From: Bacteroidia bacterium | GTDB taxonomy: Bacteria > Bacteroidota > Bacteroidia > 2-12-FULL-35-15 | Direction: 5' to 3' | DNA length: 64,000 nucleotides | Assembly: GCA_030654175.1 (NCBI GenBank) | Contig: JAURXZ010000008.1 | Coordinates: 365,426-429,425, forward strand | Shown here: positions 1 to 64,000 of the stretch, one piece after another | Position numbering within the stretch: position 1 is the first letter of the stretch | How the letters are laid out: each line of letters starts with the position of its first letter | The notes under the pieces: generated by a model | Databases searched by the model: none | What the model was told of the DNA's origin: nothing | Seen by the model: the letters and a program-made list of their open reading frames with translations, nothing else | Translations under genes and position numbers: made by a program

Positions 1-344
1 TCAACTCCATGTGATTGCATGAATTCTTTAGCTCCCGAAAATGTTTCTGATTCACCTGCATACACTTTTTTAATTCCAAATTGTACAACTGCTCCGGCAC
101 ATAAATAACAAGGCATAAGGGTTGAATACAAAACAGTATTTTTATAGCTGCCTACACGGCCAGCATTTCGTAAACAGTCAATTTCGGCATGAGTAACCGG
201 GTCATTATCCTGCACTCGTTTATTATGGCCATACCCAACAATTTTCCCATCCTTCACCAATACACTCCCAATCGGGATCCCCTTTTCACTGCGGCCGATC
301 TTTGCCTGATCAATGGCCGCTTTCATAAATTCATCCATAAACAT
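1..344 (-). CDS. Cytosine/nucleoside deaminase family protein (3' end outside window)
   Basis: The first ~114 codons are visible; the C-terminus lies left of the window. A zinc-dependent deaminase fold is shown by HAE (in THAEID, about residue 53) and the PCxxC zinc site in MPCYLCAG (about residue 80). The stretch after the zinc site (GIKKVYAGE, then F.G..E.M...G) resembles yeast-type cytosine deaminase (FCY1) more than TadA or CDA, so deamination of cytosine or a related base in pyrimidine or purine salvage is the likely reaction. Start: ATG at 344, with a second in-frame ATG at 338; an AAAAGG stretch precedes the first. Substrate is inferred from family resemblance only. It is transcribed away from the FISUMP gene side as a separate minus-strand unit. 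Confidence 0.8.
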   Translation of the reverse strand, partial: MFMDEFMKAAIDQAKIGRSEKGIPIGSVLVKDGKIVGYGHNKRVQDNDPVTHAEIDCLRNAGRVGSYKNTVLYSTLMPCYLCAGAVVQFGIKKVYAGESETFSGAKEFMQSHGV

Positions 345-472
345 ACCTTTTAGCGTGTTTTACATTTTTTATTATAACTAAACCTTCGAACAAATAAATA
401 AAATCCAGGAAATAGATAAAATGCTGATAATTATGAAGAATAGTAATAAAAAAGAACATATTTAATTAACTA

Positions 473-1114
473 TTAATCTAAAATGCAACGAACCGACAAC
501 CCACTTCCAAGACTTCCATCATCTCTTCCCACATCGCTATAGCTATGACTTAACGTACGGCCCCATGCCTTTTCTTTTAAGGATTCAGTGGAACTCCAGA
601 AGCAGCCATTGTTTCCTATATATAAAAATGCACCAACATTGTATCTGTAACCACCCGGAAGACCTGAAAATCCGGATTCATTAGTAGAATTTTCGTTTTG
701 TTTCCATCCTCTTCTTGCTTTTATTTTCGCACCTGCATCAGTCTGACCAAGATTCACAATTAATTGTTCCCACTCTTCATCCGATGGTATGTGAAAACCT
801 TTTGGAGCTAATCCACGAGGGTCATTAACGGCATACCAGTTGTATAATTTGCCGTACTTACTGCCATTTTCTGATTTGTTTTCATAATAACACCAGGCGC
901 CTGTTTTTAGTTTCGACCATATTGCAGGGTCTTTTACCTCGGGTATTGAATCTCCATTGCGGTAAGTGCTTACATTCAGGTTTTCAGCCATCCATTTTTG
1001 GCTGCTGATCTTAATTACTTTAAAGATCCGTTTATCCTGATCTGTTATTTCTTCAGTAGAAGTAAATACTATTAATGCAATTAATGCAGTAATAAAAGTG
1101 ATTCCCTTTTTCAT
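473..1114 (-). CDS. FISUMP-domain secreted protein
   Basis: 213 residues: an N-terminal hydrophobic signal peptide (about residues 1-19, no lipobox cysteine) followed by one domain of the Fibrobacter succinogenes major paralogous (FISUMP) type. Diagnostic segments are the KW.AENLNV opening (about residue 40), YGKLYNWYAV (about 88), P.GFHIPSDEEW (about 105), the SGLPGGYR turn (about 151) and the CFWSSTE...SVRCILD end. The domain belongs to the C-type-lectin-like/SUMF1-like superfamily and is common in exported Bacteroidota and Fibrobacter proteins; its function is unknown. No T9SS sorting domain follows, so export by Sec to the periplasm or outer surface is inferred. Monocistronic: more than 700 bp of non-coding DNA lie upstream. 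Confidence 0.8.
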   Translation of the reverse strand: MKKGITFITALIALIVFTSTEEITDQDKRIFKVIKISSQKWMAENLNVSTYRNGDSIPEVKDPAIWSKLKTGAWCYYENKSENGSKYGKLYNWYAVNDPRGLAPKGFHIPSDEEWEQLIVNLGQTDAGAKIKARRGWKQNENSTNESGFSGLPGGYRYNVGAFLYIGNNGCFWSSTESLKEKAWGRTLSHSYSDVGRDDGSLGSGLSVRCILD

Positions 1115-1751
1115 TGTAAAAAAAAATTAATATTTATTTTTTGTTTTTAATTCAATAGCATTCCATCAGAAATATAAATTTCGATAGGGGGTAAGTACTG
1201 TTGATACAAAAGTGAAATATTTTTTTTGTGAGAATACCTGTTTCTCAATATGTTATAAACATTGAAAAGTTAATAGCGGATTAAACAGGGGGGCGTTTCT
1301 TTAGGATTGATATAGTGGAAAGCCGCGCACGGTCTTCGATAAGCTCTGATTGTCCTATCCCGCGATTGTTCATCTGATACCAAATCGCAAACTAGACGAA
1401 TATTTAAAAATCTTGTCATGCTGTTTCAGCAGCTGTTGGATTTCCAGAAATGCTTTAAGGGTAGGGAAGTCTGGAGTTATACCATTACTTAATATAAATC
1501 CATCCAAATATTACCACATTGGATCATAGAAAAAAAAGGTGTTATAGAAAATTTATTTTTTCACATAGTCTATGTTAAAGCTAAGCCTATGTATTTTCAT
1601 TGCATTTAAAAACTATGTATCTATGCGGTTAAATGGCTTAACACTATTAATTTCCCCTACGAACTAAAACATATTAAGTCTTGGTATTACTTTTTTTTCA
1701 TGACTTATCAAGCGGTTTGTTATGAGAACATTTATTCTCAACGTTTACAAA

Positions 1752-1780
1752 TAAAAAAAGTCCCGCATTTCTGCGGGACT
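1752..1780 (-). terminator. Rho-independent terminator of rpsA
   Basis: A perfect 8-bp stem AGTCCCGC/GCGGGACT with loop ATTTCT lies about 80 bp after the rpsA stop. Read on the minus strand it is followed directly by a run of T (the A run at 1752-1759), the arrangement of an intrinsic terminator for the minus-strand gene. Confidence 0.8.
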
Positions 1781-1818
1781 TCCCTAAAAACCATGGCGTG
1801 ATTTTTAGATTTATTCAA

Positions 1819-1837
1819 TCCCGATAAATTATCGGGA
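1819..1837. repeat. Palindrome just downstream of rpsA
   Basis: TCCCGATA/TATCGGGA-like hairpin (arms 1819-1825 and 1831-1837) 20 bp after the rpsA stop codon and upstream of the main terminator. It has no T tract. It may be a second RNA 3'-end stem or part of a dispersed CCCGAT hairpin family. Confidence 0.5.
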
Positions 1838-1856
1838 CGAAATAAAAGACTTAAAA

Positions 1857-3674
1857 TTATTCAGACGCTTTTGACTTATTTTCTGTTTTTTCCATATCTG
1901 CTTTCAAATTGGAAAGAACATCCATATCGCCAAGAGTTGTTTTTTCAATACTGTCTTTAACTTTTTTAGCAGATTTTTTAGCATCATCTCCTGAAGATTT
2001 CTTTTCAGGAGTTGAAACTACATGATCAGCAGCAGTAACTTCTTCGTTTATTTTGCTGTGAGATACAATGATCTTTTTGCCTTCTTTGTTAAATTCAAGT
2101 ATTTTAAAATCCAATACTTCTTCTGCTTTAGCACTAGTACCATCAGTTTTGATCAAGTGACGGGTTGGAGCAAATGCTTCTACACCGTATGGCATCGAAA
2201 CGATAGCACCTTTTTCCATTACATTGATGATAGTTCCTTGGTGGATAGAATCTACAGTAAAGATAGTTTCAAACACATCCCATGGATTTTCTTCCAATTG
2301 TTTGTGTCCTAAACTTAATCTACGGTTTTCACCATCAATTTCTAAAACTACAACATCAATAGGATCTCCGATTTTGGTGAATTCTGATGGATGTTTGATT
2401 TTTTTAGACCATGAAAGGTCAGAAATATGAATTAAACCATCAACACCTTCTTCTAATTCAACAAAAATACCGAAATTGGTAAAGTTGCGAACAGTTGCAG
2501 TGTGCTTAGTTCCTTTAGCGTATTTATCTAATACTACAGACCAAGGATCAGGGATCAATTGTTTGATACCTAATGACATTTTACGCTCTTCACGATCAAG
2601 TGTTAACACCTGAGCTTCTACTTCAGCACCAACTTTCAAGAAATCGTGAGCAGTACGTAAATGTTGACTCCAGCTCATTTCTGATACGTGGATCAATCCT
2701 TCAACACCTGGAGCGATTTCTACAAAAGCACCGTAATCAGCAATAACAACTACTTTACCTTTAACTTTATCACCAATAGCTAAATCAGCTTTTAATGAAT
2801 CCCAAGGATGAGCAGAAAGTTGCTTTAAACCTAATGCAATACGTTTTTTCTCATTATCAAAATCAAGGATAACAACATTGATCTTTTGATCTAATTTAAC
2901 GATTTCTTCAGGGTGGTTAATACGTCCCCAAGCAAGATCAGTAATGTGGATCAAACCATCAACACCACCTAGATCGATAAATACACCATAAGAAGTAATG
3001 TTTTTAACAGTACCTTCCAATACCTGTCCTTTTTCAAGTTTAGATATGATCTCTTTTTTCTGAACTTCTAATTCAGCTTCAATAAGTGCTTTGTGAGATA
3101 CTACAACGTTTTTAAATTCATTGTTGATTTTCACAACTTTGAATTCCATTGTTTTTCCAACATAAACATCGTAATCACGGATTGGTTTCACATCAATTTG
3201 TGAACCTGGTAAAAATGCTTCGATACCAAATACATCAGCAATTAAACCACCTTTAGTACGGCATTTAACATATCCTTGAATGATCTCACCAGTTTCCAGT
3301 GCTGTATTAACTCTCTCCCACGATTTCATTGCACGTGCAGTTTTGTGAGAAAGGATCAACTGACCATTTTTATCTTCCTGGCTTTCGATATATACTTCTA
3401 CTGTATCACCAATTTTCAAATCAGGATTGTAACGGAATTCAGTTAACTGAACAACACCATCTGATTTGTAACCGATATTTACAACAACTTCTTTGCTGTT
3501 TTTTGCAACTACTTTACCATCAATAATTTCGTTTGCCGCAATAGATTTAAGAGTTTTTTCATACACAGATTCTAGCTTTTCACGCTCTTCTTTTGTGTAA
3601 CCTTCTTGTTTTTTACCAACTGCGTTCCAGTCGAAATTTTCTAACTCCACAGGAGCTGTTAATGTTTCTGCCAT
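1857..3674 (-). CDS. rpsA: 30S ribosomal protein S1
   Basis: 605 residues from the chosen ATG. Six S1 (OB-fold) RNA-binding repeats run in tandem, at about residues 50-115, 130-200, 217-286, 302-374, 387-461 and 473-540; the middle ones carry the classical G.V.....G.F.......GL.H.S signature (GLIHITDLAW, GLIHVSEMSW, GLIHISDLSW). A Lys/Glu/Ser-rich tail follows. S1 binds mRNA at the 30S platform and aids initiation, which matters in Bacteroidota where Shine-Dalgarno motifs are weak. A longer reading starting with TTG at 3698 exists, but the ATG at 3674 gives a normal N-terminus. A TAnnTTTG promoter element lies about 100 bp upstream and a strong terminator follows, so the gene is probably monocistronic. 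Confidence 0.96.
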   Translation of the reverse strand: MAETLTAPVELENFDWNAVGKKQEGYTKEEREKLESVYEKTLKSIAANEIIDGKVVAKNSKEVVVNIGYKSDGVVQLTEFRYNPDLKIGDTVEVYIESQEDKNGQLILSHKTARAMKSWERVNTALETGEIIQGYVKCRTKGGLIADVFGIEAFLPGSQIDVKPIRDYDVYVGKTMEFKVVKINNEFKNVVVSHKALIEAELEVQKKEIISKLEKGQVLEGTVKNITSYGVFIDLGGVDGLIHITDLAWGRINHPEEIVKLDQKINVVILDFDNEKKRIALGLKQLSAHPWDSLKADLAIGDKVKGKVVVIADYGAFVEIAPGVEGLIHVSEMSWSQHLRTAHDFLKVGAEVEAQVLTLDREERKMSLGIKQLIPDPWSVVLDKYAKGTKHTATVRNFTNFGIFVELEEGVDGLIHISDLSWSKKIKHPSEFTKIGDPIDVVVLEIDGENRRLSLGHKQLEENPWDVFETIFTVDSIHQGTIINVMEKGAIVSMPYGVEAFAPTRHLIKTDGTSAKAEEVLDFKILEFNKEGKKIIVSHSKINEEVTAADHVVSTPEKKSSGDDAKKSAKKVKDSIEKTTLGDMDVLSNLKADMEKTENKSKASE

Positions 3675-3772
3675 TGTATTCTTTGTTTTTGTATCCAATT
3701 TTAATTGTTTAAATAAAAATTGAAGAGGTTAGTACTAAAATTTTTGTTCTCCTTTAATTACTTTGGAGAATA

Positions 3773-3780
3773 CAAAAGTA
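3773..3780 (-). promoter_or_regulatory. Candidate -7 promoter element of rpsA
   Basis: Minus strand TACTTTTG matches the Bacteroidota -7 consensus TAnnTTTG. It lies about 100 nt before the rpsA ATG. No clear TTTG-like -33 box is seen at the expected spacing, so this is a candidate only. Confidence 0.45.
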
Positions 3781-3935
3781 CGGATTTATACTTTACGGAG
3801 GATGATATTTTTATTTTGTTGAAAAGTTTAGGAGGGCAGGGACGAATTGGGAAGTAAGACTTTTTTTAGAAATAAATTATTATAAATTATTGATAATTAG
3901 ATTCTTGCGGTGTTTTTATGAAGTGTTTGTTCCTG

Positions 3936-3974
3936 TAAGTTGGTTGAAAAAAAATATTTTTTTCAACCAACTTA
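3936..3974 (-). terminator. Terminator-like hairpin after cvfB (possibly bidirectional)
   Basis: TAAGTTGGTTG (3936-3946) pairs perfectly with CAACCAACTTA (3964-3974); the stem is extended by an A8/T7 run that supplies a T tract in both directions. It lies about 120 bp after the cvfB stop. The rest of the 3699-4092 gap holds only the rpsA promoter region. Confidence 0.7.
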
Positions 3975-4092
3975 TAAAAAATACCAAAACCTGTTTAACT
4001 GCAAGCGATTGATTTTTAAATACTTACGAATAAATTGCTGTATATTGCTGGAAATCAATTATTTAAGACAATTTTCTTGGCTGTAATAATTT

Positions 4093-4923
4093 TTATTTCA
4101 ATAATTCAATTCCTTTATCAGTGATCTTTACTAAACGTTCTCTATAAAGAGCACCCACTGCTTTTTTAAATGCTTTTTTACTGATTTGGAATTTTGCCTT
4201 AATTTCTTCGGGGGAACTATTATCTGTTAACGCGAGAAAACCTTCATTTTGTTTCATCATATTAAGGATGCGCCATTTTACATCATCCACTAATTCAAAT
4301 CCACTTTTTTGAAGACTCAGATCTATTTTATTATCCTCACGCACATGTTTTACATATCCTTTTATTTTATCTCCAACACGTATCGCTTCGTAAATTTCAT
4401 TTTTATAAATTAAACCACTATAGCGATTATTTATGATAGCATTAAAACCAAGATCGGTTTCGGAATAGATCAACAAGTCAACAACATCACCATCACGTAA
4501 TTCAATATTAGTATTTTCAATATATCTGTTCAGTTTTGTAGAAGCCGTCAAACGATTGGTTTCTTCATCCACATATACAAATACCACATAACTTCTGCCG
4601 GGCTCAAGCCTTTGCGACTGCTCACGGAAAGGAACAAGAAGATCTTTGTCCATCCCCCAATCCAAAAAAGCACCCACCTGGTTCACCTGCTTGGCTTCTA
4701 AAAATGCAAAAGTATTGGCAGTGGCATAAGGTTCTACAGTGGTAGCAATAAGTCTATCATCCGAATCCCGGAAAACAAATACATTTAATTTATCTCCAAT
4801 TTTAGTATCCTGAGGCACCCATTTGGTAGGCATTAATATTTCAGTATCACCGTCTTTCAAGTAGATACCAAAATCTAATTGTTTAACTACTTCCAGTTCG
4901 TTGTATGCTCCTACGTTTATCAT
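4093..4923 (-). CDS. cvfB: CvfB-family S1-like RNA-binding protein
   Basis: 276 residues, the usual length of the CvfB/YitL family. The N-terminal two thirds consist of S1-like OB modules: MINVG..N.L.VV......G.YL (1-25), a second starting near residue 70 with VGAFLDWGMDKDLLVPF, and a third near 140-205 with GLIYKNEIYEAIRVGDKIKGYVK. The C-terminal 60 residues (about 215-276) form the winged-helix part ending in LVKITDKGIELL. Family members bind RNA and affect expression of many genes; a specific target here is unknown. Single gene on the minus strand between the membrane protein at 4992 and a strong hairpin. Confidence 0.88.
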   Translation of the reverse strand: MINVGAYNELEVVKQLDFGIYLKDGDTEILMPTKWVPQDTKIGDKLNVFVFRDSDDRLIATTVEPYATANTFAFLEAKQVNQVGAFLDWGMDKDLLVPFREQSQRLEPGRSYVVFVYVDEETNRLTASTKLNRYIENTNIELRDGDVVDLLIYSETDLGFNAIINNRYSGLIYKNEIYEAIRVGDKIKGYVKHVREDNKIDLSLQKSGFELVDDVKWRILNMMKQNEGFLALTDNSSPEEIKAKFQISKKAFKKAVGALYRERLVKITDKGIELLK

Positions 4924-4991
4924 GATAAATGATTAAACCGATATAATAAAATGATTACACCGATATTGTTTGTTGTTATATTGTCAAAAAA

Positions 4992-5360
4992 CTATTGCCT
5001 ATTGTCTTCCCCCTCATCACGTTTCTTTACACTTTCAAGTATTGAAGTTACAATAGAAAGAATGAAGCTGAATAGCAGTGCCCACCAGAATCCATCTACA
5101 CGAAAGTCGTCAACAAGTTTTGCGGCAAGCAATATCATTAGTGCATTGATCACCAATAAAAAAAGGCCGAGGGTTAAAAAAGTTATTGGAATAGTTAAAA
5201 TGATCATGATGGGTTTAACCACCGCATTTAAAAACGCGAGTACTGCCGCAACTATCAATGCTGTGAAAAAACTGTTGTCAACAATTTCTACACCAGGTAA
5301 TAAGTAGGCTGATATTAATACTGCGAGTGTGGAAATTACAAGTTGAATAATAAATTTCAT
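4992..5360 (-). CDS. Phage-holin-4-type (PF04020) small membrane protein
   Basis: 122 residues, four predicted membrane segments (about 3-22, 30-50, 52-75, 90-110) and a charged tail KKRDEGEDN. The segment LNAVVKPIMIILTIPITFLT followed by a second hydrophobic span matches the family called mycobacterial four-TM phage holin superfamily IV, found as chromosomal single genes across bacteria. Despite the name there is no phage context. Function is unknown. The stop is about 70 bp before the cvfB start, so co-transcription with cvfB is possible. Confidence 0.8.
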   Translation of the reverse strand: MKFIIQLVISTLAVLISAYLLPGVEIVDNSFFTALIVAAVLAFLNAVVKPIMIILTIPITFLTLGLFLLVINALMILLAAKLVDDFRVDGFWWALLFSFILSIVTSILESVKKRDEGEDNRQ

Positions 5361-5487
5361 TCTGATTTTTTGTTGAAATTGGAGTACAAATGTATGAATG
5401 ATAATTTGATAATTAGTTAATTGAGGCTGCGGACTTTATTTTTCCTTTCAAATATTAATATTTTAAGAATTGTAATTTTACAAATTT

Positions 5488-5578
5488 GGGCGTTCTCTTT
5501 CTTGAAAAAGAAAGAGCCGGGCTTTCTGCTTCAATCTTTTCTAAACAGAAAAGGATTTACGCTGCAATCCCTAACGCA
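5488..5578 (+). repeat. Dispersed double-hairpin element, copy 1
   Basis: One of four copies in this window (others at 15009, 31218 and 53299). Order: block ATTTGGGCGTTC; stem 1 CTCTTTCTT/AAGAAAGAG; block GCCGGGCTTTCTGCTTCAATC (shown split: GCCGGGCTTTC, TGCTTCAATC); stem 2 CTTTTCT/AGAAAAG; block GGATTTACGCTGCAATCC ending CTAACGCA. Stem 2 is flanked by direct repeats of the type CGCTGCAATC. It lies between the membrane protein gene and the FAD enzyme gene. Confidence 0.85.
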
Positions 5579-5656
5579 GCATTTTAGGAGTGAAAGAGCT
5601 ATGAATTAATTAAATTTTTTGCCGGAATTTGAATTTGGTAATTAAATGGTTCATTC

Positions 5657-5708
5657 ATTATCAAATTATCAAATTATCAAATTATCAAATTGGCACATCA
5701 TCAAATTA
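5657..5708. repeat. Tandem ATTATCAA repeat abutting a stop codon
   Basis: Four exact tandem copies of ATTATCAA (5657-5688) are followed by degenerate copies that run into the stop codon of the FAD enzyme gene at 5701. There is no spacer diversity, so it is not CRISPR. It belongs to the short-word intergenic repeats seen throughout the window. Confidence 0.8.
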
Positions 5709-7287
5709 TTCTGTTTAAAATCGCATCAGCACATTTTTGTCCATCAATGGCTGCGGAAACAATCCCACCGGCATAACCAGCTCCTTCACCGCAAGGGTAT
5801 AATCCTTTTATCTGTGGGTGTTGCAATGTTATAGTGTCTCGGGGAATCCTTACAGGGGAAGAGGTCCGCGATTCAACACCAACAATTACAGCATCATTAC
5901 TTAAATAACCACGCATTTTTTTACCAAATTCCTGAAATCCGATCTGCAAACGTTTACCTATAGCTTCAGGAAGTAAAGTATGAAGTGGTGCCGACCTTAT
6001 TCCCGGTTGATAAGAAACATCAGGTAGAGTAGGGGATAGTTTACTGTTCACAAAATCCATTAAACGTTGGGCAGGAGCAGTTTGAGTTTGTCCACCTGCA
6101 TTCCAGGCCATTTTTTCAAGTGCCTGTTGGTAGCGTAAACCGGCTAAAGGGCCATATTGTTGATATTCTTTTAAATCAACTGCTTCGGTAGTAACCACGA
6201 TCCCGGAGTTTGCATAAGGATTATTTCGTTTGGATGGTGACCAACCGTTTGTTACCACTTCGTCCGGTGCTGTAGCACAAGGAGCAATGATCCCACCCGG
6301 GCACATACAAAATGAATATACTCCACGTCCTAATGCCTGATGCACCATACTATAAGGGGCTGCAGGTAAAAATTCCCGTTTGTGTTCTACTTCATTCAGA
6401 GTGCAATGGTATTGTAATGAATCTATTAATGCCTGGGGATGTTCCACACGTACACCCATTGCAAAGGTTTTACCTTCTATTAAAATGTTTTTTGAATGCA
6501 ATAATTCAAAAATATCCCTGGCACTATGCCCGGTAGCAAGTATTACTGAATCAGCAATAAATTCGGTAGTTGAGGCAGTATCTAACTGCTCACAGACAAC
6601 GCCTTTTATGCTGTTATTTTTAATTATAAGATCAGTAAGATGTGTGTTGAAGTGTACCTCTCCGCCATTATCAATAATGGTTTGACGCATGGCTTCAATG
6701 ATTTTCGGAAGTTTATTTGTTCCAATATGAGGATGCGCTTCAATTAAAATATTGTCGTCAGCACCATGTGCAACAAACGTTTCAAGGATTTTATTTATAT
6801 CTCCCCGTTTTGTTGAACGGGTATATAACTTCCCATCAGAGTATGTTCCTGCACCACCTTCACCAAAGCAATAATTGGAATGAGGATTTACAATATGTTC
6901 TTTATTTATGGCTGCAAGGTCCCGTCTGCGGCTTTTAACATCCTTTCCACGTTCAATAATAATTGGTTTTAACCCTTTTTCTATTAATTGCAATGCGGCA
7001 AATAATCCTGCCGGACCGGCTCCAATAATAAGTACCGGTTTTTTATTTGTTACATCGGGATACTCTATTTTATAAGATATAGGGGCAGGGACTTCTTCAT
7101 TGCAGTAAATATCAATTTTTAAATTTATTTTGATATTCCGTGAACGCGCATCAACGGAGCGTTTTAAGATTTTCACAAAAGTAATTTCCGATGGTCTGAT
7201 ACCGGTTTGATGGGCAGCAATTCGTTTAATTGCTTCATTATCAGCGGCCTCTTCAGGTGAGAGTACCAGGTTGAGTTCTTGTTTCAT
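5701..7287 (-). CDS. COG2509-type FAD-dependent dehydrogenase/oxidoreductase
   Basis: 528 residues. The FAD-binding Rossmann motif GAGPAG is at residues 89-94, preceded by an N-terminal domain of about 85 residues typical of this family. The FGEGGAGTYSDGKL segment (about 142-156), the later AMGVR.EHPQ and SAPLHTLLPEA segments, and the C-terminal YPCGEGAGYAGGI FAD contact are family hallmarks. It is soluble with no signal peptide. Members are conserved in many bacteria but the physiological substrate is not established. The gene stands alone between two repeat-rich gaps. Confidence 0.85.
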   Translation of the reverse strand: MKQELNLVLSPEEAADNEAIKRIAAHQTGIRPSEITFVKILKRSVDARSRNIKINLKIDIYCNEEVPAPISYKIEYPDVTNKKPVLIIGAGPAGLFAALQLIEKGLKPIIIERGKDVKSRRRDLAAINKEHIVNPHSNYCFGEGGAGTYSDGKLYTRSTKRGDINKILETFVAHGADDNILIEAHPHIGTNKLPKIIEAMRQTIIDNGGEVHFNTHLTDLIIKNNSIKGVVCEQLDTASTTEFIADSVILATGHSARDIFELLHSKNILIEGKTFAMGVRVEHPQALIDSLQYHCTLNEVEHKREFLPAAPYSMVHQALGRGVYSFCMCPGGIIAPCATAPDEVVTNGWSPSKRNNPYANSGIVVTTEAVDLKEYQQYGPLAGLRYQQALEKMAWNAGGQTQTAPAQRLMDFVNSKLSPTLPDVSYQPGIRSAPLHTLLPEAIGKRLQIGFQEFGKKMRGYLSNDAVIVGVESRTSSPVRIPRDTITLQHPQIKGLYPCGEGAGYAGGIVSAAIDGQKCADAILNRII

Positions 7288-7384
7288 GTTGGTTTTGGCA
7301 TGTATTTATCATGCAATTTTTTTGAAAACTGAATTGATAAAGTTCAGGTGTCGTTTAAAATTATAAAAAAATATATCTTCTGTA

Positions 7385-7468
7385 ATCCTGAGGTTTTTCC
7401 GAGGAATCATGTCAGATCATTTGCGATGTTCCTGGTAAGAACAAGATCCCTCGGAAAAACCTCGGGAT
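7385..7468. repeat. Inverted repeat of the CCCGAGG/TTTTTCCGAGG type
   Basis: The arm at 7385-7408 pairs with 7445-7468 at 22 of 24 positions around the core GAGGTTTTTCCGAGG. It sits in the 264-bp gap upstream of the FAD enzyme and downstream of porT. The same kind of word (ATCCCGAGC...GCTAGGGAT) appears at 15148. It is probably a dispersed hairpin element. Confidence 0.75.
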
Positions 7469-7551
7469 GACATTGTTAAATAGGTAACCTTCTCATCTTT
7501 AGTTAAATAACGCAGATTCGTAATTCGTTTTAAATTCCGTAATTCGTAGTA

Positions 7552-8271
7552 TTATCCTTCAAAAGTAATGGAAAACAAAAGCATTTTTGAATTCAGTTTA
7601 TTAATTGAATTTGAAAAAACAGTATTGTCTTTAATCAATATATCGGTTAGGCCAATACTTAGTTTTGCTTCTATAGCAAATTTAAAATATTGAAAATAAA
7701 ATTCAGTTCCGGCACCCATTTCATAAAAAATATCATCGCGCTTTAATTTCACAATTTGTTCTTTAGGGTTCAGGCTGTTCACCACTTTTCGTTTTGAAGC
7801 AAGGTCTAAACAATAACCACCTCCGGCAAGCACATAGCCACCAAAATTTTTTACTCGTTTCGACCGTAATTTTAGATCCAAAGGGAAATTTAAAAAAGTT
7901 GATTCAATTGTTTTAGTACGTATAATTGTATCGAACCCTTCAAAATAATATTGCAGGTTACGTTCCGCAAATGAAAGGCTGGGGATAAACCGTAATGTGA
8001 TGTATTTATGTAAACGCAGATCGGTTACAATACCTAAATTAAAGCCTGATTTAGGAGCAGATATTACTGTTTTTAGAGAATCAAAACGTTCGAAATTTAC
8101 AAGAGGATGGATAATAAAATTAGCACGGTTGAGCCCCATGGTAAAACCAAAATGCAAGGTTTCATTATAGTAGCGTTCTAAATTGCCTTTTTCATTCGGG
8201 TCCTGAGCCTTTACGAATAAAGCAACTAAAACAATTATACCGGTTAATATGTATTTTAATTTTAATTTCAA
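7552..8271 (-). CDS. porT: PorT-like outer-membrane beta-barrel protein (T9SS)
   Basis: 239 residues with a cleavable signal peptide (about 1-22, ending VKAQ). The mature part is rich in alternating aromatic/hydrophobic strands (TLHFGFTMGLNRANF, YITLRFIPSLSFAERNLQYYF, MLLFSITFEG) as expected for a small beta-barrel. Sequence style, length and position immediately downstream of ubiE match porT/sprT, a component of the type IX secretion and gliding machinery; several T9SS substrates lie in this window. The start appears to be TTG at 8271: no ATG occurs upstream in frame and the signal peptide begins exactly there. A generic PorT-family barrel cannot be excluded. Confidence 0.72.
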   Translation of the reverse strand: MKLKLKYILTGIIVLVALFVKAQDPNEKGNLERYYNETLHFGFTMGLNRANFIIHPLVNFERFDSLKTVISAPKSGFNLGIVTDLRLHKYITLRFIPSLSFAERNLQYYFEGFDTIIRTKTIESTFLNFPLDLKLRSKRVKNFGGYVLAGGGYCLDLASKRKVVNSLNPKEQIVKLKRDDIFYEMGAGTEFYFQYFKFAIEAKLSIGLTDILIKDNTVFSNSINKLNSKMLLFSITFEG

Positions 8272-8313
8272 ATCAATTTTTTTAGTAAATTTTGAAACGT
8301 AAAATTGGCAATT

Positions 8314-9048
8314 TTATTTTATTTTTCTTGCAATATATATTGATGCGATACCAAATGTAAGGGAAATTGCTTTAGTTTCTTTAAAACCTGCTTTATTCAA
8401 TATTTTCAAAAACTCGTCCCCTGCCGGAAAAGCATTTACCGATTCAGGTAAATAAGTGTAAGCTGAACTGTCTTTTGAAAACAGTTTCCCCACAAAAGGG
8501 GTAACGTATTTAAAGTAAAAATTATATACCTGTTTTACCGGAAAATGAATTGGTTTCGAAAATTCAAGTATAACAAGCATCCCGTCAGGATTTAAAACCC
8601 TGTAAATATCAGCCACGCCTTTTTCTAAATTTTCGAAATTACGGACACCAAAACCAACGGTAATAGCATCAAAACTATTGTCGGAAAAAGGTAAACTTTC
8701 TGAATCGCCCGATTTTAATTCAATTTTATTTTGTAACCCGAGTTTGTTTATTTTATCTCTTCCCAACTTTAACATACCTTCGGATATGTCAACACCAACA
8801 ACTTTGGTGGGGTTCAGCTTCATTGCTTCAATAGCAAAATCAGCTGTTCCGGTTGCAATATCTAAGATGGTTTTAGGTTTCTGTGCTTCTAATAAACGGA
8901 TGGCTTTTCTTCTCCAACCTTTGTGAATACCCAAAGATAATAGTTGATTTAAAAAATCATATTTGGGAGCGATATTATCAAACATAGCAGCCACCTGCTC
9001 TTTTTTGCTCGTTGTTTGATCTTTATATGGAGTTACTATGTTGGTCAT
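8314..9048 (-). CDS. ubiE: Demethylmenaquinone/2-methoxy-benzoquinol methyltransferase
   Basis: SAM-dependent methyltransferase for the last step of menaquinone synthesis (ubiE/menG). From the ATG at 9048 it is 244 residues: FDNIAPKYDFLN.LLS near the N-terminus, motif I LDIATGTADFA, motif II region GVDISEGML, GVRNF signature (FGVRNFENLEKG) and the C-terminal TFGIASIYIARK. The reading frame also opens at an ATG at 9069, but the extra residues are encoded entirely by an intergenic word repeat (ATGACCAAC type), so the inner ATG is preferred. It lies between rfaE1 and porT in a co-directional series. Confidence 0.93.
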   Translation of the reverse strand: MTNIVTPYKDQTTSKKEQVAAMFDNIAPKYDFLNQLLSLGIHKGWRRKAIRLLEAQKPKTILDIATGTADFAIEAMKLNPTKVVGVDISEGMLKLGRDKINKLGLQNKIELKSGDSESLPFSDNSFDAITVGFGVRNFENLEKGVADIYRVLNPDGMLVILEFSKPIHFPVKQVYNFYFKYVTPFVGKLFSKDSSAYTYLPESVNAFPAGDEFLKILNKAGFKETKAISLTFGIASIYIARKIK

Positions 9049-9135
9049 TGGTAATTTGTTGTTGGTCATTAGTTATTGTTTAATTGCTCAAGCCAACCAG
9101 CCTAATGACCAATGACTAATGAACCAATGACTAAT
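9041..9135. repeat. Imperfect inverted word repeat (ATTGGTCATTAG type) between rfaE1 and ubiE
   Basis: TTGGTCATT words at 9041-9072 are mirrored by AATGACCAATGACTAAT words at 9102-9135. The left arm overlaps the first codons of ubiE and the right arm reaches the rfaE1 stop region. The sequence explains the false N-terminal extension of ubiE. Confidence 0.7.
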
Positions 9136-10140
9136 TTATAGTTTCAAACGTAAAGCTTCTTCAAGCAGTTGTTTTTTATCAATAGGTACAACTCCTACTT
9201 TTTCACAAACAAGGCCACCTGCAAGGTTAGCCAGTGTAGCTGTGATTACCGGTGAAAGATTTAATGCCGAACATAAAGCAGCTACACTTATCACGGTGTC
9301 ACCAGCTCCCGAAACATCAGAAATGTTACGTACATGCGCTGGTATCACTGTTTTTGTTTTTGAACTATGCGTATATATTCCTTTTTCAGAAAGTGTAATT
9401 AATAAAGTAGCAATGTTTTGTTTTTTGATAAAGCCGGCTGCAACCTTTTCAAGTTCTTTGATATTGTTGTGATCAAAATCCAGTTTTAAGCCTTCTTTGA
9501 GTTCTTTTAAATTGGGCTTAAAAAGGGTCACTCCATTGTATGACATAAAATTTTTCTTTTTAGGGTCTACAACAATTGGAATGTTTTTTTGTTTTGCAAA
9601 AGCAATACAGTTTTTTATTAATTCGGGGGTTATACAGCCTTTATCATAATCTTCAAAAATTACTACATCAACTTTTTTACTTATGATCAGTTTTTTTATT
9701 CTATCAGATAATGCTTCCATTTCCTCTTTGTTGATAGAGGTTTCTATTTCATCATCCACACGCAGCATTTGGTGATTACCACCAATTACACGCGTTTTAA
9801 CAGTGGTAATACGTTTTTTGCTTTTTAAAATTCCATCCGATGAAAGCTTTTGAATTTTTAACAGATCCAAAAATATTTTGCTGCCATCATCATTACCAAT
9901 TACAGAACATAAAATTGGGTTTGCACCCATCGACTGAATGTTAAGGGCCACATTTGCTGCCCCACCCAAACGGTTCTCTTTTTTTGTAATAGATACAATA
10001 GGTACCGGAGCTTCCGGAGAAATACGATTTACATTGCCCCACATATAAGTATCAATCATCACATCTCCAATGATCAAGACGTTCAGATCGTTAAACGATT
10101 TGAAAATTTGTTGGAGTGTTATGTTGTTATATTGTTGCAT
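9136..10140 (-). CDS. rfaE1: D-glycero-beta-D-manno-heptose-7-phosphate kinase (RfaE1/HldA)
   Basis: 334 residues, PfkB-family carbohydrate kinase. The N-terminal segment VLIIGDVMIDTYMWGNVNRI then SPEAPVPIV (about 20-50) is typical of the RfaE kinase domain. GGAANVALN at about 57 forms the sugar site and DVSGAGDTVI at about 272-281 holds the catalytic aspartate and anion hole. It phosphorylates heptose-7-phosphate at C1 in ADP-heptose synthesis for the LPS core. The nucleotidyltransferase (RfaE2) domain of the fused E. coli HldE is absent and must be encoded elsewhere. It is downstream of the aminotransferase by about 60 bp. Confidence 0.88.
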   Translation of the reverse strand: MQQYNNITLQQIFKSFNDLNVLIIGDVMIDTYMWGNVNRISPEAPVPIVSITKKENRLGGAANVALNIQSMGANPILCSVIGNDDGSKIFLDLLKIQKLSSDGILKSKKRITTVKTRVIGGNHQMLRVDDEIETSINKEEMEALSDRIKKLIISKKVDVVIFEDYDKGCITPELIKNCIAFAKQKNIPIVVDPKKKNFMSYNGVTLFKPNLKELKEGLKLDFDHNNIKELEKVAAGFIKKQNIATLLITLSEKGIYTHSSKTKTVIPAHVRNISDVSGAGDTVISVAALCSALNLSPVITATLANLAGGLVCEKVGVVPIDKKQLLEEALRLKL

Positions 10141-10199
10141 TGATCTATTCGTTCCTAATTTTTAATTGCCTACTGTTTAATTGTCAATTGCCCAATTGA

Positions 10200-11393
10200 T
10201 TATTTAAGTTTCGCCAAAGCCTCTTTCACCCTTTTTACTGATTCAATTAATCTTTCTTCTGAGGTAGCATAGGAAAAACGCATGCAATTATCATCACCAA
10301 AAGCATCTCCCGAAACTAAAGCAATATTCCCTTCTTCAAGTAAAAACATGCTTAGATCGTTCGAATTTTTTACGTGGTAATTGTTAAACGATTTGCCAAA
10401 ATAATAGGAGATATCCGGGAATATATAAAATGCTCCATCAGGCACTGTTGTTTTGATTCCCGGAATTTCTTTTAATAAACCTAATACCAGATCTCTACGT
10501 TTTTTAAAGGCATCACGCATTTCAAATGTTACCGAAGGATTTGCTTTTACTGCCTCCAAAGCTGCCATCTGTGAAATGGATGAAGTGCCGGAAGTAAATT
10601 GTCCCTGCATTTTTTCGCAGGCCTGGGAGATCCATAAAGGAGCACCAATGTAACCGATACGCCATCCCGTCATTGCAAAACCTTTTGAAACGCCATTCAC
10701 CGTAATTATGCGGTCGTATATAAAATCAAATTGTGCGATGCTTTCGTGTTTACCCACAAAATTAATATGTTCATAGATCTCGTCTGAAATAACATACAGA
10801 TCAGGGTATTGAACAATTATTTCTGCCAGCGCTTTTAGTTCCTCCTTATTATAAACCGAACCACTTGGATTACAAGGGGTGCTGAATACGATCATTTTTG
10901 TTTTAGAAGTGATCGCTTTTCTTAGCTGTTCCGGAGTAATTTTGAAATTGGATTCTACATTTGTTGGAATTGTAACCGGAATTCCTTCTGCAAGCTTAAT
11001 TGTTTCGATATAACTTACCCAGTATGGAATTGGAACAATTACTTCTTCTCCGGGATTAATGAGACTTAATATAATATTAGCGATGGATTGTTTTGCTCCT
11101 GTTGAAACTACAATTTGTTCGGCTGTATAGTTTAGATCATTATCACGCTTAAATTTTTCAGAAATAGCTTTGCGTAATTCCTGAATACCGGCCACAGGTG
11201 TATAACGGGTAATATTATTGTCGATTGCACGTTTTGCTGCATCTTTAATAAATTGAGGAGTGTCAAAATCGGGCTCACCAATACTTAAACTGATGATATC
11301 TTTGCCCTGAGCCTGCAATTCACGGCTTTTCTTTGCCATTGCAAGGGTTTGTGATTCTGCTAAATTTATTATTCTATCGGATAATTTGGTCAT
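10200..11393 (-). CDS. aspC: PLP-dependent class I/II aminotransferase, aspartate type
   Basis: 397 residues from the ATG at 11393; the frame is open to a GTG at 11414 but the inner Met (MTKLSDRI) fits the family start. Fold-type I hallmarks: SIGEPDFDTP near the N-terminus, CNPSGSVY (about 174), SDEIYEHI (about 203) and the PLP lysine in VNGVSKGFAMTGWRIGY (Lys237). A C-terminal R in MRFSYATSEE binds the substrate carboxylate. It is annotated as aspartate aminotransferase in most relatives; the exact amino donor is inferred. First gene of the minus-strand series leading to rfaE1, ubiE and porT. Confidence 0.87.
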   Translation of the reverse strand: MTKLSDRIINLAESQTLAMAKKSRELQAQGKDIISLSIGEPDFDTPQFIKDAAKRAIDNNITRYTPVAGIQELRKAISEKFKRDNDLNYTAEQIVVSTGAKQSIANIILSLINPGEEVIVPIPYWVSYIETIKLAEGIPVTIPTNVESNFKITPEQLRKAITSKTKMIVFSTPCNPSGSVYNKEELKALAEIIVQYPDLYVISDEIYEHINFVGKHESIAQFDFIYDRIITVNGVSKGFAMTGWRIGYIGAPLWISQACEKMQGQFTSGTSSISQMAALEAVKANPSVTFEMRDAFKKRRDLVLGLLKEIPGIKTTVPDGAFYIFPDISYYFGKSFNNYHVKNSNDLSMFLLEEGNIALVSGDAFGDDNCMRFSYATSEERLIESVKRVKEALAKLK

Positions 11394-11611
11394 ACAAATG
11401 GGTTTGAAAAACACAAAACTAATAAAATTGTGTGATGCGAAATGGATAATTGTTATTTATGGGCTTATTTGACGATAAATTGGTAAGTTTTTACCCTGAA
11501 AATATAGGGTTGAGTCAAAAACTATACGCTCTATCGGTTTAATTTTTGTTTTTGAAGGTGATGCAAAATAGCTCCTTTTACAATCTCCCTGCTATCACAT
11601 GGTTTTATTGC

Positions 11612-11619
11612 TAAATTTG
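11612..11619 (+). promoter_or_regulatory. Candidate -7 promoter element upstream of the LOG-family gene
   Basis: TAAATTTG matches TAnnTTTG and lies 38 bp before the ATG at 11657, a reasonable leader length. It is in the 260-bp divergent gap shared with the aminotransferase. No clear -33 box. Confidence 0.4.
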
Positions 11620-11656
11620 CATGTACAATACCTCCTGTTTTTATTAAAAGTTATAT

Positions 11657-12238
11657 ATGAAAAGAATTACAGTATTCTGCGGTTCCAGTTTAGGTTCCGA
11701 TGATATTTATAAAATTCAGGCCGGGCTTGTAGGCAAGGCATTAGCAAAGCATAATATCGGATTGGTGTATGGCGGAGCAAAAATTGGGTTAATGGGTGCT
11801 GTTGCAGATGGAGTGCTTAGTAACGGAGGGGAAGTTATTGGTGTACTTCCTGTTTTTTTGAAAAGCAAGGAAATAGCACATGAACAGCTTACTGAGTTGA
11901 TTTTGGTGGATACAATGCATGAACGTAAAACCAGGATGAATGAGCTTTGTGATGGTGTAATAGCTTTGCCGGGAGGTTTTGGAACACTCGAAGAACTTTT
12001 TGAAATGCTTACCTGGGCACAACTCGGACTGCATAAAAAACCAATTGGGATATTAAATGTTAACGGATTTTATGATGCATTGATTGACTTAATTCAAACA
12101 ATGGTTGAGAAAGATTTTTTGAAACAAATAAATCAAGAGATGTTGCTGGAAAGTGATAATATCGATGATCTATTGATCAAAATGAAAACCTATGTTGCAC
12201 CAACAGTTGGTAAGTGGATTTCTGAAGAAACGGTGTAA
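11657..12238 (+). CDS. LOG family protein (TIGR00730 Rossmann fold)
   Basis: 193 residues, the usual size. It starts ITVFCGSSLGSDD, then GLVYGGAKIGLMGAVADG (about 37-54), MHERKTRM (about 90) and the signature PGGFGTLEELFE (about 104-115), whose Glu and Arg residues act in LOG phosphoribohydrolases. Family members release free cytokinin-like bases from nucleoside 5'-monophosphates; some bacterial homologues act on AMP or ppGpp-related substrates. Cytoplasmic. Promoter-like TAAATTTG lies upstream; the next gene starts 57 bp downstream. Confidence 0.88.
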   Translation: MKRITVFCGSSLGSDDIYKIQAGLVGKALAKHNIGLVYGGAKIGLMGAVADGVLSNGGEVIGVLPVFLKSKEIAHEQLTELILVDTMHERKTRMNELCDGVIALPGGFGTLEELFEMLTWAQLGLHKKPIGILNVNGFYDALIDLIQTMVEKDFLKQINQEMLLESDNIDDLLIKMKTYVAPTVGKWISEETV

Positions 12239-12295
12239 ATTTGTCCAAATAATAGTTTAAAAAGAATCAAAAACAACAATTAAAAAACCAAAGCC

Positions 12296-12817
12296 ATGCT
12301 AGATCCATTATTTGACATCCTGAAATTTATTTTGCCTGCAGGTATTGTTTTTCTGACGACCTATTATTTAGTGAAAAACTTCTTGAGTCATGAGAATAAC
12401 AAGCGGACATTTGATCTAAAACTTGCCAATCAAACACTGATTACCCCCATTCGATTACAGGCTTATGAGCGTGTGATCTTGTTTTTGGAACGTATTAACC
12501 CAAGCAGCCTGGTGATGCGAAGCAACAAAGCAGTTAGTGCTCCCATGTTGCAAGGTGAATTACTTAAAACTATCCGTTCCGAATTTGAACATAACCTTTC
12601 ACAGCAAATTTACATGAGCAGCAAAGCATGGGAAGCTGTGATACGGGCAAAAGAAGAAACCATAAAGCTAATAAATGTATCTTCAACTAAGGTGAGTCCG
12701 CAAGCCAGTGGAATGGAATTGGCGCAAGCTATTATCGCTGTTTCATCTCAGTTAACAGAATTACCTACTAAAGTGGCCATTGATCTTATTAAAAGGGAGA
12801 TAGGGAAGGAGTTTTAA
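12296..12817 (+). CDS. Conserved membrane-anchored protein of unknown function
   Basis: 173 residues: one N-terminal membrane span (about 9-27, ILPAGIVFLTTYYLVKNF) followed by a mostly helical, charged domain containing RLQAYERVILFLERINPSSLVMR and SEFEHNLSQQIYMS. The pattern looks like a small family restricted to Bacteroidota that is often next to housekeeping genes; I do not recognise a function. It probably forms an operon with the LOG-family gene upstream, 57 bp away on the same strand. Orientation of the soluble part cannot be fixed from sequence; the positive residues after the span suggest it is cytoplasmic. Confidence 0.72.
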   Translation: MLDPLFDILKFILPAGIVFLTTYYLVKNFLSHENNKRTFDLKLANQTLITPIRLQAYERVILFLERINPSSLVMRSNKAVSAPMLQGELLKTIRSEFEHNLSQQIYMSSKAWEAVIRAKEETIKLINVSSTKVSPQASGMELAQAIIAVSSQLTELPTKVAIDLIKREIGKEF

Positions 12818-12935
12818 GAGAAAAAAAATGTTTTGTTGAATTATTCACAGGATAATTGCATCTGTAGAATGGCTTATGAAAAATTGCCTACAGAATAACT
12901 TTTTACAGAATTATAAAATCATTAAAAATTTAGTA

Positions 12936-13361
12936 ATGCGTGGGGCACAAAAAATAGTATTTACGTCAATTGTTTTTTTAGTTGCATTACTTTCTAATAG
13001 AACTATGATGTATTCCCAAATTAAATCGGATACTTCCAAAATGGCCACCAAAATTTTTAAGTTCAACAAGAGTGTTCAAATAAAAATGAATGAGGAAGTG
13101 CATTTTGAAGATTCATTGACAGTATTGTTAACCTCGTTTTCTCACAAACGTCCCTTTGTTGGAGGACCAACCAAAGCAACGGCATACTTAACTGTTTTTA
13201 ATGGCGCTCTTTCAGAAAGTATAATGCTTTCAATTCATGGAACCGAAGGGAAATCGGATATCGAAAGTTTTGATACCTTGATTTGGAAAGAATATACATT
13301 TGAATTAAAGAAATTTGATTACGATACAGCAGTTGAGGTTATTGTTTCTAAAACCAAATAA
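12936..13361 (+). CDS. Secreted hypothetical protein
   Basis: 141 residues from the ATG at 12936. An earlier ATG at 12876 adds 20 residues before the signal peptide and is less likely. Residues 1-27 form a signal peptide (IVFTSIVFLVALL, then a polar region ending near YSQ). The mature part is beta-rich: FKFNKSVQIKMNEEVHFEDSLTVLLTSFSHK, ESIMLSIHGTEG, YTFELKKFDYDTAVEVIVSK. No family was recognised; the layout suggests a small periplasmic or outer-membrane-associated beta-sandwich. It sits between a membrane protein gene and the mutase gene on the same strand. Confidence 0.65.
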   Translation: MRGAQKIVFTSIVFLVALLSNRTMMYSQIKSDTSKMATKIFKFNKSVQIKMNEEVHFEDSLTVLLTSFSHKRPFVGGPTKATAYLTVFNGALSESIMLSIHGTEGKSDIESFDTLIWKEYTFELKKFDYDTAVEVIVSKTK

Positions 13362-13427
13362 CAGTATTGAATTCAAATCCTATTAACAATAAAGCCACGT
13401 TTATAAAATATTTTAGCTAAAGAAATT

Positions 13428-14990
13428 ATGCAAGAAAACGAACGCAAAGAAAAATTTTTAACCGATTCTGACATTGAAATAAAACGGGTTTATAATAAAA
13501 CAACTGTTGCCGATGAACAACCCGGTGAATTCCCTTTTACAAGGGGTGTTCAATCCACTATGTATCGCAGCAAACTTTGGACGATGCGTCAGTATGCAGG
13601 TTTTTCTACTGCCGAAGAATCTAACAAACGCTACCATTATTTATTGAACCAGGGCACCACAGGTTTATCGGTAGCTTTTGATTTACCAACGCAAATCGGT
13701 TATGACAGCAACCACGATTTTGCCGATGGAGAAGTTGGTAAAGCCGGTGTAGCCATTGACTCATTGCGAGATATTGAAATTTTGTTTGATGGAATTAAGT
13801 TGGAAAACATTACCACCTCCATGACCATCAATTCAACTGCATCTATTCTTTTATCAATGTACATTGCATTGGCAAAAAAACAAGGTGCCGATCTGAAAAA
13901 AATATCAGGCACCATTCAAAATGATATCTTAAAAGAGTATGCTGCCCGTGGAACGTATATCTACCCTCCAAAGCCGAGTATGCGCATTATCACCGATATT
14001 TTTGAATATTGCGCACAGGAAGTTCCTAAATGGAACACTATCTCTATTTCCGGTTATCATATTCGGGAGGCAGGTTCCACAGCAGTTCAGGAGCTTGCAT
14101 TTACATTGGCAAATGGTAAAGCCTATCTGAAAGCCGCTATCGATAAAGGATTGGACATAAATGTGTTTGCAAAACGACTTTCGTTTTTCTTCAATGCACA
14201 CAATAATATGTTTGAAGAAGTAGCTAAATTCCGTGCTGCACGAAGGATGTGGGCCAAGATCACCAAAGACTTAGGTGCAACCGATCCTCGTGCACAAATG
14301 CTTCGCTTTCATACACAAACAGGAGGTTCAACACTCACAGCTCAACAGCCACATAATAACATCACCCGCGTTACCATACAAGCAATGGCCGCTGTATTGG
14401 GCGGTACACAAAGTTTACATACCAATGGTTTTGATGAAGCCATCGCTTTACCTACCGAAGAAGCGGCCCGTATAGCATTGCGTACTCAGCAAATAATTGG
14501 TTTTGAAAGTGGCGTTACCGATACCGTAGATCCATTAGCAGGATCTTATTTTGTGGAAGCATTAACCAACGAAGTAGAAGCTGCTGCATGGGAATATATC
14601 AATCAGATTGATGCAATGGGAGGAGCTGTTGATGCTATTGAAGAAGGATTTATGCAAAATGAAATTGCTGCTTCCGCCTATAAATATCAACATGATATTC
14701 AAACCGGAGAAAAAGTAATTGTAGGCGTAAATAAATTTACGGTGGAGGAAAAACCTCTTGGCGATGTTTTCACAATTGATGATTCAATTCGTCAATTGCA
14801 GATAGATAAAATTAATAAAGTGAAAGCCGAACGTGACAATGAGAAAGTAAAAGAACTTTTGCAAACACTTGATTCCAATGCACGTGCTGATGTTAATTTA
14901 ATGCCTACAATTTTAGCCGCTGCTGAAAATTACACTACACTTGGTGAAATTGCAGATACCATGCGTAATGTCTTTGGAGAGTATAAATAG
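13428..14990 (+). CDS. Methylmalonyl-CoA mutase, catalytic (large) subunit without B12 domain
   Basis: 520 residues covering only the substrate-binding TIM-barrel half of the mutase. In numbering of this protein, Tyr56 (RQYAGFS), Gln164 and Arg174 ([16 protein letters not shown]) and His211 (SISGYH) are spaced exactly as Tyr89, Gln197, Arg207 and His244 of Propionibacterium methylmalonyl-CoA mutase. Tyr plus Arg is the methylmalonyl signature; isobutyryl-CoA mutases have Phe and Gln. The cobalamin-binding domain (DxHxxG) is missing and is not in this window, so a separate small subunit is needed for R-methylmalonyl-CoA/succinyl-CoA interconversion. The stop is only 18 bp before a dispersed element. 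Confidence 0.88.
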
Positions 14991-15008
14991 TGCTTAGTCG
15001 TTTTATTT

Positions 15009-15095
15009 GGGCGTGTCCCTGCGGGTCGGGCTTTTCGCTGCAATCTTTTCCGATGAAAAAATCGGAAAAGGATTTCCGCTGCAATCCCTCACGCA
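15009..15095 (+). repeat. Dispersed double-hairpin element, copy 2
   Basis: The flanks GGGCG and GGATTTCCGCTGCAATCC then CTCACGCA are kept, but stem 2 is CTTTTCCGAT/ATCGGAAAAG, longer than in the other copies with paired changes on both sides. Stem 1 is reduced to CCC/GGG. It starts 18 bp after the mutase stop. Confidence 0.85.
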
Positions 15096-15147
15096 AATAT
15101 CATGTAATCTAAAGGCTTGTTGGCAGAAATGAACATTAAACCCTCTT

Positions 15148-15242
15148 GTCATCCCGAGCATTTTCGCTAGGGATCTTGTTATTCTTAACGATATTGCCAA
15201 TGATTTCACAGCGCGCTGTCATTTCGAGCGAAGTCGAGAAAG
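15148..15242. repeat. Two short GTCAT hairpins (CCCGAGC and TTTCGAGCG types)
   Basis: GTCATCCCGAGC...GCTAGGGATC (15148-15175) and GTCATTTCGAGCGAAGTCGAGAAA (15218-15241) are two different GTCAT-led hairpins placed one after another downstream of copy 2 of the larger element. Related TTTCGAGCG hairpins occur at 20531-20601. Confidence 0.7.
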
Positions 15243-15303
15243 CGGGTGGACAGCATAAATAAACCTGTTTGAATGCGTAATAGTATAATCCCTAAGCACA
15301 AGT

Positions 15304-18156
15304 TCATTTCGCTATCACCACCTTTTGATTTATCATTTGATTACCATTTAGTCCAACAATGAAATAAATACCATTGCTTAGGTTTTCAATATTTATTGTG
15401 TAATTATTTGAAGTATTCAATTTAAAGGTCTGGATCGTTTGTCCTGATTCATTCTTGATCGTATAAATCATTTCATCTATTGATTGCCCTTCAACTCCGC
15501 TCAGGGTAATGGTTATTGAACCATTGCCCGGATTTGGAAAAACCTTAAGCTGAATATTATTTTCTAATGTTTTTTCCATTCCTGTAATATTTAAGTTTAC
15601 GCAAGTTGAAGTATCCGTACAACCATTCATTTTAACAATTACGGCATAGTTCCCATTTATTGAAGCGGTATAACTTTGGCTTGTTGCACCTGCAATAACT
15701 GAGTTACCATTGTTACAATTCAACCATTGATATATTGCTCCATTTTGATTTGCAGAAATGGTAAGTCCGCTTAAACTGGTAGTTAAATCCAGCAGTGGGG
15801 TTACATTGATCGTTTTTGTTGCAGTGTTGGAACAATTGTTTCCATCTGTGCCTCTAACAGTATAGGTTGTGGTGGTTGAAGTAATAAAAGGCATTCCATT
15901 GGCAATTCCATCCGACCATATATAAGAAGCTGCTCCTCCTCCTGTTAAAGTAACAATTGTTCCTTCACATACATTGGTAGCACTTGCAGTGGCAGTAACT
16001 GCCGGCAAGGGATTTACATTAATAGTTTTTGTTGCTGTATTGGAACAATTGTTATCATCTGTGCCTGTCACGGTGTATGTACCACTAGTTGATGGAACAA
16101 AGCTAAGTCCATTAGTAACTCCACCAGACCATGTATAAGAGGTTGCTCCATCTCCTGAAAGTGTAATCGAAGTTCCTGCGCAGACTATGGTGCCACTTGC
16201 ATTTGCATTCACTGTTGGTAATGGATTTACATGAATAGTTTTTGTTGAAGTATTGGAACAATTATTTCCATCGGTGCCTGTCACAGTATAAGTAGTTGTA
16301 GCACTAGGAACAAATCCAACCCCATTAATAACTCCGCCAGACCATGTATAAGAGCTTGCTCCTCCACCTGTTAATGTAACAGGATTTCCTACACATACAT
16401 TGGTAGCATTTGCATTCGCAGTCACTGTTGGCAATGGATTTACGTTGATCGTTTTTGTTGCAGTATTAGAACAATTGTTTTTATCTGTTCCGGTAACCGT
16501 ATAGGTAGTAGTAGTTGTTGGAACAAACCCTTGTCCATCAATAACTGCATCAGACCATGTATAGCTGGTGGCTCCTCCACCTGTTAATATAACAGAAGTT
16601 CCTTCGCATACATTGGTATCACTTGCATTGGCTATAACAACAAGTAATGGATTTACTGTAACAATTACTTCTTTGCGGGTTACACTTGCCGCACAGGTAC
16701 TATCCTGCAAATAATAAGTAGTGGTTGTATTTAATATTGGCGTGGTGTAATTTGCCCCTCCTCCTAAATAAGTTCCACCAATAGCTTGATTGTACCAACC
16801 CAAAGTGCCTGTGCCAGCTGCTGATAAACTTGCGGTACTGTTAATGCATATAGTAGCACTTGCTCCAGTTGGTGCTTGCGGTGGAGTGCAGGTATTAATG
16901 TACCTCGCTACGGCAATATAAGAACTATAGCGGCTGGTACTTTCTCCCGCCACCACAATTTTCCCATCGCTCTGGATGGCCACTGAATTGCCACAGTCAG
17001 CACCTTCGAAATCTGTAATTACTATTCCATCAGAGTCTAACGAGCTATCCAAACTACCGTCACTGTTGTAACGGACTAAAGCAAAATCAGTATCATAAGG
17101 GTTTTCATAAGTTGTCAACCCCGTCACCACGATTTTCCCATCATTTTGGGTAGCAACTGATGTAGCAAAATTATAATCAATTCCAACATCCGTAGATACT
17201 TTTCCATTGGATGAAAAGGTACTATCCAAACTACCATCGGTATTGTAACATGCTACACCAAAAACTCTTTTAGAACCAATCTCACCACTTCCAGCTACTA
17301 AAATTTTTCCATCATTCCGGATGGCGATTGATCTACCATTATAAGCATTTCCGATAGTTGTAGTAACTTTTCCGCCAGAGCCGAAGGTGTTATCTATTGT
17401 GCCATTATTGTTGTAACGTATTAAAGCAAAATTACCGTCACCTCCTGCTACTATAATTTTCCCGTCACTCTGGATGGCGACTGACCCTCCGCCAGCCTCA
17501 CCATTTCCGATAGCCGTAGTAATTTTTCCCGCGGAGCCGAAGGTCTGATCCAAACTGCCATCGCTGTTATAGCGGACTAATGCGAAATCATGGTTAACAC
17601 CACTATAACTTTCACCTGCCATCACAATTTTGCCATCACTCTGAATTGCCACTGAATAGCCAAGATCGGAACTTCCGATCATCGTAATAATTTTGCCGGA
17701 GGAGCCAAAGGTATTATCCAAGCTGCCATTGCTGTTGTAACGCACTAAAGCAAAACGATAGATGTAACTACCAATATTAGTTTCAGTTACGCCCGCCACC
17801 ACAATTTTACCATCACTCTGTATAGCGACTGAATTGCCCCCTTCCCCGCCAATTCCGAAATCGGTAGTTACTTTCCCATTAGAGCCAAATGTGTTATCCA
17901 AACTGCCATTACTGTTATATCGTATTAAAGCAAAAGATCCGTTAAAACTATCAAGACCAATCATACTCTGACAGCCTCCCGCCACAACAATTTTGCCATC
18001 CGACTGGATGGCAATTGAATAGGCTGCGGCCTCCATTCCGATAGACGAAACAACTTTTCCATTGATGCCAAAAGTGCTGTCCAAAGAGCTTGGCTGAGCG
18101 TACGAACTATATAATGCAGCATTTAGAATATAGGTTATAAGAATGATTTTTTTCAT
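15304..18156 (-). CDS. Secreted delta-60 repeat / Ig-like protein with T9SS type A sorting domain
   Basis: 950 residues. Signal peptide 1-20 (ending SSYAQ). Residues about 25-430 hold roughly eight delta-60 repeats with the pattern SVAIQSDGKIVVAG...FALVRYN.DGSLD.TFG. Then come a linker with TPPQAPTG, a disulfide-type Ig-like module and four near-identical modules (about 500-800), each with VC.GT...L.GGGA.SYTWS and ending TKTINVNPLP. The last ~75 residues, starting KVFPNPGNGSITI and ending NQKVVIAK, form a type A T9SS C-terminal signal, so the protein is exported across the outer membrane and anchored or released. Function is probably adhesive or structural; no enzyme motif was seen. Confidence 0.87.
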   Translation of the reverse strand: MKKIILITYILNAALYSSYAQPSSLDSTFGINGKVVSSIGMEAAAYSIAIQSDGKIVVAGGCQSMIGLDSFNGSFALIRYNSNGSLDNTFGSNGKVTTDFGIGGEGGNSVAIQSDGKIVVAGVTETNIGSYIYRFALVRYNSNGSLDNTFGSSGKIITMIGSSDLGYSVAIQSDGKIVMAGESYSGVNHDFALVRYNSDGSLDQTFGSAGKITTAIGNGEAGGGSVAIQSDGKIIVAGGDGNFALIRYNNNGTIDNTFGSGGKVTTTIGNAYNGRSIAIRNDGKILVAGSGEIGSKRVFGVACYNTDGSLDSTFSSNGKVSTDVGIDYNFATSVATQNDGKIVVTGLTTYENPYDTDFALVRYNSDGSLDSSLDSDGIVITDFEGADCGNSVAIQSDGKIVVAGESTSRYSSYIAVARYINTCTPPQAPTGASATICINSTASLSAAGTGTLGWYNQAIGGTYLGGGANYTTPILNTTTTYYLQDSTCAASVTRKEVIVTVNPLLVVIANASDTNVCEGTSVILTGGGATSYTWSDAVIDGQGFVPTTTTTYTVTGTDKNNCSNTATKTINVNPLPTVTANANATNVCVGNPVTLTGGGASSYTWSGGVINGVGFVPSATTTYTVTGTDGNNCSNTSTKTIHVNPLPTVNANASGTIVCAGTSITLSGDGATSYTWSGGVTNGLSFVPSTSGTYTVTGTDDNNCSNTATKTINVNPLPAVTATASATNVCEGTIVTLTGGGAASYIWSDGIANGMPFITSTTTTYTVRGTDGNNCSNTATKTINVTPLLDLTTSLSGLTISANQNGAIYQWLNCNNGNSVIAGATSQSYTASINGNYAVIVKMNGCTDTSTCVNLNITGMEKTLENNIQLKVFPNPGNGSITITLSGVEGQSIDEMIYTIKNESGQTIQTFKLNTSNNYTINIENLSNGIYFIVGLNGNQMINQKVVIAK

Positions 18157-18409
18157 TTTTGAGGGAGATATAATGGATCATAATTTATTGTTCAAAGCTA
18201 ATTGCACTTTTACCCCTTGCTTTATATTTTCGTTGAGTGCCATTAATTAATAGGGAAAACATTTAAAAAGTTTTCTTGGAAAAAGATCTTCCCATTATAA
18301 ACCCCGACTGCACTTTTCATTGAGAGGACATGGGAAAAAATATACCCAATCCGGAACTTAAAACCTTCAAAACAATCGTTTTAAAAATCCAATTTTTATC
18401 AATAATGTA

Positions 18410-18417
18410 TATATTTG
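18410..18417 (+). promoter_or_regulatory. Candidate -7 promoter element of glyA
   Basis: TATATTTG matches TAnnTTTG. It is about 150 bp upstream of the glyA ATG, which would give a leader containing the 18484-18514 hairpin. Confidence 0.4.
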
Positions 18418-18483
18418 CATCCGGTTAATTGGGAATGGTGCACAAACCCAATTATGTTGAAATTTAAATTGCTGTTGGAGATA

Positions 18484-18514
18484 ACCCTAACAGGGTTTGA
18501 AACCCTGTCAGGGT
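18484..18514. repeat. CTGACAGG hairpin, copy 1
   Basis: ACCCTAACAGGGTTT and AAACCCTGTCAGGGT pair at 14 of 15 positions around a single G. The same hairpin family occurs at 19864 and 38543. Confidence 0.8.
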
Positions 18515-18566
18515 AAAAAGAGATTGAAATAAATATATATCATATTTTAAAAACCATACAAACACT

Positions 18567-19838
18567 ATGAAAAAAGACAAAGTAATTTTTGATCTGATTG
18601 CAAAAGAAAAAAAACGTCAAACAATAGGACTTGAACTTATTGCTTCCGAAAATTATGTGAGTGAGGATGTGATGAAAGCAATGGGCTCCGTTCTAACAAA
18701 TAAATATGCTGAAGGACTTCCGGGAAAGCGTTATTATGGTGGTTGTGAAATTGTGGATCAGGTAGAGCAAATTGCTATTGATCGTGCGAAGAAATTATTT
18801 AATGCCGAATGGGTGAATGTGCAGCCTCACTCAGGTGCGCAAGCCAATGCAGCAGTGATGTTGGGTGTTTTAAAACCGGGTGATAAAATTTTAGGATTTG
18901 ATCTTTCTCATGGCGGACATCTTACACATGGCTCTCCTGTTAACTTTTCAGGGAAATTGTATGTGCCAAGTTTTTATGGTGTAGAAGAAAAAACCGGTAA
19001 GATCGATTTCAAAAAGATTGAAGCCACAGCAGTAAAAGAAAAACCAAAATTAATTATCTGTGGAGCATCTTCTTATTCTCGTGATTGGGATTATAAAAAA
19101 TTACGTCAGATCGCTGATAAAGTAGGTGCTTTGCTAATGGCTGATATTTCACATCCTTCAGGCTTAATTGCAAGGGGCTTAATGAACGATCCATTGCCTT
19201 ATTGTCATATTGTTACTACTACTACTCATAAGACATTGCGTGGCCCTCGTGGTGGAATGATAATGATGGGTAAAGATTTTCCAAATACTTGGGGCGAAAA
19301 AACGCTGAAAGGTGATGTTAAAATGATGTCCGCCATACTTGATTCAGCCGTATTCCCAGGAACACAAGGTGGTCCGTTAGAACATGTTATTGCTGCTAAA
19401 GCTGTTGCTTTTGGTGAAGCACTGGAAGAAAGTTATATGAAATATTGTATCCAGTTGATGAAAAATGCAAAAGTAATGGCGCAGTGTTTTGTTGACAAAG
19501 GCTACAAAGTGATTTCAGGTGGGACTGATAACCATTGTATGCTTATTGATCTTCGTTCAAAAAATCTGACAGGTAAATTAGCGGAAAATACTCTTGTAAA
19601 AGCGGATATCACAGTAAACAAAAACATGGTTCCTTTTGATGATAAATCACCATTTGTAACTTCAGGAATACGTGTTGGTACGGCTGCTATTACAACCCGC
19701 GGGATAAAAGAAAAACACATCCCTAAAATTGTTGATTTTATTGATAAAGTTTTAATGAATCATGATAATGAAAAAGTAATTACCGATGTTCGTAAGCAGG
19801 TAAACAAGATGATGATTGAGTTTCCTCTTTTTGCTTAA
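18567..19838 (+). CDS. glyA: Serine hydroxymethyltransferase
   Basis: 423 residues, normal for bacterial SHMT. It interconverts serine plus tetrahydrofolate and glycine plus 5,10-methylene-THF, the main one-carbon source. Seen: [11 protein letters not shown] (about 23-33), [15 protein letters not shown] (45-59), QPHSGAQAN (86-94), and the PLP lysine Lys222 in [14 protein letters not shown]. The usual DxAHxAG motif reads DISHPSGLI here, keeping the histidine and aspartate. Flanked by two CTGACAGG hairpins (80 bp before, 25 bp after) and transcribed alone. Confidence 0.97.
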
Positions 19839-19863
19839 GTTAAGAAAATAAGGAGTTTTCCAG

Positions 19864-19892
19864 ACCTGACAGGTTTTTAAAACCTGTCAGGT
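19864..19892. repeat. CTGACAGG hairpin, copy 2
   Basis: ACCTGACAGGTTTT...AAAACCTGTCAGGT, essentially perfect 14-bp arms, 25 bp after the glyA stop. It could serve as a 3'-end stem, but no T tract follows. Confidence 0.8.
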
Positions 19893-19961
19893 ATTTGAAA
19901 ACACCAGTTTTACATCACAACATGACCTACCAACCATCAACTAACAACTAACAACTATTAT

Positions 19962-20471
19962 CTAAGGAATCCTTCCCCCTTTATAAAAATACTTTTTATA
20001 ATACGTTTCGTCCAGATCATTAATAACAACACCTGTTTTTACTGAAGCATGAGCGAATTTATTGTTTCCTAAAAAAATACCAACATGGGAAATTGTTCCT
20101 TTTCTTATTTTAAAAAACACAATATCGCCTTCCTGTAAATCATTTTTATCTATAGGATTGACCTGTTTCCAAATATCAGAAGAGCCACCCGGTAAATTTA
20201 TGCAATAAACGTTTGTGTATATTTCGTTCACAAAGCCGGAACAATCAATTCCATTTTTTGTACATCCTGCATATTTATAATTTGTTCCAATCCAATCATA
20301 AATTTGATAGTAAAGATAAGGGGTTGCAGCCAGATCGGGTTTTAGAGAATAGGAAGTAAAATATTGCTCAATGGCATGTTTTTTTGCTTTTACCTTTCGT
20401 TTTGTTTTTTTTGATTGTGCACAAATCAACAAAGGCAATAGTAATAGTATAAGAGTAATGCGTATTTTCAT
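19962..20471 (-). CDS. Secreted NlpC/P60 family cell-wall hydrolase
   Basis: 169 residues. Signal peptide 1-19 (LLLLPLLICAQ); the cysteine before AQ is not in a good lipobox, so secretion to the periplasm is more likely than lipidation. A basic stretch (residues 21-32) precedes the NlpC/P60 domain. The catalytic cysteine Cys77 is in GIDCSGFV, His129 in ISHVGIFLG and His141 in FAHAS, the expected C-H-H/polar triad. Such enzymes cleave gamma-D-Glu-diamino acid bonds in peptidoglycan stem peptides. Convergent with glyA. Confidence 0.88.
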   Translation of the reverse strand: MKIRITLILLLLPLLICAQSKKTKRKVKAKKHAIEQYFTSYSLKPDLAATPYLYYQIYDWIGTNYKYAGCTKNGIDCSGFVNEIYTNVYCINLPGGSSDIWKQVNPIDKNDLQEGDIVFFKIRKGTISHVGIFLGNNKFAHASVKTGVVINDLDETYYKKYFYKGGRIP

Positions 20472-20530
20472 TATAAATACAAAGGTGGAAGTTTTTCAGG
20501 ACCTTTCGCTATTTTTCTTTTTGAAGTTTT

Positions 20531-20601
20531 GCGCAATTCTCTACTTCGCTCGAAATGGCATTGAGCGTTGTCATTTCGAGCGGAGTCGAGAAAGTGTGCG
20601 C
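20531..20601. repeat. Inverted TTTCGAGCG repeat pair
   Basis: GCGCAATTCTCTACTTCGCT and following bases (20531-20557) are mirrored by the arm at 20572-20601 (CATTTCGAGCGGAGTCGAGA onward), giving a long imperfect stem in the gap between two minus-strand genes. The same word occurs at 15218. Confidence 0.75.
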
Positions 20602-20664
20602 GGAAATAAGGATGTATATTTTAGAAATCGTTTTGCCGGGTTCTCGTATTCTTCAGAAAAAAAA

Positions 20665-23600
20665 TCAATAAATAACAACCTTTTTAACAATCTTCCTCTC
20701 AGACGAGCTTAAGTTGATCAGATAACTTCCTTTTGCGTAGGCACCAAAATTCATTTGTTTTGAGTAGGTTCCTTCAAAATCCTTAAGTGTTTCCTCATAG
20801 ATCAATTCACCAATTACATTTACGATCTTAAGTGTGTAGGAGTCTCTTTTAGAAACATCAAACGAAACAAAAAAGTTTCCGTCATTTGGATTTGGCGAAA
20901 CCGTGAAAAAATAATCGTTGTTTATTTGCTCAATTCCTGAAACATTAACAGGAATGTCAGCCGAAGGGCAGCCTCCTCCATTAATAATAACACTATAATC
21001 TCCGTTTTGTTTTGCAATGCACGACTGGCTTGTGGCCCCGGCTATTGGTTGTCCGTTCAAATACCATTGATAAGTAGTTCCGGAACTTGATGTTAGCGTG
21101 GACCCGCTTTGAGTAATTACAGGTGTTGGGTTAATGGTAATTGTATAGGAAGAAGGTGTTCCCGGGCAGCCACTTACTGAAGGAGTAACGTTTACCGTTG
21201 AGGTGATAGGACTACCGGTAATATTGCCTGCTTCAAATGAAGGGATATTTCCTGTCCCGCCGGAGGCTATGCCAATAGCGGTGTTAGAGTTCGTCCAGGT
21301 GAATATAGCTCCCGTGGGATTGCCTGAAAAAACAGTTGCCGCAATGGTTCCGCCACATACATCAATATCTGAAATAAAATTTATTGTTGATACAGGAGGC
21401 ACTATTACTGTTATTCCGTTACTGATAGCCGTTCCCGGACAAGTGGAGTTGGAGACCACATTGCAACTGAAGATCGATCCATCAGCTATTGTTGTGGGTG
21501 TATACGTAGCACTCTGAGCGCCTGAAATTGGGTTGCCATTCAATAGCCATTGGTAAACAGGACCAGTTCCGGCATTTGCAGGGGTGGCAGTAAATGTTGC
21601 CGAAGATCCTGAACAACTTGGATTCGTACCTGTAGTCATTGCCACAGCAACCGTTGGAGGAGGTGAAGGGATCAATGCAATAGTAGTGCCTGCACTGGTG
21701 GCTGTAGTAGTACTTAAGCAGGATGCATTGGAGGTAACTGTACATGTTATTACATCATTGTTTGCCAGTGATGTTGGCGTGTAAGATGTTCCAATAACCG
21801 TATTTACTCCGTTTATTTTCCATTGATACACCGGTGTAAGTCCTCCATTAGTGGAAGAAGCGTTAAAGGTAACCGGAACACCCATACATGTGGGATTTGT
21901 ACCTGATGTAATGGCAATTGAAGCTGTGGGACTGGTAATAGTGTTAACTGTTATGGTAACAATACTGCTTGTAATGGTTGTAGGATTTGCACAGGTGGCG
22001 TTTGAGGTTAAAATACAAGTGACCACATCACCATTTGCAAGTGAGGGCGCAGTATGGGAGATACTATTTGTTCCAACAGTTGTACCATTTAGTTTCCATT
22101 CGAAAACGGGGCCATTACCTCCATTAACAGATGTGGCAAAAAATGTAACTGATTGTCCCACGCAAATAGTAGCAGTGCCGGAAGTGATCGATACATTAAT
22201 TTCGGGAACCACCGATGGGGTTACCGTCATCGTTATTCCTGTGCTTATAGCTGTTGTTGGGCTGGCGCAAGGGGCATTGGAAGTAACCTGACAGGTTATA
22301 ATATCACCATTTGCTAAAGTGCCTGATGTGTATGTTGAACTTATTGCTCCTGAAATTGGTGCACCATTCAAATACCAGATATAGCTTGGGCTTGCGCCAC
22401 CATTAACAGGTGTTGCAGTAAAGGTAACGGATGTGCCTCCACAAATTGAATTTGAACCGGTAGTTATAGCAGTGGTTACAGCAGGTGTTACAGAACCAAC
22501 ACTGATATAATTCAGTTTTACTATAGTATCGCTGCCGTTTACATTAGAAGCGATCAGCCTTACGGTATATGTTCCTGTAGCTGTATAGATGTGGGTGGGA
22601 GATTGTGTGGTGTAATCGGTAATACCATCATTGTCTATATCCCAGGCCCAGCCTGTGGTTGCACCTACACTCTGATCAGTGAAAGTAACGGTTAGCGGAG
22701 CTGTGCAGCTGGTAAGGGGAGTTCCTGCAAAGGCTGCATCTGGTGGGCTGTCGCATGCTGTTAAGCATGTGGCTGCTGCGTACCTGGACCTGATATGATT
22801 ACCGGGTAGAGGACCAAAGCCATTGGATAATGGATATGGGCCACTTAAATGGCAATAGCTCATTATTGTGCCTCCATTTATAGGGCCGGGGCCTGCCGTG
22901 CAAGGGCCATCGTCTACGGGAACGCAATTATCTATCGGACCACCGGGCCAGCCGCACCAATGAGTATGCTCGGAGCCAAAATTATGCCCCAACTCATGAG
23001 TAACAATTAATATCGTATTGGAATAAGTTGGGTATAAATTATAGGTGTTGCTGATGTTGCTAAAGCCGTATGAACTACCTTTTCCGGGAGAGCATATTAC
23101 ATCTAAATACGCTACACCGCCAACATTAATAGTTCTGGTGGTTAACAAATGCGCCAGATCGCCATTGAACGTAGTTCGGGTTGCCTGGAAATCATTCAGA
23201 TAACCAGAAGAAGTTGAATTTGAAATATAGGGGTCAGTGGCCGACCAAACATATACTTCTGATAATTCTGTATTGATAACTTCATTATTGAAGAGTACCT
23301 GAACAACATTAAACATACCGGTAACATAATTTACCACATTAATAACGCTTCCCTTATCTACAAACATTTGATAATCACATTCAAAATATATTTTAATACA
23401 ATTAGTGCTTAATAAATTTTCGGAATTACCGGAACCGGAACCTCCCATTTTGGAAGGCAATTGATCTGTTTCGCATTTGAATTCACGCGCAAACTGAACA
23501 TCGCTGTCTTTGTATAAAATGTATATGTTTTTAAGTGTATTGGATGGGTGATTCCATAAACCCAATACCCAATTTTCTTTATCGTATGAAAACACAGCCA

Positions 23601-24075
23601 TAATGGAATTATCAAACATACTCCAACCTGCTAAAGAAGGAGTAATACCCGACACGGTACCCTGATAATAAAGTCCGGGATTGTATTTTACCTTTTCGTT
23701 TTTTCCTGTAACAACAGAAAAAGTGTTGGCCATAATTTTTGCATCATGGAGGTTAAAGGATACATCGCTGTTTGCGGAAAGGGGGATTTTTAAGGTCAAT
23801 GACGAAGGTCTTATCTTATTGATACGTGCCAGTTCATCAAAATTAATTTCAAGAAACACTGCATTTTTAATGTCTTTTTCAACATCAATCGCAGTAGAAT
23901 TTGGAACGATTTTAAAAAGCTGACTGCTTACATTGTCTTCCTTTGAGCTACTATGTAGGGATTGTGCAGGCTTTTTTGTTTGCATGGCTTGATTCGGAGA
24001 ACCTTGTCCCCATGTATTTGCTCCAAGCAAAACAAAGGCGATCAATACAAGTAGTTTTGTTTTCATAGCGTCCAT
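20665..24075 (-). CDS. Secreted reprolysin-like zinc metalloprotease with PKD/Ig repeats and T9SS type A domain
   Basis: 1136 residues. Signal peptide to about 23 (LLGANTWGQ). A propeptide-like region (60-200) precedes the protease domain (about 225-440). The zinc site HELGHNFGSEH puts His360, His364 and His370 as ligands and Glu361 as base (HExxHxxGxxH), followed by a Met-turn in TIMSYCH. A PKD domain is at about 445-520, five or six Ig-like modules at about 530-1000 (pattern SC.G..VTFTATP.NGG..P.Y.W..NG), and a type A sorting domain at the end (FTVSPNPNDGNFFV...KKVVIY). The likely role is extracellular protein digestion. An inner ATG at 24066 is an equally good start. Confidence 0.92.
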   Translation of the reverse strand: MDAMKTKLLVLIAFVLLGANTWGQGSPNQAMQTKKPAQSLHSSSKEDNVSSQLFKIVPNSTAIDVEKDIKNAVFLEINFDELARINKIRPSSLTLKIPLSANSDVSFNLHDAKIMANTFSVVTGKNEKVKYNPGLYYQGTVSGITPSLAGWSMFDNSIMAVFSYDKENWVLGLWNHPSNTLKNIYILYKDSDVQFAREFKCETDQLPSKMGGSGSGNSENLLSTNCIKIYFECDYQMFVDKGSVINVVNYVTGMFNVVQVLFNNEVINTELSEVYVWSATDPYISNSTSSGYLNDFQATRTTFNGDLAHLLTTRTINVGGVAYLDVICSPGKGSSYGFSNISNTYNLYPTYSNTILIVTHELGHNFGSEHTHWCGWPGGPIDNCVPVDDGPCTAGPGPINGGTIMSYCHLSGPYPLSNGFGPLPGNHIRSRYAAATCLTACDSPPDAAFAGTPLTSCTAPLTVTFTDQSVGATTGWAWDIDNDGITDYTTQSPTHIYTATGTYTVRLIASNVNGSDTIVKLNYISVGSVTPAVTTAITTGSNSICGGTSVTFTATPVNGGASPSYIWYLNGAPISGAISSTYTSGTLANGDIITCQVTSNAPCASPTTAISTGITMTVTPSVVPEINVSITSGTATICVGQSVTFFATSVNGGNGPVFEWKLNGTTVGTNSISHTAPSLANGDVVTCILTSNATCANPTTITSSIVTITVNTITSPTASIAITSGTNPTCMGVPVTFNASSTNGGLTPVYQWKINGVNTVIGTSYTPTSLANNDVITCTVTSNASCLSTTTATSAGTTIALIPSPPPTVAVAMTTGTNPSCSGSSATFTATPANAGTGPVYQWLLNGNPISGAQSATYTPTTIADGSIFSCNVVSNSTCPGTAISNGITVIVPPVSTINFISDIDVCGGTIAATVFSGNPTGAIFTWTNSNTAIGIASGGTGNIPSFEAGNITGSPITSTVNVTPSVSGCPGTPSSYTITINPTPVITQSGSTLTSSSGTTYQWYLNGQPIAGATSQSCIAKQNGDYSVIINGGGCPSADIPVNVSGIEQINNDYFFTVSPNPNDGNFFVSFDVSKRDSYTLKIVNVIGELIYEETLKDFEGTYSKQMNFGAYAKGSYLINLSSSERKIVKKVVIY

Positions 24076-24121
24076 TTTTATAGATTATAAGATTGAAATT
24101 TCCTGTTATTTTCTGCTTTAA

Positions 24122-27100
24122 TTATTTTACCAAGGTTACAATTCCTTTATAACTATGGTCTTTACCTTTCACATCTCTTATATTTATCAGATAAATATAT
24201 ACATCCTGCTGCGCCACACTCTTACCATTATTTGCTGTGCCATCCCATGGATAATCATAGTCTTTGGTTCGATAAATTTCATTCCCCCAGCGGTCGAAAA
24301 TTATCAGTTCATATTTTAAAAGCCCAAATCCGGATCCCCGGAAGCTATCATTAATACCATCGGCATTAGGGGTAAACACATTTGGGATAAAAAAGGCCCA
24401 ATCCGGCTCTATGGTAATGGTTTTATAAGTGGTATCGAAACAAGAGTATTGATTGGAAACAATAAGGGTGATCAGGTATTGGGCCGTATCGGGATAGGTA
24501 TGAGGTAAAGGATCGGAGAGGACGGAGGTGGTAAGATCCCCAAAGTTCCAATTCCATGCGTTTGCCCCCGAAGATAGATTTGCAAAAGTAATAACCGGAT
24601 CAACTATTGAAGTAACATCAGGCTGCGCAGTAAAGTTTGCAATAGGATTGGGATTAACAATGATGTAATTATTTTTAGTTAACGAAGTAACACATCCGCT
24701 ATCGGAGGTAACAGTTAGGGAAACATTAAAGGTCTTTTGTAAAAAAACAGAATTATTGGTATAACAATGTTCAGCAGTAGAAGATGCTCCTAAAGCACTG
24801 CCATCTCCAAAATCCCATGAATAGGTAATGTTGTTGCCGGTGGCAATGGAAGCTGAATTCAGAAGACTCACACATAAAGGATCACAGCCAACAGTATCCG
24901 GTGCCGAAAAATTAACAACAGGATTAGGATTGATAGTTACAATTTTTGTAGTTGAATCCTTGCATCCGAAATTGGAAGTGACCAAAAGCCGGGTTGTATA
25001 GGAGCCTAAAGCAGAATACAGGTGCAGGGTGTTTTGATTATTGGTAACAGGGCTTCCATCACCAAAATTCCACGACCATATTTGTAAAATATCCGGACCC
25101 GGGATGCTCGACAGGTCAGTAAATGGAACAATACTGCCTTTGCAAACATTATTGGTGGAAAATTGTGCATCTGGCAGAGGATGAACAATTACGTTTTTTG
25201 TAATGGTATCGGAACAGCCCACGTCAGTTTTAATAATTAATGTAACAGGATAAGTGCCGGTGTTGGAATAAATATGGTTTGGGTTTTGAGTAAGTACTAT
25301 TGGACTGCTGTCTCCGAAGCTCCATGCCCAGGAAGCAAGAACGCCTGAACCGGTGGTGGAATTATCTGTGAATGGCATGGGGGCCCCATCACAAACATCA
25401 ATGCTTGAAAAAGCAACGTCAGGATTAAAATTAACAGCAGTTAATGTAATTGTGGTATCAAAACTACATCCCAGATTGGATACAACATGACAGCTGTATG
25501 ACCCGCCTGGCAAGCCTGTAGCCTTTGTAGTACTGTCATTTAATTGGGAGTTGGTAACGGTAGGCGTCCATACAACATTTGTGATTTGCTGATTGCTTAA
25601 CAGCGTAATGGTAATGTCGCCATCACTGCTTAAGCTGCACCATGGATCGGTTTTTTGAACAGTTAAAGCTTTAACATCATTTGAAATTTTCACAGTATCA
25701 GTAGTGAATGTTGGATTACATTCCCCTCTTCGGATAGTAACAATATGAATACCTAAGGATAGATTAGTTCGAAGGGTATCGCTATTACCGTCATCCCAAA
25801 AAATAGAATAAGAAGACGTTGCAGTACCGGGTATTACTTTTACAGTATTAATTTCGGGGTCGCAAGGGTCTGTTGTTACTAATATTGTAGTAGATCCGCA
25901 GGATTCGCGGCCAAAGGCCAAAGGTTTTAAAAAGCCATTGCCACAAGCCACAATATCCGAATTGATGGCATAGGCGATATCATAAACAGCCGCAGTTGTG
26001 GCTTGGTATTCTTTTTGAACCAAATTGAAATCGAAACGGTAAACACCATTGGAGGCACCTACAAACAAGTTGTTGCAGCTATCAGCCAATATTCCACTAC
26101 CCAGATTTTGCTGTCCACCCGGAATATTTACACTGCTTATCAAGGCTTGCGTATTTCTATCCCATTTTTTTACGGTGCTTCCATCGGAGGTAAATAAAAA
26201 TGTGGCTCCTCCTAAAGTCATAAAATTATATCCATTTGTAAAATTTACAGGGTAATAACTTGGTGTGCCACCAATTCCTACTTCTGAAATATTATACCCA
26301 TCCTGTACGTTTGCAAGAGTATTATTTGAATTATCCGTAAAGGTTATAATATTGGGATTTGAATGTTTTAAGTAAGCTTTGCCAACTTCATCCACGCATA
26401 GCCCTGCCACATCACTTTGGGATTGATTGTAAACAGATTTTGCATTTACGAGTACGCCTGTGGTCACGTCAATTTCTGCAATATTCAATGTAGGTGTGGT
26501 GGTTCCTCCACCGGCTACAATAACCTTATTAGTAGCGCAATTCAGTGCCAATCGCCAGTGTTCACGGAAATTAGAGGCGGAGGTGCTTTGCCATAATAAA
26601 CTTGATGTAGGGGAGTATTTATAGGTTTTAGCGCCATTGGCAACAAAACCTTCGCATAAATAAAAATTACCGTTGCCTTCTACAAGCATATCTCCATAAT
26701 AGCTTTGGTCTATTCCGCTATTTGCTAAAGACCAAATTGGCGCACCTCCGGCAGGAGGATATTTCTCAACCACAAAATTACTTTGTGTACCTCCGTAAAT
26801 ATAAATATTGCCGGAATTATCAACACCATTATCGTATGCATTGGAGGAAGTAAAGGCCGGAACAACAGTCCAGGGATCTATTATTACTTCCTGATCTTTT
26901 AAATAAGGTGATACGTTGAAGGAAACTATATTTTTATCGATAGTAAACGAGGAAGTTATTTTTTCTTTGTTATTTGCATAGAACGTCACAGGTGCATGAT
27001 CTATAATATCACCAGAAATCGTTTTAATGTGCATATCTCCACCTTTTTCAAAAATACCGTCTGTTCCATTGTATTGCATTTGAACCTTACTGATATCTGC

Positions 27101-27694
27101 TCCCGGATGAATTATTAAATTGTATTTTATTCCGTTATCGGGATGGAATATATATTCTACATCTATACCATCATATAAATTTTTATATAGCAATTTTGAA
27201 TACCCTGCACACATAACCGTGTTGGGCTTTTCATCTTTATTATTGATCACGTAGGAATAATAAGTGGTTTGTTTATCTTCTACTATAACAGAGGAATTAG
27301 GATTAGAGTTCAACCATTTTACATTGATGAACTGAGTTTCTGTTGTAAAAGTATGCTCCCTTTCTTCTCGTTTTTTTTCACTTTCAAATATATTTAATAT
27401 GGTCCCTTTTGATCTGGCATGTTTGGTGAAGAGATAAGAGATTTCGTTTTGGTAGAAAAAAACCTGGTATCCTTTATCGATGCAAAAATTAAAATTTTGC
27501 TTATCTGCCGGAAGGCTTTTTTCAAATTGCCCTTTATTTTCAATAAATGCTTTTCGTTCAAAAGGTTTAATTTCCCCTTTCGATCCTCCGCCAAATTGAT
27601 TGTTCTTATTTTGACCAAATACAGAAGTGGCTGCAAAGAGTATAATCGTAATGAAAGTAACAACTGTTTTCAGGTAAGGTAAAATTGGTCTCAT
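24122..27694 (-). CDS. Large secreted PKD protein with T9SS type B sorting domain
   Basis: 1190 residues. Signal peptide to about 28 (FAATSVFGQ). Residues about 45-270 resemble the N-terminal domain of gliding-motility-associated Bacteroidota proteins (AFIENKGQF...YQVFFYQNEISYLF...DGIDVEYIFHPDNGIKYN...HPGADISKVQMQYNG in pieces). A propeller-like region (about 275-620) is followed by a CDPEI linker, then four PKD domains with WSFGDSSP, WNFGDGSP, WDFGDGSA and WNFGDL. The last 85 residues (IPNVFTPNADGIND...DRWGN...WDG...D.YIYLI) are the type B (CHU_C) signal. A surface adhesin or motility-related role is inferred. Its C-terminal 430 residues are near-duplicates of the next gene. Confidence 0.9.
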   Translation of the reverse strand: MRPILPYLKTVVTFITIILFAATSVFGQNKNNQFGGGSKGEIKPFERKAFIENKGQFEKSLPADKQNFNFCIDKGYQVFFYQNEISYLFTKHARSKGTILNIFESEKKREEREHTFTTETQFINVKWLNSNPNSSVIVEDKQTTYYSYVINNKDEKPNTVMCAGYSKLLYKNLYDGIDVEYIFHPDNGIKYNLIIHPGADISKVQMQYNGTDGIFEKGGDMHIKTISGDIIDHAPVTFYANNKEKITSSFTIDKNIVSFNVSPYLKDQEVIIDPWTVVPAFTSSNAYDNGVDNSGNIYIYGGTQSNFVVEKYPPAGGAPIWSLANSGIDQSYYGDMLVEGNGNFYLCEGFVANGAKTYKYSPTSSLLWQSTSASNFREHWRLALNCATNKVIVAGGGTTTPTLNIAEIDVTTGVLVNAKSVYNQSQSDVAGLCVDEVGKAYLKHSNPNIITFTDNSNNTLANVQDGYNISEVGIGGTPSYYPVNFTNGYNFMTLGGATFLFTSDGSTVKKWDRNTQALISSVNIPGGQQNLGSGILADSCNNLFVGASNGVYRFDFNLVQKEYQATTAAVYDIAYAINSDIVACGNGFLKPLAFGRESCGSTTILVTTDPCDPEINTVKVIPGTATSSYSIFWDDGNSDTLRTNLSLGIHIVTIRRGECNPTFTTDTVKISNDVKALTVQKTDPWCSLSSDGDITITLLSNQQITNVVWTPTVTNSQLNDSTTKATGLPGGSYSCHVVSNLGCSFDTTITLTAVNFNPDVAFSSIDVCDGAPMPFTDNSTTGSGVLASWAWSFGDSSPIVLTQNPNHIYSNTGTYPVTLIIKTDVGCSDTITKNVIVHPLPDAQFSTNNVCKGSIVPFTDLSSIPGPDILQIWSWNFGDGSPVTNNQNTLHLYSALGSYTTRLLVTSNFGCKDSTTKIVTINPNPVVNFSAPDTVGCDPLCVSLLNSASIATGNNITYSWDFGDGSALGASSTAEHCYTNNSVFLQKTFNVSLTVTSDSGCVTSLTKNNYIIVNPNPIANFTAQPDVTSIVDPVITFANLSSGANAWNWNFGDLTTSVLSDPLPHTYPDTAQYLITLIVSNQYSCFDTTYKTITIEPDWAFFIPNVFTPNADGINDSFRGSGFGLLKYELIIFDRWGNEIYRTKDYDYPWDGTANNGKSVAQQDVYIYLINIRDVKGKDHSYKGIVTLVK

Positions 27695-27829
27695 ATTTTA
27701 TATTTTATGAATGCAACAAGTGATCTCTAAAAGTAATAAATCTAATTTTCAATAAGATGCACTATTTATTAAAAAGGTTGCGCTGATTATCAGGTTTTTA
27801 TACGTTATTTTATTAAAAAATGTTTTGTA

Positions 27830-27849
27830 GCTTCAGCTTAGGCTGAAGC
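27830..27849 (-). terminator. Hairpin after the 796-residue PKD gene
   Basis: GCTTCAGC/GCTGAAGC stem with a 4-nt loop, immediately after the stop at 27851. On the minus strand it is followed by TACAAAACATTTTTT, an imperfect T-rich tail, so it may act as a terminator or be a dispersed palindrome. Confidence 0.55.
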
Positions 27850-27850
27850 A

Positions 27851-30241
27851 TTACTTCACCAGGGTCACAATCCCTCTGTAACTATGGTCAACCTTTTTTA
27901 TATCTTTAATTTTAATGAGATATACATAAACATCCTGCTGCGCTACATCAGCACCATTGTTAGCTCTTCCATCCCAGGGATGATCGTAACTTTTGGTAAG
28001 GTATATTTTATTACCCCACCGGTCGAATATCAACATTTCATATTCTAAAAGTCCGAATCCATATCCCTGGAATGTATCATTGATCCCGTCCCCATTGGGT
28101 GAAAATACGTTCGGGACAAAAAAGGCCCAATCCGGCTCTATGGTTATGGTTCTATAGGTGGTATCAAAACAAGAGTATTGATTGGAAACAATAAGAGTAA
28201 TTACAAATTTACCGGTATCTGCGTAGGAGTGTGGTAAAGGATCGGAGATGGAGGATGCCCCAAGGTCACCGAATGCCCAATTCCAGCCATTTTCTCCGGA
28301 AGATAAATTGTTGAACGTAATTACAGGATCAACAATGGAAGTAATATCGGGCTGCACCGTAAAGTTTGCAATAGGGTTAGGATTAACGATGATATAATTA
28401 TTTTTAGAAAACATGGTAACGCAGCCACTATCAGAGGTTACAGTTAGTGATACATCAAACGTAACAGGTGAAAAAACAGAATTATTTGAATAACAATGTT
28501 GCACGTCAGAAAATGTTCCTGAAGAACTGCCATCACCAAAGTCCCATAAATAGGATGCGTTATTTCCACCTGTAATGGAAGCTAAACTTTGAAAATCCAC
28601 ACATAAAGGATCGCATCCGGCTGTATCAGGAGCAGTGAAATTTACCACAGGATTAGGATTGATGGTAACCACTTTGGTAATTGAATCTTTGCATCCGAAA
28701 TTAGAACTTACCAACAGTTGGGTAGTATAATTGCCGGTGCCTGCATATAAGTGTAAAGTGTTTTGATTATTGGTAACAGGGCTTCCATCACCAAAATTCC
28801 AGGACCATATTTGCAGTATATCGGTACCGGTGAGGGTTGATAGATCACTGAAAGGAACAATACTGCCATTGCAAACATTATCGGTTGAAAATTGCGCATC
28901 AGGTAAAGGATGAACAACAACATTCTTTACCAGGGTATCTTTACAACCATTATTGGTGGTAACAATTAATGAAGCGGGGTAGGAGCCTACGTTTGCATAA
29001 AAATGGCTGGGACTCTGAATAAATACCATAGGACTGCTATCTCCAAAGTCCCACGACCAGGCTGTAATTGTTCCACTTGGTACGCTCGATAAGTTTGTAA
29101 AGTTGATGGGCTGGTTCAAACAAACATCATTGGGACTAAAATCAGAATTTGGGGAAGGATCAATTATTACTGTTGTTTTAGCGGTATCTGTGCATCCCAG
29201 ATTGTCTTTTACCTCCACAATATAGGTAGTTGAAGTGGTAGGGCTTACTGTCATTGATGAAGTAGTAACGGAGGTATTCCACCATAAATAGGAAACGCCT
29301 CCCGATGCTGATAAAGTAACATTTTCACCTAAACAAATTCCTGTACCTCCTGCAATAGATGCGGTAACCACAGGTGGTACGTTAGTAACGTTTATGGTTT
29401 TAGATATGGTACAACCCGTTGCTGTAGTCATGTTAACAGTGTATGCACCGGGCTGATTTACGTATGCCGAATCGTTAGTTTGACCTGACACCACTCCGGG
29501 GCCAATCCAGCTATAGGTCTGGAAGTCTTGCGGGGCGATCAGAAGTGCGCCAACAGTATTACAGGTGCTGTCTTGTTTGATCAGATAATCAGTACAGCTG
29601 AAGTCGAAATAAGCATACGCCCAGTCAACATTATAAATACACCATTTACAGGACGCTTTCAGCGTAACGGTTTGACCAATATATGGTGATAGGTCCACGC
29701 TCAATGAGGTCCAGGTTCTATAGCTGATGTCGTAACAGCACTCACCACCCAAATTACTTTCCTGAGGTTGAGTGGAAATGGAAAAGCCTTGCGGACCGCC
29801 TGAAGTAGAGAAAAAGGCTTCATAATGTGCGCAGGCAATAGAATTGTTGGAATTATCAAAAACATCAATCACCACTCGGCCGGCATCTGGAGTGGTATGC
29901 GGATAATTCAACAGATCCATTGCATAGCGATATGTTAAAATAGGAGCGTTACTGGTTACAACAAAACTTTTTGAAATGGATGAAGGTGTAGGGCTTGTAT
30001 TATTACCCAATTTTACCGAAAAATTACCTCCCGGGGCGGAGACTGGAAAATTACCGTAAATGTCTGTTCCTGCCGACATTAATGCCACGTTCCCGGTAGT
30101 GGTCCAGCCATTTAATGATCCGGTTTCAAAATCGATATCATAGCAGCTTTGTGCGTGGCATAAGGAGAAAACAAAAAGAAAACAAATTGTAAAAATACGT
30201 TCAAGAATGTATTGATCTTTTTTATTTACCGATTTTTTCAT
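27851..30241 (-). CDS. Secreted PKD protein with jelly-roll-like N-terminus and T9SS type B domain
   Basis: 796 residues. Signal peptide to about 30 (LFVFSLCHAQ). Residues 31-220 form a beta-rich domain (DFETGSLNGWTTTGN..., DLSPYIGQTVTLKASC) like carbohydrate-binding or MAM/jelly-roll modules with several Cys (GGECCYDI, CKWCIYN). An Ig-like module (about 280-360), four PKD domains (360-700) and a type B sorting domain (FVPNVFSPNGDGIND...DRWGN...YVYLIKIKD) follow. The PKD-to-end part aligns almost residue by residue with the neighbouring 1190-residue protein, showing tandem duplication with a different N-terminus. It is probably exported to the cell surface; ligand unknown. Confidence 0.88.
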   Translation of the reverse strand: MKKSVNKKDQYILERIFTICFLFVFSLCHAQSCYDIDFETGSLNGWTTTGNVALMSAGTDIYGNFPVSAPGGNFSVKLGNNTSPTPSSISKSFVVTSNAPILTYRYAMDLLNYPHTTPDAGRVVIDVFDNSNNSIACAHYEAFFSTSGGPQGFSISTQPQESNLGGECCYDISYRTWTSLSVDLSPYIGQTVTLKASCKWCIYNVDWAYAYFDFSCTDYLIKQDSTCNTVGALLIAPQDFQTYSWIGPGVVSGQTNDSAYVNQPGAYTVNMTTATGCTISKTINVTNVPPVVTASIAGGTGICLGENVTLSASGGVSYLWWNTSVTTSSMTVSPTTSTTYIVEVKDNLGCTDTAKTTVIIDPSPNSDFSPNDVCLNQPINFTNLSSVPSGTITAWSWDFGDSSPMVFIQSPSHFYANVGSYPASLIVTTNNGCKDTLVKNVVVHPLPDAQFSTDNVCNGSIVPFSDLSTLTGTDILQIWSWNFGDGSPVTNNQNTLHLYAGTGNYTTQLLVSSNFGCKDSITKVVTINPNPVVNFTAPDTAGCDPLCVDFQSLASITGGNNASYLWDFGDGSSSGTFSDVQHCYSNNSVFSPVTFDVSLTVTSDSGCVTMFSKNNYIIVNPNPIANFTVQPDITSIVDPVITFNNLSSGENGWNWAFGDLGASSISDPLPHSYADTGKFVITLIVSNQYSCFDTTYRTITIEPDWAFFVPNVFSPNGDGINDTFQGYGFGLLEYEMLIFDRWGNKIYLTKSYDHPWDGRANNGADVAQQDVYVYLIKIKDIKKVDHSYRGIVTLVK

Positions 30242-30448
30242 AACAATAGGATTAAGTAATGAGCGTATCGGAACTGAATTTTAAAAAAAGCTTTTAAAAC
30301 GTATTTTACGTTTTTTTGACTTATTTAGAGATGAAAAAAACAACAAAAAGGTTGCATGTGTAACTACTTTATTTACAGTTAATTACAAGGTGCCATTTTT
30401 AGTTTTTTGTAAAGTTATGATTTTTGAAAACAAAATCAAATATCCCCT

Positions 30449-31033
30449 TTATTTCTTTTCAAAAATAATAAACAACTCTCTCCCTCCTCTTGGCTTAATT
30501 GAATTATAACAAGTATCAAACACCTTCAAATTAAATTTTGGACTGAACAAAGCAAGGTACTCTTCCTTAGCCGCGGCAAAAGGAGGCATTTCTGTATGCA
30601 ATGGTGCAGTGAAAACTACACCAACCAATTTGCCTGTTGGTTTTAAAAGTTTATGCATTTGTTCAACATATTTTTCTCGCAAAGTTGGATCCAATGCACA
30701 AAAAAAAGTTTGTTCAAGTATCAGGTCGTATTGTTTATTATGGTCAAAAAAATCACCAAAGATCAAATTTTCTTTAGGGAAATCAGGTAAACGTTTCTGA
30801 ATATTTTTTAATGGTTCTGAAGAAATATCAATTACGGTAATGTTTTTAAATCCTTTGTTAAAAAGGTATTCAGCTTCATACGCATTGCCGGCACCGGGAA
30901 TTAGAATACTTGCATTTTTATCCTTTAACTGATCAATGTATTCTTTTAAGGGCGTGGAAGGTGCGCCCAGATCCCAACCGGTTTCATTGTTTTGATAACG
31001 TGCTGTCCAGAACTCTTTGTTAAATTGATTCAT
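30449..31033 (-). CDS. TPMT-family SAM-dependent methyltransferase
   Basis: 194 residues. The opening FWTARYQNNETGWDLGAPSTPL is the thiopurine S-methyltransferase family start (written here in two parts: FWTARYQNNE, TGWDLGAPSTPL). Motif I ILIPGAGNAYEAEYL is at about 41-55, an acidic ribose contact in VIDISSEPL, and a GDFF motif at about 91; the end GGRELFIIFEKK is typical. Bacterial members methylate thiol, selenium or tellurium compounds or other small acceptors. Substrate unknown. Cytoplasmic, single gene. Confidence 0.87.
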   Translation of the reverse strand: MNQFNKEFWTARYQNNETGWDLGAPSTPLKEYIDQLKDKNASILIPGAGNAYEAEYLFNKGFKNITVIDISSEPLKNIQKRLPDFPKENLIFGDFFDHNKQYDLILEQTFFCALDPTLREKYVEQMHKLLKPTGKLVGVVFTAPLHTEMPPFAAAKEEYLALFSPKFNLKVFDTCYNSIKPRGGRELFIIFEKK

Positions 31034-31365
31034 TTTATTGAATGGTTTGGTTTAGATTTTTTTTTCATTTCTTATAATTGTTCTTGTATTCATAGGAAAG
31101 CAAAAAAGCGTTATACAGAATTGAACATTTGATTAGTAATCTGTAGTTACCTGGGTTCCATGTTATTTAAGCTAAAAGCCTGATAAATGTTGCCAAATAC
31201 CTTATCATTGTCGATGCGCGTTAGGGATTGCAGCGTAAATCCTTTTCTGTTTAGAAAAGATTGAAGCGGAAAGCCCGGACCTTTCTTTTTAGAAAGGGAA
31301 CGTCCAAATGAAATAGGTTTTACATAAATTATTCAATTTTATTTATCGAACTCTGGTTAGAACTA
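31034..31365. other. Intergenic region carrying dispersed element copy 3
   Basis: About 330 bp between the TPMT-family gene and the DUF5686 gene. The middle part is the double-hairpin element on the minus strand (31218-31305); nothing gene-like otherwise. Confidence 0.6.
31218..31305 (-). repeat. Dispersed double-hairpin element, copy 3
   Basis: Minus-strand orientation. Read on that strand: ATTTGGACGTTCC, stem 1 CCTTTCT/AGAAAGG, CCGGGCTTTCCGCTTCAATC, stem 2 CTTTTCT/AGAAAAG, GGATTTACGCTGCAATCC, CTAACGC. Its stem 2 and right flank are identical to copy 1 although stem 1 differs. Confidence 0.85.
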
Positions 31366-33891
31366 TTAAAACGCAAACTGTAAGCCCACTTTAACACCCC
31401 AGTTATTTATTTCATTCCCCGGGTTTGCTAATAAATAATTTGCTTTATAAGCATTATCATTAAACGTTAAACGGTATATAAAATCAACTTTTATAACATC
31501 TAAAATGTTTTCAACACCCACATTGGCTTCAAAATAGGGCACATCATCCATTACGGTAAAACTATTATTACTGTTGAAATTTTTGTTTTTTTGACTCAAT
31601 GTACCATAGATCATGTCAATACCAATGGCTTCACGAAGGTTCATTTTTTTGATGTAAGGGATTCGGTTAAACAACAATCCCATGAAATGATGTTTCCAAT
31701 GGGCCTCCACATATTGGTCAGTAACAAACTCAAAAAGGTTCATCTGGTTAAATCCATTGTTGGCGTAAAAATAAGTTTCATTTCCGCGAGGTATTTCAAG
31801 GAGGGTGTATGGGATTTGTGAAAAAACTTTTCCTCCTTTTACCAGAACCTGTGAGAAACCGAAAATGGCCATTCTAAAACGATTAGAAACAGATATACTA
31901 GCTTTTTGATAATTAAAATCACCATCCAATAAATGTTTTATTCCTAAGGTATAGTTTAATGTTACAATTGGTGATTTGTTATTGCCAAAACTAATGCGTT
32001 CTGTACCATTTTGAATGTAACGTTCTTTTGCCGAAAGACGTGTTTCTAACAAAACCTCCGTGATCGTATATTGGCGCTGCTGAAAAATAGAAAACTGGTC
32101 GCCAAATGAAATGGGAAAAAGCGGGGTGGTTTGTATATTTTGAAAGGTGATCTTTGTATTAAATCCTGCATTAAAATATTTTTCGTACCAGATGCGGCTT
32201 TCTTTTTTACGTACCAATTTTGAAATGTTCCCGATTTGTGAAAAGGTATTGAACAGGTAATTAGGCGATTGTGCCAAATTCATATTTCGTGAAAAATCAT
32301 AATTAAGTCCGATCTGATCAATGTCATCACGGTATTGTATTCCTGCTTTGCTCCAAGGATAATTTGTGATAATTCGTTCAAGCTGTATATTATATTTAAA
32401 TTTTTCATCCCGGAAGCCATAAGCTCCATAACCCCTTACTATCCAGTTTTTACTGAACTTCATATTGGTACGGAAACCTAAACGCAAACGGGTTCCTTCA
32501 TGCTGGTTGTAAGCATAAATTTGCATATAATGCCCTATATCTAAGGGGCCAACATCTTTATACCCCGAAAACAAGAAGTACAATACATTCACTGCATTTT
32601 TAACAAGAGGTATATTGCGCATGGTATCAATCATATTGTATGATTGTGTTTCAGTAAGTGTTAGTTGATTGGGCCGCTCTTGTATCCAATAGGCAGAATC
32701 TTTAGTGATTGCATCTTCGGCAAATTGTAGGGGGATATCGTAAAATATTTTTTCTTTTGGTTTGTTTACCACGTAATACCGGTTGTTATTATAGATATGA
32801 ACGATCATGCTCACTAACTTTTTTGTAATGTTAGCGTAGTCGATCATGACCCTTGTTTGCGAAGGAACCCATGGACCGGCTTCTGTTGGGATCAGTTGCT
32901 GCTGAATGCGTGCGCGATCCACTAAATTAAAGTTCACATCTTTCGTGATCTCCAGATCCAATTGTTTGATGGCAAAGGTGGTATCGGTGATCCATAAGGC
33001 ACCTGAATAAGCAAGGTCCTTTTTGTTTTTAGGACGTACATCAACGCGATAACACTTGGTACTATCAATAAACATGCTGTCAATTAAATAATAATTGTAA
33101 AACAGCATTGCATTATCAGCGATAGGGGATAGAAAATCTTTTCCCTGGATAGCCACATTATTATTACAGAAATTATAATTTTGAAAATCAGTTCCCGTAA
33201 GCTGTGAAGCGGAGCTTCCATCTTTCATCCCAACAAATTTAACATGGAGTGCATTTACATTTTCGCGTTTTTTTTCGCCTTCTTTTTGATAATAAATTTC
33301 TGATATCACTTCACTCATCGCTACAGGTAAATTGGAACTGCTTTCCTGGCCTGAAATGTTATCCAAACTGTCCCACATTGCTGTGATGGGGCGAAATATT
33401 TTCCGTTTTCGCATCCGTTCTGTTACATTGTCAATATCTGCTTCTTGCTTTGTATAGCTTATAAATTGAACCGATTCAAGATTATCACGGTTGTATTTTG
33501 CCTTATTATCCATTGCATTTTTTATGATCCGCAATGCTGGATTTATTCCCGGTCGAATTTCAATGGTGCCTAAATTGAGCGCTTCAGTACTTAATTGAAA
33601 ATTAATAATTTGAATTTGTCCTTTTTTTACAGCTTTTGCTTTGGACTGGTATCCCAATTGAGAAATGTAAATGGAATCTTTTGGTGCAGTGGTTTGTATA
33701 AAATAATTTCCTTCAAAATCAGTAGTGGTGCCAACGAGTGTTCCTTTAAAGAAAATGTTTACAAATGGTATGCCCCGGTTGGTTGCTACCTCGGTAACCT
33801 TACCTGTAATAACAGTTTCCTGCTGTGCCATAAGCGAAGTGCCTAAAACAAACAAAAACAAAAACAGGTATGTTACTCTTTTTATTACCAT
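31366..33891 (-). CDS. DUF5686 outer-membrane protein with carboxypeptidase-regulatory-like domain
   Basis: 841 residues. Signal peptide 1-22 (LFVLGTSLMAQ). A CarboxypepD_reg-like beta-sandwich at about 25-105 (ITGKVTEVATNRGIPFVNIFF, split here after NRG) is followed by a long DUF5686 region to the end. The C-terminal third has the alternating aromatic strands of a beta-barrel and ends with VGLQFAF, a terminal Phe as in outer-membrane barrels. This two-domain layout is common in Bacteroidota; the function is unknown, possibly TonB-independent transport or surface display. Monocistronic. Confidence 0.86.
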   Translation of the reverse strand: MVIKRVTYLFLFLFVLGTSLMAQQETVITGKVTEVATNRGIPFVNIFFKGTLVGTTTDFEGNYFIQTTAPKDSIYISQLGYQSKAKAVKKGQIQIINFQLSTEALNLGTIEIRPGINPALRIIKNAMDNKAKYNRDNLESVQFISYTKQEADIDNVTERMRKRKIFRPITAMWDSLDNISGQESSSNLPVAMSEVISEIYYQKEGEKKRENVNALHVKFVGMKDGSSASQLTGTDFQNYNFCNNNVAIQGKDFLSPIADNAMLFYNYYLIDSMFIDSTKCYRVDVRPKNKKDLAYSGALWITDTTFAIKQLDLEITKDVNFNLVDRARIQQQLIPTEAGPWVPSQTRVMIDYANITKKLVSMIVHIYNNNRYYVVNKPKEKIFYDIPLQFAEDAITKDSAYWIQERPNQLTLTETQSYNMIDTMRNIPLVKNAVNVLYFLFSGYKDVGPLDIGHYMQIYAYNQHEGTRLRLGFRTNMKFSKNWIVRGYGAYGFRDEKFKYNIQLERIITNYPWSKAGIQYRDDIDQIGLNYDFSRNMNLAQSPNYLFNTFSQIGNISKLVRKKESRIWYEKYFNAGFNTKITFQNIQTTPLFPISFGDQFSIFQQRQYTITEVLLETRLSAKERYIQNGTERISFGNNKSPIVTLNYTLGIKHLLDGDFNYQKASISVSNRFRMAIFGFSQVLVKGGKVFSQIPYTLLEIPRGNETYFYANNGFNQMNLFEFVTDQYVEAHWKHHFMGLLFNRIPYIKKMNLREAIGIDMIYGTLSQKNKNFNSNNSFTVMDDVPYFEANVGVENILDVIKVDFIYRLTFNDNAYKANYLLANPGNEINNWGVKVGLQFAF

Positions 33892-33930
33892 TATTAGTAA
33901 GACTATGGTATTATTCCAAATGTTTTAATT

Positions 33931-34028
33931 TTAGCACTAAGGCATTAAGTACGAATGGTTCAACAAGAATTGGGTACACCATAATTTAAATCGTTTTTTC
34001 TTAGTGTATCTCAGTGCCTTAGTGGTAA
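33931..34028. repeat. Inverted CACTAAGGCA word repeat between rlmD and the DUF5686 gene
   Basis: TTAGCACTAAGGCATTAAG (33931-33949) pairs with the complement at 34010-34028 at 16 of 19 positions; further CTTAGTG words extend the right side. It ends 6 bp before the rlmD stop. Confidence 0.75.
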
Positions 34029-34033
34029 GCTAT

Positions 34034-35467
34034 TTATTTAAGTTCTAATAAAACCACATTTTCCACATGATGTGTTTGTGGAAACATATCAACGGGTTGT
34101 ACTTTTATAACTTTATATTTTTCATCTAAAAAAGCCAGATCACGTGCCTGAGTTGCAGGATTGCAACTTACATAAACAATGCGTTGAGGTGCTATTTCTA
34201 ATATTTTTTTTGTAACATCATCGTGCATTCCTGCACGTGGTGGATCCGTGATGATCACATCGGGCTTTCCATTTTCTGTTATAAATGAGTCGTTCAGCAC
34301 ATCTTTCATATCACCAGCATAAAAAACGGTATTACTGATATTATTTAATTGCGAATTTATTTTTGCATCCTCAATTGCAGCCGGAACGTATTCAACCCCA
34401 ACTACTTTTTTTGCCTGGTGTGCAACAAAGTTAGCAATGGTACCTGTTCCGGTATATAGATCGTATACAATATCCGTGTTTTTTATGGCTGCAAGATCCC
34501 GTGTAACTTTGTATAATTCGTATGCCTGATCAGAATTGGTCTGATAAAAACTTTTTGGGCCTATTTTAAATTTCAGTCCTTCCATGTTCTCATAAATACT
34601 GTCGTTTCCTTTAAACAGTATTATGTCAAGATCACCGATAGTATCATTGCGCTTCGAATTAATAACGTATTGTAAGGAGGTTATCTGAGGGAATTTAGCT
34701 GCAACATGATTCAGTAATTTTCCAATTACTTCCTGATCATCATAATGGAAAGAAACGATCAACATCCATTCACCCGTTGAGGTACTTCGGATAATGATGT
34801 TTCGCAGCAATCCGATCTGTTCCTTCAGGTCAAAAAATGTTAAACTGTTATCAGTTGCATATTTTTTTATCTCGTTTCGTATAGCGTTCGATGGCTCTTC
34901 CTGCAAATAGCAGGTATCAATATTCAATATTTTATCAAATGAGCCCGGTATGTGAAAACCAAGCGCGTTACGCGAAATTTCACCTGCACCTTCTCCAAAA
35001 GCAAGGCTTTTATCCTGGATCTGCTCTTCGGTCAGCCATTTTTTGTTGGAGAACGTAAATTCTAATTTATTCCGGTAATGATATATGTTTTTTGAAGGAA
35101 TTATTTTTTGTATTTCGGGAAGCTCAATCTTGATAAGGCGTGTAAGAGCGTCACTTACTTGCTTTTGTTTGTAAAACAACTGCCAGTCGTAATGCATGTT
35201 TTGCCATTTACAACCACCACATGTTCCAAAATGACTGCAAACAGGCTCTGTTCGTTTATCGGAATACTGATGAATTGCAATAGCTTTGCCTTCACGGAAT
35301 TTATTTTTTTTTCGGGTGATTTGCACATCAACAATATCGCCAGGTACAGCACCTTTAATAAAAACTACAAAATCGTCTACACGTCCCACAGCTTGTCCGT
35401 CTGAACTTGCATCAATAATACTTACATTCTCAAGTATTGGTAAAGGTTTTTTATTGCTATTTCTCAT
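34034..35467 (-). CDS. rlmD: 23S rRNA (uracil-C5)-methyltransferase, RlmD/RumA family
   Basis: 477 residues from the ATG at 35467 (an upstream TTG at 35485 adds six residues). An N-terminal TRAM domain (GQAVGRVDDFVVFIKGAVPGD in pieces, about 24-70) is followed by the 4Fe-4S cysteines Cys77, Cys83 and Cys86 in CSHFGTCGGC with the fourth, Cys186, in NIDTCYLQ. SAM-binding motif YDLYTGTGTIANF is at about 340, ITDPPRAGMH at about 397, and the nucleophile cysteine in VYVSCNPATQARDL. It makes m5U in 23S rRNA (U1939 in E. coli; Bacteroidota enzymes may also modify U747). Confidence 0.92.
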   Translation of the reverse strand: MRNSNKKPLPILENVSIIDASSDGQAVGRVDDFVVFIKGAVPGDIVDVQITRKKNKFREGKAIAIHQYSDKRTEPVCSHFGTCGGCKWQNMHYDWQLFYKQKQVSDALTRLIKIELPEIQKIIPSKNIYHYRNKLEFTFSNKKWLTEEQIQDKSLAFGEGAGEISRNALGFHIPGSFDKILNIDTCYLQEEPSNAIRNEIKKYATDNSLTFFDLKEQIGLLRNIIIRSTSTGEWMLIVSFHYDDQEVIGKLLNHVAAKFPQITSLQYVINSKRNDTIGDLDIILFKGNDSIYENMEGLKFKIGPKSFYQTNSDQAYELYKVTRDLAAIKNTDIVYDLYTGTGTIANFVAHQAKKVVGVEYVPAAIEDAKINSQLNNISNTVFYAGDMKDVLNDSFITENGKPDVIITDPPRAGMHDDVTKKILEIAPQRIVYVSCNPATQARDLAFLDEKYKVIKVQPVDMFPQTHHVENVVLLELK

Positions 35468-35534
35468 AAGGGACAAATTTAGCAAAAGCCTTTGAAATAA
35501 TGACTACAATTACTTTACGTAAATCATTGATAAA

Positions 35535-35552
35535 TATTCAATTTCTTGAATA
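35535..35552. promoter_or_regulatory. Small palindrome upstream of rocD
   Basis: TATTCAA-TTTC-TTGAATA, a perfect 7-bp inverted repeat 54 bp before the rocD ATG. It could be an operator, but in AT-rich DNA a repeat of this size can arise by chance. Confidence 0.3.
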
Positions 35553-35605
35553 GGAATATCATTTCAAATAAAAATGATTAAATTTACAGCTTAAAACCTT
35601 TTATT

Positions 35606-36847
35606 ATGGAAGCAGTTATGACCAATAAAATTACGTCACAAAAAGCCATTGAACTTGAAGATAAATATGGTGCACATAATTATCATCCCTTACCTGTGGT
35701 GCTTGAACGTGGTGAAGGTGTGTTTGTATGGGATGTAGAAGGTAAACAGTATTTTGATTTTTTAGCTGCTTATAGTGCCGTAAACCAAGGTCATTGTCAT
35801 CCGAAAATTTTAGCTGCATTGATCGAACAAGCGCAAAAATTAACGCTTACATCACGTGCCTTTTATAATGATTCATTAGGCGAATACGAAAAATTTATCA
35901 CTTCTTATTTTGGATATGATAAAGTATTACCAATGAATACCGGTGCCGAAGGGGTTGAAACTGCTTTGAAATTAGCTCGTAAATGGGCCTACGAGAAAAA
36001 AGGTGTTGCTGAGAATGAAGCAAAAATAATTGTGTGCGAAGGTAATTTTCATGGACGTACCATTACTATTCTTTCTGCAAGTAATGACCCGGATGCGCGC
36101 AAAAATTTTGGTCCATATACTCCCGGATTAATTTCTGTCCCTTATAATGATATAAATGCATTAGCGGAACTTTTAAAAGATAAAACAATTGCAGGTTTCC
36201 TGATCGAACCTATACAAGGTGAAGCAGGCGTTATTGTGCCTGATGCAGGATATTTAAAAAAATGTTTTGATCTGTGTAAACAACATAATGTGTTGTTCAT
36301 TGCTGATGAAATTCAATCGGGATTGGGAAGAACAGGTAAACGTTTGGCCTGTGATCATGAAGGTGTGCATGCGGATGTATTGATTTTAGGAAAAGCGCTT
36401 TCCGGTGGAACATACCCTGTTTCTGCGGTTTTGGCAAATGATGAAGTGATGTTGTGCATCAAACCCGGCCAGCATGGATCTACCTACGGTGGTAACCCTG
36501 TTGCTTGCAAAGTGGCTATTGCAGGACTTACTGTTTTAAAGGAGGAGCAGTTATCTGAAAATTCCGAGCGGTTAGGAAAGATCTTATTGAATGAATTAAA
36601 AGCCATTCAGGCTGAAAATCCTGAATTAGTGAAAATTGTGCGTGGTAAAGGGTTGTTCTGTGCGATGGTTATTAATGAACGCTTTGGCAAAACAGCCTGG
36701 GATGTTTGTGTGGAGCTTATGAAAAATGGTTTGTTGGCTAAACCAACAAGAGAAGATACTATTCGTTTTGCACCTCCATTGGTAATTACAGAAAAACAAT
36801 TAATGGAATGTGTTGCAATTATCAGAAAAGTTGTGAAGACGTTTTAG
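35606..36847 (+). CDS. rocD: Ornithine--oxo-acid transaminase
   Basis: 413 residues. Class III PLP aminotransferase: [19 protein letters not shown] (about 21-39) is the ornithine aminotransferase opening, [15 protein letters not shown] (about 111-125) the phosphate site, [12 protein letters not shown] (201-212), [11 protein letters not shown] (234-244), and the PLP lysine Lys263 in LGKALSGG. It converts ornithine and 2-oxoglutarate to glutamate semialdehyde and glutamate, linking arginine, proline and glutamate metabolism. Divergent from rlmD; followed after 56 bp by the IMPACT-family gene on the same strand. Confidence 0.95.
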
Positions 36848-36903
36848 GAAGGTCATAAATTAAATTTTTGTTCATTTTAATTTTGTTTACTTTCCTGTAA
36901 ATT

Positions 36904-37518
36904 ATGTTGTTCGAAGATACTTATCTCACTATAGCACAACCCTGTGAAGGTCTGTTTAAGGACAAAGGAAGCAAATTTATTGCATTTGCTTATCCTGTCA
37001 GCAGCGAAGAAGATGTAAAAAAGCGGTTGGCAGATCTGCGTAAAGACCATTTTAATGCCCGCCACCACTGTTATGCCTTTCGTCTGGGAGCTGATAAGCA
37101 AGCCTATCGCACAAATGATGATGGCGAACCCAAATATACTGCCGGGAAACCGATCTTTGGCCAAATTCAATCAAAAGACCTAACCAATATTTTAATTGTG
37201 GTGGTTCGTTATTTTGGCGGAACATTGCTTGGCGTTGGAGGTTTAATAACAGCCTATAAACAAGCAGCAGCAGATGCTTTAGAGCACGCTGTAATTATTG
37301 AAAAAACGGTAAATGAATTTTACGAATTATCATTTGATTACCTTCAAATGAGTGAGGTAATGAAAATAATAAAGGACGAAGATCTGGAACAAATTCAACA
37401 AAATTTTGAACTGGGATGTAAACTTGTATTTTCAGTTCGAAAAAATAATTCGAATAAAGTAGTTGAACTATTCAACAAAATCAGTAACCTTGAACTGAAA
37501 TATCTGGATACAAAATGA
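36904..37518 (+). CDS. YigZ/IMPACT family protein
   Basis: 204 residues. KGSKFIAFAYPV (about 21-32), ARHHCYAFRLG (about 51-61), DDGEPKYTAGKPIF (about 71-84) and VVRYFGGTLLGVGGL (about 101-115) are the family core; a C-terminal DUF1949-like domain (about 140-200) follows. YigZ-like proteins are widely conserved with a ribosomal-protein-S5-like fold and an unsettled role, possibly nucleic acid or translation related. Same strand as rocD and the peptidase gene, with an 84-bp gap to the latter. Confidence 0.9.
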   Translation: MLFEDTYLTIAQPCEGLFKDKGSKFIAFAYPVSSEEDVKKRLADLRKDHFNARHHCYAFRLGADKQAYRTNDDGEPKYTAGKPIFGQIQSKDLTNILIVVVRYFGGTLLGVGGLITAYKQAAADALEHAVIIEKTVNEFYELSFDYLQMSEVMKIIKDEDLEQIQQNFELGCKLVFSVRKNNSNKVVELFNKISNLELKYLDTK

Positions 37519-37602
37519 AAAAATAGATGCAAGGTACAAGATGTAAGACACATAATGTTTTAATCATGGCTCTTGACTGTTAACTAATAAATTTAATAAA
37601 GA

Positions 37603-38529
37603 ATGAAGCTATTAAAAGAAATGTGCAGTATTCATGCGCCTTCCGGCAATGAAGTGGGGATGACGAAATTCCTTTTAAACTATATAAAAAAGCATCAAAA
37701 AGACTGGAAAGTAAAACCTAAGGTTTATTCCGGGGATGGCTTTCAGGATTGTATTGTATTGGTTTTCGGCAAACCTAAAACTGCCATCTTCGCACATATT
37801 GATAGTATCGGCTTTACTGTTAGATATGGCAAAGAATTAATGAAAATTGGCGGACCACGCACTGTTGATGGTTTTGAATTAGTTGGCGAGGATAGTAAAG
37901 GAAAAGTTGAAACAAAACTGAAAGTGGTAATTGATAAAAAGACGCATGAAACAAAATTAGAATACGTTTATAAACGCGATCTGGACAGAGGAACAGAACT
38001 TACCTTTAAACCTAATTGGCGTGAAACAAAAGAGTATGTTCAATGTTGTTACATGGATAACAGGCTTGGAGTTTGGAATGCATTGAAAGTTGCGGAAACA
38101 TTGAAAGATGGGATTATTGTTTTTTCCTGCTGGGAAGAACATGGTGGGGGAAGTGTTTCTTATTTACAGAAATTTATCTATGAAAAATATGGTGTGAAAC
38201 AGGCCCTGATATCAGATATTACCTGGGTTACCCCCGGTGTACCTCATGGTAAAGGAGTTGCTATATCACTCCGCGATAGTCTTATTCCACGCAAAAGCTA
38301 TGTAGACAGAATAGTTGAGATCGCTAAAAAATCAAAGATCAAGTATCAGATCGAAGTGGAGGGTAGTGGTGGCAGCGATGCAAAGGAATTGCAAATGGCT
38401 GAAAATCCTTGGGATTGGTGCTTTATAGGTGCTCCTGAAGATCACGTTCATTCACCGGATGAAAAAGTTTATAAAAATGATATTGAAGAGATGGTGAAAT
38501 TATATAAGCTGTTGATGGAGAAATTATAA
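37603..38529 (+). CDS. M20/M42-type metallopeptidase
   Basis: 308 residues, shorter than the usual ~350 of M42. The dinuclear metal site is visible: His in FAHIDSIGF (about 66), Asp in YMDNRLG (about 149), the Glu-Glu pair in CWEEHGGG (about 182), Asp in SDITWV (about 205) and a C-terminal His in PEDHVHSPDE (about 288). The N-terminal EMCSIHAPSGNE is also typical. A cytoplasmic aminopeptidase acting on short peptides is inferred; the exact substrate is unknown. It may be transcribed with rocD and the IMPACT gene. Confidence 0.84.
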   Translation: MKLLKEMCSIHAPSGNEVGMTKFLLNYIKKHQKDWKVKPKVYSGDGFQDCIVLVFGKPKTAIFAHIDSIGFTVRYGKELMKIGGPRTVDGFELVGEDSKGKVETKLKVVIDKKTHETKLEYVYKRDLDRGTELTFKPNWRETKEYVQCCYMDNRLGVWNALKVAETLKDGIIVFSCWEEHGGGSVSYLQKFIYEKYGVKQALISDITWVTPGVPHGKGVAISLRDSLIPRKSYVDRIVEIAKKSKIKYQIEVEGSGGSDAKELQMAENPWDWCFIGAPEDHVHSPDEKVYKNDIEEMVKLYKLLMEKL

Positions 38530-38542
38530 TATGATTTTATTA

Positions 38543-38571
38543 CCCTGACAGGGTTTGAAAACCTGTCAGGG
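38543..38571. repeat. CTGACAGG hairpin, copy 3
   Basis: CCCTGACAGGGTTT pairs with AAAACCTGTCAGGG at 13 of 14 positions. It lies between the convergent peptidase gene and rlmH, 13 bp after one stop and 11 bp before the other. Confidence 0.8.
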
Positions 38572-38581
38572 GCAATTTAAA

Positions 38582-39055
38582 TCAACTATGATGATACGGC
38601 TCATTCTTTAATATGGTCATAGCCCTATACAACTGTTCCACAAAAAATAAACGTACCATTTGATGTGAAAAAGTCATTTTTGAAAGCGAGATCTTCCCGT
38701 TTGCCCTTTTGTATATTTCATCAGAAAATCCATAGGGGCCGCCCACTACAAAAACAATATTTTTAATTCCTGAATTCATTTGTTGCTGAATAAAGTCGGA
38801 AAAATTAACCGAACTGTATTCTTTTCCATTTTCATCAAGTAAGATCAATCGATCTGATGATTGAATATTTTTGAAGATCAATTCTCCTTCTTTTTGCTTC
38901 TGTTGCTCAATACTTAAGGCTTTTGTGTTTTTTAAAGCAGGAATTACGATCGTTTCAAAAGAAATGTAGTGTTTTAACCGCTGTTCATACGTGCTGAAAC
39001 CCTTTATAAGGTAATCATCATCTGTTTTACCATTAAGAATAAGTGTAATTTTCAT
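38582..39055 (-). CDS. rlmH: 23S rRNA (pseudouridine-1915-N3)-methyltransferase RlmH
   Basis: 157 residues, the standard size. SPOUT-fold enzyme acting on helix 69 of 23S rRNA in the assembled 70S ribosome. Key segments are the N-terminal MKITLILNGKT, LDENGKEYSSVNFSDFI (about 74-90), the SAM-binding VFVVGGPYGFSDE (about 100-112) and the C-terminal knot KMTFSHQMVRLFFVEQLYRA, ended by EPYHHS. Minus strand, convergent with the peptidase gene. Confidence 0.95.
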   Translation of the reverse strand: MKITLILNGKTDDDYLIKGFSTYEQRLKHYISFETIVIPALKNTKALSIEQQKQKEGELIFKNIQSSDRLILLDENGKEYSSVNFSDFIQQQMNSGIKNIVFVVGGPYGFSDEIYKRANGKISLSKMTFSHQMVRLFFVEQLYRAMTILKNEPYHHS

Positions 39056-39230
39056 AATTGATGTTATTATCTATGCAAAAAAACATATTTTTGTGGTATG
39101 ACATCCATTTTTTGTCATAAATAATATTGATCAGGTATTGGTAAAGCTTTTATAAAGGGGGCAAAAGAATCAACTGAAATATCAAATTGGCGCAATTATT
39201 GTTTAATTAAGTAAATTAATAAAGAAAAAA

Positions 39231-39620
39231 ATGAAAACTAAAGCCATCATATTACTCGTCATTTCAATTTCATCGCTTGCTTTTATGCCTGATATTATTG
39301 ATGGTATTTCCACAGCGATACGTTCAGGAAATCCTAAAAATATTTCGAAGTATTTTATTGAGAATATTGATCTAAAAGTAATTGCTCAGGAAGATGTTTA
39401 CAGCAAGCAACAAGCGGAGATGATCCTTAAAGATTTTTTTACTAAACATCCTGTAAAATCATATACTGTTGCGCATAAAAGCGAACCAAAAGCAGGTTCG
39501 CAATATGTTATCGGCACACTTGAAACGGAAAACGGAAAATTCCGGATCTACTTCTTAATTAAAACTACCGGCTCGGAAACGCTCATTCAGCAATTTAGAA
39601 TTGAGACTGAAAATGAGTAA
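39231..39620 (+). CDS. DUF4783 secreted protein
   Basis: 129 residues. Signal-peptide-like start (KAIILLVISISSLAFM), then a small alpha+beta (NTF2-like) domain with DGISTAIRSGNPKNISKYF, EDVYSKQQAEMILKDFF and GTLETENGKFRIYFLIK. This matches DUF4783, a Bacteroidota family of unknown function commonly found just upstream of nadC, as here. Its stop codon overlaps the nadC start (ATGAGTAA), which suggests translational coupling. Confidence 0.85.
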   Translation: MKTKAIILLVISISSLAFMPDIIDGISTAIRSGNPKNISKYFIENIDLKVIAQEDVYSKQQAEMILKDFFTKHPVKSYTVAHKSEPKAGSQYVIGTLETENGKFRIYFLIKTTGSETLIQQFRIETENE

Positions 39621-40485
39621 AAAACTATTGCCCGAATCCCTCTATCATTTTAATATTCACCAATTTATCAGTCTGGCTTTAGCCGAAGATATGGGAGATG
39701 GTGACCATACCTCTCTTGCCTGTATTCCAGCTTCAGCTAAAGGAAAAGCACATTTACTTGTAAAAGAAAATGGTGTGATCGCGGGTGTTGAATTGGCTCT
39801 CCTGATCTTCAAACAGGTTGATAAATCTCTTAAAACAACGGTTTTTATTAAAGATGGCGCCCTCATAAAGAAAGGTGATATTATATTAATTGTTGAAGGG
39901 AAAGCCCAATCCATATTATTAGCTGAAAGGCTTGTTCTTAACTGTATGCAACGAATGAGCGGTATCGCAACTGCTACTCATAAATTAGTATCACTTTGTA
40001 AGGGTACCAATGCAAAAGTAATTGATACACGTAAAACAACACCAAACATCCGCGGCCTGGAAAAATGGGCTGTACTACTTGGAGGTGGTGCTAATCACCG
40101 TATAGGGTTATACGATATGATCCTGATAAAAGATAATCACGTGGATTATGCAGGTGGCATAAAACAAGCTATTGAAGCTGCAAATGCTTATTTGAAAATT
40201 AAGAAAAAGAAATTAAAAATTGAAATAGAAGCACGTAACCTCAATGAGGTAGATCAAATACTTGCTGTTGGAAAAGTGGATAGAATTATGCTGGATAATT
40301 TTTCTACAGCTGATATTAAAAAAGCTGTAAAATTAATTAACGGAAAATACCAAACAGAAGCTTCCGGTGGCATTACCGAGAAAACCATTGCCAGCTACGC
40401 GAAATGCGGAGTTGATTTTATTTCGGTGGGAGCACTTACGCATAGTATTAAAAGTCTTGATTTGAGTTTAAAAGCAATAGAGTAA
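39613..40485 (+). CDS. nadC: Nicotinate-nucleotide diphosphorylase (carboxylating)
   Basis: 290 residues from the ATG at 39613; the frame is open to a TTG at 39601 but the ATG overlapping the DUF4783 stop is preferred. Quinolinate phosphoribosyltransferase of de novo NAD synthesis. Seen: LAEDMGDGDHTS (about 16-27), NCMQRMSGIAT (about 110-120), DTRKTTPNIRGLEKWAV (about 137-153), GGGANHRIGL (about 157-166), IKDNHVDYAGG, EIEARN (about 202-207), MLDNF and SGGIT (about 255). All substrate-binding Arg/Lys/Glu positions of the family are present. Confidence 0.95.
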   Translation: MSKKLLPESLYHFNIHQFISLALAEDMGDGDHTSLACIPASAKGKAHLLVKENGVIAGVELALLIFKQVDKSLKTTVFIKDGALIKKGDIILIVEGKAQSILLAERLVLNCMQRMSGIATATHKLVSLCKGTNAKVIDTRKTTPNIRGLEKWAVLLGGGANHRIGLYDMILIKDNHVDYAGGIKQAIEAANAYLKIKKKKLKIEIEARNLNEVDQILAVGKVDRIMLDNFSTADIKKAVKLINGKYQTEASGGITEKTIASYAKCGVDFISVGALTHSIKSLDLSLKAIE

Positions 40486-40490
40486 TTTGA

Positions 40491-40679
40491 AAATGTGCCG
40501 ATTTGATAATGTAGCTGTTTGAAAAGAATAAACTCAATGAGTTATTTAACACTCACTTACTAAATAATTAGAATTTTCAGGCATCATCAAAAAATATTTT
40601 CTTTAATTAAAATCAAGTTGATTGTGTTTAATGATTTGAAATTCTGTGGAATTATCAAATTACCAAATTGACAAATTGT
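40491..40679. repeat. Scattered TTTGATAAT/ATTATCAAAT words between nadC and the BrkB-like gene
   Basis: Words such as ATTTGATAATG (40501) and ATTATCAAATTACCAAATTG (40651) are partly complementary across the gap and resemble the tandem ATTATCAA array at 5657. Pairing is loose. Confidence 0.45.
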
Positions 40680-40686
40680 TTTTAGT

Positions 40687-41634
40687 ATGCAACACAGACA
40701 TGTTAAGCGTTTAATAAAATTTCAGTTTATTCACCGGGCAATTAAAGCCAGTAAGAAGGTTATTTTACCCGGTTTTGAAGGTATGTCATTATATGTTGTA
40801 TCAAAATTTTTTTTTCATGGAATTGGAAATGGAAATTTAAATACCCGTTCACAATCACTTGCTTTCAGCTTTTTTTTGGCTCTCTTTCCTTCCATCATTT
40901 TCTTGTTTACGCTTATTCCATACATTCCGATTGAACATTTTCAAGATTCCTTGTTTAATTTATTGCAAACCTTATTGCCTAAATCTGCTTTTGAAGCCAC
41001 AGAGGAAACAATTGCAGATATTATTAAAAACCAGCGTGGAGGATTGTTGTCTGTCGGTTTTATTTCTGCTTTATATTTTTCAACCAACGGTTTTAATGAA
41101 ATGATGAATGCTTTTAATGAGACTTTTCATATTATTGAAACCCGTTCTGTTCTGAAACAAAGATTAATATCATTAGTAATGGTTATAGTGACAACTGTTT
41201 TTGTATCCATTGCAATTGCCTTAATTATATTTAGTGAGATCGGCTTACAAAAAATTATTGAAAAGGATAATTTGGCTTATTATCTTATTTTATTTGGTAA
41301 GTGGTTCATTTTAATTACATTATGTTTTAGTTTTATTTCCTTCAACTATTATCTGGGGCCTAAACGGAAAAAAGGATTTAAATTTTTCTCTCCAGGCTCT
41401 ATATTAGCAACTGTCTTAACTATTATCACTTCGTTATTATTTGCCTATTATGTTAATAATTTCGGGAATTATAACAAGCTATATGGGTCCATAGGAACGC
41501 TGATTGTTATTATGCTGTTCATCTATATCAATTCTTTGATATTACTCCTTGGATTTGATTTAAATGCCAGCATTTTAAGCGCTAAAAGGAAACTAGGGAG
41601 GCTACACCACCCCTTGAAGTTAGAAAGAAGATAA
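40687..41634 (+). CDS. YihY/BrkB-family inner-membrane protein
   Basis: 315 residues with about six membrane segments (near 60-80, 115-135, 160-185, 200-222, 235-258, 268-290). NLNTRSQSLAFSFFLALFPSIIF (about 51-73, split after SLA) and FNYYLGPKRKKGFKFFSPGSI (about 217, split after KRK) match the family formerly mis-annotated as ribonuclease BN. The tail is Lys/Arg-rich. Function is uncertain (envelope integrity or transport). Single gene on the plus strand, convergent with the methyltransferase gene. Confidence 0.87.
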   Translation: MQHRHVKRLIKFQFIHRAIKASKKVILPGFEGMSLYVVSKFFFHGIGNGNLNTRSQSLAFSFFLALFPSIIFLFTLIPYIPIEHFQDSLFNLLQTLLPKSAFEATEETIADIIKNQRGGLLSVGFISALYFSTNGFNEMMNAFNETFHIIETRSVLKQRLISLVMVIVTTVFVSIAIALIIFSEIGLQKIIEKDNLAYYLILFGKWFILITLCFSFISFNYYLGPKRKKGFKFFSPGSILATVLTIITSLLFAYYVNNFGNYNKLYGSIGTLIVIMLFIYINSLILLLGFDLNASILSAKRKLGRLHHPLKLERR

Positions 41635-41660
41635 AAACTCCATTGTTTGACGTACTAATA

Positions 41661-42212
41661 TTAATTAGTACAGGTGAAAATAAAGGCTGGAGGGATATTC
41701 ATTGGAGTAAAAGTAAGATCCACATTTTTAAAAGTATCTCTTAATTTCTTATACGCATTCAGGGAATATTGAAATTGAATAAATGCTCCTCCGGGTTTCA
41801 ATACTTTTGTTACCACACTTAAAATGTTTCTTACAATACTGTTTGGGATCATTGCAAATGGTAAGGATGAAACGATGTAGTCGGTTTTTTTTATGTTGTT
41901 TTCAGTTAAATAATCTGCCAGCTTTTCTGCCGTATCACAAATGATCTTTAAGCGTGGATCTTTGATATTCTGAAGTTTTTCACAAAATTCTGCATTTGTT
42001 TCAAATGCCAGTAAAAGGCAATCATCAGGCATTTTTTTTAGCAATTCAAGTGTAATATTTCCTGTGCCTGAGCCAAATTCAACAATACATTTTACATTGG
42101 AAAAATCAATGGGTTCAATCATTTTTTTTACCAAATATTTAGAACTCGGTGTTATTGAACCTATGTTTTTACCTTCTTTTAAAAATTCTGAAAAAAAGTC
42201 TCCTTTATGCAA
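41661..42212 (-). CDS. Class I SAM-dependent methyltransferase, PmtA/rRNA-dimethylase-like
   Basis: 183 residues. FFSEFLKEGKNIGSITPSS (about 6-24) followed by the SAM motif VEFGSGTGNIT (about 43-53), ET in LLAFETNAEF and VSSLPFAMIP (about 111-120) match the short phospholipid N-methyltransferase-like branch; membrane lipid or small-molecule methylation is inferred. The start seems to be TTG at 42212: an in-frame stop lies nine codons upstream with no ATG between, and the first internal ATG (residue 31) would remove the conserved N-terminal part. Confidence 0.78.
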   Translation of the reverse strand: MHKGDFFSEFLKEGKNIGSITPSSKYLVKKMIEPIDFSNVKCIVEFGSGTGNITLELLKKMPDDCLLLAFETNAEFCEKLQNIKDPRLKIICDTAEKLADYLTENNIKKTDYIVSSLPFAMIPNSIVRNILSVVTKVLKPGGAFIQFQYSLNAYKKLRDTFKNVDLTFTPMNIPPAFIFTCTN

Positions 42213-42327
42213 TTTGTGTGTGGGTATTATTCTTGGTCAAAAAAATGTTTATCAATTGATATTTATTGCTCTTATTCGAATTTATATGTTTTCAAAAAAA
42301 TTATGCCAGTATGTTTTTATTGTTGGT

Positions 42328-42376
42328 AATTCCGAACTTGTTTCGGAATTTCCTGGATGCTGAAACAAGTTCCAGG
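42328..42376. repeat. Paired hairpins of the AACTTGTTTCGG type
   Basis: AATTCCGAA/TTCGGAATT hairpin (42328-42350) followed by CCTGG...CCAGG (42352-42376). The loops contain AACTTGTTTCGG and CTGAAACAAGTT, complementary at 11 of 12 positions. Located in the 211-bp gap between ogt and the methyltransferase gene. Confidence 0.7.
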
Positions 42377-42423
42377 CATGACTTTGTACTATTTTATATT
42401 TAACTTGAAATTAGAACAATCTT

Positions 42424-42915
42424 TTATTTAAACAATTCCGTTTGTTTTCCGAAGGTACTACTATTTTCGTGATTCAGAAGCCACTCTTTACGCCATAAGC
42501 CACCTCCATAACCTATTAACTTTCCGCTGCTTCCAATAACACGGTGACAAGGAATTAGTATAGAAATAGGATTGCTTCCATTGGCGCTGCCAACAGCACG
42601 TGTGGCATTTTTATCACCAATTTGTTTTGAAATTTCCAGGTAGGATTTTGTTTTACCAAAAGGAACTGTATGTAATTCATTCCATACTTTTTTCTGGAAG
42701 TCGCTTCCTTTGGGATTTAGTTTCAAACCAAATTCTTTGCGGATACCTTTAAAATATTCGTCTAGTTGATAAATGCATTCCTTTAAGCAAGCGTGTATTT
42801 TATTGATGTTATCGGCTTTTTTGTCGACAAAATAGAGTGAGGCAATACCATCTTCATTTCCTGTGATTTCAATGAGTCCGATGGGGGAGGAGTAATATGC
42901 TGTGTGGACTGACAT
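42424..42915 (-). CDS. ogt: Methylated-DNA--[protein]-cysteine S-methyltransferase
   Basis: 163 residues. The N-terminal RNase-H-like part (SPIGLIEITGNEDGI, about 10-24) and the DNA-binding part (FQKKVWNELHTVPFGKTKSY, about 73-92; RAVGSANGSNPISI) lead to the acceptor Cys123 in IPCHRVIG, then GYGGGLWRKEWLL. It repairs O6-alkylguanine by suicidal alkyl transfer. Last gene downstream of the fad operon, separated from fadE by a hairpin of the GAGATATGAG family that ends 9 bp before its start codon. Confidence 0.94.
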   Translation of the reverse strand: MSVHTAYYSSPIGLIEITGNEDGIASLYFVDKKADNINKIHACLKECIYQLDEYFKGIRKEFGLKLNPKGSDFQKKVWNELHTVPFGKTKSYLEISKQIGDKNATRAVGSANGSNPISILIPCHRVIGSSGKLIGYGGGLWRKEWLLNHENSSTFGKQTELFK

Positions 42916-42923
42916 TATAAATA

Positions 42924-43007
42924 GATTTGAGATGTGAGATATGAGTATTGAGAAATAAAACAGTTAAAACTGCCTAATCTCATGTCTCATATCTCAATTC
43001 TCACATC
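42924..43007. repeat. GAGATATGAG word hairpin without a gene
   Basis: Arms 42924-42953 and 42978-43007 pair at 24 of 30 positions; both are built from TGAGANA heptamers (GATTTGAGATGTGAGA and so on). Loop 24 nt. The whole fits between the ogt start and the fadE stop. The words match those that bound the four-helix-bundle gene at 46120-46587. Confidence 0.8.
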
Positions 43008-43016
43008 CAAAAAGTA

Positions 43017-44810
43017 TTAGAAACAATATTTGTTTTCAGCGATCATTTTTGCTGCAATAACTCTACGAGCTGCAGTTGTATTTAATCCTTCTGTTTTTGT
43101 GAAACGTTTTAAACCTGTAAGCATAATCCGTTGTTCATCGCCTTCTGCATAACTGTTAATAGCTTCTTTTCCTGATTTGTGAATTTTATCAGCGGCATCA
43201 TTAATGTAAACACGCATCATTTCTAATTGCTCTTTACAAGCCTCTTCGCCACGCATACCTACTAATTTTTCAACACGTAATTGTAAGGACTCACAAACAT
43301 ACAATTCAATGATCATATCAGCTAAGTTCATTAGAATTTCCTGCTCTTTTGCAAGATTTGCCATTAGTTTTTGAACAGCAGAACCTGCAACCATTAAAGT
43401 CGCTTTTTTGAAGTTAGCGATATATTTTTTTTCTTCAGAGAATAATGTTTTTTCAGAAGAACCAAAATCAGGAATGCTCATTAATTCACCAGCTACTTTT
43501 TGGGCAGGTCCCATAAGATCCAATTCACCTTTCATAGCACGTTTCAACATCATATCAACTGTAAGCATACGGTTGATCTCATTTGTTCCTTCAAAAATAC
43601 GGTTGATACGGGCATCACGGTATGATCTGTCCATAGGTGCTTCAGCGCTATATCCCATTCCACCATAAATTTGAACACCTTCATCCACAACATAATCAAC
43701 TACTTCGGAAGCATGTACTTTTAAGATAGCTGCTTCAACAGCAAATTGTTCTGTTCCTTTTAATTTTGCTTTTGCTTCGTCCATTCCACCAGCGATCAAT
43801 GCATTGGTTGCATCTTCAATGTTCTGAGATGCTCTGTATGTAGCTGATTCAGTAGCGAATGTACGGATAGCTTGTTCTGCAAGTTTATAACGGATAGCTC
43901 CGTATTTTGATATTGATCTGCCAAATTGCTGACGCTCATTTGCATAATTAACCGATTGTGTGATAATTTTTTTAGAACCACCTATGGCAGCTCCAGCAAG
44001 TTTCACACGTCCAAGGTTTAATATATTTACAGCAATTTTAAATCCATTCTGACGGTCAGACAATAAATTTTCTACCGGTACTTTGCAATCATTGAAAAAC
44101 ACCTGACGAGTTGAACTTCCTTTGATTCCCATTTTATGTTCTTCAGGATTCAAAGTGATGCCACCAAATTCTTTTTCAACAATAAATGCACTTAAATTTT
44201 CATCATCACCTATTTTTGCAAATACCGTGAAGATATCAGCGAAACCACCATTGGTGATCCACATTTTTTGTCCGTTTAAAATGTAGTGTTTGCCATCTTC
44301 AGAAAGTACAGCACGTGTTTTTCCGGAATTAGCATCTGAACCTGCACTTGGTTCTGTTAAGCAATAACATGCTTTCCACTCACCGCTCGCCAATTTAGGA
44401 ATGTATTTTGCTTTCTGTGCTTCGTTACCATAATATAAAATTGGTAAAGTACCAATACCTGTATGTGCTGAAATTGCTACAGCAAATGAATGTCCGGTAC
44501 CAAGTACTTCAGTAACCAACATGGAAGTTACAAAGTCTTTTCCAAAACCACCTAATTCTTCTGGAACCGAAATGCCTAATAAACCAAGCTCTCCGGCCTG
44601 ATTTAATAAGTCAACCATCAGACCTTCTTCCTGCGCATCAATGCGATCAAGGTTAGGCCATACTTGTTGTTCTAAAAAATCCTGACAACTTTTTGCGATC
44701 ATTAATTGTTCTTCATTCCATTGTTCCGGAATAAAAATATCATTTGCTTCTGTTTCTTTGATGAGGAATTCGCCTCCTTTTAGTGCAGTATTTTTCGTTA
44801 ATGTTGTCAT
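43017..44810 (-). CDS. fadE: Acyl-CoA dehydrogenase (FadE type)
   Basis: 597 residues from the ATG at 44810 (a TTG-initiated reading to 44852 is less likely). FAD-dependent first step of beta-oxidation. CYCLTEPSAGSDANS (about 161-175) and WITNGG bind FAD and substrate, RQVFF and ERQQFG follow, and YGGMGYSAEAPMDRSYRDAR leads to the catalytic Glu in FEGTNEINR (about 426). About 170 residues extend beyond the normal domain, as in very-long-chain types and Bacillus FadE (594 residues). Third enzyme of a fadN-fadA-fadE order like the Bacillus subtilis fadNAE operon. Confidence 0.93.
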   Translation of the reverse strand: MTTLTKNTALKGGEFLIKETEANDIFIPEQWNEEQLMIAKSCQDFLEQQVWPNLDRIDAQEEGLMVDLLNQAGELGLLGISVPEELGGFGKDFVTSMLVTEVLGTGHSFAVAISAHTGIGTLPILYYGNEAQKAKYIPKLASGEWKACYCLTEPSAGSDANSGKTRAVLSEDGKHYILNGQKMWITNGGFADIFTVFAKIGDDENLSAFIVEKEFGGITLNPEEHKMGIKGSSTRQVFFNDCKVPVENLLSDRQNGFKIAVNILNLGRVKLAGAAIGGSKKIITQSVNYANERQQFGRSISKYGAIRYKLAEQAIRTFATESATYRASQNIEDATNALIAGGMDEAKAKLKGTEQFAVEAAILKVHASEVVDYVVDEGVQIYGGMGYSAEAPMDRSYRDARINRIFEGTNEINRMLTVDMMLKRAMKGELDLMGPAQKVAGELMSIPDFGSSEKTLFSEEKKYIANFKKATLMVAGSAVQKLMANLAKEQEILMNLADMIIELYVCESLQLRVEKLVGMRGEEACKEQLEMMRVYINDAADKIHKSGKEAINSYAEGDEQRIMLTGLKRFTKTEGLNTTAARRVIAAKMIAENKYCF

Positions 44811-44934
44811 GGTTTTTTTGTTAAGCCCTCCAAGATCCCTCATGGGGAGCAATTACAGGACGTGAGTTAATAATTATTATTTTATTATATGATCATTTAA
44901 TTTTGTTTCTCCGGATTTTTCCGAAAACCTTAGT

Positions 44935-46113
44935 TTACAACATTTCAAATACTCCTGCTGCACCTTGTCCTGTACCAATACACATAGAAACAATACCGTA
45001 TTTTTTGTTTCTGCGTTTCAATTCATTGAATAATTGTACAGATAATTTCGCACCGGTACATCCCAATGGATGGCCTAATGAAATGGCACCTCCGTTTACG
45101 TTTACAATCTCAGGATTTAAACCAAGCTCACGAACGATGGCTAATGATTGAGATGCAAATGCTTCATTCAATTCGATCAGATCAATCTGATCCAATGTCA
45201 TGTTCGCAAGTTTCAAAGCTTTTGGAATAGCTGCAATTGGCCCAATACCCATGATACGTGGAGGAACACCTGCAACGGCATAACTTAATAAACGTGCAAT
45301 TGGTTTCAAATTGTGCTCTTTCATGAATTTTTCACTCACGATCATAACGAATGCAGCACCATCGCTGGTTTGTGATGAGTTACCAGCTGTTACAGAACCT
45401 TTCGCATCAAATACAGGCCTTAATTTCGCCAATGCTTCAACAGTTGTATCTGCACGAGGTCCTTCGTCTGTATCTACAATGAAATCACGGTTTTTCTTTT
45501 TGCCTGTAGCTTCATCAATGTATGTTTCAGTAACTTTTACCGGAGCGATATCATCTTTGAATTTACCTTCTGCAATTGCTTTTACAGCCCTTTTATGTGA
45601 TTGAAGCGCAAATGCATCCTGGTCTTCGCGACTGATTTTATATTCATTGGCAACAGCTTCTGCTGTTAAGCCCATACCCCAATAGTAATCAGGGTTTGTT
45701 AATGCCATGGCAGGATCAGGCACAATGCGCCATCCTCCCATTGGAATCAGGCTCATGCTTTCTGCACCGCCTGCAATAATACACTCAGCCTGACCTGAAC
45801 TGATTTTGGAAGAGGCAATTGCAATACTTTCCAACCCCGAAGAACAGTAACGGTTAACGATCATTCCCGGAACTTTATCTGTATCGAAAGACATTAATGA
45901 AATAAAACGGGCCATGTTTAAACCTTGCTCTGCTTCAGGCATTGCACAACCTACAATAAGGTCATCTATTTCTTCAGCTTTTACTCCAGGTACTGACTTC
46001 ATCAAATGTTTAAGAACACTTGCTGCTAAATCATCAGGGCGTGTGAAACGAAAACCTCCTCTGTTTGCTTTACCTACTGCGGATCTATATCCGGCTACTA
46101 TATATGCGTTCAT
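44935..46113 (-). CDS. fadA: Acetyl-CoA C-acyltransferase (3-ketoacyl-CoA thiolase)
   Basis: 392 residues. Acyl-enzyme Cys90 in VNRYCSSGLESIA, NEAFA (about 343), the GGAISLGHPLGCTGA motif (about 355-369) with catalytic His, and CIGTGQGAAGVFE with the second active-site Cys near the end. It cleaves 3-ketoacyl-CoA to acetyl-CoA and shortened acyl-CoA. Transcribed from the fadN side; the leader just upstream of its ATG consists of the left arm of an inverted repeat (46120-46152), which could hide or expose the start codon region. Confidence 0.95.
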   Translation of the reverse strand: MNAYIVAGYRSAVGKANRGGFRFTRPDDLAASVLKHLMKSVPGVKAEEIDDLIVGCAMPEAEQGLNMARFISLMSFDTDKVPGMIVNRYCSSGLESIAIASSKISSGQAECIIAGGAESMSLIPMGGWRIVPDPAMALTNPDYYWGMGLTAEAVANEYKISREDQDAFALQSHKRAVKAIAEGKFKDDIAPVKVTETYIDEATGKKKNRDFIVDTDEGPRADTTVEALAKLRPVFDAKGSVTAGNSSQTSDGAAFVMIVSEKFMKEHNLKPIARLLSYAVAGVPPRIMGIGPIAAIPKALKLANMTLDQIDLIELNEAFASQSLAIVRELGLNPEIVNVNGGAISLGHPLGCTGAKLSVQLFNELKRRNKKYGIVSMCIGTGQGAAGVFEML

Positions 46114-46119
46114 TTTAAT

Positions 46120-46587
46120 TTAGATTTGAGATATGAGATATGAGATTTGAGACACTGGGTGTTTTAAATCTCGTATGCTCATTTCTGGTTAGTTAATGTA
46201 TTTTGAAATTTATAAGTCATTTTTTGTATCTCTTCAACTTCCTTTAAAAGAGGCTGAAGCGTTAAGTCAGATATCAGATTTAGTTTATTAGAGATAATTA
46301 ATTGAGTTTGTAATTCATAAGATGAACCATTTGCGATGCCTAAAAAGTGAATAAATTCTTTGTTTGAATTTCTACCTGCACCTTCTGAAATATTTGAAGG
46401 AACAGAAACAGCAGATCTTCTTATCTGTGAAGTAAGCCCATAAACTTCCTCTTTAGGAAAGCTTGCAGTAGCTTTATACACTTCAACTGTAAGGTCGATA
46501 GCTTTATTCCATATTTTAAGTTCCTTTAAATTGTGCATTTTTTCTCGTTTTTTATCTCAAATCTCATATCTCACGTCTCAAATCTAA
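46120..46587 (-). mobile_element. Candidate IVS-like element: four-helix-bundle gene bounded by inverted repeats
   Basis: 468 bp. The terminal arms 46120-46152 and 46555-46587 are complementary at 31 of 33 positions, built from words like GAGATATGAGATTTGAGA. Between them lies one ORF of the 23S-rRNA-intervening-sequence (S23, four-helix-bundle) family. The element starts 7 bp from the fadA start codon and includes the fadN stop codon TAG (46584-46586) in its outer arm. Intervening sequences in 23S rRNA have the same plan, a long terminal stem plus an S23-type ORF. That this unit moves or is excised is inference. Confidence 0.55.
46179..46538 (-). CDS. Four-helix-bundle protein (23S rRNA intervening-sequence/S23 family)
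   Basis: 119 residues, the family's normal length. The opening HNLKELKIWNKAIDLTVEVYK, then FPKEEVYGLTSQIRRSAVSVPSNISEGAGRNSNKEF (in pieces: FPKEEVYGLTSQIRRSAV, SVPSNISEGAGRNSNKEF) and a C-terminal helix pair ELQTQLIISNKL.../LKEVEEIQKMTYKFQ define the family. Such proteins form pentameric basic bundles; homologues are the IVS-encoded proteins of 23S rRNA and the Avd accessory protein of diversity-generating retroelements. The molecular role is unknown; RNA or DNA binding is likely. No reverse transcriptase is present nearby. It interrupts the fadN-fadA junction. Confidence 0.9.
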   Translation of the reverse strand: MHNLKELKIWNKAIDLTVEVYKATASFPKEEVYGLTSQIRRSAVSVPSNISEGAGRNSNKEFIHFLGIANGSSYELQTQLIISNKLNLISDLTLQPLLKEVEEIQKMTYKFQNTLTNQK

Positions 46588-48959
46588 TTTCTAAGAATTT
46601 TTCCTCCAGTAATAATTGACTGAATACGTTCAAGAGTTTTCTTTTCAGTACAAAGTGATAAGAATGCTTCACGTTCGAGATCCAATAAATATTGCTCGCT
46701 TACAACTGTAGGTGAAGACAAATCGCCACCAGCCAATACATAAGCTAATTTTTGTGAAATTTTTTCATCGTGCTCGCTGATGTAATTTCCGGATTTCATT
46801 GTGTTCGCACCTAAATACGCCAATCCTAACGCTTGTTTTCCAAGCACACGGATATCTTTACGCTTAACTGGTTGAGTATAGCCAGCATCAGCTAGTTCAA
46901 TACAATTTGCCTTTGCTTCAGCCAATAAACGGTTACGTGACATTACAATCACATCTTTGCCTTTACGTAAGTAGCCTAAATCAAATGCTTCAGCAGCAGA
47001 TGTAGATACTTTAGCTTGACCAATGGTTAAGAAACGATCACGGAAATTATTTAATTCAACATCACCTTCCTGTAAATCATCAGCTAAACGAACAGCAAAT
47101 TCTTTGCTTCCGCCACCGCCCGGGATCAAACCAACACCGAATTCAACTAGTCCCATATAAGTTTCAGCATGCAGTACTACTCTGTCGGCATGCAAGCTCA
47201 TTTCGCAAGCACCACCCAACGCTAAGTTATGAGGCGCAACTACTACAGGAATAGAAGAGTAACGTATGCGCATCATTGAATCCTGGAATGCTTTGATAGC
47301 CATGTTCAACTCATCGTACTCTTGTTCCACAGCCATCATAAAAATCATTCCCACGTTAGCACCAGCGCTGAAATTCGCGCCTTCATTGGAGATTACTAAT
47401 CCACGGTAACTTTTTTCTGCTAAGTCAATTGCTTTGTTGATACCTTCAATTACTTCACCACCAATAGAATTCATTTTTGTATGAAACTCTAAGTTGATGA
47501 TTCCATCACCGATGTCAGTAATGGTTGTACCGCTGTTTTTCCAGATTGTGTTCTTTTCGCGGATATTATCCAACAGGATGAAAGACTCAGTTCCGGGAAT
47601 AGTTTTGTATGATTTAGAAGGGATATCATAATATTTTTTAGCACCATCTTCTACTTTGTAGAAAGATGCCGCACCGCTTGCAAGCATATCATAAACCCAT
47701 TGTGCAGGTTTTTTACCGGCAGCTTCCATTGCTTTTACTGTTTCGGCAACTCCTAGTGCATCCCATGCTTCGAAAGGTCCTAATTCCCATGCAAAACCTG
47801 CATTCATTGCAGAATCGATTTTGAATAACTCGTCAGTAATTTCAGGAATACGGTTACTCACATAAGAGAACAAGCTGTAGAATGATTCGCGGTAAAAGTC
47901 ACCTGCTTTGTCTTTGCCGGCAAGAAGCATTTTCATTCTTGCTCTTAAATTATCAATAGTTTTTGTTGCTTCAAGTGTAGCAAATTTTACTTTTTCAGAT
48001 GGTTTGTATTCAAGTGTTTTCAAATCCAACACATGGATATCCGATTTTCCACCTGCACCTTTTACTTTTTTAAAGAAACCTTGCTCTGTTTTGCTTCCCA
48101 GCCATTTATTTTCTACCATTTTAGCGATAAAGCCAGGGATTTTAAATTGTCCGATTGCTTCATCCTTTGGACAGGTAGCAGCAACACCGTTTGCAACGTG
48201 TACCAATGTATCCAAGCCTACTACGTCACAAGTACGGAAAGTAGCTGATTTCGGGCGGCCCAATACTGGTCCGGTTAATTTATCTACTTCTTCAACCGTT
48301 AAGCCCATTTTCTCTACTAAATGGAAAAGGCTCATAATACCGAATACACCAATTCTGTTGGCAATAAATGCAGGGGTATCTTTACACAAAACGGTTGTTT
48401 TACCTAAATACAACTCACCATAGTGCATTAAGAAATCCACTACTTCAGGAGAAGTTTTTGGAGTAGGAATAATTTCTAATAAACGTAAGTAACGTGGAGG
48501 GTTAAAGAAGTGGGTCCCGCAGAAATGTTTCTGGAAATCTTCGCTTCTGCCTTCAGTCATCATGTGGATAGGGATACCGGAAGTGTTGGAAGTAATTAAT
48601 GTTCCTGGTTTACGGAATTTTTCTACGTTTTCAAATACTTGTTTTTTAATATCCAAACGTTCTATAACTACCTCAATTATCCAATCGCAGGAAGCGATAT
48701 CTTTCATATCATCATCAAAATTACCGGTGGTAATACGTTTAGCATACGATTTACGATAGATAGGGGATGGGTTTGATTTTAATGCAAAATCAAGCGCATC
48801 ATTTACTATTTTGTTGCGACTTTTTTTATCTGCTGCTGCATCTTTTGGAACGATGTCGAGTAATAAAACTTCAATACCAATGTTTGCATAATGGCATGCA
48901 ATGCGACTCCCCATTACACCAGATCCAAGTACCGCTACTTTTTTTATGATTCTATTCAT
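46584..48959 (-). CDS. fadN: 3-hydroxyacyl-CoA dehydrogenase/enoyl-CoA hydratase (FadN type)
   Basis: 791 residues. Dehydrogenase part first: NAD Rossmann motif VLGSGVMGSRIA (about 10-21), HFFNPPRYLRLLEI (about 146-159) with the catalytic His, and the GP..GRPKSATFRT dimerisation region (about 231-246). The enoyl-CoA hydratase/crotonase part is C-terminal (about 480-700), with NFSAGANVGMIF and GGGGSKEFA. This domain order and length fit Bacillus FadN (about 789 residues), not E. coli FadB where the hydratase comes first. The protein ends GKILRN; its stop codon lies inside the inverted repeat of the four-helix-bundle element. It begins 29 bp after marR. Confidence 0.93.
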   Translation of the reverse strand: MNRIIKKVAVLGSGVMGSRIACHYANIGIEVLLLDIVPKDAAADKKSRNKIVNDALDFALKSNPSPIYRKSYAKRITTGNFDDDMKDIASCDWIIEVVIERLDIKKQVFENVEKFRKPGTLITSNTSGIPIHMMTEGRSEDFQKHFCGTHFFNPPRYLRLLEIIPTPKTSPEVVDFLMHYGELYLGKTTVLCKDTPAFIANRIGVFGIMSLFHLVEKMGLTVEEVDKLTGPVLGRPKSATFRTCDVVGLDTLVHVANGVAATCPKDEAIGQFKIPGFIAKMVENKWLGSKTEQGFFKKVKGAGGKSDIHVLDLKTLEYKPSEKVKFATLEATKTIDNLRARMKMLLAGKDKAGDFYRESFYSLFSYVSNRIPEITDELFKIDSAMNAGFAWELGPFEAWDALGVAETVKAMEAAGKKPAQWVYDMLASGAASFYKVEDGAKKYYDIPSKSYKTIPGTESFILLDNIREKNTIWKNSGTTITDIGDGIINLEFHTKMNSIGGEVIEGINKAIDLAEKSYRGLVISNEGANFSAGANVGMIFMMAVEQEYDELNMAIKAFQDSMMRIRYSSIPVVVAPHNLALGGACEMSLHADRVVLHAETYMGLVEFGVGLIPGGGGSKEFAVRLADDLQEGDVELNNFRDRFLTIGQAKVSTSAAEAFDLGYLRKGKDVIVMSRNRLLAEAKANCIELADAGYTQPVKRKDIRVLGKQALGLAYLGANTMKSGNYISEHDEKISQKLAYVLAGGDLSSPTVVSEQYLLDLEREAFLSLCTEKKTLERIQSIITGGKILRN

Positions 48960-48988
48960 ATTTTTTTATAAAATTTTAGAATTTATTT

Positions 48989-49441
48989 TTAACTTAGCTT
49001 TTGTAGTTTATGACGTTCTTCAGCAATTTGTGTTATTTCATTTACTGTTTTAAAAAAATCCTCAATTCGTTCTTTTCCGATTTTTTCTTCAATTAAGCGG
49101 TTAAATCTACGAACAATATTCTTAGCAAGTTCTTTATTTTCTTTGCCTTTTTCTGTTAATAATAGTTTAACCTTCCTTTTATCGATAGTATCTACTTTTC
49201 TAACAATTAATTTCTCTGTTTCAAGGGTTTTAATCATTCTTGAAAGAGAAGTACTTTCCATACCTAATTTAGGAGCAATATCCGAAGCATAGGAACCCTC
49301 ATTGGTATCTATATTCAAAAGAAAATAACCAATTGAAATAGTCCCACCGTGTTGTATAGCCTCTGCATTGTACATTCTACTGATTATTTGCCAACCGTTT
49401 TTGAATTTTGAATCAACGGTTTCTCTGTGCTTTTTTTCCAT
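48989..49441 (-). CDS. MarR-family transcriptional regulator, first gene of the fad operon
   Basis: 150 residues. Winged helix-turn-helix: APKLGMESTSLSRMIKTLETEKLIVRK (about 57-83, the recognition helix region in MESTSLSRMIKTL) then DTIDKRKVKLLLTEKG, the beta-wing with the typical D.R.. motif. N- and C-terminal helices form the dimer interface. Co-directional with fadN (29-bp gap), so it is probably an autoregulated repressor of fadN-fadA-fadE responding to an acyl-CoA or fatty acid. A perfect palindrome next to its promoter (49461-49488) is the likely operator. Confidence 0.9.
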   Translation of the reverse strand: MEKKHRETVDSKFKNGWQIISRMYNAEAIQHGGTISIGYFLLNIDTNEGSYASDIAPKLGMESTSLSRMIKTLETEKLIVRKVDTIDKRKVKLLLTEKGKENKELAKNIVRRFNRLIEEKIGKERIEDFFKTVNEITQIAEERHKLQKLS

Positions 49442-49449
49442 TACAATGA

Positions 49450-49457
49450 CAAATGTA
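49450..49457 (-). promoter_or_regulatory. Candidate -7 promoter element of the marR-fad operon
   Basis: Minus strand TACATTTG matches TAnnTTTG, 8 nt before the marR ATG, implying a very short leader. The adjacent upstream palindrome would cover the -33 to -7 spacer. Confidence 0.55.
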
Positions 49458-49460
49458 ATA

Positions 49461-49488
49461 AGATTTACTATGCAAGCATAGTAAATCT
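49461..49488. promoter_or_regulatory. Perfect 13-2-13 palindrome, putative MarR operator
   Basis: AGATTTACTATGC-AA-GCATAGTAAATCT, all 13 positions paired, centred about 33 bp upstream of the marR ATG and immediately upstream of the -7 element. Length and symmetry suit a MarR dimer. No T tract follows on the minus strand, so it is not a terminator. Confidence 0.75.
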
Positions 49489-49621
49489 TTAACTATTTTT
49501 TTGTCTCCCCTTTAAAGGATTATATAATTCCATCCCATTTATGGTAATAAGAGGAAGTTCATAAATTTGGTGCTTAGAAAATATACCCTATTTAAGGGAT
49601 AATATTTTGAAAAAAAACTGC

Positions 49622-49629
49622 TACCTTTG
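49622..49629 (+). promoter_or_regulatory. Candidate -7 promoter element of lpxD
   Basis: TACCTTTG fits TAnnTTTG and lies 67 bp before the lpxD ATG in the divergent gap with marR. Confidence 0.45.
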
Positions 49630-49696
49630 GCTTTATGGTTTGTTTACATAATAAATAATAGCCTGAATTAAGTGTAATTAATAATTGTTTTTTAAA

Positions 49697-50740
49697 ATGG
49701 AATTTACAGCACAACAAATAGCCGAATTATTAAACGGGACGGTTGAGGGCAATGGAAATATTGTTGTTTCCGGCCTGTCAAAAATTGAAGAAGGCAAAAC
49801 CGGCACCTTATCGTTTTTAGCCAACACGCTTTATACTCCATTGGTATATGAAACAGATGCCTCAGTGATCATTTTAAACAATACCTTAGTACTTGATAAA
49901 CCTGTAAAATCAACCTGTACACTTATTAGAGTGGAGGATGCTTATGGAAGCTTTGCCAAATTATTAGAAATTTATTATCAGATCAATCAGAACAAAAAAG
50001 GCATTGAGCAACCATCTTTTATTTCGGCAACCGCTAAATATGGGACTGATTGTTATATTGGTGCTTTTGCCTATATCGGTGAAAATGTACGAATAGGGAA
50101 CAATGTGAAAATTTATCCTCATTGCTATATTGGCGACAATACCACCATTGGTGATGGTTCTACCCTATACTCCGGTGTAAAAGTATATTATGATTCTGTT
50201 ATTGGTAACCATTGTACCATACATGCCAGTACTGTTGTTGGTAGTGATGGGTTCGGCTTTGCTCCTAATTCAGAAAATAATTATAAAAAGGTTCCTCAAA
50301 TAGGTAACGTGATTATTGAGGACCATGTTGAAATAGGTTCTAATACTTCCATTGATAGGGCTACTATGGGCTCAACAATTATACGTAAAGGTGCAAAACT
50401 TGATAATTTAGTTCAGATTGCACACAATGTAGAAATTGGTGAAAATGCAATTTTGGCGGGTGGCGCCTTTGTTGCCGGTTCAAGCAAAATTGGTAAAAAT
50501 GTAATGATCGGTGGACAGGCAGGTGTGGTTGGGCATGTTAAAGTTGCTGATGGTGTTAAAATTGCCGGACAATCAGGTGTAGGCTCCACTATTGAAAAAG
50601 AAGGACTTGTTGTACAAGGCTCCCCGGCTTTTGCAATAGGTGATTATCAACGTAGCTATGTTCTATTCAGAAGCCTTCAAAAACTCAACGATCGTATACG
50701 AAGTTTAGAAGCTGAGATCAAAAAAATAGCGCAGTTATAA
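49697..50740 (+). CDS. lpxD: UDP-3-O-acylglucosamine N-acyltransferase
   Basis: 347 residues from the ATG at 49697 (upstream TTG at 49685 ignored). The N-terminal uridine-binding domain (AQQIAELLNGTVEGNG; SKIEEGKTGTLSFLAN) is followed by a left-handed beta-helix of hexapeptide repeats (about 105-310, for example IGENVRIGNNVKIYPHCYIG), including the catalytic His in LVQIAHNVEIG (about 246) and SDGFGFAP. A C-terminal helix (RSLQKLNDRIRSLEAEIKK) ends it. Third step of lipid A synthesis. A strong terminator follows. Confidence 0.95.
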   Translation: MEFTAQQIAELLNGTVEGNGNIVVSGLSKIEEGKTGTLSFLANTLYTPLVYETDASVIILNNTLVLDKPVKSTCTLIRVEDAYGSFAKLLEIYYQINQNKKGIEQPSFISATAKYGTDCYIGAFAYIGENVRIGNNVKIYPHCYIGDNTTIGDGSTLYSGVKVYYDSVIGNHCTIHASTVVGSDGFGFAPNSENNYKKVPQIGNVIIEDHVEIGSNTSIDRATMGSTIIRKGAKLDNLVQIAHNVEIGENAILAGGAFVAGSSKIGKNVMIGGQAGVVGHVKVADGVKIAGQSGVGSTIEKEGLVVQGSPAFAIGDYQRSYVLFRSLQKLNDRIRSLEAEIKKIAQL

Positions 50741-50798
50741 GGCAGATGTTGGAAAAGAATCTTTACGGATATACTGATCTGTCGGTTAAATGGCAGGA

Positions 50799-50834
50799 AA
50801 ACTGCCCTTCAAAGTATGAAGGGCAGTTTTTTTT
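50799..50834 (+). terminator. Rho-independent terminator of lpxD
   Basis: Perfect 12-bp stem AAACTGCCCTTC/GAAGGGCAGTTT, loop AAAGTAT, followed by T8. It lies 60 bp after the lpxD stop. The loop's ATG opens a longer false reading of the next gene. Confidence 0.93.
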
Positions 50835-50864
50835 ATTCCTTATCCATAGCTAAGCAAGTAATGC

Positions 50865-50872
50865 TATCTTTG
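50865..50872 (+). promoter_or_regulatory. Candidate -7 promoter element of the acyltransferase gene
   Basis: TATCTTTG matches TAnnTTTG, located after the lpxD terminator and 13 bp before the preferred ATG at 50885. Confidence 0.55.
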
Positions 50873-50884
50873 CAACCGAAAATT

Positions 50885-51742
50885 ATGAAAGAAAAGAAAT
50901 TCATAGATGTTAGTAAGGTTATTGCAGAAAAAGCTCCAAAATTAAAAAAGTGGATGCCCAAGTTTGTTATGGTTTGGCTGAAACGTAAGCTTCATGAAGA
51001 TGAAATAAACCAATTAATGCATGAGCTAAAAGATGAATATGGCTTAAAATTTAATAATAAAGGTTTAGAAAAATTTGGTGCTAATATTGAATCTTTACAT
51101 TCTGAGTATATCCCTAAAACAGGTGGGATTATTATTGCAGCTAACCATCCGTTGGGTGGTTTAGATGGAATGGCATTAATTAAGGCGGTAGGAGATGTAA
51201 GGCCGGATGTTCGTTTTGTTGTTAACGATGTTTTGGATAATTTAAAAAATTACGGTGATGTTTTTGTTGGCGTAAATAAAATAAGTTCTACCTCTGCCAA
51301 GTCGCTGCGGAACATGGAGAATGTTCTGGAATCAGAAGATGCGGTAATATTTTTCCCTGCAGGATTAGTTTCCCGTAAACAAAAAGGAGAAATAAAAGAT
51401 CTGACCTGGAAAAAAAGTTTTGTAACCCAGGCTATTGATCATAAGCGACAAATTGTTCCTGTATTTATTGAAGGGAAAAATTCCAAGTTTTTCTATCGGT
51501 TTGCAAATTTCCGCAAAAGAATAGGGATAAAAGCGAATATTGAAATGATGTTTTTACCGGATGAAATGTTTAAGCAAAAAGGACATACTATTAAAATACA
51601 TTTCGGAAAGCCTTTTGATTCGTCTCTTTTAGACAATAATAAATCTCACAGGGTATGGGCAGCTTTTATAAAGCAATACGTTTACTCGAAAGAATTTAAA
51701 AAAGGAATTACTTTTGAAGAATATTTAAAAAGTAATATGTAA
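50885..51742 (+). CDS. PlsC-like lysophospholipid/1-acylglycerol-3-phosphate acyltransferase family protein
   Basis: 285 residues from the ATG at 50885; a longer reading from 50816 would start inside the lpxD terminator. The acyltransferase HX4D motif appears as NHPLGGLDG (about 86-94), followed by the FFPAG motif (about 157-161), and a basic KMW/KRKL N-terminal helix (WMPKFVMVWLKRKL). It may use acyl-CoA or acyl-ACP to acylate a lipid, for example phosphatidate or an ornithine/glycine lipid as in some Bacteroidota homologues. The last three codons and stop lie in the left arm of a perfect 24-bp inverted repeat. Confidence 0.85.
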   Translation: MKEKKFIDVSKVIAEKAPKLKKWMPKFVMVWLKRKLHEDEINQLMHELKDEYGLKFNNKGLEKFGANIESLHSEYIPKTGGIIIAANHPLGGLDGMALIKAVGDVRPDVRFVVNDVLDNLKNYGDVFVGVNKISSTSAKSLRNMENVLESEDAVIFFPAGLVSRKQKGEIKDLTWKKSFVTQAIDHKRQIVPVFIEGKNSKFFYRFANFRKRIGIKANIEMMFLPDEMFKQKGHTIKIHFGKPFDSSLLDNNKSHRVWAAFIKQYVYSKEFKKGITFEEYLKSNM

Positions 51743-51800
51743 TATTTAAGATGTAACATGTGTTGTTTTCCCCGCATTACATCTTAAATATTACATATTA
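51733..51800. repeat. Perfect 24-bp inverted repeat between convergent genes
   Basis: The arm 51733-51756 (contains ATGTAATATTTAAGATGTAA) is exactly complementary to 51777-51800; loop 20 nt. It includes the last codons and stop of the acyltransferase gene and ends 8 bp before the dipeptidase stop, so it could end transcription from both sides. Confidence 0.9.
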
Positions 51801-51808
51801 CCTGTTTT

Positions 51809-52609
51809 TCACTCTATTATTGGGTATTTTGAATAAGCAACTTTCCTGCAACAGGAGTTAAAGTGCCACCATTCAGTGGTGATTCCGGAAAATCCAGCCT
51901 GTTCCATTACACTTCGCAATAATTCCCGGTTCAACAATTGTTTGTGAGTTAATTTTCCTTCTTTGATCATTCGTTCCTCTTCCCGTGGATAGGCTAATTC
52001 ACCAAAAAAATCGTATTTGGTGCCCATATCTAATTCATAACCGTTCTCATTTACAATACTTAAGTCTACTGCTGCTCCAAAATTATGCAATGATCCTCCC
52101 GCGGGATTTGATAAATATTTAGATCGTTCGTAATAGGGAATATCCAGGGTGTTCCACATTTTATATTGCACGCTGCGTGGCCTTGCACCATCATAAACAA
52201 TAAGATTATAGAAAGGGAATTGTGATTTTAAAAATAGTTGTGCCACTCTTAATTTTTCTGCCACTTCCATCTGCAGATAACACGTATTAAAATCTCCATA
52301 TACATCAAATCCTAAAAAATTATCAGAGGTTGAGTATTTTAAATCGACAACAATAGAACTGTCAATTACTTTTATGTCCACACATCCTGCACCAATAATG
52401 GACTGTTCGGTTTGTGAAAAAAGGAAGGGGAATGGAAGATTTTCGCAATACTCCGGGACTGAATCTTCACAAACATCAATAACAGGTGGGCTTAATAAAG
52501 GTTCAATGATCTTTTTTGTTTGATTATCCGCATGGATAAGATCATTACAAGCACTGAAGTTGTAAAAGAGAAGAAGTAAAAAAAATATTCCGATGAATGA
52601 AATTTTCAT
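51809..52609 (-). CDS. Probable D-alanyl-D-alanine dipeptidase (M15 family) lipoprotein
   Basis: 266 residues from the ATG at 52609. The first 18 residues are a signal peptide ending YNFSAC, a lipobox-like site (acylated Cys about residue 20). The zinc site of the M15D (VanX/DdpX) family is complete: SLHNFGAAVDLSI (SxHxxGxAxD) and TEWWHF (ExxWH), plus YDGARPRSVQ. It hydrolyses D-Ala-D-Ala, likely for peptidoglycan recycling in the periplasm; vancomycin resistance has no support here. A reading from 52669 adds 20 residues encoded by a TGCTGATGTGCTG word repeat and is rejected. Confidence 0.87.
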   Translation of the reverse strand: MKISFIGIFFLLLLFYNFSACNDLIHADNQTKKIIEPLLSPPVIDVCEDSVPEYCENLPFPFLFSQTEQSIIGAGCVDIKVIDSSIVVDLKYSTSDNFLGFDVYGDFNTCYLQMEVAEKLRVAQLFLKSQFPFYNLIVYDGARPRSVQYKMWNTLDIPYYERSKYLSNPAGGSLHNFGAAVDLSIVNENGYELDMGTKYDFFGELAYPREEERMIKEGKLTHKQLLNRELLRSVMEQAGFSGITTEWWHFNSCCRKVAYSKYPIIE

Positions 52610-52630
52610 CCCATAAAGGTACGGAAATAA

Positions 52631-52745
52631 TGTGCTGATCTGCCGATATGCTGATGTGCTGATGAACAAATAATTCGTAAATTCGTTTTTTTTATCATCA
52701 TTAATTCATCAACACATTACTAAACCAGCACATCAACACATCAAC
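52631..52745. repeat. Imperfect inverted TGCTGATGTGCTGATG word repeat in a divergent promoter region
   Basis: TGTGCTGATCTGCCGAT words (52631-52666) are mirrored at 52703-52745 (CAACACATTACTAAACCAGC and onward); about 28 of 39 positions pair and most exceptions allow G-U. It fills nearly all of the 138 bp between the dipeptidase and yajQ start codons. Confidence 0.7.
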
Positions 52746-52747
52746 CT

Positions 52748-53239
52748 ATGCCTTCATTTGATATTGTAAATAAAGTAGATGCGCAATTGCTTGATAATGC
52801 AATAAACGTAGCTCGTAAAGAAATTGTAAATCGCTTTGATTTCAGTGGCTCAAAAAGTGAAATTACATTGGATAAAAAAGCCATGGCCATTCATGTTCTA
52901 ACAGAAAATGACATGCGCATGGATTCAATCGTTGATGTTATCCGCAATCGAATGATCAAGCAAAAGCTTGACCCTTTATGTCTGGATTTTGGTAAAGATC
53001 AATATGCTTCAGGCTTTATGGTGAAGAAAGATATTAAAGTAAAGGAAGGTATCGATAAAGATGTGGCAAGAAAGATCACAAAAGATATTAAGGATTCTAA
53101 ATTAAAAGTACAATCACAAATGATGGATGATCAGGTGAGGGTAACTGCAAAAAAAATTGATGACTTACAAGCTGTAATGGCCCTTTTACGAAGAGGCGAA
53201 TATGAATTGCCTTTACAATTTACGAATATGAAGTCCTAG
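52748..53239 (+). CDS. yajQ: YajQ-family nucleotide/c-di-GMP-binding protein
   Basis: 163 residues, the standard length. Two ferredoxin-like domains: MPSFDIVNKVDAQLLDNAIN (start), NRFDFSGSKSEITLD (about 30-44), ENDMRMDSI, then LKVQSQMMDDQVRVTAKKIDDLQ (about 119-141, split in two) and LPLQFTNMK at the end. Homologues bind c-di-GMP or nucleotides and influence transcription or phage gene expression; the role in this organism is not known. Its ATG starts 2 bp after the word repeat. Confidence 0.93.
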   Translation: MPSFDIVNKVDAQLLDNAINVARKEIVNRFDFSGSKSEITLDKKAMAIHVLTENDMRMDSIVDVIRNRMIKQKLDPLCLDFGKDQYASGFMVKKDIKVKEGIDKDVARKITKDIKDSKLKVQSQMMDDQVRVTAKKIDDLQAVMALLRRGEYELPLQFTNMKS

Positions 53240-53298
53240 TTGTATGCTAAGAAGTTAAGATCGCATTAAAAAATCTTCGATAAATATGACTTTCATTT

Positions 53299-53391
53299 GG
53301 GCGTTCCACTTTCTTTAAAAGAAGAAAGTGGCGGGCGTTCCGCTTCAATCTTTTCTAAAAAGAAAAGGATTTCCGCTCCAATCCCTAACGC
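53299..53391 (+). repeat. Dispersed double-hairpin element, copy 4
   Basis: GGGCGTT, stem 1 CCACTTTCTT/AAGAAAGTGG (10 bp), GCGGGCGTTCCGCTTCAATC, stem 2 CTTTTCT/AGAAAAG, GGATTTCCGCTCCAATCC, CTAACGCA. It lies between convergent yajQ and aspS. Stem 1 has two base pairs (CCA..TGG side) not present in copies 1 and 3. Confidence 0.85.
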
Positions 53392-53473
53392 AATATTTTC
53401 AATGAAAAGATAATTCTAGCCTTTATTGGCTTTAACCAAAATTAACAATTGAAAACAGGTTACTAATGTTAAA

Positions 53474-55225
53474 TTAAGGTTTCTTAACGCCTATCCCCAA
53501 CTCATCCAGTTGTGCTTGTGCAATAGGAGAGGGGGAATCGATCATCACATCACGTCCTGAATTGTTTTTTGGAAAAGCAATAAAATCGCGGATGACCTCA
53601 GCACCACCAAAAAGTGAACATAAACGGTCAAAGCCGAATGCTAAACCACCATGTGGAGGAGCACCGAATTCAAAGGCATTCATCAAAAATCCAAATTGTG
53701 CCTGAGCTTCTTCTTTTGTAAAGCCGAGCAGATCAAACATACGTGATTGTAATTGTTTGTTGAAAATACGGATTGAACCACCACCAACTTCAACTCCATT
53801 TATTACCATATCATAGGCATTGGCGCGCACTTCTCCGGGAGCAGAATCGATCAATTCAATATCCTCTGGTTTTGGTGAAGTAAAAGGATGATGCATGGCA
53901 TGGAAACGAGAGGTTTCTTCACTCCATTCCAATAATGGAAAATCAATTACCCAATGGCATGCGAATGTGTTTTTATCGCGTAAGCCCAAGCGTGTTCCCA
54001 TTTCCAGGCGTAATTCGGATAATGCTTTGCGTGTTTTGTTGGTTTCACCAGCAAGTATCAGCATTAAATCACCGGGTTTTGCATCAAATGTCTGCGCCCA
54101 TTTTTTCAGATCTTCTTCGTTATAAAATTTATCTACCGAAGATTTAATTGTTCCATCAGCATTGTAACGAGCATAAACCAATCCGGTCGCACCAATCTGC
54201 GGACGTTTTACATATTCAGTTAATTCATCTAATTGTTTGCGTGAATATTCAGCAGCGCCTTTTGCGCAAATACCAACTACCAATTGTGCATCATTAAATA
54301 CCTTGAAATCTTTTCCTTTCACCACACTGTTCAACTCTACAAACTTCATTTCAAACCTGATATCGGGTTTGTCATTTCCATAAAACTTCATTGCGTCAGC
54401 GTATGTCATGCGTGTAAGCGCTGGAATATCGATACCTTTCACCGTTTTAAAAAGATGACATACCAAACCTTCAAACGTTTGTAAAATATCTTCCTGCTCT
54501 ACAAAGGCCATTTCACAATCTATCTGAGTAAACTCAGGCTGGCGGTCGGCACGCAGATCTTCATCTCTGAAACATTTTACAATTTGGTAATAACGATCGA
54601 AACCACCTATCATCAATAATTGTTTGAATGTTTGTGGTGATTGTGGCAAGGCATAAAATTCTCCCTGGTTCATGCGTGAAGGAACAACAAAATCGCGTGC
54701 ACCCTCAGGCGTAGATTTAATTAACACCGGAGTTTCTACTTCCAGAAAATTCAGGGAATCTAAATAATTGCGTGTTTCAATTGCCATGCGGTGACGTAAC
54801 TCCAGATTTTTACGAACCGGATTTCTACGAAGATCCAAATAACGATATTTCATGCGAATATCGTCACCTCCATCAGTTTCATCTTCGATGGTGAATGGGG
54901 GAGTGAGTGCGGCATTTAAAATCGTTATATTATCGGGGTATATTTCGATATCTCCTGTGGCTATCTTATCACTTTTTGAATAGCGCTCTGCAACCTTTCC
55001 TGTAACGCTGATAACATATTCTCTTCCTAAAGTTCGGGCAGCCTCAATAATTTCTTTTGCGGCATTTTCTGTTTCAATTGTGATTTGAGTGATACCATAA
55101 CGGTCTCTTAAATCAATCCAAAGCAAGGAACCTTTGTCTCTGACACCTTGTACCCATCCACTTATTGTTACTGTTTCAGTAACATTTTTCATTCTTAATT
55201 CTCCGCAGGTATGTGTACGTAACAT
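53474..55225 (-). CDS. aspS: Aspartate--tRNA ligase
   Basis: 583 residues, bacterial type. The N-terminal OB anticodon-binding domain ([33 protein letters not shown] in pieces) is followed by the class II core: motif 1 region [15 protein letters not shown], motif 2 [18 protein letters not shown] (about 220-237), a GAD insertion domain (about 290-415) and motif 3 GLAFGFDRL (about 532-540). It charges tRNA-Asp; the non-discriminating type also charges tRNA-Asn, which cannot be decided by eye. Convergent with yajQ across the copy 4 element. Confidence 0.97.
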
Positions 55226-55309
55226 AGTATAAATTAATTGTTAATTATTAATTTGTTGATTTGAAAATGATATGATTTTATTTTCAAATTTGAATATTTT
55301 CAAACTGAT

Positions 55310-58300
55310 TTAAATTTTTATTCCAATTATGGTAACATCATCAACCTGCTCTAAATTACCTTTCCAATCATTAAATACATGATTTAAAGTGTTTTTTTGT
55401 TTTTCTAATGGTAAGTTGTAGATAGATGATAATATGTTTTTAAGTTGCTTTGACATAAATTTTTTACCTTTTTCACCACCAAACTGGTCGGCATAGCCAT
55501 CGGTACCCATATAAATTACATCACCTTTTTTTACAATAATTTCCTGTTGGGTAAAAGGTTTCATATTTGAATAAAATCCAACCGGCTGCTTATCACTTTT
55601 GAATTCCATAAAATTTGCAGTACCATTTTGGTTAGAAACAATGTACATGGCATTATTTGCCCCGGAAAAATGAATTTTCACCTCATCAGAATCTGCATTT
55701 TTAAAAATAGAAATCAATGCGATGTCCATTCCATCTTTACCTCCTGAATCAAGTTGCTCCGGATTTAATGCACATATGATAATTCTCCTTAACTCATCTA
55801 AAATTAATGAAGGTTCTGTTATATTTTTTGAATGAGAAATTTCATTTAACAAGCTGATTCCAATTAAACTCATAAAAGCTCCGGGAATACCATGACCTGT
55901 GCTATCTGCACAAGCTATCAAAGTTCTATCAGGCAGATCAAAAGTCCAATAAAAATCACCACTTACAATATCTCTTGGTTTGTAGATAATAAAATACTCT
56001 TTTAATGTTTGTTTTAGAATACTTTTTGATGTTAAAAAACTTTGCTGGATACGTTGGGCATAATTTAAACTATCCGTGATCGCATGAATAGCTTCGGAAA
56101 GCTTGATGTTAGCTCCTTTCAATTCTATTGTACGCTCAATAACTTTCTCCTCTAATACTTTTTTTTCTTTTGCTAATTGAGCAGTTCTATAATTAATGAA
56201 TCCAAAAACAGCGGCAATAATAAGAACTAATGCGACAGTATAAAACCACCATGTTTGCCACCAAGGAGGATTGATGGTAAAGGTAAAAGCTACAAGGTCT
56301 TTACTCCAAACATTATTACTATTTACTGCTTTTACTTTAAATGTATAGGTTTTACCCGGGGCAATATTTGTAAAATTCGCTTCCGGATTTGTTAATAATG
56401 GTGACCAGTCATTATCCTGTCCTTCAAGAATGTAAGTATATTTTACATTGTCAGTTGTGAGGGCCCGGAAGTCGAATGTTAAGTGATTATTTTTATGCGA
56501 AAGAACAAGATCGTATGGTAAATTGTTTTGCAAATCTACAGAATCAGCGTACTTTCTCCAATCCACATTTTGATAAGATAGCCGAATATTGTTTAGGTGC
56601 AGTTTTGGCGGTGTTAAGTTTTGAAAATCATATTTACGATTAAACATGGATAAGCCATTTGTAGTACCAAACCAGATCAAGCCTTTATCATCTATTAATA
56701 TCGCGTTTGAAAATACTTCAACTCCTTTAAAACCTTCTTGCTCCCCATAATATCTTAATGATTCCACTTTTAGATCAGCGGTAAGCTTTAGTCTGTTTAT
56801 ACCTTTATCAGTACCTATACATAAACTTTTATCTGTTTTATCCCATACCAACGAAGTAATGTTATTGGAACACAAACCTTCATTGGTAGAAATATTTATA
56901 AATTGTTTAGCGTCTTTTGCAGATGAGATTGAAGGAGTAAAACAACTGATCCCGCCTTCACCGGTTCCAAAAAACATGTGGTGATTATCATCTTCAGTAA
57001 TGGACCAAACTGATTTATTTGCTAACCCATCCTGCTCAGTGTAGTTGACAAACTTTTCATGTTCAAATTTCATCACTCCAGCATCATTTGTTCCCAACCA
57101 TATCCTGTTTTTACTATCTTTAAACATGATCAGAATGTTATCAGAAACTAATCCATCAGATTTTGAATATTGCTTTTCTACATTATTGTCTATTTTGAAC
57201 AAGCCTTTACCGTATGTTGCAACCCAGATCACTCCTTGTTGATCCTGAAAAATACCAACAACCATTGGCAAAATAATGTTATTGAGTTTTGTTATTCTTT
57301 TACTTAAAACATAAGTACCGTTTTGTTTTTTTAGTAGAAAAATGCCTTCACTCGTACCTACCCATAAATTATTATTTTTATCACCTGTTATACAAGATAT
57401 TGTACTTTGCTTTAATCCCGGTACAGATGCTAGTTGAGAAAAAACATTGTTTGAAAACATCGTAATTCCATCACTTAATGTTCCAATGAGGTATGATCCA
57501 TCATTTGTTTGAAATAAGCTGGTAATTTTATTGGTTATTAGTCCATTTTTTTGAGTGTAATTAACAAATGCTTCGCTGCTGAATAGATTGACACCACCAG
57601 CTTGTGTTCCTATCCAAACATTTCCTTCATAATCCGTAGTTATTGAAAACACGCTATTTGAAGACAGCCCCTTTTTTTCATTAAACAAAATGTAATTTTC
57701 TCCATCAAACTTTAATGCACCGTGTTCAGTTGCAAACCAAATGTTTTCATGTTTATCTTCAGCAATACTTCCAATAAAATCTTTGCTAACTTCATCCGGG
57801 ATCTTTATTTCTTCAAAATCGTTTCCATTAAATTTTACAATGCCTCCATTACTTGAGCCAAACCATATATTACTTTTGCTATCCGCTAATATCGACCAAA
57901 AACTTCTGTCAATAAAAATATTTATTTTATCATAATTTGTAATTTTATTTCCATCAAATTTGGAAACCCCATTTTTTAAAGCAAACCAATAAGTCCCTTT
58001 TTTATCTTGTGTAATGGCGTATACCATATTACTTGAGAGTCCATTATCAGTTGTTATACTTTTGAAGTTTTTACCATCAAATATGGATATCCCACCTCCT
58101 TCGGTTGCAAACCAAATTTGTTTTTTATCATCACAGTAAATAGAATAGACTGAATTACTAGACAAGCCCTCTCTAATGGTATAATCATAAAATTTTAAGC
58201 CATCAAACTTTGATACACCATCTGTTGTTCCAATCCATATATTTCCAAATTTATCTTCAGCAATACAAGTAACAGTATTTGCAATAAGTCCATCCTTTTT

Positions 58301-58528
58301 TGTAAAGTTTAAAAATTCATTACCATCAAACCTGCTTACGCCACCGCCTTCGGTAGCAAACCATAAATAGCCTTTACTATCCTGGAAAATGTTAGTAACT
58401 ATTGAACTGGCGAGTCCGTTTTTTGGAGTGTAATTCTTGAAATTATATTGTTGGGCAATAGCTGTGTTTAGAACAAAACACTGCAAAATAAAAAAGAGGA
58501 GATAATATTTTATTCTTAAAAAAGTCAT
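55310..58528 (-). CDS. Propeller-sensor (Reg_prop/Y_Y_Y) protein with PP2C/SpoIIE-type serine phosphatase domain
   Basis: 1072 residues from the ATG at 58528, which begins a signal peptide or anchor (YYLLFFILQCFVLNTAIAQ). An ATG at 58549 lies in the upstream terminator and is less likely. Residues about 25-650 contain about fourteen two-component-regulator propeller repeats (IW.GT..GVSKFDG, NSVYSI..D). Y_Y_Y domain at about 690-760, one membrane span near 775-795, a coiled coil (KEKKVLEEKVIERT...), then a PPM-type phosphatase (ACADSTGHGIPGAFMSLIG, about 890; GDVIYMGTDGYADQFGG, about 1010). It senses a periplasmic ligand and dephosphorylates an anti-sigma-antagonist-like partner; the partner is not in the window. 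Confidence 0.92.
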   Translation of the reverse strand: MTFLRIKYYLLFFILQCFVLNTAIAQQYNFKNYTPKNGLASSIVTNIFQDSKGYLWFATEGGGVSRFDGNEFLNFTKKDGLIANTVTCIAEDKFGNIWIGTTDGVSKFDGLKFYDYTIREGLSSNSVYSIYCDDKKQIWFATEGGGISIFDGKNFKSITTDNGLSSNMVYAITQDKKGTYWFALKNGVSKFDGNKITNYDKINIFIDRSFWSILADSKSNIWFGSSNGGIVKFNGNDFEEIKIPDEVSKDFIGSIAEDKHENIWFATEHGALKFDGENYILFNEKKGLSSNSVFSITTDYEGNVWIGTQAGGVNLFSSEAFVNYTQKNGLITNKITSLFQTNDGSYLIGTLSDGITMFSNNVFSQLASVPGLKQSTISCITGDKNNNLWVGTSEGIFLLKKQNGTYVLSKRITKLNNIILPMVVGIFQDQQGVIWVATYGKGLFKIDNNVEKQYSKSDGLVSDNILIMFKDSKNRIWLGTNDAGVMKFEHEKFVNYTEQDGLANKSVWSITEDDNHHMFFGTGEGGISCFTPSISSAKDAKQFINISTNEGLCSNNITSLVWDKTDKSLCIGTDKGINRLKLTADLKVESLRYYGEQEGFKGVEVFSNAILIDDKGLIWFGTTNGLSMFNRKYDFQNLTPPKLHLNNIRLSYQNVDWRKYADSVDLQNNLPYDLVLSHKNNHLTFDFRALTTDNVKYTYILEGQDNDWSPLLTNPEANFTNIAPGKTYTFKVKAVNSNNVWSKDLVAFTFTINPPWWQTWWFYTVALVLIIAAVFGFINYRTAQLAKEKKVLEEKVIERTIELKGANIKLSEAIHAITDSLNYAQRIQQSFLTSKSILKQTLKEYFIIYKPRDIVSGDFYWTFDLPDRTLIACADSTGHGIPGAFMSLIGISLLNEISHSKNITEPSLILDELRRIIICALNPEQLDSGGKDGMDIALISIFKNADSDEVKIHFSGANNAMYIVSNQNGTANFMEFKSDKQPVGFYSNMKPFTQQEIIVKKGDVIYMGTDGYADQFGGEKGKKFMSKQLKNILSSIYNLPLEKQKNTLNHVFNDWKGNLEQVDDVTIIGIKI

Positions 58529-58571
58529 AAAAAAAATTTGCCTAACCATGATCTTATGGTTAGGCAAATTT
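58527..58571 (-). terminator. Rho-independent terminator of the giant PKD/SprB gene
   Basis: Perfect 16-bp stem AAATTTGCCTAACCAT/ATGGTTAGGCAAATTT, loop GATCTT, followed on the minus strand by T6 and ATG. It lies 26 bp after the stop at 58597 and separates the adhesin from the PP2C gene. Confidence 0.9.
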
Positions 58572-58596
58572 AAACTTTTAATCGATAAAATAGTTC

Positions 58597-61500
58597 TTAA
58601 TTCACAACTAGTTTTTTAAGCACTTTTTCAGTATTGGTTTCTATAACAACCGTATAAACTCCTTTTGCAAAGCTACTGGTGTTGATTTGTTTAACTTTTT
58701 TGCCTTGCGAAGCAATAATAATTTCGTTAAACACTGTTTGTCCAAGAACATTTACAATTTTTAATTGAGCATTTTGAGTTAAAGATGATAACTCAATGGT
58801 TACATTATCCTTTGCAGGGTTTGGGTATATGGTAACTGCTGTGTTCAAGGTTTCAATTGATTGAATACCAATCATAATTCCTGCTTTTTTATTTGAACGG
58901 GTTGTACTGACAGGTGCTCTTGTAGGGTCGCAAGATATACCCCAATCGGTTTTTACTCTCCATACTGGGTTGTTTGTATGATCTGCAAAATTTGCATCCA
59001 CAGCAAGCGTTTGAGTTCCTGCAACAGTACCAACAACAAACCACGTGTTTAAGCCTGCGGTATCGCAAATTAAGTTGTAATTAGTTACAGGGTTAGGTTC
59101 ACCTTCAATTGTATATGGAACGTTCCAAGAGAATTGTCCAGAACCAATATCAAGTATATAAATGGTATTGTGGTAAGGACTTAATGCGCTGTAATTGCCG
59201 CATGAATCAAGTAACTGTAATTTGTAACGGTATGTTCCTGTATTTGGGTCACCGTTTGCCGGACCAACATTTCTGGTGGTATCCGTAAATACACTAAGAG
59301 AATCATAAGCAACAGCACCAATTCTTTTGTATAGAGCAGTTGACACCTCGCGATAGACAATAAATGAATCTACAGCTGTATAAGATGTTTTATCCCAATA
59401 AATAAGGTTATTTACTGATTCTTCATCAACAGTAACCATACAAATACTTGGTGTAATTACTTCAAGTGCAACTGTAGTTGTAGCAGATGCTACACAACCT
59501 TTAACATCTGTTACTATTACAGAATTGCTTCCAAGCGCAAGTCCGGTTGCAGTTTGAGTTGCATCTCCACTGGTCCAGGAATAAGTAGCTATAGTGTTTC
59601 CTCCTGTGGTCGTTACAGTTGACGTTCCATTGTTGCTTCCGCATGTTGCACCTGTGCTGGTAGCTGTAGCAACAAGCAAAGCGGGTTGTGTTATTGTATA
59701 ACTACGAACACTTGTACAGCCTTGTGCATCATCAACAAAAATAAAATAATTGCCCGGAATCAAGGCAGTCAAATCTTCATTGTTTGTTTGCGGTGGAGCA
59801 ACGTTCCATGTTTTTAAATATGGAGAAGTTCCTCCTGTTATGGTAATATTGATAGACCCATTACCAAGATTATTACATGTTACATCAGAAACAACAGCCG
59901 TAATAATAGGAGCGTTGGAGTTACTAAGAGAAATTTCTCCTGTCTGAGTACATCCGTTTCCATCAGTTACGGTAACTGAATATGTTCCTGCAGGTAGCCC
60001 TGTTGCAACTTGCGTAGCTTGATTACCTGCGTTCGAATCCCATAAATAGGTGTAAGGTGTAGTTCCACCTGTTACCGTTGCTGTTGTAGATCCATCAAAA
60101 TTACCGCATGTTGGTGAAACAACAGGAGTAACAGAAACACTCATTGAATCTGCTTGTCCTACCGTAGCATTGAAGGTAGCTTTGCAACTTCCGGCATCAG
60201 TAACAATTAAAGAATATGTACCAGCAGGAATATTACTTAAATTTTGGGTAATTGCCCCATTTGACCAGGCATAAGTAAATGGAGCAGTTCCTCCTGCGAT
60301 AGTAATATTTACGGCACCATCAGAACCTCCGTTACAGCCTGCATCACTTACAGTATTTAATGTAATAGTAGCAGTACCCGCTTCACTTACACTTACGTTT
60401 GCAGTGGAAGTACAACCATTGAAATCAGTTACTGTAACAGTATACAAACCATAACTAAGTCCGGTTGCAGTTGCTGCAGTACTTCCTCCTGTCCATAAAT
60501 AGGTGAAAGGCGATGTTCCTCCACTTGTTACACTTGCGGTAGCAGTTCCTGTAGCTGAACCACAAGCGGATTGTGTTGAAGTAGCTGAAAGCACAATTGG
60601 TGCAGGGCTGGTTATTGAAACAGCAAAAGTGGATGCACAACCAATATTATCAGTTACAGTTGCATAATAAATCCCTGCAGCTAAATTAGTAACTGTTGAA
60701 GAATCCTGAGCATTCGGATCATTCCATAAGTAAGTGTATGGCTCTTGTCCATTAGCAACTGAAATTGTTGCGCTTCCATTATTCCCTCCACCACAAGTCG
60801 GACTTGTTGATGAAGTAAGAGTAACAGCCGGGCCTCCTGCACCATTAACATTTACAGATTTTGAATATGTTGCTGAATTTCCACAACCATTAGTGATCAC
60901 TACAGTAACCACATAAACACTGTCAGCTGCAAATGTATGAGAAGCGGTAGGTGAGGATGAACTAAGTGTTGCACCATCGCCAAAGTTCCAGGCATAATTA
61001 GCACCACCAAAAGCAAGGAAATCTATTGGCGCACAAGTTGTATAAGGAGGAGGAGAAGTAACCAACTCTCCGTTTACAACCTGGTTCCCACCAATGTTTA
61101 ATGAAATTGAATCTGTTACACTATTACCACAATTGTTTGTAAGAGTAAGAGAAACATTATAAGAACCGTTGACACCAAATACGTGTTTGATAATTGTAAC
61201 AGGAAATACTCCATCACCACCATCAATTAAAACATGTTCAGTTGCGGTTCCGGTATTACCATCACCAAAATCCCAAACATTATTTGCTGCATCTCCCATG
61301 AAGTAGAAAACAATAGCATCACCCGCGCAACCTGCGGTAGTATTATTACCATCCCCTCCCGGAAAACCAAAGGTCTTTTTACCATCATCTCCAATTAAAG
61401 AAGGGGAAATCGTTGTGGAAACATTTTGAACCATTGTGATTGTTTTGGTCATTCCGCAAGCATTTTTAGCTAATACAGTTACCGTTTTAGCCCCTGGAGT

Positions 61501-64000
61501 TGTATAAATATGGTGTGTGCCGGAACCGATAGTTGTATCGGCAGGAGAACCATCTCCATAGTTCCAGATATATTCAGTTGTTCCCTGACCGTGGTCAATT
61601 ACAAAGAAAACTTTATCTCCAGGACAAGAAGGGTTTTGAATACCTTTTACTTCTAAATATTCGCTTACCGGGCTATTGTTTAAAACCTGAACTGTTGCGA
61701 ATATTGTAGTAGAGTCACCACATCCGTTTTTTACTTTACATGAAACGGTTTTTATTCCAACTGTTGTGAAAGCATGTTGAATATCTTCACCTGCTGTGGT
61801 AAGGGTAGTTCCATCTCCGAAATCCCAGGCATAGGATTGGAAACCATTTTGATTAAGTTTAAAATGAATTAGATCATTTGGACAAGAACTTGTACTTGGG
61901 TCTGTATTAATACTTAAGCCACTATAAAAAGAGCCTGTAATTCCCACCACAATAGTTCCATAAAGGATTGTGTCTTTTCCACAGGCATTAGTGATTTTAA
62001 CATAATAAGTATAGGTTGCAGCCGCTGAATAAGCATGGTGTGCATTACCCTGACTACTTGAAATGCTATCTCCATCTCCAAATTTCCAGAAATAGTTTGA
62101 GTATCCCCATGGAGCATTAAAGTTTACCTGGTCATTTGGACAAGAAGGATTAGGACCTGCCTCCACTTTGAACCATGAATCGGTAGAAAAACCAACATTG
62201 TTTTTTATTTCCAGGATGGTGTATAAGGTAGTATCCTGTCCGCAGCCATTCGTAATTTTCACCGATACAGTATATACTTGTAAAGAGGTTCCGTAAGTAT
62301 GATTGTAATGTCTGTCATTAGAAGTTACCAGAGCTGTACCATCTCCAAAATTCCAAAGATAATTAGTGTAGCCTCCAGGTGCTTCAAAGCCTACATTTGA
62401 GTTTGGACAAGCAGGGGAGTTTACGTTTAATCTAAAATCGGGGTAATTTGGGAAAGGGGCACTGTTAATTATCTGTATGGCTTTATATAAAATTGTATCA
62501 TTTCCACATCCATTGATAATTTTTACTGAAACAGTAAAAGTTCCAATATTGGCGAATATATGTGTATTAAAATTATCCGTTGTATTGGCCACAAAACCAT
62601 CTCCAAAATTCCACTGATAATTTGAATATCCACCGGGTGCATTAAATCCAACATTATCGCTTGGACATGCAGTATTTAATCCTGTTTCTAATTTAAACCA
62701 CGATTGATTTGGAAAAGGAGCAGAGTTAGTTATTGCCAATGTAGAATATAAAGTGGTATCGTTTCCACAAGAGCTGGTTATTTTTACAGAAACATTGTAA
62801 GTTGAAAGCGAGCTATTGTAAAAATGGTTATTCTGATTATTATTTGTTGTTACAACTGGAGAACCATCTCCGAAATTCCATTGATAATTGCTATATCCGG
62901 CCGGTGCATTTAAGCCAACGTATGAATTCGGGCAAGAAGGAGAATTAACATTTAAATTAAAATTGTTGTTTGGCCAGGGAGCAGTACTGCTAATAAGTAC
63001 CGTTGAGGTTAACGTTGTATCGTTTCCACAAGGGCTGGTTATTTTTACGGAAGCGGTATATGTTGTTAGTGTATTGTCGTAGGTGTGATTCGTAAAATTA
63101 TTAGTAGTTGTTACCAAAGGGGTACCGTCACCGAAATTCCATACATAATTATTGTACCCCCCCGGTGCATTAAATCCTAAATTTGAATTAGGGCACGATA
63201 ATGATGGATTTTGTAGTTTAAAATCAGGATAATTTGGGAATGCAGGCGTGTTTGAGATAACAACTGTCATGTTTGTGGTGCCTGATTTGCCGCAGCCATT
63301 TGTTACTGTTAAGGATACATTTTTTGTTCCGTTAGTAGTGTATAAATGCTGTGGATTCTGAACGTTTGAAGTTCCTCCATCACCAAAATTCCATGAATAA
63401 GTAGAATAAGCATTTGTGCTAAAATTGATCGGAACTGCAGTACATGAAACGTTGCTATTTGTCCAGGCATTAGGATGAGGATAAACACCAGTAGCAACAT
63501 AAATGTTTTTAGTTAATGTTTGATTTCCACATTGACCTCCGTTTGTCACGAGTGTTATCGTTTTTGTTCCTATTGAAGCATATGCATGGCTTGGGTTAAA
63601 ATCATTTGAGATTGGACTGCCATCGCCAAAATTCCATATTGCTGAATTAGGCATTCCTTGACCATTCACATTAAAACTAATGATATCATTCACACAAGCG
63701 GAATCAGCAGCATTAATTGAAAAACCGTTAACCTGAACGTTACAGTTGTTGCAGTTAGAAGGAGAAATCGGATTATTATTAGCATCAAAAACGTTTATGA
63801 CTGCATTATAATACCCAGCGTTAAAAAATTGGTGCGTTATTGTAGTTGAAAAAGGCACAGTATCACGAAATATGGGACTTCCGTCTTGGAAATTCCATTC
63901 ATATCGGTATTCACCAGCGTAGTTACCGGTAAGATTATACGTTACCGTAAGGGGAGCACATCCTTGAGTGGGACTGGCATTTAAAAAAAGCTGTGCAAAC
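58597..64000 (-). CDS. Giant secreted PKD/SprB-repeat adhesin with T9SS type A domain (5' end outside window)
   Basis: The frame stays open to the window edge; the visible part has 1800 residues. A GTG at 63858 is internal, not the start. The first visible residues read FAQ then LFLNASPTQGCAPLTVTY, so a signal-peptide cleavage site lies at the very edge and only about 20 codons are missing. Twelve PKD-like domains carry WNFGDG-type cores (the first WNFQDG). Then follow six SprB repeats (pattern C.G..G.A......GG..P.TY.W), a fibronectin-like region with Cys, and a type A sorting domain (TIYPNPAKDNVTI...KKLVVN). A surface adhesin or gliding-associated role is inferred from similarity in architecture to SprB-type proteins. 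Confidence 0.9.
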   Translation of the reverse strand, partial: FAQLFLNASPTQGCAPLTVTYNLTGNYAGEYRYEWNFQDGSPIFRDTVPFSTTITHQFFNAGYYNAVINVFDANNNPISPSNCNNCNVQVNGFSINAADSACVNDIISFNVNGQGMPNSAIWNFGDGSPISNDFNPSHAYASIGTKTITLVTNGGQCGNQTLTKNIYVATGVYPHPNAWTNSNVSCTAVPINFSTNAYSTYSWNFGDGGTSNVQNPQHLYTTNGTKNVSLTVTNGCGKSGTTNMTVVISNTPAFPNYPDFKLQNPSLSCPNSNLGFNAPGGYNNYVWNFGDGTPLVTTTNNFTNHTYDNTLTTYTASVKITSPCGNDTTLTSTVLISSTAPWPNNNFNLNVNSPSCPNSYVGLNAPAGYSNYQWNFGDGSPVVTTNNNQNNHFYNSSLSTYNVSVKITSSCGNDTTLYSTLAITNSAPFPNQSWFKLETGLNTACPSDNVGFNAPGGYSNYQWNFGDGFVANTTDNFNTHIFANIGTFTVSVKIINGCGNDTILYKAIQIINSAPFPNYPDFRLNVNSPACPNSNVGFEAPGGYTNYLWNFGDGTALVTSNDRHYNHTYGTSLQVYTVSVKITNGCGQDTTLYTILEIKNNVGFSTDSWFKVEAGPNPSCPNDQVNFNAPWGYSNYFWKFGDGDSISSSQGNAHHAYSAAATYTYYVKITNACGKDTILYGTIVVGITGSFYSGLSINTDPSTSSCPNDLIHFKLNQNGFQSYAWDFGDGTTLTTAGEDIQHAFTTVGIKTVSCKVKNGCGDSTTIFATVQVLNNSPVSEYLEVKGIQNPSCPGDKVFFVIDHGQGTTEYIWNYGDGSPADTTIGSGTHHIYTTPGAKTVTVLAKNACGMTKTITMVQNVSTTISPSLIGDDGKKTFGFPGGDGNNTTAGCAGDAIVFYFMGDAANNVWDFGDGNTGTATEHVLIDGGDGVFPVTIIKHVFGVNGSYNVSLTLTNNCGNSVTDSISLNIGGNQVVNGELVTSPPPYTTCAPIDFLAFGGANYAWNFGDGATLSSSSPTASHTFAADSVYVVTVVITNGCGNSATYSKSVNVNGAGGPAVTLTSSTSPTCGGGNNGSATISVANGQEPYTYLWNDPNAQDSSTVTNLAAGIYYATVTDNIGCASTFAVSITSPAPIVLSATSTQSACGSATGTATASVTSGGTSPFTYLWTGGSTAATATGLSYGLYTVTVTDFNGCTSTANVSVSEAGTATITLNTVSDAGCNGGSDGAVNITIAGGTAPFTYAWSNGAITQNLSNIPAGTYSLIVTDAGSCKATFNATVGQADSMSVSVTPVVSPTCGNFDGSTTATVTGGTTPYTYLWDSNAGNQATQVATGLPAGTYSVTVTDGNGCTQTGEISLSNSNAPIITAVVSDVTCNNLGNGSINITITGGTSPYLKTWNVAPPQTNNEDLTALIPGNYFIFVDDAQGCTSVRSYTITQPALLVATATSTGATCGSNNGTSTVTTTGGNTIATYSWTSGDATQTATGLALGSNSVIVTDVKGCVASATTTVALEVITPSICMVTVDEESVNNLIYWDKTSYTAVDSFIVYREVSTALYKRIGAVAYDSLSVFTDTTRNVGPANGDPNTGTYRYKLQLLDSCGNYSALSPYHNTIYILDIGSGQFSWNVPYTIEGEPNPVTNYNLICDTAGLNTWFVVGTVAGTQTLAVDANFADHTNNPVWRVKTDWGISCDPTRAPVSTTRSNKKAGIMIGIQSIETLNTAVTIYPNPAKDNVTIELSSLTQNAQLKIVNVLGQTVFNEIIIASQGKKVKQINTSSFAKGVYTVVIETNTEKVLKKLVVN

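Follow-up and report, generated by a model that had tools for sequence, protein, structure and literature searches.

The four copies of a dispersed palindromic element in the window (the whole 64,000-nucleotide stretch of Bacteroidia genome analyzed here) are ordinary members of an already described family, Rfam RF01705 (Flavo-1). We favor, with modest confidence, the reading that Flavo-1 is a mobile palindrome, non-autonomous and present in many copies, that resembles REPs and MITEs in its behavior and acts as a folded single strand. Its full three-way-junction anatomy, its strand polarity, its T-tract target, and its conservation in place appear not to have been described before.

All four copies match the full RF01705 model (positions 1–76) on the strand opposite to that of the first-pass annotation, with scores of 48.2–67.6 bits against a gathering score of 42 and E values of 2.5e-7 to 1.1e-12. 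With every copy over the gathering score, the resemblance of the four stretches far exceeds chance. The copies start exactly where they had been placed, and all lie between ORFs of the ORF list. The conserved blocks with differing yet paired stems are present in each, with small deviations (TTTCTGC in copy 1; GGGCGTGT and CTCACGCA in copy 2; GGACGTTC in copy 3; CGGGCGTT and CGCTCCAATC in copy 4). The features of the window are as follows.

5488..5577, plus strand: Flavo-1 copy 1 (folded strand, minus)
5518..5536, plus strand: left repeat block of copy 1, CGGGCTTTCTGCTTCAATC, whose partner is the right block
5553..5570, plus strand: right repeat block of copy 1, GGATTTACGCTGCAATCC
15009..15094, plus strand: Flavo-1 copy 2, of the GCGTG/CACGC closing-stem subtype
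15027..15045, plus strand: left repeat block of copy 2
15070..15087, plus strand: right repeat block of copy 2
31148..31162, plus strand: terminal inverted repeat TACCTGGGTTCCATG, degenerate (4 mismatches to AACCTGAGTTCGATT), at one end of a composite of ~211 bp with copy 3
31218..31305, minus strand: Flavo-1 copy 3 (folded strand, plus)
31225..31242, minus strand: right repeat block of copy 3
31259..31277, minus strand: left repeat block of copy 3
31344..31358, minus strand: terminal inverted repeat AACCAGAGTTCGATA (2 mismatches) at the other end of the copy 3 composite
53299..53391, plus strand: Flavo-1 copy 4
53332..53350, plus strand: left repeat block of copy 4
53367..53384, plus strand: right repeat block of copy 4
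53447..53461, minus strand: right terminal inverted repeat remnant AACCTGTTTTCAATT (3 mismatches), beyond copy 4

A different, dispersed-looking repeat, GTCATTTCGAGCGAAGTCGAGAAAGC with its partner CATCCCGAGC, lies at 15144-15244, directly after copy 2.

The anatomy of the element is derived from an alignment of copies from the genome of the window (G000; 5.1 Mb, 51 contigs) and about 25 other genomes. On the strand of the first-pass annotation, the element reads T-rich sequence, GGGCGTT, hairpin 1, NNN GC TTTnC GC TnC AATC, and stem 2, followed by GGATT TnC GC TnC AATC N'N'N' and TAACGC. A GCGTT/AACGC closing stem encloses the variable hairpin 1 and a long arm, forming a three-way junction. 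Inward from its NNN/N'N'N' base, the arm consists of TT/AA, a 3x3 loop, the GC/GC helix, a second 3x3 loop, AATC/GATT, a bulge, and stem 2. The direct repeats TTTnCGCTnCAATC are present around stem 2, as had been annotated, and beyond that claim they pair with each other; below the variable stem 2 they form the 2-bp GC/GC helix, which has a 3x3 GNA/GNA loop on either side. The earlier description as a double hairpin is right in that both stems pair, but the stems are parts of one three-way junction on the opposite strand rather than two independent hairpins. With ViennaRNA, the minus strands of copies 2, 3, and 4 fold into the three-way junction; for copy 1 the program prefers an alternative arm. 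An extra outer stem of TTTCATT with AATGAAAG was rejected, as shuffled flanks pair at least as well as the real ones. The arm with its internal loops and GC/GC core corresponds to the minus-strand consensus structure of RF01705, whereas hairpin 1 and the GGGCG subtype's closing stem lie beyond the end of the Rfam model.

Some copies carry further repeats. In L431, L433, L417, and L424 of G000, CCTTCGACAGGCTCAGGATAAATTCC-type inserts, which look like another small repeat, occupy one or both internal-loop positions. The tips of hairpin 1 or stem 2 bear the palindromic repeats CCTCACCCCC..., GGCGGCGGC..., and CAGGCTGAGCCTGTCGAAG in L010, L015, L066, L080, L083, and L105-L117; the hairpin tips look as if they were collecting palindromes.

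The paired segments vary in concert. The arm base NNN/N'N'N' occurs as GG/CC, CC/GG, CT/AG, and CA/TG, the 2-bp core as AC/GT, GT/AC, and C-G types besides GC/GC, and the closing stem as GCGTT/AACGC, GCGTG/CACGC, GCATT/AATGC, and GCCTT/AAGGC. In a scan that scored every one of the 741 column pairs in 123 unique cores of 39 columns, the core pairs come first: the predicted pairs rank 1, 2, 3, 5, 9, and 14, and the other column pairs among the top 13 fall within the same 3-bp base stem. The compensating stems of the first-pass annotation are supported. With the G000 copies alone, ranks 1–3 are predicted pairs. The top pair scores 136 against a column-shuffle maximum of 14 in the unweighted run, whose null ignores phylogeny; with weighting at 85% identity, a run with too few effective sequences, two predicted pairs stand clearly above the shuffle maximum of 4.7. 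In addition, some near-identical copies are distinguished by a compensatory change of one core pair, which, together with the repeated independent pair types, argues against an artefact of ancestry.

The pairing of stems 1 and 2, taken alone, could persist through hairpin template-switching without selection. However, template-switching cannot account for a covarying 2-bp core between loops that stay TnC/TnC, and the core is therefore stronger evidence for selection than stems 1 and 2. The earlier proposal of selection on the structure, or of its replication, and not of a simple repeat, is accordingly supported by a core that covaries between conserved, unpaired 3x3 loops.

Several features distinguish the two strands. 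Among the non-Watson-Crick cells of the two variable stems, 21 are wobble pairs on the minus strand and 5 on the plus strand (P 0.002), and the folding energy is lower on the minus strand in 116 of the 122 copies. Read on the minus strand, the conserved mismatches are the GNA/GNA loops and an A.G pair, which can form sheared G.A pairs. The wobble bias and the folding energy identify the minus strand as the folded strand; they do not decide between RNA and DNA.

The element is abundant in G000, where 134 of the 150 candidates scored match RF01705 at E ≤ 0.001 and about 130 copies exceed its cut-off; 124 unique copies were gathered region by region. The element is high-copy, intergenic, and palindromic; only 3 of 122 copies overlap an ORF of at least 90 aa. 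The relatives of G000 are uncultured freshwater Bacteroidota MAGs. Within one genus, the copy number ranges from 0 to >130, and many related genomes have none. The genes neighboring the G000 copies are both on the plus strand in 36 cases, both on the minus strand in 38, convergent in 31, and divergent in 15, and the copies show no orientation preference relative to adjacent genes. Single-strand transposition often leaves a strand bias; no leading- or lagging-strand bias of copies was found by contig. Neighborhood clustering reveals no recurrent adjacent gene, the clusters being shared loci or resampled places. A search of plasmids and phages gave one weak partial plasmid match and no phage match.

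The element disperses. Two copies are 100% identical over the whole 91-nt element while their flanks are at random identity, and in the relatives examined no copy adjoins the ortholog of the mutase gene that precedes copy 2. The left junction in G000 is T(T/C)ATTT, with ATTT at positions -4 to -1 in 76/92/95/80% of 122 copies. Comparison within a second genus, that of G055 and its relatives, shows the element at each of two orthologous intergenic sites in 3 of 30 genomes, and site 1 holds a variant element in two further genomes. The element at site 1 starts directly at the T-tract of an intrinsic terminator, and the empty sites of this genus keep the same terminator. The species in these comparisons are about 80% identical, so that exact junctions and target duplications are unreadable and gain is not always separable from loss; at the window's own loci, too, the relatives are too diverged to supply an empty site. 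At L069 (G009:C1:80000-88000), an Rhs-like region that also has an IS1-like transposase ORF, two Flavo-1 copies lie about 0.9 kb apart. Besides the core, they have in common at least 15 nt on its upstream side and about 40 nt on its downstream side.

In the mechanism we propose for a mobile palindrome, the minus strand, when single-stranded, would fold into the three-way junction. A putative trans-acting enzyme would recognize this fold by its conserved loops, not by the letters of its stems, and would copy or move the strand to sites just 3' of T-rich sequence (terminator T-tracts or T(T/C)ATTT). The inserted copy would then be retained vertically, its fold staying under purifying selection. 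We infer the moving form (single-stranded DNA rather than RNA), the reading of the fold by an enzyme, and the reason for which copies are retained. Against such an element, no mobilizing gene was found among Y1/RAYT genes, reverse transcriptases, integron-type recombinases, and neighboring genes. A more specific version, possible although we hold it only tentatively, is a mobile nucleic acid recognized by its three-way-junction fold with tandem GNA/GNA loops, which would be inserted 3' of terminator T-tracts by an enzyme that is not a Y1 transposase, a reverse transcriptase, or an integron integrase, and would then be domesticated in place. Under that version, insertion 3' of the T-tract means that the folded strand would precede an A-tract, a SINE-like geometry.

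Inserted copies are conserved where they stand. At the two orthologous loci of the second genus, comparisons between species give identities of 96, 85, 90, and 90% for the element, compared with 47-75% for the adjoining 60-80 nt and 81, 78, 81, and 61% for the next 240 nt upstream, which are largely coding. At site 1, L472 shows paired changes from CGC/ACG to CCT/AGG in the base and from GC/GC to GT/AC in the core; it may be an independent insertion at the same T-tract. L468 and L469, also at site 1, keep the ends and the unusual base unchanged but have another interior (CCGCACTCGCT...GAGCTCAGACAATTGC) and no Rfam match. Together with L105, they represent a sister class with the same ends and a different interior, CTTTCCGCACTCGCT ... 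GAGCTCAGACAATTGCTGCAATC, which in two genomes occupies the site where others have Flavo-1.

The conservation at these two loci could reflect host function instead of recent mobility. Flavo-1 would then be a host-beneficial DNA structure, for example a nucleoid-protein site, a gyrase site, or a polymerase roadblock at gene 3' ends, that spread formerly and is now kept by the host. The intergenic position of the copies, their avoidance of divergent promoters, their placement after terminators in the second genus, and the two loci conserved above their flanks with paired differences between species are all consistent with this explanation. However, no protein partner is known, and the distribution is so patchy, with most species lacking the element at those loci and many related genomes lacking it altogether, that the element can have no essential role. 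We regard it as rather doubtful.

A structured RNA is unlikely. In this explanation, a minus-strand transcript acts in trans as a small RNA, or in the UTRs of its neighbors as a cis-regulatory RNA. RF01705 has the Rfam type 'Gene; sRNA', and Weinberg et al. 2010 rated Flavo-1 as 'probably' RNA and not cis-regulatory (PMC2864571). The G-U-type wobble and the GNA/GNA loops are natural in RNA, and the fold is selected in place. However, the copies here behave as dispersed DNA rather than as an sRNA gene with a gene orientation: about 130 of them face either way with respect to genes, without bias, and their number varies from none to more than 130 in one genus. In published RNA-seq of F. psychrophilum, Flavo-1 matches occur in sense and antisense alike, and many show no transcription (PMC9723704); these data, negative or unclear, reveal no consistent transcription. 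By its sequence, the folded strand also lacks a terminator-like T-run at its 3' end.

Some copies of this lineage, a minority that includes copy 3, lie inside MITEs of ~210-250 bp with 15-bp terminal repeats AACCTGAGTTCGATT. The element might accordingly be the MITE of an ordinary DDE transposon with these terminal repeats and the Flavo-1 core only its cargo, which we consider quite unlikely. The left repeat, at up to 4 mismatches, accompanies 11 of 122 copies compared with 1 in a reversed-orientation control, and a second MITE of ~227 bp without Flavo-1 is bounded by the same repeats. However, most G000 copies have no terminal repeat, the right-hand repeat hardly exceeds the control, and identical cores occur without common flanks. 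Of the 36 genomes of the genus, only 7 have the exact repeat, among them G007, which has no Flavo-1; the repeat is absent from the Flavo-1-bearing G003, G004, G011, G013, G014, G026, and G034, lineages in which the core has spread all the same. A TIR-type transposon as the general carrier was rejected, being confined to one clade with its repeats missing from most copies. Because the repeats bound a Flavo-1-free MITE and are missing in most other copy-bearing genomes, the AACCTGAGTTCGATT MITE is a local carrier; the DDE-MITE explanation is thus largely refuted as a general account and stands for a lineage-specific carrier. A search for an autonomous transposon with AACCTGAGTTCGATT repeats found none. 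The repeats also occur in G007, G015, G017, G022, and G027, and several contigs of G007 and G022 break at them, which suggests a multi-copy autonomous element. The Flavo-1-free MITE of ~227 bp is seen in L415, L416, L419/L428 (G000:C31:478343-478568), L423, and L426, and contains two palindromes, CCACGTCTTAAAAGACGTGG and CCACGGTCTTCAGACCGTGG.

Transposition by a Y1 (RAYT/IS200-like) enzyme, as for REP/REPIN elements, is very unlikely. Flavo-1 resembles REPs, REPINs, and the PATEs of IS200/IS605 in being short, palindromic, high-copy, intergenic, and non-autonomous, with hairpins and a conserved 5' target-like motif at a fixed left position, and G000 has five Y1_Tnp matches, three of them full-length. 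However, a transposase gene flanked by repeat copies is the hallmark of REP/RAYT systems, and Flavo-1 is near none of the five Y1 loci of G000 and near one of ~30 from copy-bearing relatives, 1.4 kb away in a copy-rich genome; the linked RAYT gene suggested earlier was thus sought without success. G044 (27 copies, 98% complete), G050, and G031 have copies but no Y1 gene, so that linkage and co-occurrence are both lacking. Flavo-1 also differs in being a three-way junction of ~90 nt rather than one or two small hairpins with GTAG, and in the varying sequence of its closing stem.

A folded, attC-like recombination site of an integron-type tyrosine recombinase is most improbable. The logic proposed here, in which a folded strand with a variable terminal stem is recognized, is shared with attC sites, and in contig C244 of G031 a recombinase gene is directly followed by a Flavo-1 copy and then by an array with higBA and two more copies. 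However, none of 18 further recombinase homologs (E ≤ 1e-30) has an adjacent copy, which leaves one locus of 19 without a consistent integrase link. The recombinase gene occurs in genomes without Flavo-1 and is absent from the copy-bearing G003, G004, G009, G013, and G014, and the GTT...AAC boxes of Flavo-1 vary and run in the opposite sense to those of attC. The G031 locus (L224, G031:C244:1-4231) encodes a 411-aa tyrosine recombinase with best NCBIfam matches to XerA/integron integrase, below cut-offs; its array holds three Flavo-1 copies and a HigB/HigA toxin-antitoxin pair, and an attC-like site is seen by eye at about 3836-3955. The closely related G005 and G031 have their copies in common except for those in this array. 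Retro-mobilization of an RNA by a reverse transcriptase was rejected, as six copy-bearing genomes (G003, G014, G021, G026, G031, and G034) lack any RVT_1 match.

For 15 years this motif has been filed as a probable RNA of unknown function; it now looks like a mobile DNA element of Bacteroidota that folds as a single strand. If this is true, Flavo-1 'sRNA genes' in these genomes should be reannotated, and a mobilizer that recognizes shape rather than sequence exists to be found. If that enzyme is neither a Y1 transposase, nor a reverse transcriptase, nor an integrase, Flavo-1 would represent a type of bacterial mobile element for which no mobilizer has been described. In addition, inserted copies are better conserved than their flanks, and mostly better than the adjoining coding DNA, which raises the question of the role of folded DNA at gene 3' ends.
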